Of a DNA stretch of 39,994 bases, positions 1 through 39,994 are shown piece after piece. The translations under genes and the position numbers were made by a program. The DNA comes from a virus. Under the pieces are notes generated by a model. It did not search any database. It had not been told where the DNA came from and saw nothing but the letters and a program-made list of their open reading frames with translations. Numbering within the stretch: the first letter of the stretch is position 1; each line of letters starts with the position of its first letter. The stretch is from positions 1 to 39,994 of the IMG/VR virus record IMGVR_UViG_3300033998_000146, one strand, 5' to 3'.

Positions 1-172
1 CCCGGCTGTCTACTTTGTTACTAAAATTAAAATATCTCCAGTTGAGAGCGCTAACAATGTGTATGATTTGCGATTGGGGCTCAAGTACGCTAACCATTCA
101 AAGATCGAAAATGGGAAAATATACGAATACGATCTTGTCGGTGACGTATGGAACCAGGTTTACAAGATTCCC
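1..172. repeat. terminal direct repeat, left copy (contig overlap)
   Basis: Bases 1-172 match 39823-39994 base for base except position 46 (G) against 39868 (T). Both copies lie inside the same tail gene, in the same frame. The mismatch changes GAG (Glu) to GAT (Asp). The simplest reading is a circular or circularly permuted genome opened inside this gene. True short terminal repeats are possible but would sit oddly inside a gene. Confidence 0.9.
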
Positions 173-280
173 ATTGGGTACATAACTTACAAGCTGGATA
201 ACGCTGAAACATCATACGAACCGTATTCGTTCGCCTACGCACAACGACCCAGTCACATACTGATGCCGTTTGGCGTGTAA
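2..280 (+). CDS. receptor-binding tail protein, C-terminal part (gene continues from window end)
   Basis: This is the 3' end of the gene that starts at 38642. Joining 38642-39822 to 1-280 gives one uninterrupted frame of 486 residues. The visible part is the last 92 residues and ends TAA at 278-280. It completes the second of two F5/8 type C (discoidin)-like beta-sandwich regions, which runs through the segment VYDLRLGLKYANHS. Such domains usually bind sugars, so a role in host-surface recognition at the tail tip is inferred. An internal ATG at 59 is not the start. The endolysin gene begins 100 bases downstream. Confidence 0.85.
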   Translation, partial: PAVYFVTKIKISPVESANNVYDLRLGLKYANHSKIENGKIYEYDLVGDVWNQVYKIPIGYITYKLDNAETSYEPYSFAYAQRPSHILMPFGV

Positions 281-282
281 AA

Positions 283-420
283 ATGAACGCTTTAGCTTGT
301 ATATGTTTTGCAGTGTCCGGGGCGGCGTTTGCCGCCCTGTGCTTTCTCATAGCGTGCGAGTATGAAGGTGGTGGATACAATGGGCAACCTGACAAGAAAT
401 TTCGACATCGAGGAGTTTAA
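283..420 (+). CDS. small membrane or lipoprotein-like peptide (45 aa), overlaps endolysin start
   Basis: This ORF begins 3 bases after the tail gene stop and ends inside the endolysin gene, overlapping it by 41 bases in another frame. It encodes about 20 hydrophobic residues rich in Cys, Ala and Phe, then a short polar tail with KK and RHR. The hydrophobic stretch ends in LIAC, which fits a lipoprotein box. Its position beside endolysin and holin suggests an Rz1-like spanin or lysis accessory. Against this, the N-terminus lacks the usual Lys/Arg and no good Shine-Dalgarno sequence precedes the ATG. Coding status is uncertain. Confidence 0.35.
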   Translation: MNALACICFAVSGAAFAALCFLIACEYEGGGYNGQPDKKFRHRGV

Positions 421-778
421 ATGCTCCTGCGGTTGCGGTTTCGGGACCAAATACAACCACATTCACCGCGACCTGGCGACCCTACTACAAAAGATACGTG
501 ACGCATACGGCGCCCCGATCATCATCACCTCCGGTTGTCGCTGCAATGCCTACAACGCCAAGATAGGCGGGGCTGAACGTTCAACCCACACTTTCGGCAT
601 GGCTGCAGACATACAACCAGCGGACGGAGACCGAGCAAGGCTGATTGAAACAATAGAAACATTATATTCCAAAGAACAGATTCCGGAGCTGGGTGGGTTT
701 GGCTATATGTCTTACAAAAACGGCTGTATTCACGTAGACGTATTTCGCTCTGCGGACGGCCACCTGAGGAGGTGGTAG
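380..778 (+). CDS. endolysin, M15 family peptidase (VanY/D,D-carboxypeptidase-like)
   Basis: The 132-residue protein has the zinc-peptidase layout of family M15: S68-T-H70 followed by G73 and D77, then H118-x-D120 near the C-terminus. H70, D77 and H118 are the expected zinc ligands. A Cys-rich N-terminal patch (CSCGCG, residues 15-20) is typical of the small M15_3-type phage enzymes. It should cut peptide cross-bridges of peptidoglycan at lysis. I chose ATG 380 because AAGGTGGTGG ends 5 bases upstream; the in-frame ATG at 362 lies ahead of this ribosome site. Holin-like genes follow within 5 bases. There is no cell-wall-binding domain and no signal peptide, so a holin is needed for release. 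Confidence 0.9.
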   Translation: MGNLTRNFDIEEFKCSCGCGFGTKYNHIHRDLATLLQKIRDAYGAPIIITSGCRCNAYNAKIGGAERSTHTFGMAADIQPADGDRARLIETIETLYSKEQIPELGGFGYMSYKNGCIHVDVFRSADGHLRRW

Positions 779-782
779 TGCT

Positions 783-1034
783 GTGTGCCCTATCCCGTCA
801 GTACAGGACATTATGACTCTGCCTGAAGACCAGCGATTGTATATCCTCTGCGAGTGGGCTCATGACTTTAAACTACACGAAAAACAACAGAACGGATCCA
901 TACAGCGCATTGAAGACCGCATAAACAAAATAACATACCTTGTGATTATCAACTGCATATTGGCAATAATGGCAAACCCAAGCATGTTTCATGAGTGTCT
1001 GTCATTGCTCCACCATTTATTCATTGGAGGATAA
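783..1034 (+). CDS. small membrane protein, holin or XhlA-like
   Basis: This 83-residue protein starts with GTG at 783, 7 bases after AGGAGGTGG, which overlaps the end of the endolysin gene. The N-terminal half is charged and helical (residues 18-50), followed by a hydrophobic stretch (about 52-68, beginning ITYLVIINCILAIM) and a short tail. The order charged helix then one membrane span resembles XhlA-type lysis accessory proteins. The N-terminus (SVQDIMTLPEDQRLYILCEW) also resembles the short module repeated in the ejection proteins downstream. Lysis function is inferred from position between endolysin and holin. Confidence 0.6.
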   Translation: MCPIPSVQDIMTLPEDQRLYILCEWAHDFKLHEKQQNGSIQRIEDRINKITYLVIINCILAIMANPSMFHECLSLLHHLFIGG

Positions 1035-1037
1035 ACA

Positions 1038-1445
1038 ATGAGTTTTCTTAGCGAAATTTTAAGCTTGCCTGCGGTTGATAAGGTTATAGACAGGGTGATC
1101 CCTGATAAGCAGAAACAGGCAGAGTTGAAGCTGGAGCTGGCTAGACTTCAGATAGAAGACAATATCGAAAGCCGTAAAGTTTTGTCTTCCATGTTTCAGA
1201 ACAAGAGCTGGTTCGTAAGCGGGGCCATACCGTCAATCATTTGGATGGCGAGTCTTATGCTGTTCAATAACTATGTGCTATTGCCGTGGGCTGAAGTGTT
1301 TGGATATACCGCTCCGCAGGTGGTGTTCCCGGACGGTTACTTCTCTCTGCTTGGAACGATAGTTATCGGTCTCTTTGGGAAGAAGGTGTTCGATGAAAAT
1401 GAAATCAGATGGGGAAGTTTCTACTCCCCTCCAAAAAGAAAATAA
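1038..1445 (+). CDS. holin, 3TM-type
   Basis: The 135-residue protein begins with a soluble amphipathic region (VDKVIDRVIPDKQKQAEL) followed by an E/K-rich helix. Hydrophobic segments follow near residues 56-78 (SWFVSGAIPSIIWMASLMLF), 79-90 and 100-114 (FSLLGTIVIGLFG). The IPDxxxxAE start and membrane core match the 3TM phage holin group that forms inner-membrane holes for the endolysin. The start ATG follows GGAGG in the previous gene's end (3 bases between stop and start). The 3' end overlaps the next gene by 53 bases. Confidence 0.8.
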   Translation: MSFLSEILSLPAVDKVIDRVIPDKQKQAELKLELARLQIEDNIESRKVLSSMFQNKSWFVSGAIPSIIWMASLMLFNNYVLLPWAEVFGYTAPQVVFPDGYFSLLGTIVIGLFGKKVFDENEIRWGSFYSPPKRK

Positions 1446-1761
1446 GAAAACGTTTGAGGAATGGGCTGAATGGTACGAGAAAAAGACCGGCGAGAATTTA
1501 AAGATCATGCCCGAAGACCACGTTGTATATCATGAGGACAAGGGTTTTCTTGTAGTTATGCCGGTGCCTTCAGAGAACGCATTGCTGATCCGGTATATGT
1601 GCGGTGATGGAAAGTATTGGGAGAAGGTCGCCACCGAGATGGCTGATGAGATTGGGGCGACTCGATTCTTCTTTGCCACGAGGCGCAATCCTAAGGCATT
1701 TGAGAGGCGCTTCGGAGCAAAGATCCGCACGTATCTTATGGAAAGGGAGGTGCATGTGTAG
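1393..1761 (+). CDS. GNAT-like internal virion protein (T7 gp13 analogue)
   Basis: This gene encodes about 122 residues. The C-terminal half has an acetyltransferase-like pattern: a helix EKVATEMADEIGATRFFFAT, then RRNPKAFERRFGAKI and a final strand. T7 gp13, at the same place just before the ejection proteins gp14-16, is also GNAT-like. A role in virion assembly or ejection follows from that context, not from any visible catalytic residue. The start is ATG 1393, after AGAAGGTG inside the holin gene; ATG 1375 lies further upstream without a ribosome site. The stop TAG overlaps the GTG start of the next gene (base 1761). Confidence 0.65.
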   Translation: MKMKSDGEVSTPLQKENKKTFEEWAEWYEKKTGENLKIMPEDHVVYHEDKGFLVVMPVPSENALLIRYMCGDGKYWEKVATEMADEIGATRFFFATRRNPKAFERRFGAKIRTYLMEREVHV

Positions 1762-2408
1762 TGGGTGGCCTGTTTGGAAAATCAGAAACAAAGGTTGTTA
1801 ACACAACGCCACCGGAAGATAAATACGAGGCTACGCTACGATCCATGCTAGACAAGGCTGCACAGTCTGCCTTCGGTGGTTTTGGCGACGCCTTCAACCA
1901 GGCCGTTGCCATGCGAAACCAGACGTTCAACCAGCTGAACAACTCCGGCAACGTTATCAGCGACTCTATCAACAACCTAAAAACACTATCGTATGGCGAT
2001 CTGCCTCAGCAGTACAAGGACAATATAACCACTGCAATGGCAAACGCCATGAATCAGACCATAGGCAACAAAATAAACGATCTTGCCCAGAGGGGCGTAA
2101 TCAACTCCTCCGTGGCGACCAAATCCTTATCGGATATAAATAACGCCGCCGCAAACGCGTATGCACAAAACTACAATCAATCAATGCAGACAGCACTAAC
2201 CGCGGCCGCTACGCCTTTGGACGCGTACAACGAGGCCGGTAAGCAGTATAGAGAATACATGCCGGCTACAGAGGTGTGGAGCTATCCTTATAGCCTGTAC
2301 AATCTATGGAGATCGTCAAGGATGCAAGCCAAGAACGACGCTGTTACCGAGAAGAAACCAGGCTTGTTAGACGGTGTGCCTATAATTGGCGGGCTCTTTG
2401 GTAAGTAG
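1761..2408 (+). CDS. internal virion/ejection protein, gp14-like
   Basis: This 215-residue protein starts at GTG 1761, 8 bases after AAAGGGAGGTG. It is rich in Asn, Gln and Ala with long predicted helices (residues 15-165). It begins MGGLFGK and ends GGLFGK, so the same short Gly-Leu-Phe-Gly-Lys tag bookends the chain. Size and position, between a gp13-like and a coiled-coil protein and upstream of a very large gp16-like protein, match T7 gp14 (196 residues). In T7 that protein is ejected and forms the outer-membrane part of the DNA channel. The assignment rests on synteny and composition. Confidence 0.65.
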   Translation: MGGLFGKSETKVVNTTPPEDKYEATLRSMLDKAAQSAFGGFGDAFNQAVAMRNQTFNQLNNSGNVISDSINNLKTLSYGDLPQQYKDNITTAMANAMNQTIGNKINDLAQRGVINSSVATKSLSDINNAAANAYAQNYNQSMQTALTAAATPLDAYNEAGKQYREYMPATEVWSYPYSLYNLWRSSRMQAKNDAVTEKKPGLLDGVPIIGGLFGK

Positions 2409-2422
2409 GAAGGTGTGATGAT

Positions 2423-3481
2423 ATGGCTCATATCGTAATAGAATCTCCTGCGTATAAGACCCTTGAGGCACTACAGGCTTTTGTGAACGAGCTTGCCGCC
2501 AAGCGGGAGCAGAACAATTTAAGCAAACTGCTGGCTCAAATATTTCAAGGCAACCAGCAAGCTGGCAACACCGAGACAAGCTGGTACCAGCCGCCACAGC
2601 AACAGGAAGCCCCTGACGGCATAAGCAAGGCGTATATGCCCAAAACACAGCAGGGTTATACCATTGATCCAAATATGCTGAATGCTAGCGAAGACTCACT
2701 TGTGCGGTTGTACGGTTCCGCTATGGCTCCTGCGTCTCCGCCTTCTTCGACTACGCCAAGTACACAAAAGCAGTTCGACTTCTACAACGCCATGCAGACT
2801 CTGTTCAACGATCCTACCGCCGTAGCCCGTGCTGGCGGCATAGGGAAAATATTGCCGGTTGTACAGTCTTTGGCCGGTCTCGATCAAGCGGAAAGACAGC
2901 TCGCGCTAGACGAAATGTACAAGAAACGGTCTCTAGACCAAACCGATAGAAGCCTGGACTACCAGGAGAAATCGGGCGAAAGAGCATACCAGTTGCAGAA
3001 AGAGAACAGCGAGTTTGACCGAGCGTACAAACAGGCACAGCTTGAGCTGGAAAAGAAAAAGACAGAAGTTGAGATGATGTACAAGAACGGACTTCTGTCC
3101 GCCAAACAAGCAGAGATGTATCTCAAACAAATAGAATTCGCGCAGAAACAGCAAAAGGCGCAGTACGAGTTGCTTAAGGCCAGGGGTGACGCTGTTAGCG
3201 CCAACGTGGGCGCAGAGAAGTCTATATATGACTTTGAACAGCAAAAGAAAATCGATGATCTTGCCAAAAACGGTATGCTTAAATTACAGCAGAGAAACAC
3301 TACCGGTGCCTACGTGTCCCTTACTCCCGCCGAGCTAGTGGCGATTCGCATCAAATATAAACCTCAAGACTTTGGTCTTGAAAGCTGGGACGAGTTTGAT
3401 CAGAAATACGGAAAGGTTTCAGCCGCTGGGGCGTTTATCAACTCTGTACTTGGCAACAAGTCTCAAACAGCCAATGAGTAA
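2423..3481 (+). CDS. internal virion/ejection protein, coiled-coil (gp15 position)
   Basis: The 352-residue protein has a Gln/Pro-rich segment near residues 50-115. A long heptad-like, Lys/Gln/Glu-rich coiled coil follows at about 155-290 (for example RAYKQAQLELEKKKTEVEMM). The C-terminal domain includes LTPAELVAIRIKY. It is shorter than T7 gp15 (747 residues) but takes its place in the cassette. It is probably packaged in the capsid and ejected with the DNA. The start ATG follows GGAAGGTGATGAT with good spacing. No enzymatic motif is visible. Confidence 0.6.
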   Translation: MAHIVIESPAYKTLEALQAFVNELAAKREQNNLSKLLAQIFQGNQQAGNTETSWYQPPQQQEAPDGISKAYMPKTQQGYTIDPNMLNASEDSLVRLYGSAMAPASPPSSTTPSTQKQFDFYNAMQTLFNDPTAVARAGGIGKILPVVQSLAGLDQAERQLALDEMYKKRSLDQTDRSLDYQEKSGERAYQLQKENSEFDRAYKQAQLELEKKKTEVEMMYKNGLLSAKQAEMYLKQIEFAQKQQKAQYELLKARGDAVSANVGAEKSIYDFEQQKKIDDLAKNGMLKLQQRNTTGAYVSLTPAELVAIRIKYKPQDFGLESWDEFDQKYGKVSAAGAFINSVLGNKSQTANE

Positions 3482-3501
3482 CCGGAAGGAAGGTGATGTA
3501 T

Positions 3502-4107
3502 ATGGCTATAGAGCTTCCTTACCGGTCGCCGAAAGACAATCTGCCGACGCTGGAGGAAATCACTAGTTCTCCTGAATTTGCAAGCCTCCCACTGAGTGAC
3601 AAGAAATATGTGATACAGAAATGGCAGGAGGCCGCAGGCGAAAGGTATCCAGGCGCATCATACAACATGCTCGGGGATATAGCAGACGCAGTTCGTCCGT
3701 GGCTTGGCGAAGGGGACCCCAGCGGGCTCAATGAATCACTGCCAACGTACGAAGAGCTGATCAACGCTCCGGAGTTTCGATCTCTATCTCCGGAAGACAG
3801 ACGGTACGTTCTTGAGCAATGGGAAGACCAAATGAAAGGCAGAGCGGCAAGCAAAGGTTTCTTTGGCGGGCTGAAGGACATGACGTCCGTGGGAGTGGCT
3901 AAGTTGGCGACTCCTGCGGTTGAGAAGAGTATTGAAAACTACGATCCTGCCGAGTTTGGCCTTGTGGAAATGGCTTTGCGCGGGTTGCTTGAAAGTCTGC
4001 CGGACGACCAAATGCACGGTGTTCTTGGCGTAAGAGGATTGGGCGAGCTGATCAACGGACAAGCAAAAGAAGACATACTCAATGAGTGGATCCGCAAAAA
4101 TCTATAG
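3502..4107 (+). CDS. ejection-cassette protein with duplicated LPT-EE-SPEF-W module
   Basis: About 201 residues. The first 120 residues hold two copies of a 30-residue module: LPTLEEITSSPEFASLPLSD near residue 14 and LPTYEELINAPEFRSLSPED near 81, each ending in a YV-xx-W helix. A third, related copy starts the next protein. The C-terminal half is helical (LVEMALRGLLESLPDD). I chose ATG 3502, 7 bases after GGAAGGT; GTG 3493 and ATG 3496 lie inside the ribosome site. The module could be a docking helix-turn that lets the two proteins assemble together. No known domain is recognised. Confidence 0.65.
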   Translation: MAIELPYRSPKDNLPTLEEITSSPEFASLPLSDKKYVIQKWQEAAGERYPGASYNMLGDIADAVRPWLGEGDPSGLNESLPTYEELINAPEFRSLSPEDRRYVLEQWEDQMKGRAASKGFFGGLKDMTSVGVAKLATPAVEKSIENYDPAEFGLVEMALRGLLESLPDDQMHGVLGVRGLGELINGQAKEDILNEWIRKNL

Positions 4108-4119
4108 GCGGGTGATAAT

Positions 4120-7100
4120 ATGGCTGCATACTTAACATTAGAAGACTTAAGAGCCTCGCCCGTATTTAAAAACCTGCCCCCGGAACAGCAGGCAAAACTT
4201 GAACGCAAATTCATTGAGCAGTTTGGCGTGGACGACCCCGTCAATTCTGCTCTAGCCAGCACGCCTAACGAGTACGGCCCCCTTGCAGGTGTTCCGGAAT
4301 ACGATGCTCTCCTAGCGCAAAAAGAACACACAGAGAAACAGAGGGAACCGGTACCACCGCTACAGGATATAGTTGTGCCAGAGTACGGCTGGAAGGATCC
4401 GGTATCATGGGTTGCCGGTTTAGGCGGTGGTATCCTTGGCGGTCTTGGCCGTATGGCTGGTCCGGGCATGCTGTCCACAGGAGCGTCAACCCTGGGAGAT
4501 ATAGTCGCCAGCGAGACGGTGGCTGAAGTGGGCGCCAACATGGCCGAGGCTATAGCCGAGAATGCTGGGTTTCCCACTCTAGCCCCTGCGGTACAGGCGG
4601 CACTCCACGGCGGAACACACGCCGTTGCGTCCCAGATGTACCGTGCAGCACCAATGGCGACCCGATACGGTTTGAACAGCATAAAGACGAAACTCAACGA
4701 GGCTAAAGAGACAATCGAAAGCGCCGTAAACAACATTAACACCAACATGCCGAAGGCGGACCAATATAAAACTGTCCGGGAGATCGGCAAGCGCCTCGAT
4801 GAAATAGGAAAAGCAATCACGCAAAACTTCACAACAGGCAACCTGAAGGGATACAAGGACAAGGCCGGTGATATAGCCAGCAATATCAAAGGTGCCGTCA
4901 ATGAGGGTATTGGCAAAATCGATATTGACAAGGTTACCGAAAAAGCCAATAGCACGATCAGCACGAAGACAAAACACGTTATGGACGGGCTGGTCAATCT
5001 ATCCAACAAAGCAAACACCCTGCCGGTAAACGATGTCAAAAACAGGTTTAAGAAACTGGCCCGCTACGCCAAAGATATAGTTGATACTGATCTAAACGAA
5101 CAAATATCCCGGTTGGCTAAAGATCTGCACGGCATAGACACCAAAGAGTTTTTAAACAGGCTGAACATAATAGTGGCCAAAATCAAAACACCAAACATTG
5201 GCGACATAAAAGCCAAGGCCACAGACTTGGCCGGCGACGTAAAAACTACCGCTACGGACTTGGCGGGCAAGATGGCCGGGACGGCAGAAGATATGGCCGC
5301 CAGCATGACCACCAAAGGCAGTGACAGCTATAAAAAGCTGGTCGATGAGCTGAAGAGTTTGGGCGTCGAGGCTAGAATGCTGGGACGGCGTTTGGCAACC
5401 GAAGTTCCGAAGGGTACAGATGAATACAAGAAGCTGGTATCCCATGCGTACGGCAAATACAAACAGATACTGGAGAAACTTGGGCTGAAGAGCGACATTA
5501 ACATAAAGGCTGATGACAGTGGGGGCGTCGATAAGCCAAAGGTTGACAAGGCGGATGTGTCTGCTGAAACCCCGCCGCCCCCACCTCCAAAGCCTCCCGG
5601 AGAACCGTTCCCGGACGATGGCGAGCTAGACAATGTAATGAAGTATACCGGTATTGATCCTGACGAACCTATCGTTAGGTATTTCCCGAAGGACGCCAGC
5701 GAGGTTGAGCAGAAGGCAGAGGAAATGCTGAAGGCTAGGTCGCAACTTTGGGGCAAGACCGGATACAACGAAGCAGAGAATATGATCGCTGAAGACTTGC
5801 GTCCAGATCGCAAACCAGGGTCGCCAGTGATGGAGCGTGTGGCTGACCTGATGTGGTCATGGGGCGAGGCTCTGCATAACGCCAGATACGGCAAGCCTAT
5901 TGGCGAAAAGCTGAAGAGCGGGGCACAATGGGCGCATGATAAGTCCATGTCCGATATAGTCGGTGCCTTTACAAAATACGAGTACAACAAACCTGCAAAG
6001 CTGGTGACCGTTCGGGATATGCTGAACAAAACCAGTTCCAGGCTTGTGGGAGACACGGCAATCCGGATAAAGAAGATCCGCAACGCCATAAACACTGGAA
6101 AGACCGACCACTTCTACGTTGAAAAACTTTTTACAACGCCGATGTCCGAACTGCACACCCTGGACGATCTGCCCATTCCTTCTGATATAAAGCAGGAAGT
6201 TTTGGCACTGCGCAAGACCATTGCCGATCTAGGTGAGGAACGATATTTACACGGGCTACTGAAACGCAACCCGAAACTTGAACCGGATAACGCTGGATAC
6301 CTGCCCAGACTGTATCGTGCATTTGAACACCCTGACACCTTTGACGCACAGGCGGCAAGAGAAAAGTACTTCAACGGTGCGGTGTATGCCATGGCTAAGA
6401 AGTTTGCCAATGGTGCTAAGGTCACTCCTGACCACATAGAGTCTGCGAGAGAGTATCTGAATAAACTTTTGCGATATGTGGAGCTGAAACAGGCAAAGGG
6501 TTCCGGAACGTACAATAAGGAAATGATGAATCTGGAACGCTCCCTTGGTAGAACCGATCTGCCACAGGAGGTAAGGTTGCTCCTGGGAGAAATACAAGAC
6601 CCTCTATATCGCGCTTATCGTGCCATAAAAGACCAAGCCTTTGACATACAGCACAATCTCATGCTGTCTTACGTGGCCAAAGAAGTGCCCGACGTGGTGA
6701 CCCATGAGAACCTGCACAAGGCTTTTGCTATAACTAAACAGCAGTACAAAAGCCTGCCTGAAGATCTGAAAAACAAGTTTACGAAGCTGAGCATGAAGGA
6801 CGACCTGAAGAAGTTTCCCATGCATAGATGGGGCGGGCTGGAAGGTATGTACGTTCGCAACGACGTATATAACGAACTCGTGGGCAGCATAAAACAAATG
6901 AACAAGTGGCAGGAAGCGTACTCTGAGGTTCTATCCATTTGGAAGAAGATGAAGGTGCCGCTATCGCCAAGGACGGTAATGAGAAACCTGTTCTCGGACA
7001 GCATTATGAAATGGCTTGGCGGTATGCCCATGACGAAGCAAAAGCATTATCTGAGCATGGCTAAGAATGCTCTAAAGAATGCCGGCCCCAATCACCCGCT

Positions 7101-7944
7101 GGTAAAAGAGGCTATGGACTACGGCGTTTTGGACTCCGGCCTGTTTACGTCTGATAGCCGTATGTTCATGGACACCCTGGACAAGGCTATGCTCACCCCT
7201 GACAATATAGACAAATCACCAGCGAAGTTTATCCGCAGGTTCCACAAGTGGATTGATTCTGCCGGTGCTTCTGCTATGGGCGGCTTAGGGATTGGAGACC
7301 GTGCGTCACAGGTGTACTCGCACTGGGAGAACATGTCTAAAATGTCAATGTACATGTTCCTACGTGATCCCAACGGCCTTAATCTCCCTGCCCCAAAGGC
7401 GGCGGAGCTGACAAAGCTATACCTGTTCGATTATAGCGCGTTACCGCCTGCCTTAAAGGCGTTAAGCCAATCTACACACCCATTCATCGGCTATCCGTAC
7501 CTGGCCACCCGGGCTATGGTTTACACAATGAAGAATGCCCCGCACAGGATATTTGGCATGCTGTTAGCCGCACAAATCGCCAAGGGCACTGCCGATATGC
7601 TCGGCTACGATGTCAATGTCGAGGATCTGCTGCCTTACTCCCACATGTGGCAGGGTATAGGTGAAGAAGATGAAGACACAAGCATGATAGGTAATGCTCT
7701 GTCGCCGCTTGAACCTAGCGGTCCATCGGTATTGCCGTTGGAGTTGCTGGTGGGTAAGGATCTGCATAACAATATCCCAACTCCCGGGATAGGCGGAAGG
7801 ATAAGTCACGCATACCAAGCCATGGTACCGTCAATATTGGGATACCACGGAAAGAAACTGATTGATCCTCCAGAAAACACGCCGTACCTGCTGACCCTGC
7901 TTGACGCTCTAATGGGCATCAAGGTAAAAGAAGACAAAGACTAA
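4120..7944 (+). CDS. giant internal virion protein, gp16-like (LPD38-type C-terminus)
   Basis: At 1,274 residues this is the largest gene. In order: a copy of the SPEF module (residues 1-36); a Gly-rich hydrophobic stretch (about 95-125) that could insert in membrane; repetitive amphipathic helices (180-460) of apolipoprotein-like type; a Pro-rich linker (about 482-496); then a globular C-terminal half. The segment with FIRRFHKWIDS, YLFDYSALPP and HPFIGYPYLATRA (about 1035-1140) resembles the LPD38-type region of large podovirus polyvalent proteins. No lytic transglycosylase motif is visible, unlike T7 gp16. The likely role is the inner-membrane and periplasmic part of the DNA ejection tube. 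It is the last gene of the late operon and is followed by a strong terminator. Confidence 0.75.
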   Translation: MAAYLTLEDLRASPVFKNLPPEQQAKLERKFIEQFGVDDPVNSALASTPNEYGPLAGVPEYDALLAQKEHTEKQREPVPPLQDIVVPEYGWKDPVSWVAGLGGGILGGLGRMAGPGMLSTGASTLGDIVASETVAEVGANMAEAIAENAGFPTLAPAVQAALHGGTHAVASQMYRAAPMATRYGLNSIKTKLNEAKETIESAVNNINTNMPKADQYKTVREIGKRLDEIGKAITQNFTTGNLKGYKDKAGDIASNIKGAVNEGIGKIDIDKVTEKANSTISTKTKHVMDGLVNLSNKANTLPVNDVKNRFKKLARYAKDIVDTDLNEQISRLAKDLHGIDTKEFLNRLNIIVAKIKTPNIGDIKAKATDLAGDVKTTATDLAGKMAGTAEDMAASMTTKGSDSYKKLVDELKSLGVEARMLGRRLATEVPKGTDEYKKLVSHAYGKYKQILEKLGLKSDINIKADDSGGVDKPKVDKADVSAETPPPPPPKPPGEPFPDDGELDNVMKYTGIDPDEPIVRYFPKDASEVEQKAEEMLKARSQLWGKTGYNEAENMIAEDLRPDRKPGSPVMERVADLMWSWGEALHNARYGKPIGEKLKSGAQWAHDKSMSDIVGAFTKYEYNKPAKLVTVRDMLNKTSSRLVGDTAIRIKKIRNAINTGKTDHFYVEKLFTTPMSELHTLDDLPIPSDIKQEVLALRKTIADLGEERYLHGLLKRNPKLEPDNAGYLPRLYRAFEHPDTFDAQAAREKYFNGAVYAMAKKFANGAKVTPDHIESAREYLNKLLRYVELKQAKGSGTYNKEMMNLERSLGRTDLPQEVRLLLGEIQDPLYRAYRAIKDQAFDIQHNLMLSYVAKEVPDVVTHENLHKAFAITKQQYKSLPEDLKNKFTKLSMKDDLKKFPMHRWGGLEGMYVRNDVYNELVGSIKQMNKWQEAYSEVLSIWKKMKVPLSPRTVMRNLFSDSIMKWLGGMPMTKQKHYLSMAKNALKNAGPNHPLVKEAMDYGVLDSGLFTSDSRMFMDTLDKAMLTPDNIDKSPAKFIRRFHKWIDSAGASAMGGLGIGDRASQVYSHWENMSKMSMYMFLRDPNGLNLPAPKAAELTKLYLFDYSALPPALKALSQSTHPFIGYPYLATRAMVYTMKNAPHRIFGMLLAAQIAKGTADMLGYDVNVEDLLPYSHMWQGIGEEDEDTSMIGNALSPLEPSGPSVLPLELLVGKDLHNNIPTPGIGGRISHAYQAMVPSILGYHGKKLIDPPENTPYLLTLLDALMGIKVKEDKD

Positions 7945-7950
7945 ATGTTA

Positions 7951-7991
7951 AGCCCCAGTTCTCTTATTATTTAGAGAGCTGGGGCTTTTTT
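7951..7991 (+). terminator. intrinsic terminator of the late operon
   Basis: A 14-bp stem (AGCCCCAGTTCTCT, 7951-7964, with AGAGAGCTGGGGCT, 7973-7986, one G-T wobble) and an 8-base loop are followed by six T. It begins 6 bases after the stop of the last late gene. Confidence 0.95.
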
Positions 7992-8129
7992 GTTTTTGTA
8001 TGCATGTACCCAATCAGCGTATTCGTTCACACGCATTCCTTACAAAAGACACGTATTGAAATTATTTGTCCAATGTAGACCCGAAAGATATAATGGGCAT
8101 AGAGGCGAACGTGGGGTAGTTTGGCGAAT

Positions 8130-8147
8130 CCAGGGGCGACTGACTCA
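8130..8147 (+). repeat. integrase arm-type direct repeat, left
   Basis: Eighteen bases identical to 8342-8359 except one (A versus C at the tenth base). The pair brackets the tRNA-like core. Confidence 0.7.
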
Positions 8148-8170
8148 TGCGTATTTTTCGATTAAATATC

Positions 8171-8187
8171 AAATTGTTACACAATTT
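8171..8187. repeat. 7-bp perfect inverted repeat in attP region
   Basis: AAATTGT (8171-8177), TAC, ACAATTT (8181-8187). It lies between the left arm repeat and the tRNA-like core. It has no T-run, so it is more likely a protein-binding dyad than a terminator. Confidence 0.55.
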
Positions 8188-8220
8188 CACTATGCTTGAC
8201 CATATCGATGGCGGCTGTTC

Positions 8221-8309
8221 TGGCGGAGGGCGAGGGATTCGAACCCCCGGAAGGTTGCCCTTCAACTGATTTCAAGTCAGCCGCCTTCGACCGCTCGGCG
8301 CAAACCCGC
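8221..8309 (-). tRNA. tRNA-Ser(TGA)-like sequence, probably the attB-identity core
   Basis: Read leftward, this 89-nt sequence has a D-arm (GCC-GAGCGGTCGAA-GGC), an anticodon arm GCTGA-CTTGAAA-TCAGT giving anticodon TGA, a long variable arm (GAAGG-GCAA-CCTTC), a T-arm with TTCGAAT, and an encoded CCA at 8221-8223. All this is class II tRNA-Ser. The acceptor stem is poor: 5' GCGGGTT against 3' GCCCTCC leaves two mismatches and two wobbles. A break at the 5' end with everything downstream intact is expected of a phage att site that restores the 3' part of a host tRNA gene after integration. It may not be a working tRNA in the free phage. Confidence 0.7.
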
Positions 8310-8341
8310 ATGGTGACTGCACATTAAATTTTTGACCCGCT

Positions 8342-8359
8342 CCAGGGGCGCCTGACTCA
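8342..8359 (+). repeat. integrase arm-type direct repeat, right
   Basis: Second copy of the 18-base repeat, between the tRNA-like core and the integrase start. Confidence 0.7.
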
Positions 8360-8422
8360 CCCCAAAATGCGCTTAATAATTGAGTTAATTTAACGTCGTT
8401 TAATCATTGGAGGTGGGGGCAG

Positions 8423-9331
8423 ATGGCGTATGAGGTGGAGTGGCTTATCAAGGATTTTGTGAGGTTCAAGCAGTCTCAAGGTCGGGACAGCAACACCCTA
8501 CATCAGTACCGTAGGGAGATCGAGTTGTTCTTCAAGAGGCATGACGTAGACATGGAAAATTATCATCGTCTTCGCCATGAATTATACGACTATCTCTCAA
8601 TGTATCAAAACCCATATACCTACAATATAAAGCTGACATATCTGAAGGCGTTCTTTGCGTGGTGTGTGGAGGAGGGGGTTATCGACGATAATCCCTTGAA
8701 GCATTTGAGCAAGAGGAAGACTCCAACGAAGGTGAATCATGGGGTCACCATCGAGGTGGTGCGCAAGATATTGGACTTGTGCGACCTTACGACTTTTGCG
8801 GGGTTGCGTGACTATGCTCTGATTCTGTTCTCAATGGACACAGGGGCACGGCCCAACGAGGCGCTGAATGTTATGCCTGAAGACTGCAACTTCAAGCAGT
8901 CCGACGTGGTGATCCGTGCGGAAACGTCCAAGGTGAGGCAGGAGAGGGTATTGCCCATTACCTATGCAACCGCCAAGGCTATGAGGGATCTAATAGCCAT
9001 GCATCACCCCTCCTGGGGCAAATTGCCCGTCTTTTGTTCCAGCACGGGTAAACCGTTCACTCCATACAACTGGTGCAAAAGACTGCGTATGTATTCCAAT
9101 ATGGTGGGGGTACGTGTGCGCCCCTATGATCTACGGCATTTGTTCGCCATTACCTATCTGCGCAATGGCGCGTCACCGTTCCACGTTCAGAAAATGCTAG
9201 GACATGAGGGGCTGGAAATGACAAGGCGCTATATAGCGCTGTCCCAGGCGGACATAAAAGAGGGGCACGTGAAATCATCTCCGGTGGAGGTTTGCCTGAA
9301 ACCTACAGTAAAAAGGGTTAGGGGGTTGTAG
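8423..9331 (+). CDS. int: tyrosine recombinase / integrase
   Basis: This 302-residue protein has an N-terminal SAM-like core-binding domain (about residues 5-95). The catalytic domain carries Arg in DTGARPNEAL, Lys in TSKVRQERVLPI, the box YDLRHLFAITYL, His in MLGHEGLEMT and the nucleophile Tyr in RRYIALS. In the HxxR box the first His is replaced by Tyr, a variant also seen in other integrases. It should integrate and excise the phage at the adjacent tRNA-Ser-like att site. The start ATG follows TTGGAGGTGGGGG. Its stop codon lies in the loop of a bidirectional terminator. Confidence 0.93.
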   Translation: MAYEVEWLIKDFVRFKQSQGRDSNTLHQYRREIELFFKRHDVDMENYHRLRHELYDYLSMYQNPYTYNIKLTYLKAFFAWCVEEGVIDDNPLKHLSKRKTPTKVNHGVTIEVVRKILDLCDLTTFAGLRDYALILFSMDTGARPNEALNVMPEDCNFKQSDVVIRAETSKVRQERVLPITYATAKAMRDLIAMHHPSWGKLPVFCSSTGKPFTPYNWCKRLRMYSNMVGVRVRPYDLRHLFAITYLRNGASPFHVQKMLGHEGLEMTRRYIALSQADIKEGHVKSSPVEVCLKPTVKRVRGL

Positions 9332-9345
9332 CCCCTAACCCTTTT
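9311..9345. terminator. bidirectional terminator between integrase and early operon
   Basis: A perfect 14-bp stem, AAAAGGGTTAGGGG (9311-9324) with CCCCTAACCCTTTT (9332-9345), and a 7-base loop that contains the integrase stop codon. It has A-runs on one side and T-runs on the other, so it can stop transcription both ways. The leftward operon's last gene ends inside it. Confidence 0.9.
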
Positions 9346-9526
9346 AATCCATGAGCGAGTCAAACATTGTCGCTTGGCCTTCGACGTCCTCTTCCTTGGT
9401 GTGTCCGCCACGTTGTTCAAACAACAGACACACACTGGCGACCTTCTTTACCCCAAGGAAACATGTTCCGTCCGGCCTCACGTATTCGCAGTATGGGCAC
9501 TTATGGTATATACACTCCACGAACAA
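9344..9526 (-). CDS. small Cys-rich protein, probably zinc-binding (60 aa)
   Basis: This 60-residue protein starts at TTG 9526 after GAGGAGGAATAG, where the TAG is the stop of the preceding gene. Its first 25 residues hold four Cys and a His (CIYHKCPYCEY, then CFLG), which suggests a treble-clef or ribbon-type zinc site. The rest is acidic and polar, ending MFDSLMD. It is the last gene of the early leftward operon and ends in the shared terminator with the integrase gene. Function unknown. Confidence 0.65.
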   Translation of the reverse strand: MFVECIYHKCPYCEYVRPDGTCFLGVKKVASVCLLFEQRGGHTKEEDVEGQATMFDSLMD

Positions 9527-9883
9527 CTATTCCTCCTCTTCTTCGTCATTGTATCTGGACGCTAACTCTTTTCTCCATTCGATCACTTCTGCAACAGTTT
9601 CACCGCACTTATTGAGCAGGCGCAAAATCTTCGGATCATCAGTCGTCCAACCATGTATCGCTTGCCAGTGTGCCAGTGTAGTGTTCCTCCATCGCATTTG
9701 CAAAAGTTCCGGATCGTCGGTGGCCCATCTGAACCGCGCAAGGGCAAAAGCTACAGGTTCTTCCCTGCATGTTACTGTTTTTAAAAGTTCTTTTGACGGT
9801 TCAAGCCGTCCCTCCAAAATATCTTCCAGCATCATGTTTACTTTTAATTCTTCTCCTTCAAGTACATTGTCCATACCTGACAT
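9527..9883 (-). CDS. hypothetical protein with two W-x-TDDP repeats
   Basis: This encodes about 118 residues from ATG 9883, preceded by GGAGAGGAGGGA. The longer upstream frame has no ribosome site. Two related segments, RFRWATDDPELLQMRW and IHGWTTDDPKILRLL, each put an aromatic, TDDP and a Leu-rich helix in the same order, so the protein looks like an internal duplication. It ends in six acidic residues. I do not recognise a family. Confidence 0.6.
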   Translation of the reverse strand: MSGMDNVLEGEELKVNMMLEDILEGRLEPSKELLKTVTCREEPVAFALARFRWATDDPELLQMRWRNTTLAHWQAIHGWTTDDPKILRLLNKCGETVAEVIEWRKELASRYNDEEEEE

Positions 9884-9911
9884 TATTCTTGTCCCTCCTC
9901 TCCTGATTACC

Positions 9912-10184
9912 CTAATCCACCTTAACAATAATGCACGTGTCCGATTGCGCCACTGTGTTATCTTCGATATATTCCGGACTATATCCGCTTTCGATAGCTT
10001 TTTTGACGCTTGGGAATTGAGCAAATTGACCCCTAAGGGTTGCCGGGTCAAACTCAATTTCCTCACCCGTCTCTTCTTCTACGTTTGATATATAGTCAAA
10101 TAGCAAATCCACGCCTTCGTATGTAAACGAGCTGTGTCTCAACATATCTTTCGCAAACTCATGGAAACAAACCCTCCTATACAT
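9912..10184 (-). CDS. hypothetical protein (90 aa)
   Basis: The start ATG follows AAAGGAGGAGAT at ideal spacing, which makes this a confident gene. The protein is acidic in the middle (YISNVEEETGEEIEFDP) and mostly helical, with a hydrophobic C-terminal strand (CIIVKVD). It has no recognised domain. It lies in the short leftward chain of small genes downstream of the HTH regulators. Confidence 0.65.
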   Translation of the reverse strand: MYRRVCFHEFAKDMLRHSSFTYEGVDLLFDYISNVEEETGEEIEFDPATLRGQFAQFPSVKKAIESGYSPEYIEDNTVAQSDTCIIVKVD

Positions 10185-10214
10185 TCAAATCTCCTCCTTT
10201 GCCCCTACTTTTTG

Positions 10215-10490
10215 TTATTCTTCAAAGTAGAATCCGGTGAGAGAAAACTCTCCCTGATCCCCTTTGGTGATAAGAACGCCTTTCTCCTGTTCTAGAATCT
10301 CGATCAGTTTGTCTATAGTAAGGTCAATCTTCCACACTTCCTTTGGCACTTGCTCAATTGTCTTTTCCCGTCCTCCACGGCGTAACACCGAACGGGACTC
10401 ATATACAACCGTTGCCTCCGCTCCCGGATACTGTTTATTGACTATCACCTCTAGAGTTTTTGTTTTCTTTTCGGTCTCCTTCTTTGCCAT
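10215..10490 (-). CDS. hypothetical protein (91 aa)
   Basis: ATG 10490 follows AAGGAGGATAAGAGC; the longer frame's upstream codons lie within the ribosome site and the previous gene. The protein has a Lys-rich N-terminus (MAKKETEKKTKT), a beta-hairpin-like core and a final segment ITKGDQGEFSLTGFYF. Small size and mixed charge are typical of phage accessory proteins. No family is recognised. Confidence 0.65.
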   Translation of the reverse strand: MAKKETEKKTKTLEVIVNKQYPGAEATVVYESRSVLRRGGREKTIEQVPKEVWKIDLTIDKLIEILEQEKGVLITKGDQGEFSLTGFYFEE

Positions 10491-10503
10491 GCTCTTATCC
10501 TCC

Positions 10504-11046
10504 TTATGCAAGCTCGATATATAGATCAATCAGCTGATTGTTTGTGAAACACGTTTTCCATGGTTCTTTCGCCAGAGCCTCAAACATGTGGTGTTTTCCA
10601 AACTTCCCTAAATATCTCAGCTTGGAAGTGCTTTCCTTCCATAGCCTTACGATGTATATGTCGCCAACACTGAACGTGTACTCCTTTTTGTTTAAGTCGT
10701 ACCATGGCTGTTCTTCCTTTGACTCATCGTTTTCTTGCGTCTGCGGACTTAACCCCAAATACTTTCTGATGGTGGCGTAGTTTCGTCCCATTTTCTTGGA
10801 TATTTCCCAAGCGGAATATCCGGCCTTGAATAGCTTCTCTGCCTCGTCTTGATCTCGTGCTGTCCATGGCTCCTTTTTTCTCAATGGGATTGACGCCTTC
10901 TTCAGTATTTGGCGTACGGACCATTCGCTTATGCCGACTGCATGTGCGATGTCTACCATTTTTGTTCCGTTCTTATATAGTGCTACAACCTGCTTTTTGG
11001 TTTGATCAGAAATTTTGCTTCTGTGTCTTGTATATGGAACCCTCAT
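10504..11046 (-). CDS. DNA-binding protein with two helix-turn-helix motifs
   Basis: The 180-residue protein carries two resolvase/homeodomain-type HTH units. The first is at about residues 18-48 (VDIAHAVGISEWSVRQILKK) and the second at about 66-96 (YSAWEISKKMGRNYATIRKY). A C-terminal domain of about 75 residues (YTFSVGDIYIVRLWKE onward) is probably beta-rich. The start follows AGAGGAGG. Expressed late in the early operon, next to an ArpU-like protein, it is a candidate regulator of the late promoter or a protein that binds repeated DNA sites. Both roles are inference. Confidence 0.75.
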   Translation of the reverse strand: MRVPYTRHRSKISDQTKKQVVALYKNGTKMVDIAHAVGISEWSVRQILKKASIPLRKKEPWTARDQDEAEKLFKAGYSAWEISKKMGRNYATIRKYLGLSPQTQENDESKEEQPWYDLNKKEYTFSVGDIYIVRLWKESTSKLRYLGKFGKHHMFEALAKEPWKTCFTNNQLIDLYIELA

Positions 11047-11059
11047 TTGTTAGCCTCCT

Positions 11060-11476
11060 CTAAATATGAATTATGAACCCTAAAAGCATTTTCGCCAGCT
11101 TGTACATTGCCGCCGACTTCGTTGCGTAGAATTTTCGCCTATTGATATTCAGCTCTTTTCGTATTTGCTCGTCTGGCATGTCATCAGCGATCATGGTCGC
11201 CACTGCGCGTTCTAGGTTGTCCAGTGCATGAATGCATGCCTCCACCTTGTCTAGAAAACGGTTTAGATATGTGTATTCCTCATCATGCTCCAGTGCGCTC
11301 AGCACTCGTTCCTGTTCCGTGGCCGGGTCTCCTCCCTGTACGGGAGTATTGCCGTTCCCCCCCGATAACGCCTGCGAGGCTATCTCTTTCCACCTTTCCT
11401 CCAGGCGCACTTTCGCATATATCACCTTTCTCAATATCATCTGTTCAATGAAATCAACCACAACTGAACTTGCCAT
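11060..11476 (-). CDS. ArpU/sigma-region-4-like regulator
   Basis: This 138-residue protein ends in a helix-turn-helix of sigma-70 region 4 type: MIADDMPDEQIRKELNINRR followed by KFYATKSAAMYKLAKML. That pattern, a helical phage protein with a C-terminal sigma-like HTH, is shared with ArpU-family late transcription regulators of Gram-positive phages. The start ATG follows GGGAGG. It is a good candidate for the factor that turns on late genes. No antiterminator such as N or Q is otherwise recognisable. Confidence 0.65.
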   Translation of the reverse strand: MASSVVVDFIEQMILRKVIYAKVRLEERWKEIASQALSGGNGNTPVQGGDPATEQERVLSALEHDEEYTYLNRFLDKVEACIHALDNLERAVATMIADDMPDEQIRKELNINRRKFYATKSAAMYKLAKMLLGFIIHI

Positions 11477-11930
11477 GCGGTTCCTCCCTGAATAGTAATA
11501 TGGACTTCAGCTTATCTTGCGGCACCGCGTATCTAGTGCCGTACCCGTAATCTTTTTCCTGATACATTCCCATAAACTCGTCCCTGGAGACCCACCCAGC
11601 AATGCGGTACACGTCATCTTTTACAGGCGTGACCAATATGGCTATATCGGCTATAAACTCATCAAGCGATGAGAAATACAGATCGCCATTGGGGTACGTG
11701 TTTAGTTTGACTTGAATAGTTTTTCCGTGATAGGTTATGTCGTATCCAGGATCGCCGCCGTCGTAAATGGCGGTGTCTATGGGGCTTGCTAGGAGAACCC
11801 CGACAGCCTGTTCTCCCAGCAACCCATCATAATCAATTTCTTCCCTGGAGCGCCTTGGGTTGTAGCCCCTACTACACACACCCAAGGCGACTTTATGAGA
11901 ACAACGCATGTGCGCTAGATCTCTTAACAT
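11454..11930 (-). CDS. PD-(D/E)XK-like nuclease-fold protein
   Basis: The 158-residue protein contains GLLGEQAVGVLL followed by DGGDPGYDITYHGKTIQVKLN. An acidic helix, then D in a strand, then Q-x-K is the restriction-endonuclease-fold signature (E ... D ... QVK). Phage proteins of this type are small nucleases or their remnants. The likely sites are Glu40, Asp62 or 65, Gln73 and Lys75 (approximate). The start ATG 11930 has a weak ribosome site, so translation may be coupled to the upstream SSB gene. The 3' end overlaps the next gene by 23 bases. Confidence 0.6.
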   Translation of the reverse strand: MLRDLAHMRCSHKVALGVCSRGYNPRRSREEIDYDGLLGEQAVGVLLASPIDTAIYDGGDPGYDITYHGKTIQVKLNTYPNGDLYFSSLDEFIADIAILVTPVKDDVYRIAGWVSRDEFMGMYQEKDYGYGTRYAVPQDKLKSILLFREEPHGKFSCG

Positions 11931-11950
11931 GTCCAGGTCACTTATGCCTA

Positions 11951-12313
11951 CTAGAAAGGGACGTCTCCCTCCGGTATCTCTACTGGGTGGGTCAACTCCT
12001 GCCCCTTCTGCCTGGCATACTCCGAGGCGTTGAATACGTTCGGGCCAAATATGGCAAAGCTCTTCTGCCCGTTGTACTCATCGACAGATAGTGTGCCTCC
12101 ATAGAGCAGGACAAGGTCACCTTTCTGTACGTTGATCCATTCCACCTGCTTTCCGAAGACCACTACGCTGAAGAACGCCGTCTTCTTTTCCTTGCTCTTG
12201 TCGTTGATAGCTATACTGAAGGTCGCCATCGGCGTTCCTGATGTAGTTAAACTCGTTCTCATATCTCTCGTGGCGTGTCCCATGAAGGACACTTCGCCCA
12301 TTATGTTTGGCAT
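11951..12313 (-). CDS. ssb: single-stranded DNA-binding protein
   Basis: This 120-residue protein is one SSB OB-fold: MGEVSFMGHATRDMRTS, FSIAIND, TAFFSVVVFGKQVEWI, KGDLVLLYGGTL. It ends in an acidic tip, EGDVPF, the motif that recruits replication and repair partners. It coats single strands made during phage replication and ERF-mediated annealing. ATG 12313 follows AAGGAGGAATGCATT. It sits between a small membrane protein and a nuclease-fold protein in the early operon. Confidence 0.92.
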   Translation of the reverse strand: MPNIMGEVSFMGHATRDMRTSLTTSGTPMATFSIAINDKSKEKKTAFFSVVVFGKQVEWINVQKGDLVLLYGGTLSVDEYNGQKSFAIFGPNVFNASEYARQKGQELTHPVEIPEGDVPF

Positions 12314-12334
12314 AATGCATTCCTCCTTATATTG

Positions 12335-12535
12335 TTAATAAGCCTTACTTGTTTCCATCTTGTTCTTCTTGCGCCTCCTAGCCGAAAACTTTCGTTCCTG
12401 CTGCCATAGTATCAGCCTTGCAACTCCCAGGAATGCGCCCATTCCCACTATGGAAACCAGTTGCAGTGTGGTGCTAAGAACCTTGGCCAACACCACCAAC
12501 GAAAGACCGGCTCCTACCATTCTGTTCAGCCTCAT
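12335..12535 (-). CDS. small two-span membrane protein, cationic tail (paralogue A)
   Basis: The 66-residue protein has a hydrophobic core (residues about 7-45, with GLSLVVLAKVL and LVSIVGMGAFLGVARLILW) and a strongly basic tail (RKFSARRRKKNK). The end of the core and start of the tail, LILWQQERK, closely match FILWQKQRK in the next upstream gene, so the two are probably tandem duplicates. The start follows AAGGGAGGCG. Possible roles are an inner-membrane anchor for replication proteins, superinfection exclusion or an antiholin. None is shown. Confidence 0.65.
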   Translation of the reverse strand: MRLNRMVGAGLSLVVLAKVLSTTLQLVSIVGMGAFLGVARLILWQQERKFSARRRKKNKMETSKAY

Positions 12536-12562
12536 GGCTATTCGCCTCCCTTGCGATACCTC

Positions 12563-12769
12563 CTACTTTGCGCTAGCTTCACGCGCGGCTTTTTTCTCTG
12601 CCTTTCTCTGTTTCTGCCATAGAATGAATCCGCCGAACGCCACCAGTGCACCAACTCCGCACATGGCGTCGATCTTCATCACGCTCCCTGCTATGGCAAG
12701 CGCCAATCCTACACCTAACACTGCCAATCCATTACCCTGAACCTTGTCCATTACGTTATTCAGATCCAT
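12563..12769 (-). CDS. small two-span membrane protein, cationic tail (paralogue B)
   Basis: About 68 residues from ATG 12769, which follows AAAGGAGGGGC. Two hydrophobic segments (residues 16-31 and 36-50; GLAVLGVGLALAIAG and CGVGALVAFGGFILW) precede a basic tail with QKQRKAEKKAAR. It shares size, topology and the ILWQ-x-x-RK motif with the gene just downstream. The first 14 codons overlap the end of the RuvC-like gene, so translation is probably coupled. Confidence 0.65.
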   Translation of the reverse strand: MDLNNVMDKVQGNGLAVLGVGLALAIAGSVMKIDAMCGVGALVAFGGFILWQKQRKAEKKAAREASAK

Positions 12770-13256
12770 CAATTGCCCCTCCTTTATTTTCGCTTTTGAT
12801 ACCGTAGTATGCAATGCACGCGGCGTCCGTCATTCCGTCGTGCGGTTTCCTTCTCCTTCCCGGCATGAAACAAAAGTCCGGAAACAACCTTGACGCTACA
12901 ATCGCACTCTTGTTTTTAGTGCCATCACCTCCAACGTCTTTAAACATTTCCTTCGTCCACCGGCGTGGGGTCACCAGTACGAGAGGGATACCCAGCGCGG
13001 TGGCGATCCCATGCCATAACCCGAACCCGTATCCTGTCTTGAACGTGCTAGACACTCCCTGCTTTGGCATGGCCTGCGATTTTTCCAGGTAGACAATAAA
13101 ACTTGGAGCAACGAATTTCTTGAGCAGGCGCACCATTCCGGGTATGTCGTACTCTTTGCCTATCGTTGGGGTGGGTTGGCATAGCAACAGCTTCCCGGTA
13201 GAGGAAACCGCCGCTATACCACCGTTAATCCCAGGGTCAATCCCTATAACGTTCAT
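12756..13256 (-). CDS. RuvC-like Holliday junction resolvase (RNase H fold)
   Basis: This 166-residue protein opens with MNVIGIDPGINGGIAAV, the first strand with catalytic Asp7 and a Gly-rich turn. Other acidic positions follow: Glu in VYLEKSQAMP (about 58) and Asp in PHDGMTDAACIAYYG near the C-terminus (about 140-145). These match the RuvC/RNase H resolvase pattern of phage enzymes. It should resolve branched DNA before packaging. It overlaps its neighbours at both ends (20 and 14 bases), a sign of a tightly coupled operon. Confidence 0.82.
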   Translation of the reverse strand: MNVIGIDPGINGGIAAVSSTGKLLLCQPTPTIGKEYDIPGMVRLLKKFVAPSFIVYLEKSQAMPKQGVSSTFKTGYGFGLWHGIATALGIPLVLVTPRRWTKEMFKDVGGDGTKNKSAIVASRLFPDFCFMPGRRRKPHDGMTDAACIAYYGIKSENKGGAIDGSE

Positions 13257-13566
13257 AACGGGCCAACCTCATATCTCCGGACAGGAACGGCTTGATGTAG
13301 CGCCAGTAAATGGCCACCAACATCATTTTTCTGTATTCCGAATCTTTTTCCTCGATGGCGTACTCCGGGATCAGCTTATTGATCAATCTCTTGATCACTC
13401 CGCTTGTCTTGTGGTGACCTCCGCTTGCGTCCAAAGTGGCTCCTTTGTCCGCATAGGCTATATTGTCCAGCGTCAATTTTTCGACGTCGTCCAGTCTCAT
13501 ATATCTCTCGAGCACACACCTCTGCTCAATTCCTGTGCTGTTAAACTTGTATGGGAAAAACGGCAT
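13237..13566 (-). CDS. hypothetical protein (109 aa)
   Basis: ATG 13566 follows GGAGGTGATAAG at good spacing, so I preferred it to the upstream codon at 13584. The protein is mixed-charge and helical, with LDDVEKLTLDNIAY, a Gly/His turn (DASGGHHKTS) and a basic C-terminus (RLARYERYRD). The overlap with the resolvase gene and conserved spacing suggest co-function in recombination, but no family is recognised. Confidence 0.6.
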   Translation of the reverse strand: MPFFPYKFNSTGIEQRCVLERYMRLDDVEKLTLDNIAYADKGATLDASGGHHKTSGVIKRLINKLIPEYAIEEKDSEYRKMMLVAIYWRYIKPFLSGDMRLARYERYRD

Positions 13567-13570
13567 CTTA

Positions 13571-14218
13571 TCACCTCCAGGCATTTGTAATTTTTTCTAC
13601 GTACCGAGCGCCACCGGAGTATCGCTGTAGCGCCGCCTCCAGATCGCCATTCTCGGCTCTCATTAGCTGGTGGAGCACGAAACACCCGGCAAATACTCCG
13701 CCTCGCGGCGTGTAAAGATCCTGCGGAAACCTCTTGATGATCCCGCTTTTCTTGAGCATGTCCGCGTGTACGTCCGATACCTGCATGACTCCATAAACGT
13801 AATGTTTTTTATCTGTCGTATATGAGTTTTTCGCGAATATATTCCCGTGGCTCTCGTGCCGTATGATCTCGACAACAACCCACGGTTCCAACCCAAAGCG
13901 CTCGCAGGCATCCAGGACGGCCTCCGTGAGGTTGACGGCCATCCAAGTGCTCATTTTTGGGTTCATGGTCTGAAACATTTCGACCATGCGGACTACGTCC
14001 TGTTCCTTAAACTCCTTCAGGGGCTTGAACGCTATGGGGCTAGGCGCCTCCTCGATGTGCTTGTAGCGTTCGTATCCCTCCCAAACCTTCATCGCCTCGG
14101 TGGCGATCACCTTACAACCAACCGCGAACGTCACACCGAAACCTGCTAGCAGGGCAATGATAGATAATATGGCTATTGCCTTGCTCGCCTTATCAAATCT
14201 ATTTCCCAGTGCTTCCAA
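13571..14218 (-). CDS. membrane-anchored lytic transglycosylase (SLT fold)
   Basis: About 215 residues from TTG 14218, chosen because GGAGGTGGAGG lies just upstream; the start is uncertain, and the open frame extends to 14287. One membrane span (about 14-36, IAILSIIALLAGFGVTFAVG) precedes a lysozyme-like domain. That domain has catalytic Glu122 in IIRHESHGN, YGVMQVSDVHA (142-152), TPRGGVFAGCFVLHQLM (170-186) and LQRYSGGARYVEKI. It would cleave glycan strands from the outer face of the inner membrane. It is unusual that it sits in the early operon, far from the holin and endolysin. Confidence 0.8.
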   Translation of the reverse strand: MEALGNRFDKASKAIAILSIIALLAGFGVTFAVGCKVIATEAMKVWEGYERYKHIEEAPSPIAFKPLKEFKEQDVVRMVEMFQTMNPKMSTWMAVNLTEAVLDACERFGLEPWVVVEIIRHESHGNIFAKNSYTTDKKHYVYGVMQVSDVHADMLKKSGIIKRFPQDLYTPRGGVFAGCFVLHQLMRAENGDLEAALQRYSGGARYVEKITNAWR

Positions 14219-14654
14219 AACCTCCACCTCCCCGTTTCGTCTTGTAATATTTCTCAAACGTCGCCTCCGACAAAGGATAAATAGCAAAGTACTCTACAGG
14301 CGTTAAAACCAACTGTGCTATCCTGTCTCCTTTTTCGATCGTGTACGGCTTCTCGGATAAGTTGATAAGGATAACGCCTATATCTCCTCGATATTCAGAA
14401 TCGATGATCCCAGGAGCGTTCAGAACAGTAACGCCGTGTTTGAGCGCCAATCCGCTCCGGGGGCATACCAACCCAACGAACCCTTCGGGTATCACCGCCT
14501 TGACTCCGGACCGAACGAGCTTCCATTGCTTTGGCGGTAGCATGACACTTTCCGCTGCCTTCAAGTCCAATCCAGCGTCCCATTTATGCTGTCTCTCAGG
14601 TATCAATGCATTCTCTTCTGCTAGTACTTTCAGTTGTGCTCTTTTTGTCTCCAT
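14199..14654 (-). CDS. dut: dUTP diphosphatase (trimeric dUTPase)
   Basis: All five dUTPase motifs are present in 151 residues: AGLDLKA (27-33), PRSGLALKHG (65-74), GIIDSEYRG (82-90), KGDRIAQLVL (108-117) and GGGGFGSTG (142-150). The enzyme hydrolyses dUTP to dUMP and pyrophosphate, which keeps uracil out of phage DNA and feeds dTMP synthesis. The 3' end overlaps the transglycosylase gene start by about 20 bases. The length is normal for the family. Confidence 0.96.
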   Translation of the reverse strand: METKRAQLKVLAEENALIPERQHKWDAGLDLKAAESVMLPPKQWKLVRSGVKAVIPEGFVGLVCPRSGLALKHGVTVLNAPGIIDSEYRGDIGVILINLSEKPYTIEKGDRIAQLVLTPVEYFAIYPLSEATFEKYYKTKRGGGGFGSTGK

Positions 14655-14666
14655 TTTTACCTCCTG

Positions 14667-14909
14667 CTATATCTCAACTAGTGTCAGTACCGATTTTCCC
14701 GCTGGCTGTATAGCCAGTATCTGAACATTGTCGTCCTCTGGTATTCCTTCGCATACTACGTATTTGCGAAAGATCTCAGGTGAGTATTCGACGTATTCAT
14801 CAAGTGTATCCAGGTATCTATACAGCAGCTTCGCTTCCTGTAGGTTTATGCCCCGTGCAGCAGCGTCTATGATGAATTCCTCATACGGGACCGAGTGGGC
14901 TATACTCAT
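14667..14909 (-). CDS. hypothetical protein (80 aa)
   Basis: The start ATG 14909 overlaps the stop of the upstream gene (4 bases) and follows GAGGTGAAGAC. The protein is acidic and helical (AKLLYRYLDTLDEYVEYS), followed by a beta-like C-terminus (NVQILAIQPAGKSVLTLVEI). No family is recognised. It sits just upstream of dUTPase in the operon. Confidence 0.65.
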   Translation of the reverse strand: MSIAHSVPYEEFIIDAAARGINLQEAKLLYRYLDTLDEYVEYSPEIFRKYVVCEGIPEDDNVQILAIQPAGKSVLTLVEI

Positions 14910-15184
14910 CTGTCTTCACCTCGCTCTTCCTCATTCTTGATCTCAAGCGTAAGAATGCCGATCCGATCTTTTGCATCGATCATCGACGCAAGAAGATTTG
15001 TAAATTCCTCTGCCACGAGTACGGGAGTGTCTATGTCGTACAACTCATAGAGAACGTCGTCTATCAGATCCTCGATATCCTCATATTCGCCGTTCGCCCA
15101 AGCGTTCATTGGTTGTATCTCGTACACCTTTGCCCACCCGGGCGTCCACATATTGCCCGTGTAGATAACAACCCTACATTCCAC
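14906..15184 (-). CDS. hypothetical acidic protein (92 aa)
   Basis: It starts at GTG 15184 after GAGGAGGTGAGCACAA, overlapping the diphosphohydrolase gene by 11 bases. Its N-terminal half carries aromatic residues (YTGNMWTPGWAKVYEI) and the rest is acidic and helical (EDIEDLIDDVLYELYDID). Overlaps on both sides support it as a real operon member. Function unknown. Confidence 0.65.
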   Translation of the reverse strand: MECRVVIYTGNMWTPGWAKVYEIQPMNAWANGEYEDIEDLIDDVLYELYDIDTPVLVAEEFTNLLASMIDAKDRIGILTLEIKNEEERGEDR

Positions 15185-15524
15185 TTGTGCTCACCTCCTC
15201 AAACAATGCTTGCTGGTCGGGATATACGTACCTGTCGTCCGTTCCCAACCCTCTCAGCTGATACTCCAGCAGGAACAGAAGGTTTGTCGCGGCGTGTGCC
15301 AGGTGATTCAGGTCGCTTTCCCTGTCGTAGTCTGATCCGTCCAGCCATGCCAGCATGTGACGCATGGCAGCGGACCATAGCCGCGACCATTCCATACCCC
15401 CGTCAGCCCAGTTGTATTCTCCGTACTTGTCGGCTCCGTAGGTGAGCACGCAACCCACCTCTGCAACCGCTCTTGGCGGTAAAAGACTCATCTTTGGTTT
15501 TCCGGTATCGTGTTTAATAGCCAT
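15174..15524 (-). CDS. dATP/dGTP diphosphohydrolase-like protein (DUF5664/MazZ-like)
   Basis: The 116-residue protein matches the family pattern throughout: KHDTGKPKMSLLPP (4-17), GADKYGEYNW (about 30-39), AAMRHMLAWLDG and LNHLAHAATNLLFLLEYQL. The His/Asp/Glu-rich helices are MazG-like and would bind metal and a purine dNTP. Related enzymes take part in dZTP metabolism in 2-aminoadenine phages. No PurZ-like gene exists here, so ordinary dNTP pool control is more likely. With dUTPase it forms a nucleotide-sanitising pair. Confidence 0.82.
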   Translation of the reverse strand: MAIKHDTGKPKMSLLPPRAVAEVGCVLTYGADKYGEYNWADGGMEWSRLWSAAMRHMLAWLDGSDYDRESDLNHLAHAATNLLFLLEYQLRGLGTDDRYVYPDQQALFEEVSTSGM

Positions 15525-15541
15525 TCCGACTCCTCCCCCCC

Positions 15542-15697
15542 CTATACAGGTTGTGCTTGAAATTTTTTCGCTAGCCGTGCCATGCCGTTACATGTACACG
15601 TCCAGCACAGCACTCTCTTGTTATTTTTTGTCTCAAACAGATACAGTGACATTAACTTCGAGCAAAACGGACATATCAACTTCTGTTTTATTTCCAT
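15542..15697 (-). CDS. small zinc-finger-like protein (51 aa)
   Basis: This short gene starts at ATG 15697 inside the last codons of the primase-helicase gene (10-base overlap, AAATGGAAATAA) and ends at TAG 15542. The sequence has CPFC at residues 9-12 and CWTCTC at 31-36, a clear four-Cys zinc-ribbon spacing, then a basic tail (RLAKKFQ). Translation is probably coupled to the upstream gene. Phage proteins of this type are usually nucleic-acid binding or RNA polymerase-interacting. A specific role cannot be given. Confidence 0.7.
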   Translation of the reverse strand: MEIKQKLICPFCSKLMSLYLFETKNNKRVLCWTCTCNGMARLAKKFQAQPV

Positions 15698-17910
15698 TTA
15701 AGCTGGTACCACACCTTTCTTCCTTCCGTTTTAACCCCCACCCTTTGAATTAGTGCGGCTTCGTCCAGTACGTCTTTTATCGTCTGCGCTTTGCGGTGGG
15801 TATGCCTGCATATATCTCTTACTGTCACCCATGGCATTCCTTTTTCGTGGAGTGCCCTTAGCGCCGATGTAACTTCGACCATCATTGCGTCGTCCTTGTG
15901 CAGTGGTACGCTCCGCACCAAATCCTCGATTGATCTGCGGAGTATCCTCACGTACGCCACTGCGTGCATAAAGTGCATGGGGTCAATCTCAACGGTTCCG
16001 CCGGTCTCGCATCCGTCTGCTACCGCCAGCAGCATGGCTATCTTCAACGCTGCCACCTGGTACCGAGCGAACGCCGCGGAAAGCTCCAGCGTGTACTCGC
16101 TCGCCTTGGCGACCTCATCAAGTTCTTCCTGTAGCTCCTGCCTGATCTGTCGCACGTTGTTTATGGCAAAGTGAGTATTGGGCATAAGGGAATATTCAAT
16201 AAGGTTGTTAATCAGCCTCTTGCGTTCCCATTGGTCCACCTGGTTCGGTACGTCCATCTCAAAATCCTTTGAGGTGTACGGTATCCAAAGCATGCGGGCC
16301 ATGAGTCCGCCGTACATGTCCTGCACAAAGTTCTTGCTGGCGGTTAGCCATTTATTGTTTGTCCCGGCCAGTATGTTTATGTATGGCTCGTTTACCCTGA
16401 GCACTCCGCTCTTGAGAGCTCTTTCATACGTGTCGGGGCAATCGTACAGGTGCGCCAGCAGATCCTTGATGCCCATCATGTACTCCTTCTGGAAGTTTCC
16501 CAGCGGTATGCCAAACTCGCCCCATATCGCCGTTGTGTGGGGCGTCATTGACATAACCTGCACAAACATTTCCTGAGAAAATTCCTGCGGTAGGATCGGT
16601 ACGCCTATCTCGCGTATCATGTCCTCTGCTATCCCAATGGACGTGCTCTTCCTGTACTTCGTGGAAGGCGCCACGATTACCTGCCATAGGTTTGCAAAGA
16701 GCGGTCTGCCTCCGAATCCGGTGGCGGTGATCCTTCTGCCCACGGCAGAGGATAGGGTCGCCAATCCGCATGCGAGGTGGAATATTTTTGGTGCGTCGGT
16801 TATCTTCTGCGCGAATTCTACGTATCTAGCCAACCAACCTGTTTTCGGCGTGGCCTCCGCTACCAGTTGTTTGATCTCTCTGTCCCTAGCGTCCTGCGGG
16901 TTCTCCGTATCCGACACCACCGTTACGCTTGTCTTCCACGGAAGTGCCGCCGGTGACTTCACACCGCAGCCGCCCTTGGGACAGCCTTTGTAAAAGCTCT
17001 GTATTTTTTCGCACGTAATGGGACGCGACGAATCCAACGCGTGGAGTATTTTCGCGTCTGTTTCCTGCCTGCTGTACCTTGGGTACGGCCGTGACATGGC
17101 ATGGATCACCGATGGTGACCCGCGATACCCAACCAGGTTGGATATTGCGGCATACCAGTGAGACTCTGGCAGCGTCGCCGCGTCCTTCACGCAGTGCTGC
17201 ATAAACCTGCACCGCGCGAAGATCTTCTCTATTTCCTCAGTGAGGTTCCGCAATGCAGCGGTCCCTTCCTGAGTGGCGTTCCAGTTGTCCTCTGTTTCTT
17301 TAGCCTCGTTTATTCCTAGTTTTTCAACCAAGTCGTCAAGAGTAACCATAAAGTCGGTGGAATACACCACCTGTACTGGGCGCGGCGGATCGTATTTTGC
17401 GTTGAGCGTCCCGGGCAGGCGAAGTATCCTTGCTGCGTCGCAGCAATTAGGGTCGCCACCTATGGCAGTGGCCAGGTGTTTGTTTACGGCCTCAACCGTG
17501 GCTATGGCCTCTCTCGGGGCCGGGTCCACCAGGTTGATATAGCCGTGGTATCCGCCGCCTGTCTCAACTATGTTAGACCATTTCCCCTCTCCAAAAGGGG
17601 AGTTTTGCCATAGAGCACGTTTGGCGTCCTGCTTGGAAAGAAAGTTTTTAAAGTCAACGTCCACCCATACTGCGGGCAGACACATGACCGCGTCCTTCTT
17701 TCCGGACTGGGAGTCCCGCAATCCGACGCCAAAGAACACGTTGTACTGCTCCCGTTTGACGACCTGGTCTATCATCTGGCCTGCCTTAGTGCCGTAAGGT
17801 ATGAAGAGACTCTTCGGCGAATTTCTATGTGGGGAGGGGAGCATGCGAAGCTCCACATACCCCTCTCCCTTTATGTTTCCGTAGATGCTCTCAAGAAACT
17901 CGGAGGTCAT
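15688..17910 (-). CDS. primase-helicase fusion (AEP primase plus DUF3987-like helicase)
   Basis: This 740-residue protein has an archaeo-eukaryotic primase-type N-terminus: VWVDVDF (81-87, metal-binding Asp pair), GGGYHGYINL (118-127) and RLPGTLNAKYDP (164-175). A Cys cluster follows (C234, C240, C300, C310, C315), which may bind zinc. The C-terminal half is DUF3987-like, with a P-loop position APSTKYRKST (414-423) and AIWGEFG (461-467). The P-loop is degenerate: the second Gly is Arg. It ends in a winged-helix-like segment. It is the likely replication initiator and primer-maker. Its ATG lies 6 bases after the ERF gene stop. Confidence 0.8.
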   Translation of the reverse strand: MTSEFLESIYGNIKGEGYVELRMLPSPHRNSPKSLFIPYGTKAGQMIDQVVKREQYNVFFGVGLRDSQSGKKDAVMCLPAVWVDVDFKNFLSKQDAKRALWQNSPFGEGKWSNIVETGGGYHGYINLVDPAPREAIATVEAVNKHLATAIGGDPNCCDAARILRLPGTLNAKYDPPRPVQVVYSTDFMVTLDDLVEKLGINEAKETEDNWNATQEGTAALRNLTEEIEKIFARCRFMQHCVKDAATLPESHWYAAISNLVGYRGSPSVIHAMSRPYPRYSRQETDAKILHALDSSRPITCEKIQSFYKGCPKGGCGVKSPAALPWKTSVTVVSDTENPQDARDREIKQLVAEATPKTGWLARYVEFAQKITDAPKIFHLACGLATLSSAVGRRITATGFGGRPLFANLWQVIVAPSTKYRKSTSIGIAEDMIREIGVPILPQEFSQEMFVQVMSMTPHTTAIWGEFGIPLGNFQKEYMMGIKDLLAHLYDCPDTYERALKSGVLRVNEPYINILAGTNNKWLTASKNFVQDMYGGLMARMLWIPYTSKDFEMDVPNQVDQWERKRLINNLIEYSLMPNTHFAINNVRQIRQELQEELDEVAKASEYTLELSAAFARYQVAALKIAMLLAVADGCETGGTVEIDPMHFMHAVAYVRILRRSIEDLVRSVPLHKDDAMMVEVTSALRALHEKGMPWVTVRDICRHTHRKAQTIKDVLDEAALIQRVGVKTEGRKVWYQLKWK

Positions 17911-17916
17911 TATGTG

Positions 17917-18573
17917 TTATCCCTCCGTTGTTACTACCATTAATTCCGGTACCTCGCCCATGCTTTGGGCAATCTTTAAGTCGTTCTTGATAAGCTCCAC
18001 GTCTTCCGGCCCCATGTCGGCAGTGGAAGACTTGCCAGTCAGCTTTTCCCACCGTTTCTGGATCTCCTGTTTCTTTAGACCCAGCTTTACGTATTGGGAG
18101 TAAAGCTCGCCGAATGTGCTTGTGGCATTGCTTTTGGGCGTTGGTGTATGGTATTTTTTAGGTGCGTTGTACTTTTGTGGTGGAGTAGAGGCTGCGTTCC
18201 CATCGTCGTCCTCTTCTGCCACCAGGCCGATAATGGCCATCAGCGCATACCTGCGGGCGTAGGTTATGGCGGAACCTATGCCCTGCGGGTCCATCTTGGT
18301 CGGAATCATTTCCAACTCGGATCCTAGGTACTGCCCCGATTTGTGAAGTAGCAATGTAACGATCTTCACACCTTTTTCGGACGGGGCACACACCTGGCTA
18401 ACACATAGCCCATTCTTCGTCAGAATGGGCATACACAACCTATGTACCGCCGCCAAGTCCGCATATTTGGACTTGAAATAGGGATTTTCGTTTTCCTTTG
18501 TGACCGTACCCATCTCGCTCTGGACAGCTATTAGCGCTTCAGCGATTTGGTCAATCTTCTCGCTCATTAACAT
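17917..18573 (-). CDS. ERF-family single-strand annealing recombinase
   Basis: About 218 residues. The ERF core is visible in IAEALIAVQSEMGTVTKENE, NPYFKSKYADLAAV and GIGSAITYARRYALMAIIGL, followed by a linker rich in Pro, Lys and Thr (about 130-150) and a helical C-terminus. ERF proteins anneal complementary single strands and can circularise or recombine phage DNA. ATG 18573 is 6 bases from GGAGGTG; ATG 18567 is also possible. Paired with the Cas4/RecB-like nuclease two genes upstream, it forms an exonuclease plus annealase module. Confidence 0.9.
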   Translation of the reverse strand: MLMSEKIDQIAEALIAVQSEMGTVTKENENPYFKSKYADLAAVHRLCMPILTKNGLCVSQVCAPSEKGVKIVTLLLHKSGQYLGSELEMIPTKMDPQGIGSAITYARRYALMAIIGLVAEEDDDGNAASTPPQKYNAPKKYHTPTPKSNATSTFGELYSQYVKLGLKKQEIQKRWEKLTGKSSTADMGPEDVELIKNDLKIAQSMGEVPELMVVTTEG

Positions 18574-18805
18574 ACATATCACCTCCCCATAATTGAGACA
18601 CGCCGACTATTTCGCAGTCGGCTATGAACATGGTGTTACAGGCTTTACACATGAAAAACGCTTCAAGCGCGGTGCACTGGTGTATTGCCTCTTCGTACTC
18701 TTCGTACGTTGGTAACGCCTGTCCCTTCAGTTCTGCCTCCTTTGCCCCGCAGAACGGGCATGTCCTCCCGTCCTGCTTAAACTGTTCGATATATGCCTCT
18801 TCCAT
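18551..18805 (-). CDS. small zinc-ribbon protein between nuclease and ERF
   Basis: The 84-residue protein has CPFCGAKEAE near residue 16 and CKACNTMFIADC near 53, two Cys pairs that make a zinc ribbon. The linking part is acidic. It starts at ATG 18805 and overlaps the ERF gene by 23 bases. Similar small ribbon proteins are common in phage recombination operons. Its partner is unknown. Confidence 0.7.
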   Translation of the reverse strand: MEEAYIEQFKQDGRTCPFCGAKEAELKGQALPTYEEYEEAIHQCTALEAFFMCKACNTMFIADCEIVGVSQLWGGDMYVNERED

Positions 18806-18819
18806 TGATCCACCTCCCT

Positions 18820-19515
18820 TTAGTCTCCGTCACAAAATTCCCCACAATATCCGCAATACGAACAGCACCAGGCTGGCAGTGGTCCGTCAAAAAGCTGTTC
18901 GTTCGCCACATCGATCTGGCAGGCTCCTATTGGGATATCCTCTAGGAACTTTGCCTGGGCAATTCTCTCTGCTCTAGCTATAATTACGTCCATGAGCTTC
19001 TGACTATATGGCAGGATCTCAAGGTCGTAATCCGCGTTGTCCTTATCGACTGCTGCGATAGCTATGTTTGGGATCTTGAGAGCTCCGGCGTATATCGTCG
19101 TTTGAATTACATACTGTGGTTTATTAGCCACGGTTCCGTTTTTCTTCCAAAACCCGTACTGGCGGTGGTTCATTGTTTTCACGTCCACCAGTACTTCGAT
19201 ATTATCGTTACGGATTATCGCGTCCGGATGTCCCGAAATGACGCCACCGTTAAAAGGCACCGTAACCTCCATCTCTGCGTCCTGACTGCCGGGATTGCTC
19301 TCGACAACCCACCCGTCCTGCTGGAGCCACTTTAGGACAACGCTTTCAAGAGCGTGTCCCATGTCGAAAATGCGCAATGTCTTCGGAGAAAACTCCTCCT
19401 CAAAACCCATGCCTTGGAGCCATATTCTCCTTGAGCATGGATGTCCTATGCCGGACGCCCGGAACACTATCCCCACGTCCTCTTTTTCTGCAGTTGTTAC
19501 TTCCATCGTTTTCAT
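18820..19515 (-). CDS. PD-(D/E)XK exonuclease, Cas4/RecB-like with Fe-S cysteines
   Basis: The 231-residue protein starts ASGIGHPCSRRIWLQ, with an isolated Cys at about 28. It has GHPDAIIRNDNIEVLVDVKT (the PD-x(n)-D/EXK core, about 115-134), the QYVIQTTIYAGAL helix, and ends in a Cys cluster CCSYCGYCGEFC. One early Cys and three or more late Cys around a RecB-type nuclease is the Cas4/AddB 4Fe-4S arrangement. It should resect DNA ends to feed the ERF annealase. It is the first gene of the early operon, after GGAGGCG, and directly downstream of two repressor-controlled promoters. Confidence 0.88.
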   Translation of the reverse strand: MKTMEVTTAEKEDVGIVFRASGIGHPCSRRIWLQGMGFEEEFSPKTLRIFDMGHALESVVLKWLQQDGWVVESNPGSQDAEMEVTVPFNGGVISGHPDAIIRNDNIEVLVDVKTMNHRQYGFWKKNGTVANKPQYVIQTTIYAGALKIPNIAIAAVDKDNADYDLEILPYSQKLMDVIIARAERIAQAKFLEDIPIGACQIDVANEQLFDGPLPAWCCSYCGYCGEFCDGD

Positions 19516-19544
19516 AGTCTCGCCTCCTTTTGATTGGCAAAGAT

Positions 19545-19574
19545 ATTATACATCAAGACAACTACTTTTGCCAA
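19545..19574 (-). promoter_or_regulatory. early leftward promoter, proximal
   Basis: Read leftward: -35 TTGGCA (19574-19569), an 18-base spacer and -10 TATAAT (19550-19545). It drives the nuclease-ERF-primase operon, whose first ATG is at 19515. Confidence 0.75.
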
Positions 19575-19592
19575 GATGTCAATTTGATAACA

Positions 19593-19621
19593 TTTATAAC
19601 ATTTTGTATTTGACATGTCAT
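19593..19621 (-). promoter_or_regulatory. early leftward promoter, distal, overlapping an operator
   Basis: Read leftward: -35 ATGACA (19621-19616), a 17-base spacer and -10 TATAAA (19598-19593). The -35 hexamer is half of the palindrome TGACATGTCA, so repressor binding there would block it directly. Confidence 0.65.
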
Positions 19622-19643
19622 CATTTTGTATTTGACATGTCAT
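19600..19643. promoter_or_regulatory. tandem repressor operators (two back-to-back 22-bp repeats)
   Basis: Bases 19600-19621 and 19622-19643 are identical 22-mers with no gap. Each contains the perfect 10-bp palindrome TGACATGTCA. A related half-site, ATGTCAA, lies at 19576-19582. Centre-to-centre spacing of 22 bp puts two repressor dimers on the same DNA face. The position between the early operon and the repressor gene fits a CI-type operator. The second copy also supplies a TTGACA that may serve repressor transcription. Confidence 0.8.
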
Positions 19644-19742
19644 ACAGTGTGTGTTACGTTTGGCATAGAGAGGAGAGTGGGGGTGTAATTGTTTTTGTCT
19701 TATGATTTATTTCATGCATGATTTAATTAAGGAGGTAGAACA

Positions 19743-20402
19743 ATGCAAGGGGGTCGGTCAGATCTAAGTATTAGCGAAAAGATAGTCAGAGCGAGAGAGT
19801 CTGCCGGTTTGTCTCAAAAACAGCTGGCAGAGATCATTGGCGTGTCACCGTCTTATTTGAGCCGTATAGAGAGAGGGGAGCGCACGCCAGACAGCTTGTC
19901 CTTGTTGATGGGCATAGCTAAGGCCACGGGGCAAAGTATCACGTACTTTTTACCCCGCATAGAAGGCGGGCCGGACGTCCGCTTGAGATACATTCAGCCA
20001 GGCACATTGGCAAAATTAAGGAACGGAGGTACATCTATGGAAAATGTTTTAAGCGTCCCGCGTTCTTTGGTCTCCGTGATCCTCGACGTCCCCGAAGACG
20101 AAGCCGATAACGTATTCTTATACCGGCTAGAGTCTAGTGTAGAGGGTACCGGTATCCCCCAGGGGTCATGGTGCTTGGTCCAGGAGCGCCAGGGGCGCGG
20201 TGACGTGAAATACGGCGACATTGTTCTCGTTCTTTATCATGGGGCAGAGCTTGTAAGGTACTATTACCCCGATGGCGACAAGATAGTATTGTCCACCGGT
20301 CCGCTGGGGACTGGGTCCACTATGCACTTACTACCGGACGAAACCTTGCATATCGTAGGTGTCATCCGGCGCTACATAGGAGCACCGAAACCCGGCGTGT
20401 AG
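19743..20402 (+). CDS. CI-like repressor (XRE HTH plus S24-like domain)
   Basis: The 219-residue protein has an XRE helix-turn-helix (residues 12-66: LSQKQLAEIIGVSPSYLSRI, ERGERTPDS). The C-terminal domain is S24/LexA-like (about 115-212: IPQGSWCLV, VKYGDIVLVLYHGAELVRYY). At the place of the usual Ser-Met there is SSVEG, and the usual catalytic Lys appears as Arg in ELVRYY. No Ala-Gly or Cys-Gly cleavage site stands out in the linker. It may therefore not self-cleave after DNA damage. It should bind the 22-bp operators upstream and hold the lysogenic state. The start follows GGAGGTAGAAC. Confidence 0.88.
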   Translation: MQGGRSDLSISEKIVRARESAGLSQKQLAEIIGVSPSYLSRIERGERTPDSLSLLMGIAKATGQSITYFLPRIEGGPDVRLRYIQPGTLAKLRNGGTSMENVLSVPRSLVSVILDVPEDEADNVFLYRLESSVEGTGIPQGSWCLVQERQGRGDVKYGDIVLVLYHGAELVRYYYPDGDKIVLSTGPLGTGSTMHLLPDETLHIVGVIRRYIGAPKPGV

Positions 20403-20421
20403 CCCAAAAATCATTATTATG

Positions 20422-20455
20422 AAGGCCGAAGAAGGGGGCGACTTCGGCCTTTTTT
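20422..20455 (+). terminator. terminator of the repressor gene
   Basis: AAGGCCGAAG (20422-20431), a 10-base loop, CTTCGGCCTT (20442-20451), then a T-run. It lies just downstream of the repressor stop. Confidence 0.92.
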
Positions 20456-20460
20456 ATTGT

Positions 20461-20763
20461 CTACCAAAATGTTGGAGGCTCCTCAACCTCCACATAGACA
20501 AAATAAAACGGCCGCCGGACTTTGACTCTTATCTCTCCCTCGGCCGTGACTATGTCTCCTACTTTAACATTGCTCCAATCGAACGCTGAGTCTCGATAAG
20601 CCCGGATAGGGATCTTATCGACGCCCCCGTCCTTTCTGGTGACGGCTATCGTCACCTTGGTAACATCCATTGGGTCTTCCTCCGCGTTACTGGGCACTTC
20701 GTATGATGTCACCTTGACCACTTTTCCTGTTAAACGCACTTTATTTTCCTCTACAGGTATCAT
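20461..20763 (-). CDS. OB-fold nucleic-acid-binding protein (SSB-like)
   Basis: The 100-residue protein reads as one small beta-barrel: VRLTGKVVKVTSYEVP, VTKVTIAVTRKDGG, IPIRAYRDSAF, VKVGDIVTAEGEIRVKVR and FYFVYVEVEE. The strand order and the VGDIVTAEGEIR element resemble SSB/PriB-type OB folds. It lacks the acidic tip of the other SSB in this genome. It starts after AAAGGAGGAAGAAC. It is the last gene of the second leftward block and faces the repressor terminator. Confidence 0.6.
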   Translation of the reverse strand: MIPVEENKVRLTGKVVKVTSYEVPSNAEEDPMDVTKVTIAVTRKDGGVDKIPIRAYRDSAFDWSNVKVGDIVTAEGEIRVKVRRPFYFVYVEVEEPPTFW

Positions 20764-20858
20764 TGTTCTTCCTCCTTTACAGTGATATTCTCATATTGTG
20801 AATCGGAAGTAGAAAGTACCGCCCTCCTACCTCTCCTGATTCGCCTCCTTTGCCCTCG

Positions 20859-20880
20859 GCCCGCTAAGAGCGGGCTTTTT
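20859..20880 (+). terminator. rightward intrinsic terminator inside the amidotransferase 3' end
   Basis: GCCCGCT (20859-20865), AAG, AGCGGGC (20869-20875), then TTTTT. It works only in the rightward direction, against the genes it lies in, so it is a second block to read-through from the repressor. The amidotransferase stop codon is inside the hairpin. Confidence 0.8.
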
Positions 20881-21724
20881 CTTTTCCTTTTTTGTTCTTA
20901 CGGCTGATACAGTAGAGATCCTTGGCGGCAGCATATCCATCTTCATAGCCGTCGTCATATCCATCCATGTAGCCGTCGTTATAGTTGAGTTCTCTGAACC
21001 CGTGTTGGGCATGGACTTTGCCTATATCCACCTGTTCTAATTTCCACCGTAACTCTTCCTCCGGATCCTCCGGCATATCATCACATAGTTGGGAAAAGGC
21101 ATATTGGGGTCGCCATTTCCAAGGGTGATATATCTTGCTCACCGGGTGCCACTTTTCCAGATCTCCGAACGTGTACCCGATCCCTAGCTGTTGGTCGGGG
21201 ATCCATGCCGGGAACGATGACGCAAATATCCCGTCCCAGTAACATAAATCACCGCCTGCATTGACCACAAACGGTGTGCCTTTGTACGTGCCCACGAACA
21301 CACTATCTGTGTGTGCCGTTAACCATCTCAGTTTGTCCTCTAGGTCAGCGTCCGGGGCCCGGTCTAGAATTTCACAAATTACTTCTGTGTCGGTCTTGTT
21401 GTATAGCTCGGCTATCGGTCTAACCCAGCTCTCTGTCCCATTCATGGCGATCACCCAGTCGCCATGAACGAATGGGTGGCAGTTATCATCGTTGATACTG
21501 CCTATTGATGCTATGCGGGTATGGAACACTAAGATGTCATACTTTTCATTTTTTGCCTTTTCAGCCAGCTCGTGACACGTCACGGCCGTGCCTTTTTCGA
21601 TAGAGATCTTGCCCTTTTTGATAAGAGCAAGACCATTCCCATGTCCTCCAAATTCCTTCTCAAGATGTATAAACAAAGTTTCCGCCAAATCCAGTTTCTT
21701 CCTGGTCAATAGTACTCTACACAT
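20864..21724 (-). CDS. class II glutamine amidotransferase (Ntn-type), phage-encoded
   Basis: The 286-residue protein starts MCRVLLT, so Cys2 becomes the N-terminal nucleophile after Met removal. Other class II landmarks are HTRIASIGSINDDNCHPF (about 92-109, glutamine-binding Arg and Asn), AMNGTESW (about 117-124) and the TDTEVICEIL helix (about 135-144). The domain releases ammonia from glutamine. No synthetase domain is fused, so a partner must use the ammonia; the amidoligase two genes upstream is the obvious candidate. The C-terminus has four DGYx repeats (about 251-266) and a basic end. Confidence 0.85.
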   Translation of the reverse strand: MCRVLLTRKKLDLAETLFIHLEKEFGGHGNGLALIKKGKISIEKGTAVTCHELAEKAKNEKYDILVFHTRIASIGSINDDNCHPFVHGDWVIAMNGTESWVRPIAELYNKTDTEVICEILDRAPDADLEDKLRWLTAHTDSVFVGTYKGTPFVVNAGGDLCYWDGIFASSFPAWIPDQQLGIGYTFGDLEKWHPVSKIYHPWKWRPQYAFSQLCDDMPEDPEEELRWKLEQVDIGKVHAQHGFRELNYNDGYMDGYDDGYEDGYAAAKDLYCISRKNKKGKEKARS

Positions 21725-21754
21725 ATTTATCTTCCTCCTTGTATGATTGAACCT

Positions 21755-21785
21755 CTCCCGCTTACGCTTCGCTAAGAAGTGGGAG
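21755..21785 (-). other. hairpin resembling an IS200/IS605 right end
   Basis: The 137 bases between the coiled-coil gene and the amidotransferase hold no ORF. Read leftward they contain GAATCTCCCACTTCTTAGCG running into AAGCGGGAGAGGTTCAA. The stem pairs CTCCC with GGGAG and most of ACTT with AAGC. This hairpin and flank look like the right ends of IS200/IS605 elements, which also form TnpB guide-RNA scaffolds. There is no tnpA or tnpB. It may be a relic, or simply an mRNA hairpin between two genes. Confidence 0.35.
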
Positions 21786-21862
21786 ATTCATGAGAAGTTT
21801 GGTAGCTTACACTCCCCTTATTCTCAATGGACTGTCCAATCGCCCATTATCCCTTGCAATCT

Positions 21863-22009
21863 CTATTGCTTTGGGAATACCTTATCTTTTTTACTAACTA
21901 GCTCTTTTCTAAGAGCTTCTACTTCGCTCGCAAGCTTCTGTATTTCATCCATGACTCTTTCTAGCTGGTATTCAACTGCACATAACTGTGTCGGTATTTT
22001 TTTAGCCAT
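21863..22009 (-). CDS. small coiled-coil protein (48 aa)
   Basis: This short gene starts at ATG 22009 after GGGAGGTGGCGAGTG, 25 bases downstream of the amidoligase stop. Heptad spacing of hydrophobic residues runs through VEYQLERVMDEIQKLASEVE and on to LRKELVSKK, predicting one long coiled coil. It lies between the amidoligase and the amidotransferase, so it could bridge the two enzymes or regulate them. That is inference from position only. Confidence 0.7.
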   Translation of the reverse strand: MAKKIPTQLCAVEYQLERVMDEIQKLASEVEALRKELVSKKDKVFPKQ

Positions 22010-22034
22010 CACTCGCCACCTCCCAAAGATTATG

Positions 22035-22829
22035 TTAGCAATTCATCTCTATCCATTTAAGACGGCTGGCGAACCACTCTCGTTCCTCAGCAACCACGTG
22101 TTTCGTGATTGCCTGCCAAAATGCCTTCGTGTTCCAACTCAGTTTCGCCAGTGTAGACTCACTGGCTCTCTGCACCAGACGCACTAAGGCGTCGGTGAAG
22201 ATCAAATATCCTTTTATCGTTTCTATATCTAGAGTCCCGGCAAAAAGTCGGAACTCTAAAGTCTTTTCCCATACCGCTATGCAGCGGTACTTTGAGTTAA
22301 ACCACCGTCTTATAACGGCGTTGTCATCGTATTTGGCCGCCCACTCGTTAATGTTCTCCTCGGTACGCCCCGAGAAAGCAATGAGCGACCGCCAGATGTT
22401 TGGGGATTGAATAAGTCTCACCATTCTGTAGACGTGGTCGTCATTTACGCTGCGTGATACATGAATATGTAGTCCCGCTGTTGGCGGATCCCACGCATAT
22501 CCAAAATCAATCAACTCGTCCGCAGCAATTTTCATCTTGTCAATCTCCTCCATGAATCGAGATAGCGTCATCGGATGGGATACAAACTCTATCCCGTTCT
22601 CGGTTAAACTCCCATCATATTTTGCGATCCATCCCTCAAGCGTTTTGAGAATGGTTCTCGCGACCTCTTCTTGTTCTATTTCTTGTCCTTCGTTATCGCA
22701 CAATACCTCGTCGCAGTATGTATCTACCTCCCATTCTATGCCGTAATATCTCTTCCTGCCTCCAGGCTTTTCGTGATAAGCCCGGAGGAACTTCCATTTT
22801 GGTTTGTAATCATGCCTCTTTATCACCAT
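22035..22829 (-). CDS. amidoligase-like enzyme (COOH-NH2 ligase, glutamine synthetase-like fold)
   Basis: The 264-residue protein has the amidoligase signature: YYGIEWEVD (28-36, metal-binding Glu32 and Glu34), KYDGSL (70-75), GIEFVSHP (79-86), AGLHIHVSR (118-126, the HxH strand) and LEFRLFAGT (191-199). These match the putative amidoligase family related to gamma-glutamylcysteine and glutamine synthetases, which join a carboxylate and an amine with ATP. The substrate is unknown. ATG 22829 follows GAGGAGGTGAAGGTG. A class II amidotransferase two genes downstream could supply ammonia. The cassette is cut off from the next upstream gene by two terminators. Confidence 0.8.
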   Translation of the reverse strand: MVIKRHDYKPKWKFLRAYHEKPGGRKRYYGIEWEVDTYCDEVLCDNEGQEIEQEEVARTILKTLEGWIAKYDGSLTENGIEFVSHPMTLSRFMEEIDKMKIAADELIDFGYAWDPPTAGLHIHVSRSVNDDHVYRMVRLIQSPNIWRSLIAFSGRTEENINEWAAKYDDNAVIRRWFNSKYRCIAVWEKTLEFRLFAGTLDIETIKGYLIFTDALVRLVQRASESTLAKLSWNTKAFWQAITKHVVAEEREWFASRLKWIEMNC

Positions 22830-22888
22830 CACCTTCACCTCCTCTTGTCTATACCGAATCATTGTTTGCTTTTAAACTTTTGATTTGT

Positions 22889-22913
22889 AAAAACCACACG
22901 CGCAAGCGTGTGG
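22889..22913 (-). terminator. leftward intrinsic terminator before the amidoligase cassette
   Basis: Read leftward: CCACACGC, loop TTGC, GCGTGTGG (perfect 8-bp stem, 22913-22894), then TTTTT. It lies 60 bases upstream of the amidoligase start. Confidence 0.85.
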
Positions 22914-22949
22914 TATGGGTTTTGTTTTTTCTTGTTTTTACGCCGAACA

Positions 22950-22985
22950 AAAAAGGGGAGAGACCGGACTGTGCCGGCCTCTCCC
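22950..22985 (-). terminator. leftward intrinsic terminator after the 224-aa gene
   Basis: Read leftward: GGGAGAG and CCGG pair with CCGG and CTCTCCC around a C-A mismatch (22985-22956), followed by a T-run. It begins 16 bases after the stop of the upstream gene. Confidence 0.88.
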
Positions 22986-23000
22986 TTACGTCGTAACCAA

Positions 23001-23675
23001 TTATGCGACTTTCTCCGCAAAGTTGAGCTTGTCTTCCAGCTTCAACTTTGCTATTATCAATTCACTCCCTGACAGCTTGGCGATCCTCCGGTATATCGCC
23101 GTGACTGCCTTGGAGCCGTCAATTCCATCAGCCGGTACGGCACACCGGCTGAACAACTCTTTGACGAGGTGGTGGGTCTTATGACTCACCACCGCTGTGA
23201 TTATCGCCAGGGACAATATCTCCCTGGCTTTACCTTCCTTATCGAGCCACTTGTGGCCCGATAGTTTCTTATACGCCTCGTACACCGAGGCGTACTCTTC
23301 ACCACCTATTCGCACCACCTTGCGCTGGAAGACTGAGATCCACCAGCGGCCTGGTAGTATCCGGCGATCTAGCCGTTTTACGGCCGAAGCGCCGTTTCCA
23401 ACGGTTACTTCGCGCATGGCCCAGTTCCGCCATACGCGTTTTTCTGTCTCTGGTTCGGGAACTTTGACCTTCAGCGGCGGTTCCTCTTGCCGCCAAAAGT
23501 CTGGTTCCTCCTCGGCAAGACGCTCATCCATCGTCCTGCCACGCTCCATAATCCTTTCTTCCTCCGCGAGTTTGCGGAGGATCATTCTCTGTCCTACGGA
23601 CCCTGGGTCATCGAACCCGATGACCCACTCTGGGGCCAGCTGCTCAAACATTTCCTTCTCGCTCATACGCTTCAT
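23001..23675 (-). CDS. hypothetical protein (224 aa), first leftward gene from the control region
   Basis: I chose ATG 23675, after AAGGGGGTAGTCGAA; the open frame extends upstream without a ribosome site. The N-terminal third is acidic and helical (EKEMFEQLAPEWVIGFDDPG, RKLAEEERIMERGR). The middle is basic and aromatic (ILPGRWWISVFQRKVVRIGG, then YASVYEAYKKLSGHKWLD). The C-terminal third is helical (LSLAIITAVVSHKTHHLVKE). It is followed by its own terminator, so it is a one-gene unit next to the repeat-rich control region. It may bind DNA there, but no known domain is recognised. Confidence 0.65.
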   Translation of the reverse strand: MKRMSEKEMFEQLAPEWVIGFDDPGSVGQRMILRKLAEEERIMERGRTMDERLAEEEPDFWRQEEPPLKVKVPEPETEKRVWRNWAMREVTVGNGASAVKRLDRRILPGRWWISVFQRKVVRIGGEEYASVYEAYKKLSGHKWLDKEGKAREILSLAIITAVVSHKTHHLVKELFSRCAVPADGIDGSKAVTAIYRRIAKLSGSELIIAKLKLEDKLNFAEKVA

Positions 23676-23800
23676 TTCGACTACCCCCTTTTGATCTGAG
23701 ACGGTCTCCCGCCTCGTTTTTTTCTTCCCATGTGGAAGTAGGCAAGTGTTGTTGTGGCAGTGGAAGTAAAGGCGTCGTAAGCGCCACAATCGGGCACAGA

Positions 23801-23912
23801 GTAGTCAATGGGTCGTAGTGAGCGAAGCGAACGGAGAGAAAAGTATACAACTCAATTTCTTATCGATTTGGCTTTTGAAATTGAGTTGTATACTTTTCGG
23901 CCCATTGACTAC
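23801..23912. repeat. large two-part inverted repeat
   Basis: The outer arms GTAGTCAATGGG (23801-23812) and CCCATTGACTAC (23901-23912) pair perfectly. The inner 21-base arms (23839-23859 and 23877-23897) also pair perfectly around a 17-base loop. The inner arms contain GTATAC. A 26-base bulge on the left faces only 3 bases on the right. There is no T-run, so it is not an ordinary terminator. Confidence 0.9.
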
Positions 23913-24027
23913 GTAGCGTCTCGCATAATGGGAAGGGCGAGGCGGGAGGCGTACAGTAGCGGGTTACCGTGAGGTGTCAGTCCGGGATATACTCACATAC
24001 TACACTTGAGAGTCTACGGACAGTTGC

Positions 24028-24085
24028 GGGTTAGGTGGTTTTGGTTTCGGGTTTTAGGGTTTGTTTTGGTTTTTGTTTTGGGGGT
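24028..24085 (+). other. G/T-rich, telomere-like tract
   Basis: Almost only G and T for about 58 bases, with runs such as GGTTTTGGTTTCGGGTTTTA followed by GGGTTTG. The many G-runs could fold as G-quadruplex in single strands. It directly precedes the TGTGAC array, so it may belong to a replication or packaging start. Confidence 0.6.
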
Positions 24086-24115
24086 CGCCACTAGGTGCAT
24101 GGGAGCAGGGGCGTT

Positions 24116-24180
24116 TTGTGACAAAACTGTGACAAAACCTGTGACAAAACTGTGACAAAACCTGTGACAAAGTTGTGACA
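24116..24180 (+). repeat. iteron array 1: six TGTGACA repeats
   Basis: TGTGAC starts at 24116, 24127, 24139, 24150, 24162 and 24173, so spacing alternates 11, 12, 11, 12, 11. The first four units read TGTGACAAAAC. The first unit is itself a dyad, GTTTTG-TGA-CAAAAC. The array is followed by GTTGCTGAAGCC. A similar array in opposite orientation lies at 25535-25598. A protein binding every 11.5 bp is expected: a replication initiator, small terminase or late regulator. Confidence 0.9.
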
Positions 24181-24277
24181 GTTGCTGAAGCCAGTAGCCA
24201 TGCGGGTTTGCGTGTGTTTTACCCGTTTCGGGCACACCTTGCAACTACACCAAAATAGCTCATTGTATACACCTCTG

Positions 24278-24305
24278 TTTGCAGTGCAGGGGTTTATGGT
24301 ATAAT
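24278..24305 (+). promoter_or_regulatory. strong rightward promoter, probable late promoter
   Basis: TTTGCA (24278-24283), a 16-base spacer with extended -10 TGG, then TATAAT (24300-24305). It is the best rightward promoter in the control region and reads toward all late genes. Confidence 0.75.
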
Positions 24306-24311
24306 TTTGCT

Positions 24312-24364
24312 ATGGTCAATAAGTCTATCTAAAGGCAGGTAACTACTGGTTATCTGCCTTTTTT
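24312..24364 (+). ncRNA. predicted short leader RNA (promoter-proximal, about 53 nt)
   Basis: Transcription from the promoter at 24278-24305 should begin near 24312. An intrinsic terminator is complete by 24364, so the basal product is a tiny RNA. This is the layout of the lambda PR' leader, where an antiterminator lets polymerase pass into the late genes. The start site is inferred, not seen. Confidence 0.5.
24331..24364 (+). terminator. leader terminator just downstream of the late promoter
   Basis: AAAGGCAGGTAAC (24331-24343), loop TACTG, GTTATCTGCCTTT (24349-24361) with one G-T wobble, then T-run. It sits only about 25 bases after the -10 box. Confidence 0.9.
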
Positions 24365-24385
24365 ATTGCTTTCTTACACCTAGCC

Positions 24386-24513
24386 AAGAAAAGAGAAAGA
24401 AAGAGAAAGAAAGAAAGAAAAGAAAGTACCAAAGAAAAGAAAGTAAGAAAGAGAAAGAAAGAGAAAAGAAAGCAATACTCATAAATCAAATATATATAAA
24501 TATATATATAAAT
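24386..24513 (+). other. polypurine tracts and AT-rich stretch
   Basis: Bases 24386-24426 are all purine (AAGA/GAAA units) and 24431-24472 are all purine except one T. Bases 24482-24513 are almost pure A/T with TATATATAAATATATATATA. The first can form unusual structures and the second melts easily, as in replication origins. No gene is seen here. Confidence 0.7.
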
Positions 24514-24515
24514 CT

Positions 24516-24556
24516 TTTAGTCTTTTCTCTACGTACGTTTGAGAAGTAAGACTAAA
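24516..24556. repeat. inverted repeat upstream of small terminase
   Basis: TTTAGTCTT (24516-24524) with AAGACTAAA (24548-24556), extended inside by TTCTC (24525-24529) with GAGAA (24541-24545). The loop contains the palindrome ACGTACGT. Confidence 0.75.
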
Positions 24557-24566
24557 TCAAACAGGT

Positions 24567-24590
24567 GGTCACCATCATGCGGTGGCGACC
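24567..24590. promoter_or_regulatory. dyad operator-like site upstream of small terminase
   Basis: GGTCACCA (24567-24574), 8 bases, TGGCGACC (24583-24590): an imperfect inverted repeat. A close relative lies before the large terminase gene at 25757-25781. Confidence 0.5.
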
Positions 24591-24666
24591 ATAAATATTT
24601 TTTGGTTTGTTTAAGGAGATACCGAAAGCATGGATATGGATAGATAGGTTGAGAGAGGGTTAAGTT

Positions 24667-25077
24667 ATGGATAAGGACGATGTGAGGCTGAAGAATCTGA
24701 CGCCGTTTAAGAAGGGACATAAGCTGTATCCGTCGAAGGAGACTATACGGACAGTAGCTGAGTCGCTTAAGTATGCGCGGAGTAAGAGTAAGGACGCATT
24801 GAGGATAGCGTGGGTTATAGCTAACGATGATACGGCGAGGAATCAGGACAGGTTGAAGGCTATAGAGATAATCCTGGACCGTGGGATGGGTAAGCCTGTG
24901 CAGTTGAACATTACGGAGGACACTGGAGTGAGCCGTGAGACTGTGACTGAGACTGCGAGAATGCTATTGAGCGAGATGCTTGCTATTCAGCAGGAAAGTA
25001 ACACGATAGACGTACAGGCAGAGCCGGCAGATAGTATACAGGTCAACGATACAGCCACGGAGACGGCACAAGATTGA
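24667..25077 (+). CDS. terminase small subunit-like protein
   Basis: The 136-residue protein has a basic N-terminus (LKNLTPFKKGHKLYPSKET) and a helical core with ARNQDRLKAIEIILDRGMGK followed by PVQ. This is a pattern common to phage proteins encoded just upstream of large terminases. The acidic, Thr-rich tail (from about 105) is probably disordered. It should recognise the packaging site and load the large subunit. The ribosome site (GAGAGAGGG) is weak. It lies between the two inverted TGTGAC arrays, which are possible binding sites. The 3' end contains the first copy of a 21-base repeat found again downstream. Confidence 0.75.
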   Translation: MDKDDVRLKNLTPFKKGHKLYPSKETIRTVAESLKYARSKSKDALRIAWVIANDDTARNQDRLKAIEIILDRGMGKPVQLNITEDTGVSRETVTETARMLLSEMLAIQQESNTIDVQAEPADSIQVNDTATETAQD

Positions 25078-25334
25078 CTGAGATAGGTATTTCTACCTTT
25101 GCAACAAAGATGACCTGCTAGCGTTGACGTTTGGCCCCGCAGACGAGAAATATACCATAAGGTTTATGCCTTTTGTCTTTCAGGCGAAAGCCGATACCTT
25201 ACAGGACACCTTAATTGCATACAGGTCAACGATACAGCCCCGTAGAGGGGCTATGTTTTTGTTAGTTAGGTCTTTGTGCCTTTCGGACAAAGACGATGTG
25301 TCAGCGTTGACGTTTGGCCTTGCAGACGGGAAAT
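25036..25334 (+). repeat. degenerate repeat units after the small terminase gene
   Basis: A 21-base sequence at 25036-25056, inside the small terminase gene, recurs exactly at 25219-25239. A 32-base sequence at 25120-25151 recurs at 25303-25334 with three changes. Each 32-mer is preceded by a small hairpin (CTTTG-CAA-CAAAG and CTTTGT-GCCTTTCGG-ACAAAG), and a third such hairpin (CTTTC-AGGC-GAAAG) lies between. A frame open from 25081 to 25336 repeats a KDD-ALTFG peptide but has no ATG or ribosome site, so I do not call a gene. Confidence 0.75.
25236..25260 (+). terminator. terminator-like hairpin between the terminase genes
   Basis: AGCCCC (25236-25241), loop GTAGA, GGGGCT (25247-25252), then ATGTTTTT. 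The T-run starts 3 bases late, so it may be partial. It would limit or regulate transcription entering the large terminase gene. Confidence 0.6.
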
Positions 25335-25386
25335 GACATCGTACTTTCTTTTGCTTTTGGGTTTGGCATGTGGACGAAGCCGTATA

Positions 25387-25503
25387 CCCCCCCCGGGGGG
25401 GTCGGAATGGGGGGGTGACTGGATCTGCCCCCGCCCCCATACAAACTTTTTCTCTCGCATTTGTCCCACTCCTACAAACTTCTCTCGCATTTGTCCCGTC
25501 CCT
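25387..25503. repeat. C8G7 palindrome and tandem TCTCTCGCATTTGTCCC repeats
   Basis: Eight C (25387-25394) run straight into seven G (25395-25401), then more G- and C-runs follow to 25437. Bases 25451-25467 (TCTCTCGCATTTGTCCC) recur at 25481-25497, each preceded by ACAAACTT. The homopolymers are also places where sequencing length errors are likely. Confidence 0.75.
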
Positions 25504-25534
25504 CCAAACTCAGTCATTGCAAGGCTTCACAAAC

Positions 25535-25598
25535 TGTCACAAAACTGTCACCGGAATTGTCACAGGTTTGTCACATATATTGTCACTGGAAGTGTCAC
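25535..25598 (-). repeat. iteron array 2: six GTGACA repeats, opposite orientation
   Basis: TGTCAC starts at 25535, 25546, 25558, 25569, 25581 and 25593 (spacing 11, 12, 11, 12, 12). On the minus strand these are GTGACA, the core of array 1. The minus strand continues GTTTGTGAAGCC, like the GTTGCTGAAGCC after array 1. The two arrays are therefore inverted copies facing the small terminase gene. Confidence 0.9.
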
Positions 25599-25756
25599 AC
25601 ACCCCTATGTGTGTATGCAATAGAGAGTAAGTTCGGGGGTTACCCCGCCCCCCGGCCTTAGGATCGTTACCCCCTTGATGTCGGGATATTGGTGGTGTTA
25701 GGGAAACAAACCGCACAAAGAGCGGATGGGTGGGGCTCGCGGTTTAACAAACACAT

Positions 25757-25781
25757 GGTCGCCATGCACGAGGTGGTGACC
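25757..25781. promoter_or_regulatory. dyad operator-like site upstream of large terminase
   Basis: GGTCGCCA (25757-25764), 9 bases, TGGTGACC (25774-25781), ending 22 bases before the large terminase ATG. It resembles the site at 24567-24590 on the opposite strand. A third GGTCGCCA half lies at 24082-24089. Confidence 0.5.
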
Positions 25782-25803
25782 CCCTCTTTGTGGAGGTGGA
25801 TCT

Positions 25804-27279
25804 ATGGATTTTGAAAACGCCAAACCTGAAGATATAGCAAAGGCGCTTTTCCTTTCCCGTTCTTCCGTTGTTGCTCTTCGAGAGAATTTTTTTAAAAACC
25901 CTGATGATGTGCAGTGTGCCTGGTTTCACCATGAGTGGGACGACATACTGATGAACGGCACTAGAAACTTTGCTGTACAGGGGTTTCGTGAGAGCGGTAA
26001 GACTCAGTACGTTATACGTGGTCGGCCGTTACATGCCTTGGCTTTTCCGAGGTTGGATTGCAGATACATTATTTTGATTCTGTCTTCGCAGGCTAAGGCT
26101 TCGACCAAGCTGAAGGAGGTGGCCGATGAGTATAAGACAAATAAGATCCTTTCTTCGAACCTTGTTGAAATTAAATGTGATAACGAGAAGGCTTTTGAAG
26201 TGGATGCTAGAAACGAGTTCGGTGATGTTTGTAATGTTCGGATAGAGGCGTATGGTAAGGGAGCGTCCATACGAGGCGCCAATCACAAAGGCCGGCGTCC
26301 TGACCTGGTCATCATCGACGACCCTCAAGACTTGGAGGATTCTCTTTCTTCCACCGTTCTTGACAAGGATTGGGAGTGGTTCCTGTCTGACATAAAGTTC
26401 TTGGGGCAAGGTTCAAGGATATTCCTCATAGGGAACAACCTTGGCGAAAACTGCATTATTGAGAGGGTGTTCAAGTACTCTCATCAGCTGAATTTTGAGA
26501 CCAGGCGGATACCCATTCTCACCAAAAGCGGGGAGTCAAACTGGCCCCATAAGTACCCTGTGGACTTCATTATCCAGGAGCGGGACAACTTCGCCGATAT
26601 GGGCAAGCTGGATGTCTGGTACAGGGAGCGCATGTGTGTCGCCATGTCGCCTGATGAGCAGGTTATCAAGCCTAATTGGTTACAATACTATGAGCCCAAG
26701 GATCTCCCGCGGGCGTCTTTGGCGGTGTATATGACCGTTGATCCGGCTATATCCCAAAAGGAGAGCGCTGACTATTCAGTTATAACCGTTGTCGGCGTAA
26801 ACCCGGACAATCACTGGTTTGTTTTGGATGTTCAGTTCGGGAGGTGGGATCCCTCCGAGCTTATTAACAATATATTCGCCTGTGCGAGCAAATATAAGCC
26901 CGTCAAGGTAGGTATAGAGAAGGTGGCGTACCAGGCGGCCATTGAGCATTTTGTGCGAAAGGAGATGCCCAGGAGGCAGATATTTTTTGAGATAGAACCG
27001 TTGAAGGCGAAGATGAAGAAAGCCCAAAGAATGCAGCTTCTTCAGCCACGATTCGCCAACCGCACTGTCTGGTTCCCGTCTGGCGACCCCTACTGGATGG
27101 GAGAAATGAAGAATGAGCTGTTATCCCTCACACCGTCTGGGTGTAAGTCTGCCCACGACGACCTGGCCGATTGCTTGGCCTACATGGAGCAGGTTGCAGT
27201 ACCGCCGACGGGGTGGAGTACTGGAGGAGGATATGGCGACGATATCGAAGACAAGTTGCCCATTGTGGGTGCACTGTGA
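25804..27279 (+). CDS. terL: terminase large subunit (ATPase-nuclease)
   Basis: The 491-residue protein has the packaging ATPase Walker A GFRESGKT (60-67) and Walker B LVIIDDP (168-174). The C-terminal RNase H-like nuclease shows TVDPAIS (311-317, first metal Asp) and SAHDDLADCLAYM near the C-terminus. It cuts concatemers and pumps DNA through the portal. ATG 25804 follows GTGGAGGTGGATCT. The portal gene starts 11 bases later. The length is typical for podovirus terminases. The gene is separated from the small subunit by 0.7 kb of repeats. Confidence 0.95.
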   Translation: MDFENAKPEDIAKALFLSRSSVVALRENFFKNPDDVQCAWFHHEWDDILMNGTRNFAVQGFRESGKTQYVIRGRPLHALAFPRLDCRYIILILSSQAKASTKLKEVADEYKTNKILSSNLVEIKCDNEKAFEVDARNEFGDVCNVRIEAYGKGASIRGANHKGRRPDLVIIDDPQDLEDSLSSTVLDKDWEWFLSDIKFLGQGSRIFLIGNNLGENCIIERVFKYSHQLNFETRRIPILTKSGESNWPHKYPVDFIIQERDNFADMGKLDVWYRERMCVAMSPDEQVIKPNWLQYYEPKDLPRASLAVYMTVDPAISQKESADYSVITVVGVNPDNHWFVLDVQFGRWDPSELINNIFACASKYKPVKVGIEKVAYQAAIEHFVRKEMPRRQIFFEIEPLKAKMKKAQRMQLLQPRFANRTVWFPSGDPYWMGEMKNELLSLTPSGCKSAHDDLADCLAYMEQVAVPPTGWSTGGGYGDDIEDKLPIVGAL

Positions 27280-27289
27280 GGTGTAGCGT

Positions 27290-29206
27290 ATGAGCTTACT
27301 GGATAAACTGAACAAGAAGAAACAAGCCAAACTCCTGGATCGTATTCGCGCCGAGTTGGAGTTGGCGGACGACCATTTTCAAAGCGTCATTATGCCCCAA
27401 ATAATCACTAGGCAGAAGATATACCGCGCCGCACTTGACCTCTACCAGGACATGTTCCCTCGCCTAAGCAAGCAGAGCAAGGCTCGCTCTTTCGACGTCA
27501 GAAACGTTGTCGAGTGGATCATGCCCGCTTTCATGAAGGCGTTCTTCTCTGAAAACGACTCCGTTGTCTCCATTGCCGCTGAATCAGATGAAGACTGGCA
27601 GAAGGCGATCAAGACCAAAAAACTCCTGGGGCACCAAATCCTGGTTGAGAATAAGGGTTTCTCTGTCTTCGAGAAGTGGATCGAGGAGGCGCTCGTGCTC
27701 AACCTCGGGGTTATCAAGTGTTACTGGGAGCGTACAGCTAAAGCGCTTGATCGGGAGTTGTACATCGATATTAACAACCTTGAGGAATTGCGCGCCGATC
27801 CCAACGTTGAAATAAAAGAAATCATACCTACAGACTCTGAGGACATAGTGAGGGTTATCTACGTCCGCAGGGAATTTTTGAAAAATCAGCCCATACTTGA
27901 GAACGTCCCGGTATCTGAACTCAGGTGGACGCCGTGGGCTAAGTCTCTTGGCGAGGATTGTCCCATGATAGCCCACCACGTACCGGTTACCGTGGATATG
28001 CTCAAGAGACGGGAACGTGCCGGAGTGTACAGAAACATCGACAAGGCGCTGAAGAATGCAGAGGACGCCTCGTTCAATGAGCTGGATCTTCTGCAGAACC
28101 CAAGCCTCCAGGACGTTCAGTACTACGAGGACGGCAACCGCATGGTGCACATCGATGAGGTGTACATGTTCAGCGACATCGATGGCGACGGAGTGATGGA
28201 GCCTATAGTCGCCACCGTTTGCGGGAATACTCTGATACGCCTGGACGAAAACCCGAACAAGCGACATCCCTTCTTCTGGCTGTCCACTTATAGGGATCCC
28301 TATAAAGTGTTTGGTGAGGATTCGCTGGCGGAGATCATCGGTGAATTCCAGCACTTCAAGACGGCCATGTTCAGGCAGGTTTCTGTCAATTTGTCAATAA
28401 ACAATAGCCCAAGGAAGTTTGTAAACGGCAACGCCATAAACATAGACGATCTCATCAAGGACAAAGAGTGGGTGAGGGTTACCGGCAACCCGAGGGAGGC
28501 TGTATATCCCATGCCCACGCAGCCTTTGGCGCCGTGGACCATGACATTCCTGGAGGTTTTGGAGCGCCACATAGAGCAGTTATCCGGCCGGAGCCGTGTT
28601 ATGCGCGGCATGATAGAGGGTGCCAAAGCGGATACCGCTCACGGCATGCAGCTTCTGTTCGACGCCGGCAACGCAAAGCTGAACAGTATTGTTCGCAAGT
28701 TCGCCGAGTGCGACGGCGGAGTTATAGATATGCTGAGGTACATGATCAAGCTGAACAGCTTGTACATGGACCAAAAGAAGGTAGTGCGCCTCATCAACGA
28801 CAAGTTGGACGTTTCAATGGACGACCTTGACGGCAAATACGACCTGGTGGTCAATTCCGGTGTCGGTGTCAGCGATAAAGAAATGCAGACACAGGCGCTC
28901 CAGTTGTACGTGGCCAAGATATTCCCGCAGGCTTTGGAGCTTGGAGTGGCCGACGCCAGGCACTATGTAAAGGCCGGCAAGGCGTTGCTGAAACTTGCCG
29001 GGCTTGAGGATTCTGACAGCTACTTTGTGAATGAGGAGGAGGTGATGCCCATTGGAGCAATACCCAATAACGCTGGAGGAACGCCTTCAGCGCTCCCGAA
29101 TAGCAAGGGACTTGAAAGCCTTCCTCCAGAAATCGCTGGGGCGCTGGGAGGAGGAGCTGATCCGCTCCCTAAAGAAATCAGAATGCAGCCGAGACGAGGT
29201 TTATAA
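27290..29206 (+). CDS. portal protein
   Basis: This 638-residue protein lies between large terminase and scaffold, where the portal is expected. Typical elements are the N-terminal basic helices, VRNVVEWIMPAFMKAFF (about 71-87), a long alpha/beta wing, a central IEQLSGRSRVMRGMIEG segment, then ATAHG-like DTAHGMQLLFDAGN. The C-terminal tail, rich in Gly and Pro, is followed by LPKEIRMQPRRGL. It forms the ring through which DNA enters the head. It resembles the broad podovirus portal group. The start is preceded by GAGGTGTAGCGT. The last 155 bases overlap another gene. Confidence 0.88.
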   Translation: MSLLDKLNKKKQAKLLDRIRAELELADDHFQSVIMPQIITRQKIYRAALDLYQDMFPRLSKQSKARSFDVRNVVEWIMPAFMKAFFSENDSVVSIAAESDEDWQKAIKTKKLLGHQILVENKGFSVFEKWIEEALVLNLGVIKCYWERTAKALDRELYIDINNLEELRADPNVEIKEIIPTDSEDIVRVIYVRREFLKNQPILENVPVSELRWTPWAKSLGEDCPMIAHHVPVTVDMLKRRERAGVYRNIDKALKNAEDASFNELDLLQNPSLQDVQYYEDGNRMVHIDEVYMFSDIDGDGVMEPIVATVCGNTLIRLDENPNKRHPFFWLSTYRDPYKVFGEDSLAEIIGEFQHFKTAMFRQVSVNLSINNSPRKFVNGNAINIDDLIKDKEWVRVTGNPREAVYPMPTQPLAPWTMTFLEVLERHIEQLSGRSRVMRGMIEGAKADTAHGMQLLFDAGNAKLNSIVRKFAECDGGVIDMLRYMIKLNSLYMDQKKVVRLINDKLDVSMDDLDGKYDLVVNSGVGVSDKEMQTQALQLYVAKIFPQALELGVADARHYVKAGKALLKLAGLEDSDSYFVNEEEVMPIGAIPNNAGGTPSALPNSKGLESLPPEIAGALGGGADPLPKEIRMQPRRGL

Positions 29207-29318
29207 AATTCATTGCCTATTAGTAGCGAAGGAAGAGTTTGAGTCCGCACTGGACAGAATGATTGATGATGGTCTTATCGCCGAGTTTGAGGCGAAAGAA
29301 GAGCAACAGGAAAAATAA
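29052..29318 (+). CDS. small helical protein overlapping the portal 3' end
   Basis: The 88-residue frame starts at TTG 29052, 9 bases after GAGGAGGAGGTGAT, inside the portal gene, and runs 112 bases past its stop. The protein is all charged helix (RIARDLKAFLQKSLGRWEEE, KEEFESALDRMIDDGLIAEF). A strong ribosome site inside a gene, plus a frame that extends beyond it, argues for real translation. Small proteins at this position in podoviruses are often assembly chaperones. Function here is unknown. Confidence 0.65.
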   Translation: MEQYPITLEERLQRSRIARDLKAFLQKSLGRWEEELIRSLKKSECSRDEVYKIHCLLVAKEEFESALDRMIDDGLIAEFEAKEEQQEK

Positions 29319-29368
29319 TAATTGAGACGGCGACAACCGCATAGCGGACCGCCTAGGGAGGTTATTGA

Positions 29369-30412
29369 ATGGATATGGAAACACGGGACAATCGCACAGC
29401 GAACCCCGTAGACGAGTACTTTGCACTTGACGAGAACGGCAACCTGACCATCAGTGGCGACCCCATCACTATTGATGAGGACAAGAAGAAAGAACAGGAC
29501 AACGTTGAGCAGGAGATACCTGCTGCCGACGACCCTGGAGAAGTGAGCGCTGATGATGAGGAACCCGAGCAAGAGGAACCCATTGAGCAAATGGAGCCAA
29601 CTGGCGAGGAAGAAGAGACTGAGGAAGTAAAGCCGTATACCCCTGAAGAGCTTGACGCGACTGACTTTGATAAGGTCGATATTCATCGCCTGCCGCCCGA
29701 GTTGAAGGCGGTTTACAACCGCATGAGAGCAGGGTTCGGCAAGAAGATGGAGGAGTTGGCCGAGGAGCGGAAAGCGATCCAGGAGGAGCTGAGAAGACTC
29801 AGAGAAGAGCTTGCTGCACGCCAGGCTCCGCAACCGCCTGTAGACCGCCTGTCTTTCGCAAGACAGATAAGCGGGTATGCAAAACAGCAGGCGTGCGAGA
29901 TGTTAGGTATATCACCTGAGGATTTTGATCCGTTCGATGTAACACACCAGGCAACCCTACAGCTTGCGACAAACAGGTTGTACGACACGTACAAAGAAAA
30001 CCTGCGCAGGCAGCAGGAAGAGGAGTTGCGACAGCAACAGCTTCGCGAGGCTGAGGAACAAAAGCGCCGTGAATTTGACGCTCTTGTGGATAGCTACCGC
30101 AAGAAAGAGCCCAACTTCGAGAAGATATACAACTACTTCCCTGAATGGGCAAACAATATGCCCGCATATCAGAGAGACCAAATGCAGGCTGAGTTCGCCA
30201 AGGGGAATATTGAAGGATTAAAGAAGTGGTTCGACAAATGTCGGGCCGATTGGTACGCAAAAAACAAAAAACCTGAGCCCCCACAAGTAGAGAGACCCGG
30301 GGCGTCCGTTGGCCAGCAGTCACAACCGAAAAGGGTGTCTGCTGATAAGTTTGGATCAATGACGCCCGAGGAGAAAGTCAAATTCCTTCTTGAATGGGGG
30401 TATGCAGATTAG
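29369..30412 (+). CDS. scaffolding protein
   Basis: The 347-residue protein has a very acidic N-terminal third (residues 15-95, for example EEPEQEEPIEQ). Coiled coils follow near 115-150 (MEELAEERKAIQEELRRLRE) and 205-240 (Gln/Arg/Glu-rich), and the C-terminus is basic (SQPKRVSADKFGSMTPEEKV). Acidic, coiled-coil and placed directly before the capsid gene is the usual scaffold signature. It would template procapsid assembly and then leave. The start follows AGGGAGG. Confidence 0.85.
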   Translation: MDMETRDNRTANPVDEYFALDENGNLTISGDPITIDEDKKKEQDNVEQEIPAADDPGEVSADDEEPEQEEPIEQMEPTGEEEETEEVKPYTPEELDATDFDKVDIHRLPPELKAVYNRMRAGFGKKMEELAEERKAIQEELRRLREELAARQAPQPPVDRLSFARQISGYAKQQACEMLGISPEDFDPFDVTHQATLQLATNRLYDTYKENLRRQQEEELRQQQLREAEEQKRREFDALVDSYRKKEPNFEKIYNYFPEWANNMPAYQRDQMQAEFAKGNIEGLKKWFDKCRADWYAKNKKPEPPQVERPGASVGQQSQPKRVSADKFGSMTPEEKVKFLLEWGYAD

Positions 30413-30424
30413 GAGGAATGAAAT

Positions 30425-31309
30425 ATGGGTGCAAACACTTATGTAGCCGTTGGTAACAAGGAGGATATGACCGATCTTGTTCTAAACATATCCCCTTCCG
30501 ACACTCCTATTACCTCTGCCATAGGCAAAGGTAAACCAGCAACTGGGACTGTTCATTCGTGGCTAGAGGATACTCTGCCCACTCCAACCGATAACGCCGC
30601 GGTTGAGGGTGCCGAGTTTACCGTGTCCGATCCCGACCCCCGTGTAGAGCTGATGAACTACACGCAGATCTTTAGGCGCGGCTACAAAGTTACCGGATCC
30701 CAGGAGGCCGCAGACAAGTACGGCGTCAAGTCTGAAATAGCCTACCAGATGTCCAAGGCTATGAAGGCGCTTGCTCTTGACATAGAGAAAGCAATAATCG
30801 AGAACGCCTCCGCCGTACAGGGAGACGCAACGTCCACTCCAAGGAAGATGGGCGGTGTTCCCTACTTCATAACCACAAACGTCCTGGACAACTCCGGTAC
30901 CCCAAGGGATCTCACCGAAGACCTGCTCAACGATGCCATACAGGCCGCGTGGAATGCTGGCGGTAACCCTGATATGGTGGTAGTTTCCGGTAAGACCAAG
31001 AGAGCAATCTCCAATTGGACCACCAACGTAGACAGAACGTTCCCCGTTGACAAGACCAAGCTTACTAGGAAGATAGACGTTTACGAGTCCGACTTCGGCC
31101 TTGTGAAGATCGTCGCCGACAGGTGGATGCCCAACGAGAAGGCGTTCGTGCTGGATACCCAGTACTGGAAACTTAACACCTTCCGTCCGGTTAAAAAGTA
31201 CGTACTGCCCAAGACCGGCGACTCAGAGAAGCAGGTTCTCCTCGGAGAGCTTACCCTTTCCGGCATGGCCGAGAAGGCCAGTGCCATAATCACTGACCTA
31301 CAGCCATAA
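30425..31309 (+). CDS. major capsid protein (SU10/DUF5309-like)
   Basis: The 294-residue protein shows the family pattern from the start: DMTDLVLNISPSDTPITSAI (residues about 15-34), TVHSWLEDTLPTP, NYTQIFRRGYKVTGSQEAAD, AKALALDIEKAIIENA-type helix, MGGVPYFI and VVVSGKTKRAISNW. This is the HK97-fold SU10/DUF5309 capsid group. There is no long prohead delta domain; a separate scaffold gene precedes it. The start follows TTAGGAGG. It should be among the most highly expressed late genes. Confidence 0.92.
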   Translation: MGANTYVAVGNKEDMTDLVLNISPSDTPITSAIGKGKPATGTVHSWLEDTLPTPTDNAAVEGAEFTVSDPDPRVELMNYTQIFRRGYKVTGSQEAADKYGVKSEIAYQMSKAMKALALDIEKAIIENASAVQGDATSTPRKMGGVPYFITTNVLDNSGTPRDLTEDLLNDAIQAAWNAGGNPDMVVVSGKTKRAISNWTTNVDRTFPVDKTKLTRKIDVYESDFGLVKIVADRWMPNEKAFVLDTQYWKLNTFRPVKKYVLPKTGDSEKQVLLGELTLSGMAEKASAIITDLQP

Positions 31310-31324
31310 ACTAGCATGACTGAC

Positions 31325-31347
31325 GTGGGCGGCCTTGTGTCGCCCAC
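31325..31347 (+). terminator. hairpin after the capsid gene, possible attenuator
   Basis: GTGGGCG (31325-31331), 9-base loop, CGCCCAC (31341-31347), then ACTATTTTATG. The T-run is weak, so partial termination or mRNA end protection is more likely than full termination. Confidence 0.55.
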
Positions 31348-31368
31348 ACTATTTTATGAGGTGGTTCT

Positions 31369-31680
31369 ATGAGAAAAACATACCTGTGGGAAGATGGAGA
31401 CAGTATCTACGTCCGGCATGTTTACAATGCTGATGACATCTATGCCCAAAACGCAATAGAGAGACAGAGTAACAAAGGCTTTACCCGTGGCCACAAAGGG
31501 TTTGGCGGCAACCTCAGAAAGGTAGCCTCAATACCAATGGACGACCTCGAAAGACTGGCTAGAGAAGGAAACCAGGACGCCGTTTGCGCTATAGCCGGCA
31601 GTGGAGAAGACGCCACGCAGGCGTTGCGCAGGCTTATTCGCCAGCATCCTGAATGGCGTAGCTCCGAGGGGGCGATATAA
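31369..31680 (+). CDS. hypothetical virion-region protein (103 aa)
   Basis: The start follows GAGGTGGTTCT. The protein has a hydrophilic N-terminus (LWEDGDSIYVRHVYNADDIY), a Gly-rich basic patch (RGHKGFGGNLRKVASIP) and a helical C-terminus (LERLAREGNQDAVCAIAGSG). The stop is followed at once by the next ATG. Between capsid and adaptor genes it may be a head decoration or assembly protein. No family is recognised. Confidence 0.7.
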   Translation: MRKTYLWEDGDSIYVRHVYNADDIYAQNAIERQSNKGFTRGHKGFGGNLRKVASIPMDDLERLAREGNQDAVCAIAGSGEDATQALRRLIRQHPEWRSSEGAI

Positions 31681-32196
31681 ATGATATACATTGACAAACT
31701 GGCCGGTGCTGCGCGGTTCAAAGTCAAGGACACCATGAAGCAGAAGTATTCAGACTATGAAATTGCGCAGGCCATAACGCATGCCATACATACTGCCTTC
31801 GGTGTGCTTATGACTATAGGTAGTCCATTTACGAAAAAGGTTCTGGAGTTGACTTTTACTGACGGGAAAGCGTCCCTGCCCAGCGATTTTGCCGGCATGA
31901 TCGGTCTATATAGTGATGTCGCCAGAGAGACCCCTATCGACTACGAGATTAGAGGAGGAGAGATCTTTTCTGACGCGGGGACGGCGTATATCGAATACCA
32001 GTTTATGCCTCCATCGTTCAATGAACCCTCCGGGGCCGTGAGTTTGCCAAGCAGTATGCATATTCCGCTTGTAAACATGGTTGTGGCCTCGCTTGAGAAC
32101 AAGTATGCAGAGGTGCAGAATATCGCGGATAACGAAATATTGAGAATGGCGACCGGGGCTTACGGAGCGTTCCCATACTCTACCGGGCTTGTGTAG
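31681..32196 (+). CDS. head-tail adaptor protein 1
   Basis: The 171-residue protein begins with a helical region (YSDYEIAQAITHAIHTAF), followed by beta strands (VLELTFTDGKASLPSDFAGM) and a helical end (HIPLVNMVVASLENKYAEVQ). This helix-beta-helix order and its place after the capsid match podovirus head-tail adaptors. It has the same overall layout as the next gene (YSDxEIxxxI and a final VxMVVAxLxxN helix), so the two look like diverged duplicates. Confidence 0.65.
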   Translation: MIYIDKLAGAARFKVKDTMKQKYSDYEIAQAITHAIHTAFGVLMTIGSPFTKKVLELTFTDGKASLPSDFAGMIGLYSDVARETPIDYEIRGGEIFSDAGTAYIEYQFMPPSFNEPSGAVSLPSSMHIPLVNMVVASLENKYAEVQNIADNEILRMATGAYGAFPYSTGLV

Positions 32197-32208
32197 GGGG
32201 TGTTCGCT

Positions 32209-32661
32209 GTGAGGGTTGACGCTTTTTTGGCAAAGCTCCGTCCTATGATTTTTGATTCCGGAGGCGTTGGATACTCAGACTCCGAATTGATTGACTATAT
32301 AAACGCCGGCATACTGGCGCATTGCAACGACTGCATACGGAACGGGCACGCTTCGTTCCTGCTGAAGGAGGTTCGTTTCCAGTACGGCGACACCGCTCCC
32401 GATGATGTTCTGGCATGGGCGGGCCAGTTTCCAATGGAGATCCACAACGGCCAAGTGGTACCGTATGATGGGAGCGTTGTTGCAAAGTACTACGCGCACC
32501 CAGGGTCCGTAGCCTCAACTGATGATGAGATCCCCATACCTAATACGCATATCCCGCGACTATTGTCGGTGGTAACGGCACTTGCCTTGAACAGAAACGA
32601 GTATGACATATCACAGGACGTGGCAATAGCTAACCGCATGCTTGGTCCGAAGGGAGGCTAA
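32209..32661 (+). CDS. head-tail adaptor protein 2
   Basis: About 150 residues from GTG 32209, which is 6 bases after GGGGGTG; GTG 32200 lies inside that ribosome site. The N-terminal helices (VGYSDSELIDYINAGILAHC) parallel those of the upstream adaptor. A central beta region and a C-terminal helix (PRLLSVVTALALNRNEYDIS) follow. It probably joins the portal ring to the tail hub. It overlaps neither neighbour and is 2 bases from the next gene. Confidence 0.65.
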   Translation: MRVDAFLAKLRPMIFDSGGVGYSDSELIDYINAGILAHCNDCIRNGHASFLLKEVRFQYGDTAPDDVLAWAGQFPMEIHNGQVVPYDGSVVAKYYAHPGSVASTDDEIPIPNTHIPRLLSVVTALALNRNEYDISQDVAIANRMLGPKGG

Positions 32662-32663
32662 CA

Positions 32664-34097
32664 ATGCCTAAAGCCAGGAGCAAACACGAGGCTATAGGCG
32701 TTTTGACCTTTGATGACTTTACTGGCGGTGAGGTTTACGGTGTTTCTCCTGAGTCTTTACAGAATAACCAGCTGCAACTGCTGAAAAACTGGGAGTTCGA
32801 GAGTGTAACGTCGCAGCCCAAGGTTGTATATCCGTTTGAGGTTTTTTGTGATATAGGCGCTGAGATCACCTCGATCTTCTGCAATTACCACGACGGATAT
32901 TTCCTGGTGGCTTGTGGCCAAACCCTTAAAAAGGTTGTTCTCACCACTGGAGAAGTAATCGATATTGAAGGCACTCTCTCTGGAGCGGAACCTCCCTCGT
33001 TTGCCATGTGGGGTCAGTCGCCACGGGTGGTGCTTATAGCCTCCGGCGGGAAACTCCAAAGCTTTGACGGCAGCACGCTGACTGACGTTGACACTTCCCC
33101 TGACTGCGACATTGTCTTTGTCCGTGCTCCCGCGGGGCGCGTTGTTGTTGCAAAGAAAGGCGATGACACGTTGTACTATTCCGCCGTTGGTGACTACACA
33201 AACTGGACCGATGATCCGCAGGACGACTCATCGGCTAAGTCAATAAATGTTGGTTATAAAGACTCCGGTGACATAATCGCTATTCAGCCTATGCCGTCGG
33301 ATATAGTTGTGTTCAAAACGTCCGGACGCATATTTAGGGTAAAAGGCGAATTCCCCGATTGGGCGATCGTTGAGACCCAATCGATGGAGCATGTTATCTC
33401 CAAAGACTGCGTTGTTCGTGTATCGAACGATGTTGTCTATATGACCAAAAGCGGACTAAAGGAACTCTCAGTTACGGAAAAATACGGTGACATTCTGCAA
33501 AGCCCCCTGGCCGAAAACGTCAACCGCTATCTGGCCAAGAGCAGTACGAGCGCTGCGAAGATATGGCACATTCCATCCAGGAACCAAATATACGTCAATC
33601 CGAACGGATCTAATGTGTGCTGGATTCTTCATTTGGGCATTGGGGAAAGGCAGGCGTGGAGTCACGTAGTCTTTGACTTCAACGTCAACTTTGTCCTCGA
33701 TGTCGGCGGCAGAATCTACCTGGCCGGTGCGGATAAGCTGTACATACAGTCGGACTTCCCGGGGCAGTTGCAGGCAAGCATGAAGCTGAAGAGATACATA
33801 TTTGACCACGACGTCATAGTGAAGCGCGTTATCTTATATCTGCAACCCGATACCGTATCGCATGGGGCATTCATGATTGGACGGTACGCTATCCCGTTCA
33901 GTACAAGCGCCATGGGGGACGTCGCTTACGATGATAGTGACGTTGCTTACAGTGACGCTGATCCGATATATACCCTTGGAGAAACGGCGATCGAACGCAG
34001 GGTGAACATACGCACCAGGTCGATCGAACCGGAAGTAATCATCACTGAGGGTAGCGCGTCCATACGAAAAATTACGATAGTGTATGCGGAGGTGTAA
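32664..34097 (+). CDS. tail hub/stabilisation protein, beta-propeller-like
   Basis: The 477-residue protein is almost all beta with repeated four-strand blades: FCNYHDGYFLVACGQTLKKV, SPRVVLIASGGKLQSFDGST, RVVVAKKGDDTLYYSAVGDY with NWTDDP, DIVVFKTSGRIFRVKG and DVVYMTKSGLKELSV. Such repeats and the place after two adaptors match podovirus tail hub or nozzle proteins (P22 gp10-like, T7 gp12-like). It would form the conical tail through which DNA leaves. Confidence 0.75.
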   Translation: MPKARSKHEAIGVLTFDDFTGGEVYGVSPESLQNNQLQLLKNWEFESVTSQPKVVYPFEVFCDIGAEITSIFCNYHDGYFLVACGQTLKKVVLTTGEVIDIEGTLSGAEPPSFAMWGQSPRVVLIASGGKLQSFDGSTLTDVDTSPDCDIVFVRAPAGRVVVAKKGDDTLYYSAVGDYTNWTDDPQDDSSAKSINVGYKDSGDIIAIQPMPSDIVVFKTSGRIFRVKGEFPDWAIVETQSMEHVISKDCVVRVSNDVVYMTKSGLKELSVTEKYGDILQSPLAENVNRYLAKSSTSAAKIWHIPSRNQIYVNPNGSNVCWILHLGIGERQAWSHVVFDFNVNFVLDVGGRIYLAGADKLYIQSDFPGQLQASMKLKRYIFDHDVIVKRVILYLQPDTVSHGAFMIGRYAIPFSTSAMGDVAYDDSDVAYSDADPIYTLGETAIERRVNIRTRSIEPEVIITEGSASIRKITIVYAEV

Positions 34098-34100
34098 TTA

Positions 34101-34784
34101 ATGTCTCAATGGAGACCGCAATATCCGGTAGATTTTGCCCCTGACGGAGACCTCACGAATACTGCGATACAGAAGATAATAAATGAGTTCTCCCTGGCGG
34201 TGTATCCCTTTTTGAACAGGCTCCGCACCTATGACGCCGGTCCAACGCCGCCTACAGATCCGGTAGAAAATTCTTTTTGGCTGGACACATCTGCTGTTGC
34301 TGGCGGCGGGAATGCAGTGCTCAAAAGATACACTGGGGGCGAATGGGTGTCCGACGTGGCGATCCCTAACGCTGAATATCTGGGAGGATATACTGCCGAT
34401 GATCTGTTGTCACTGGCAATACTTAGAGCAAACCCAATCGTTGATGCCCCCTTTCCGTTTGGGGCTCATCCGGCCGGGTTTACCCTGAAAACCTACTCGG
34501 CTGGAGAGACTACCATTGACTGGAATTACGGGAACAAACAACTCTACATCCTGAGCGGGAGCAAGTCTCTGTCCTTTGTCAATCCGCCTTTTGCTACCAA
34601 CCTGGTTTTCATGATAAAGCATGCCGTTACTGGCGCTAACATTACCTGGCCTGCCAACGTAAAATGGAATGATAAAACTCCTCCCGATTTTACCGACGCC
34701 TACATCAACCGTGTGGATATAGTGACGTTCTTCTTTGACGGCACTTACTACTACGGCATGGCTGCGTACGACTTCGGGGTGTGA
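34101..34784 (+). CDS. tail protein (227 aa), fiber-base-like
   Basis: The N-terminal 40 residues are helical (NTAIQKIINEFSLAVYPFLN), which fits a tail-attachment segment. After PTPPTDPVENSFWLDTSA, the middle and C-terminus are beta-rich (KQLYILSGSKSLSFVNPPFA, INRVDIVTFFFDGTYYYGMA). The last part looks like the beta sandwich that closes many tail-fiber proteins. A role as the fiber base or a short adhesin is inferred from position. Confidence 0.65.
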   Translation: MSQWRPQYPVDFAPDGDLTNTAIQKIINEFSLAVYPFLNRLRTYDAGPTPPTDPVENSFWLDTSAVAGGGNAVLKRYTGGEWVSDVAIPNAEYLGGYTADDLLSLAILRANPIVDAPFPFGAHPAGFTLKTYSAGETTIDWNYGNKQLYILSGSKSLSFVNPPFATNLVFMIKHAVTGANITWPANVKWNDKTPPDFTDAYINRVDIVTFFFDGTYYYGMAAYDFGV

Positions 34785-34790
34785 TGTATT

Positions 34791-35618
34791 ATGCCGGCTA
34801 ATTTCTCAAGTACAGGAAACATCACGTTGGGCGGGTATCACCAGTACGGCAACTTTACATTGAACGCTGGGCATACGTTGTTTGTTGGAAGCTCAAGTTA
34901 TCAGTATTATGGATACACACCACTTCCCAACGATCCGACCAAGTATTGTGTGATCATTCACTGCACTGGCACGTGCCGGATACACGGGAAAATAGACGCC
35001 TTTGCCCGCGGCCCATTTGGTCTTGACTACGAGGTTCTTGTTTGCGGGCATAAAGATCGTGGTATTCCAGGTTATAGTGCTGATGGAGTGCTGGGCGGTG
35101 CCGGTGGGCGTTACCACCACTACAGCAGAGGCAACTACCTTGTGCGCAGCGGACTGTGTCCCCAGTCGGGCGCCGTCAGCGAAAGCATGTCCGCAGACTA
35201 CGCCACTGCCATGAACTATCTTATGAGCAAGAAGCGTGAGTGGCCGTTCTATGTCTACGGCGGCGGCGGATCCGGCGGAACATATAATGACGTTTGGAAC
35301 CCTGTACGAGGCGGCGGCGGGGTCTGGATACAGGCGAGGCGCATTATATTTGACGGGGAAATCGACGCAAGGGGCGCTCCTGGAACGCTTTATAACTGGA
35401 CCGGCCCGTGGCACAACGGCAATGACTGTTATGCCGGCGGAGGTGGCGGCGGAGTTGTTGTAATGATCGCTGAGCAGGTGTTTGACTCCGGGGTCACCAA
35501 ACTGGACGGCGGGGCTAGGGGTTACGGGTGCGACACGTACTCCGATCCTGGAGGCAACGGCGTAAAGCTCGTTGTAACAGTCCCCTCTAAAGGTGTATTC
35601 CACGGTATGGTCTTTTAA
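34791..35618 (+). CDS. glycine-rich tail adhesin (275 aa)
   Basis: The 275-residue chain has an N-terminal beta part. Long Gly-rich loops follow (YVYGGGGSGGTYND, VRGGGGVW, YAGGGGGGVVVMIAEQ, LDGGARGYG). Several Cys and aromatic residues lie between them. Poly-Gly loops stacked on a core are known from phage adhesins that bind outer-membrane proteins or sugars. It probably contributes to host recognition together with the other tail proteins here. The start is ATG 34791, 6 bases after the upstream stop. Confidence 0.65.
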   Translation: MPANFSSTGNITLGGYHQYGNFTLNAGHTLFVGSSSYQYYGYTPLPNDPTKYCVIIHCTGTCRIHGKIDAFARGPFGLDYEVLVCGHKDRGIPGYSADGVLGGAGGRYHHYSRGNYLVRSGLCPQSGAVSESMSADYATAMNYLMSKKREWPFYVYGGGGSGGTYNDVWNPVRGGGGVWIQARRIIFDGEIDARGAPGTLYNWTGPWHNGNDCYAGGGGGGVVVMIAEQVFDSGVTKLDGGARGYGCDTYSDPGGNGVKLVVTVPSKGVFHGMVF

Positions 35619-35632
35619 GGCAGGTGTAGCCA

Positions 35633-35956
35633 ATGGCTGGAAAGTATAACATAAAGCTGAAACAGGGATGTTCAAAAATCCTGTTCTTTCGATCCAAGAG
35701 CGGTTTTGACCTTTCGACCTACACTTCCAAGTGCCAATTCCGCACGTCTTACAACGGGGACGTTGTTCTGGAACTCAACGAGTCTGCTGGTCTTCAGACC
35801 CAATCCGATGGGATATGGCTAACGATTGAAGACTATCAGACAAAGAATATGAGCGGTGGCGGAGTGTATGACCTCATGGTCACCAATGGCGCTAGGACAT
35901 ACTGTATCGTGGAAGGCGACTGGTCGGTTGAACCGGCGGTGACGAAGAATGTCTGA
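35633..35956 (+). CDS. small beta-sandwich tail protein (107 aa)
   Basis: The protein follows a pattern common in phage tail clusters: an N-terminal strand YNIKLKQGCSKILFFRSKSG, DLSTYTSKCQFRTSYNGDVV, then LTIEDYQTKNMSGGGVYDLM and a final strand CIVEGDWSVEPAVTKNV. This type forms an Ig-like or BppU-like sandwich. It overlaps the next gene by 8 bases, so the two are probably made together. Confidence 0.7.
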   Translation: MAGKYNIKLKQGCSKILFFRSKSGFDLSTYTSKCQFRTSYNGDVVLELNESAGLQTQSDGIWLTIEDYQTKNMSGGGVYDLMVTNGARTYCIVEGDWSVEPAVTKNV

Positions 35957-36902
35957 TGTAATCACTTATGAGTTTGTTGTTACAGAGGAAGCTCCGGTTG
36001 CCGTCGCCGTTGAGGAAGCAAACACCCCTACGGTTGTTTTGGCTGAGGACGGTGCCCCTGTTATTTTGGAGGCAGGGGTTGCCGGCCCCCAAGGCATACA
36101 GGGTGAGAAGGGGCTACAGTTCATGGGGGAATTCGACCCAACCGCTACATACCCCCGTGACGCGCTGGTGCTCCACAATGGCGCTCTTTATATCGCTCTT
36201 GATGAAACTACAGGCATTGCCCCGCCTCTCGGGTTGTGGGCGTTTTTTCTCTCTGGCGGAACCGGAGGAGATGGTGGCATGGGATACATAGATGAGCCAA
36301 GATACGTTGAGTGTTACTTTACAGAATCCGATACATGGGAGATCAACCACGGACTTCAGGCTTATCCCAGGATACTTCTTTTGGATTCTGACGGATACGT
36401 TATATCTGCACAAATAAACTACGTGGACGAAAACAACGTCAAGGTAACGTTCAATTCTCCACAGACCGGATGGGCAATAGTGTTTCACCACCGCTATCTG
36501 AAAAGATATGAGTTGTACAACGCAACCCCAAGCGACGCATGGGAAGCCACACATGACCTGCAGGACACCGTGCCCGTTGTGCTAATCAAAAATGGAGACG
36601 GTGACGTGATAGTGGGTGACATAGTGTACGACTCCAATGCCAACCGTGTGGACGCCGACTTCAACGTAGAGGTTGACGGCTACATGGGAGTATTCAGCTA
36701 CAAGGATTTCGGCAGAAAAACTTATGAGTTCTCGGATCCCTCCACCACATGGGTGGCGACCCACAATCTAGGAGGATACCCATACCCGGTGATTGTCGGG
36801 TATGACGGACACATAATGCAAGGTTCGATAAGGTACGCCAGCCCAAATGTTATTGAGGTTTATTTCAATAAGCCTGCCATGGGCCGGCTATATCTTTTGT
36901 AG
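35949..36902 (+). CDS. tail fiber protein with collagen-like and three tandem beta repeats
   Basis: The 317-residue protein has an N-terminal beta region, then a short collagen-like stretch (GPQGIQGEKG, about 46-55). A carbohydrate-binding-like segment follows (YPRDALVLHNGALYIALDET, about 68-87). Three tandem repeats of about 65 residues come next, starting near 118, 190 and 257, each with W-x-x-[NT]H-[DGN]L and a turn before a VxVxF strand (SDTWEINHGLQAYP, SDAWEATHDLQDTVP, TTWVATHNLGGYP). Repeated modules in a tail fiber suggest several identical binding sites. The start lies inside the previous gene. Confidence 0.75.
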   Translation: MSDVITYEFVVTEEAPVAVAVEEANTPTVVLAEDGAPVILEAGVAGPQGIQGEKGLQFMGEFDPTATYPRDALVLHNGALYIALDETTGIAPPLGLWAFFLSGGTGGDGGMGYIDEPRYVECYFTESDTWEINHGLQAYPRILLLDSDGYVISAQINYVDENNVKVTFNSPQTGWAIVFHHRYLKRYELYNATPSDAWEATHDLQDTVPVVLIKNGDGDVIVGDIVYDSNANRVDADFNVEVDGYMGVFSYKDFGRKTYEFSDPSTTWVATHNLGGYPYPVIVGYDGHIMQGSIRYASPNVIEVYFNKPAMGRLYLL

Positions 36903-36917
36903 ATTGGGGGTGTGAAA

Positions 36918-37868
36918 ATGGCAGAGCAGAAAGTTTATTGTGATATTAACCTGCTTGGTAACAGCATCAGGGAAGTTGTTATTGACGCTATAGAGGGAAA
37001 CCCGGAAGACTTATACGAGGGACGTATATGGTATAACACCACCGAGCACGCCGTATATTTCTATGATGGCAGTACCGTCCAGGAAATAGCCAGGGACGTA
37101 AACCTGCACTATCACGCAAACAAAGATCTGCTGGATACATATACGCAAACAGAGGCTGATCTTGCCGACGCTGTAGCGAAGAAACACAACCATGATAACA
37201 AGGCATTGCTGGACACCTATACCCAGACCGAGGTTGATCTAGCCGACGCGGTAGTAAAGAAACACGACCACGCAAACAAGGCGCTACTTGATACATACAC
37301 GCAGACCGAGGTTGACCTGGCCGACGCAGTCACAAAGAAACACGACCACGCAAACAAGGCTATCCTCGATAACATTGAAGAGGCTTATCTAACCACCCAC
37401 ATGCAGGGAGTACAGAGGTTGGAGTCCGGCGACGACAATCAAATAATCGTGGGCGACGCCTCCGATCCGCTGAAGTTTAAGTGGGTAAAGCATGAGAAAA
37501 ACGTGGTGTTTGAAAATCACCCTGTATCAGCTGAGGTGGTTGATGGTGACGTTGTAGTACTTATCAACGATATCCCCGGCGGTAATGTTTTTGAGTGGCG
37601 CAGAATGAACGGCACCAATCCCGCTTATGAGAATGGGACGTATTCATTTGGAGTAGCCAGGAACACCAGAACCGTAGATTCCAAGAAGTATGCGGACATA
37701 TTATTTCAAGGCGAACACGAGGATCCGGCCGTTAATGCCATAGGTGTTTGGTACGTGGACGAATACGGCAGATTCACGCAGGCCGTGACGGCCGTACAGG
37801 CGGGTGTGTGTATGGAGATAGGGAAAATATCCCTCGATGGAACACCGTTTGTAATAGAGATGACCTAA
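36918..37868 (+). CDS. tail fiber protein with 25-residue HxH repeats
   Basis: About 316 residues from ATG 36918, after GGGGGTG. The N-terminus (VYCDINLLGNSIREVVIDAI) and GRIWYNTTEHAVYFYDG (about 37-53) form a tail-attachment module common in podovirus fibers. Three full and one partial copies of a 25-residue unit follow (about 70-160): H-x-HxNKALLDTYTQTE, then VDLADAVxKK. HxH pairs bind iron in some trimeric phage fibers, so a metal-stabilised stalk is plausible. The C-terminal 100 residues are beta-rich and may be the tip. Confidence 0.75.
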   Translation: MAEQKVYCDINLLGNSIREVVIDAIEGNPEDLYEGRIWYNTTEHAVYFYDGSTVQEIARDVNLHYHANKDLLDTYTQTEADLADAVAKKHNHDNKALLDTYTQTEVDLADAVVKKHDHANKALLDTYTQTEVDLADAVTKKHDHANKAILDNIEEAYLTTHMQGVQRLESGDDNQIIVGDASDPLKFKWVKHEKNVVFENHPVSAEVVDGDVVVLINDIPGGNVFEWRRMNGTNPAYENGTYSFGVARNTRTVDSKKYADILFQGEHEDPAVNAIGVWYVDEYGRFTQAVTAVQAGVCMEIGKISLDGTPFVIEMT

Positions 37869-37883
37869 TGGAGGTGTTGCCTT

Positions 37884-37997
37884 ATGCCTACAAGGCGACC
37901 TGTAGGGAATGGTAGTGGAAGTGGATCATATAGCGAAATAGTCACATTCCCGCTCCAAACAGGCACAGTGATTCTTACTGTACCTAGACTTGCATAG
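37884..37997 (+). CDS. very small protein (37 aa) between tail fiber genes
   Basis: ATG 37884 follows TGGAGGTGTTGCCTT, a strong ribosome site, and the frame ends at TAG 37995-37997. A Gly/Ser-rich, basic N-terminus (PTRRPVGNGSGSGSYSE) precedes a beta-like end (IVTFPLQTGTVILTVPRLA). It may be a small capping piece of the tail, or a remnant. The ribosome site is the main evidence. Confidence 0.55.
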   Translation: MPTRRPVGNGSGSGSYSEIVTFPLQTGTVILTVPRLA

Positions 37998-38008
37998 GAG
38001 GTGTAGAT

Positions 38009-38638
38009 ATGCCTTCGGTTAACTTTAAAAACCCGGCCACTGATACATGGATTGACCTTGTGGCTGGATCTGCAACGCTGACAAAATACGTGCATATTTT
38101 CAACTATTCACGGGACCCTGCCAATATCGTGCTTGCCATAAAAGACGTGAACATCACCGCTTTGGTGAAACCCGCCTCAGGATCAGTCACGCCGACAGGC
38201 GCGGCCGGTACCACCAAGTATCAGTATTATGTCTCTGCGGTGAATGACCTGGGAGAAACGGAACCGTACGTTTATCAGGCACTGCTTAGCGGGTATGATA
38301 CCCTTGACGACACTAACAACTATCATACTATTAGCTGGGCTGAATCCGGTGGGGCAACCAAGTACAGGATATATGTCTGTGTCAACGACCTTACGTGGTA
38401 CATGAAAGAGGTGCTTGCCCCCACAACGTCCGTTGTAAACGATGGAACGTGGAACCTTAGCGATCCTCCGCTGTATGCAAACATGACTGACGTGGTGTGC
38501 CTTTTGGATTCAGAGGTAATCCCCGCCGGCAGTATAGTGCAGATGTCCCTTGATCTTGAGATGGACGCCAACGAGAAACTTTGCTTTATGACGTCCAATA
38601 GCCAGGTGGCGCTATACGCCAGGTATACGGAGGGATAA
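38009..38638 (+). CDS. tail protein with inserted FN3-like domain
   Basis: The 209-residue protein begins and ends with parts of one beta sandwich (FKNPATDTWIDLVAGSATLT at the start, GSIVQMSLDLEMDANEKLCF near the end). Inserted between them, at about residues 52-150, is a fibronectin type III-like unit (YYVSAVNDLGETEPY, YHTISWAESGGATKYRIYVC). Ig-like or FN3-like insertions are common in tail proteins and may bind the cell surface. It starts after AGGAGGTGTAGAT and ends 3 bases before the receptor-binding gene. Confidence 0.7.
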   Translation: MPSVNFKNPATDTWIDLVAGSATLTKYVHIFNYSRDPANIVLAIKDVNITALVKPASGSVTPTGAAGTTKYQYYVSAVNDLGETEPYVYQALLSGYDTLDDTNNYHTISWAESGGATKYRIYVCVNDLTWYMKEVLAPTTSVVNDGTWNLSDPPLYANMTDVVCLLDSEVIPAGSIVQMSLDLEMDANEKLCFMTSNSQVALYARYTEG

Positions 38639-38641
38639 GCC

Positions 38642-39994
38642 ATGGCAGTGATACAAACTAAACGAAACGTAGTACTCCCGAACATTAGGCTTTTGGGGTC
38701 GCCGCAGCAGAGCACTATGCCAAAGGTGGCGCCTACGGGGTTGTGGAATTGTAACACTGTGTTATCAGGGAAATATCAGGATTCGATATATATGGCTCCT
38801 GATTATATACAGCTCCCTTCTCTGATTATGCCACCTGTTTCTGGCTATACTACATCTGGCGAGCTAACCGCTAGCGAAGGTAGCGTTGGAAATGTGTATC
38901 CAATTCCAGGAAGCCAGCTAGATAGCACTACGTATTGGAGTGCGTCGAATCTTGGATGTTGGGTGCAGTACTACAGTCCACATAGGAGTTTTAAGGCGAA
39001 AAAGTACCGTTTTGTATCAGAGAATGGGTATACCCCGAGGGTGTGGCATTTTCAGGGATCCAACGACGGTGTTAACTGGACGACGCTACATGAGAATCTT
39101 GTTACCCTTACGTGGGACACCGGTAAAGTGCTATACGAGGCTGATATCCCGGTCGAAAATCAAGGGTACTATACTTACCACCGTCTGTTGATCGATGAGT
39201 TTGACGCGTCCAGTGTGCGTATATACTCTCTACAGGTGTACAGCGCTGACGTTTCTTCTGATTCGGCAATAAAGGTGTTTGCCAGTGCAGAATATCCGCT
39301 GCAACTGTCTTTCCTGGATGGGTTCAATCAGGACGGCACCCCGAACACTATCATCAAAACGCTTACCACGCCTGTGGAACTGCCTGTGGAGGAGTCCCTA
39401 TTTGTTGATACTACTTTTTTATACGCTTTAACCCCTAAGGTGATTGGGTTTATTTTGTATGCCATATATGATTCGCAATCTGATACAGTGCATTTTCGGT
39501 GCGATAGTTTTAATGATGTCTACTATACGGCTCCTAACCTTGCTGATATCGTTACCGTTGAAACGTGTACCGGGAATATCTCTACCGCATACAACCCATT
39601 TGATTATAATGACAGTACGTACTTTGATATTACTAAAAATAACCAATATGTTATATATGACGTTGCTACTCCATTTTATATGAATTATTTCCGCTATAGA
39701 TATTATAATGCTGTCAGAGACTACCCACCCAGGGTGTATGTTTCAGAAGACTATGGCAGTACTTGGGTGCAGATTTATGACACCCCTAAAGTCACTGGAA
39801 CATATACTGTTGAAGAATATACCCCGGCTGTCTACTTTGTTACTAAAATTAAAATATCTCCAGTTGATAGCGCTAACAATGTGTATGATTTGCGATTGGG
39901 GCTCAAGTACGCTAACCATTCAAAGATCGAAAATGGGAAAATATACGAATACGATCTTGTCGGTGACGTATGGAACCAGGTTTACAAGATTCCC
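38642..39994 (+). CDS. receptor-binding tail protein with F5/8 C-like domains, N-terminal part
   Basis: ATG 38642 lies 3 bases after the upstream stop. The frame is open to the window end and continues at base 2 to the stop at 280, giving 486 residues on the circular genome. Two discoidin-like regions are visible. The first, about residues 75-205, contains HFQGSNDGVNWTTLHE and RLLIDEFDASSVRIYSLQVY. The second, about 325-450, contains RVYVSEDYGSTWVQIYDTP. The pattern SxDxGxxWxxL/I is typical of F5/8 type C sugar-binding folds. It is likely the tip protein that selects the host. Confidence 0.85.
   Translation, partial: MAVIQTKRNVVLPNIRLLGSPQQSTMPKVAPTGLWNCNTVLSGKYQDSIYMAPDYIQLPSLIMPPVSGYTTSGELTASEGSVGNVYPIPGSQLDSTTYWSASNLGCWVQYYSPHRSFKAKKYRFVSENGYTPRVWHFQGSNDGVNWTTLHENLVTLTWDTGKVLYEADIPVENQGYYTYHRLLIDEFDASSVRIYSLQVYSADVSSDSAIKVFASAEYPLQLSFLDGFNQDGTPNTIIKTLTTPVELPVEESLFVDTTFLYALTPKVIGFILYAIYDSQSDTVHFRCDSFNDVYYTAPNLADIVTVETCTGNISTAYNPFDYNDSTYFDITKNNQYVIYDVATPFYMNYFRYRYYNAVRDYPPRVYVSEDYGSTWVQIYDTPKVTGTYTVEEYTPAVYFVTKIKISPVDSANNVYDLRLGLKYANHSKIENGKIYEYDLVGDVWNQVYKIP
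39823..39994. repeat. terminal direct repeat, right copy (contig overlap)
   Basis: Same as bases 1-172 apart from T39868 (G in the left copy). It marks the point where the circular genome was opened. Confidence 0.9.

Follow-up and report, generated by a model that had tools for sequence, protein, structure and literature searches.

Does an amidoligase-like gene that stands beside a gene for a class II glutamine amidotransferase (GAT) in a phage form an enzymatic unit with it, what would that unit do and is it new? The locus lies in an IMG/VR virus record of 39,994 bases, which was analysed over its whole length and is referred to here as the window. The window carries terminase, portal and capsid genes together with integrase and repressor genes, so that on gene content it is a temperate tailed phage, in agreement with the phage context given in a first-pass annotation. 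On the minus strand the genes run in the order amidoligase, 48-codon ORF, GAT (Table 1).

Table 1. Features of the amidoligase-GAT locus and its surroundings in the window
Feature	Coordinates	Strand	Remarks
Amidoligase_2 (glutamine-synthetase-fold carboxylate-amine ligase, predicted)	22035..22829	-	264 aa; profile match, predicted fold, residues
48-codon ORF, possible short coiled coil	21863..22009	-	Between amidoligase and GAT
Class II glutamine amidotransferase (GAT), predicted Ntn fold, 'AMNGTE' subfamily	20864..21724	-	286 aa
Small OB-fold/SSB-like protein	20461..20763	-	Downstream of GAT, same orientation; SSB match below Pfam cut-off
Repressor	19743..20402	+	HTH_3 above cut-off; Peptidase_S24 match weak
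Terminator-like hairpin	22956..22985	-	12-bp stem, T-rich tail; upstream of amidoligase

The two enzymes and their immediate surroundings

The amidoligase matches the Pfam family Amidoligase_2 (PF12224) with E=2.6e-6 and 27.9 bits (cut-off 22), as well as PHROG 16683 (E=5.5e-18) and PHROG 2443, 'amidoligase enzyme' (E=8.7e-12). Its longest open frame begins at 22862, and the start that is preceded by a ribosome-binding site, gaggaggtgaaggtgATG, is at 22829, in line with the end coordinate of the first-pass annotation. Residues E32, E34, D72, G73, S74, E81, H121, H123, E192 and R194 are invariant in an alignment of 66 amidoligases, and the window protein has the ExE, DGS, HxH and ExR motifs on a GS-like fold in the predicted model. 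The model, built with 65 relatives, has a pLDDT of 91, and among solved structures it comes closest to YbdK, plant glutamate-cysteine ligase and glutamine synthetases (180-225 residues aligned, Z 13.6-11); the matches to these three differ by little more than 1 Z unit and we have therefore not chosen a subfamily. The N-terminal CxxC zinc ribbons carried by most relatives are absent, and the protein lies on a long branch of the tree (2.26 changes per column). The window amidoligase thus looks like an intact member of Amidoligase_2, with predicted ligase activity.

The GAT passes the cut-off of GATase_4 (PF13230) narrowly, with E=1.6e-5 and 24.4 bits against 23. Across 62 GATs, residues C2, H68, R70, H83, N95 and G96 are invariant and Asp112 is less conserved (40 of the 62 relatives in that column). 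The window protein retains Cys2 and the glutamine-site residues R70, N95-G96 and D112, and has a methionine before Asn-Gly where 59 of the 62 have a histidine. Its model is confident over most of the first 160-170 residues and poor over residues 197-260 or so. The closest comparison is to the glutaminase domain of GlmS (1xff; Z 19.5, r.m.s.d. 3.2, 193 residues aligned), followed by EgtC (Z 18.2) and PurF (Z 17.7), and the family profile finds GlmS at 1e-13. The modelled fold is Ntn, of the GlmS/PurF type, and glutaminase activity is predicted. Both first-pass assignments therefore stand, being above the Pfam cut-offs with folds in agreement, and the E-x-E, HxH and EFR motifs, Cys2 and the glutamine-binding residues that it had described as intact are kept in the invariant columns of the 66 and 62 relatives.

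The C-terminal tail of the GAT (20864-21000, minus strand), which is poorly modelled, is rich in Tyr and Asp with DGY repeats, GYMDGYDDGYEDGY; a Tyr/Asp-rich tail, YYEDLYQKYYEE, also ends a related GAT from a Clostridia genome (L200:2100-2259). A lax search linked this region with viral spike proteins and, at E 0.006, with a glucosyltransferase; both matches were set aside as chance.

The SSB-like gene downstream may be co-transcribed with the cassette; a second SSB-like protein is encoded at 11951-12313 (minus strand) of the same phage. The repressor gene is convergent with the cassette and stands between it and the early operon, which includes genes for a dATP/dGTP diphosphohydrolase (PF18909; 15174-15524) and a dUTPase (14199-14654), both on the minus strand. 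Such enzymes of the nucleotide pool are also met near pathways for modified DNA; no PurZ-like partner was noticed. The terminator noted in the first-pass annotation corresponds to the terminator-like hairpin upstream of the amidoligase, and no promoter-like site was found immediately upstream of that gene. An RNA-family search of the window returned a single tRNA and no other match; this tRNA-Ser (tga; 8221-8310, minus strand) adjoins the tyrosine integrase gene (8423-9331, plus strand) and possibly marks an attachment site within the record. PADLOC, whose library holds described systems only, gave no match, and the identification of the pair as a known anti-phage defence system was dropped.

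Pairing of the genes and a divergent amidotransferase subfamily

Neither window protein by itself retrieved a close relative from viral contigs, and a multi-row profile was therefore used. The amidoligase profile alone fetched 80 viral and 80 bacterial loci, the latter nearly all from Clostridia, so that the presence of a GAT was not selected for. A GAT is present in 76/80 viral and 77/80 bacterial loci, which overwhelmingly confirms the co-occurrence of the two enzyme genes, whose absence in related genomes the first-pass annotation had named as a refutation. Of the exceptions, two bacterial (of three) and one viral (of four) run to a contig edge. The GAT gene is directly downstream on the same strand in 74 viral and 75 bacterial loci (of 80 each), and the gap is at most 200 bp in 148 of 152 pairs, with a median of -6 bp between open frames. 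The distance matrices of the two proteins correlate with r=0.89 (at most 0.12 in 300 shuffles), and the correlation persists within the viral (0.87, shuffles up to 0.08) and the bacterial loci (0.80, shuffles up to 0.26); it partly reflects the shared ancestry of the elements. The pairing is real. An amidoligase occurs with no GAT anywhere in the record in the C. difficile-type L004 (130 kb) and L059 (66 kb) and in L014 (41 kb), so that the ligase may also draw its ammonia from another source or work with a different amine. At one locus (L107:1533-3842) amidoligase and GAT share a single frame of 770 residues with the MC start of the GAT inside it. We did not count this as a natural fusion, since an internal cysteine could not serve as an N-terminal nucleophile; a lost stop or an assembly error is likelier.

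The 48-codon ORF between the two window genes has a plausible ribosome-binding site; its coiled-coil character was judged by eye only, and its third-codon GC is 0.33 compared with 0.54-0.65 in the neighbouring genes. A search of 28,803 ORFs from the related loci yielded no homologue of it, a related pair in another viral record (L009) has no such ORF and the longer gaps in other pairs hold unlike small genes or no clear gene. The ORF itself is present as first described, whereas its role as a conserved component of the system was rejected for want of homologues and because in most pairs no gene intervenes; it probably lies outside the module. The 138 bp between this ORF and the GAT (21725-21862, minus strand) contain a hairpin-like sequence, CTCCCACTTCTTAGCGAAGCGTAAGCGGGAG, that resembles an IS200/IS605-type end and has no Rfam match.

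The GATs of the window and of L009 (IMG/VR 3300022188_000004) group together as a well-supported clade of two (SH-aLRT 99), whose branch is very long at 3.66 changes per column, whereas their amidoligases are not sisters; this was a quick tree, and the long branches leave exact placement unsure. A search of 391 genomes, all of one class, with a profile of these two GATs added a single clear member (E 7e-40), that of the Clostridia genome mentioned above (L200/L210). It lies directly after an amidoligase that passes the Amidoligase_2 cut-off. The window GAT is 44% identical to that of L009 and 42% to that of L200; the corresponding amidoligase identities are 32% and 20%. The three GATs share MCR, HTRxASxG, NCHP, AMNGTE and TDTE, the usual HNG being replaced by MNG. 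Judged by these motifs, the window GAT belongs to a small divergent subfamily (HNG to MNGTE), newly recognised here and known from three elements, each time right after an amidoligase and each time after one of a different kind. That one GAT type is combined with three unlike amidoligases speaks for joint action of GAT and ligase and for exchangeable partners.

Genomic setting and published relatives

The position of the pair relative to replication genes varies: the repressor separates the two in the window, whereas in L009, whose GAT is the nearest to that of the window, the pair lies ~2.5 kb upstream of, and co-directional with, genes homologous to the Cas4-type exonuclease and Erf genes of the window. 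A search of the L009 record did not turn up the repressor, a result of little weight. Among the surveyed phages, exonuclease, DnaB and RusA clusters within 6 kb downstream share the strand of the pair, and the L200 pair stands between a Rad50-like gene and an SSB gene in surroundings that look like an integrated element. The first-pass annotation had placed the cassette outside the main replication operon, as candidate lysogenic-conversion or host-modification cargo. The position is correct for the window, but the general reading is weakened by these loci, and lysogenic conversion, although possible, is not favoured.

DUF960/DUF3846 genes also neighbour the pair on elements that carry relaxases and resolvases, and a resolvase, relaxase or integrase lies within 6 kb of the pair in 59/80 bacterial loci. 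In gut Clostridia a block of DUF960, amidoligase, GAT and a small serine recombinase recurs, often with a relaxase (L089-L168, e.g. L164 and L118); DUF960 is present in 29 and a recombinase in 48 of the 80 loci. This block looks like a mobile cassette of its own. On a Mycobacterium plasmid (L169:769-7523), an amidoligase gene and a GAT-type gene annotated as glucosamine 6-phosphate synthetase lie directly 3' of a 4.7-kb gene with a methyltransferase domain.

The amidoligase-GAT pair in phages and mobile DNA is common and already described. Both genes were annotated in phage tf (PMC3517423) and in UFV-P2/LUZ24-like phages (PMC3890496) and are present in OM43 phages (PMC10580990); in RIO-1-like podoviruses they belong to a 'peptidoglycan modification cassette', which sits amidst transcription, DNA metabolism and replication genes and of which phiEco32, LUZ24, PaP3 and others are listed as carriers (PMC5498523). 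The first-pass description of an undescribed system is accordingly not supported. Prophages of C. clostridioforme are reported to carry amidoligases, with no GAT named (PMC11318856). The papers describing phage amidoligases and GATs (PMC3517423, PMC3890496, PMC5498523, PMC10580990, PMC11318856) contain no tested substrate or family biochemistry.

Like the window, the RIO-1/phiEco32/LUZ24-like cassettes (L006-L008) combine Amidoligase_2 with a class II GAT in a phage, and the window major capsid protein is also nearest podoviruses including PaP3/MR299-2. They differ in gene order, are distant in sequence and also hold a COOH-NH2 ligase, an ATP-grasp protein and a gamma-glutamylcyclotransferase, none of which was found among the window ORFs with profiles built from L006-L008. 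The PaP3/LUZ24-like podoviruses that are near by capsid carry the larger amidoligase cassette, and the window phage has an integrase and a repressor. The capsid gene itself (30425-31309, plus strand) is nearest those of Manatee Spring phages and PaP3/LUZ24-like Pseudomonas podoviruses; a host assignment from this search was abandoned, as it points only to podoviruses of many hosts. The two-gene modules found in OM43 phages (PMC10580990) and in Clostridia and IMG/VR phages (L009-L168) hold the same two families as the window, and in those surveyed (L009-L168) the genes are directly adjacent in the same order and strand; in most of them the GAT has the canonical HNG and the amidoligase bears CxxC zinc ribbons at its N terminus, and the window has neither. 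L009 and L200/L210 share the divergent GAT subfamily and the placing of the GAT right after the amidoligase, and differ from the window in that the coil is absent and the GAT adjoins recombination or replication genes.

Two further known systems offer parallels. EgtA and EgtC of ergothioneine synthesis resemble the window pair as a GCS-type ligase and a class II GAT-fold protein; EgtA is the gamma-glutamyl ligase and EgtC removes glutamate. The scan of window proteins brought no further ergothioneine gene to notice. In the MurT-GatD system of peptidoglycan amidation, MurT is of the Mur-ligase type and GatD belongs to the class I amidotransferases. Their folds are unrelated to those of the window, a class II GAT and a GS-like ligase, but like the proposed pair MurT-GatD joins a ligase and a glutamine amidotransferase that amidate a carboxylate (PMC3267633).

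Proposed reaction and alternatives

We read the pair as an ATP-driven, glutamine-fed amide-forming module of mobile elements, with a probability of about 0.6. The computed basis comprises the folds, the catalytic residues, the near-obligate adjacency, the correlated divergence and the distribution on mobile DNA; from it we infer catalysis, ammonia coupling, substrate class and benefit. The GS-fold amidoligase would turn a carboxylate into an activated acyl-phosphate at the expense of ATP, the class II GAT would hydrolyse glutamine at its N-terminal cysteine to supply ammonia, and the ammonia would react with the activated carboxylate to leave an amide on the substrate. The module travels with phages and other mobile elements, in many cases amid early genes for replication and recombination, and most likely its target, modified during takeover, would be a peptide, protein or wall precursor of the host or of the element itself. 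The amidoligases without a GAT, the Met in place of His before Asn-Gly and the nearly equal fit of EgtC (Z 18.2) speak against this reading.

The main rival, which we consider unlikely, is a make-and-remove pattern as seen for gamma-glutamyl groups with EgtA/EgtC in ergothioneine synthesis. The ligase would join the gamma-carboxyl of glutamate to an amine and the GAT-fold protein would remove or transfer the glutamyl group. The top ligase folds are indeed gamma-glutamyl ligases (YbdK and glutamate-cysteine ligase), but glutamine synthetases match almost as well and no subfamily is picked out; EgtC approaches GlmS as a match to the GAT (Z 18.2 versus 19.5) and the window protein departs from HNG, yet its glutamine-binding residues are those of ordinary glutaminases. 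A gamma-glutamylcyclotransferase is present in the larger phage cassettes, where it and the RIO-1-type GAT are termed degradation genes (PMC5498523), but is missing from the window in the profile search of its ORFs. Narrower and more improbable still is that the MNGTE subfamily (window, L009, L200) has left ammonia donation and instead hydrolyses or transfers the gamma-glutamyl group on whatever its partner amidoligase has made; if true, mobile elements would here have a write/erase system for tagging proteins of the host or their own.

The published hypothesis, that the pair protects against superinfection by altering the side chains of peptidoglycan in infected or lysogenic cells, is a choice of substrate within the amide-forming reading and hence does not exclude it; we regard it as doubtful. 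It was proposed for RIO-1-like podoviruses (PMC5498523) and taken up again in work on OM43 phages (PMC10580990) and on C. clostridioforme prophages (PMC11318856), and these three papers cite Iyer and colleagues for the blocking of superinfection by a change of the cell surface. No test of it was found in the literature on these cassettes, the window lacks their three additional enzymes, and relaxase/resolvase elements with DUF960/DUF3846 neighbours give no hint of the wall. That the window copy is instead a decayed or neutral passenger is very improbable. The long amidoligase branch, the lost zinc ribbon and the missing promoter-like site would fit such a divergent, non-functional copy, but every invariant catalytic residue is retained in both proteins, the amidoligase fold is confident, the frames are full length with good ribosome sites and the same GAT subfamily persists beside an amidoligase in two other elements.

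The amide-forming reading thus concerns a two-gene module that is real and ordinary in kind, with a divergent GAT. Such pairs are widespread in phages and in mobile elements of gut Clostridia, and the strict two-gene structure, with a compact zinc-free amidoligase and a confident model, makes this one a small testable unit. The occurrence of one GAT subfamily beside three unlike amidoligases offers a handle on what these elements amidate; the candidate targets are a wall precursor, a host protein or a metabolite, and the answer bears on superinfection exclusion or host takeover.
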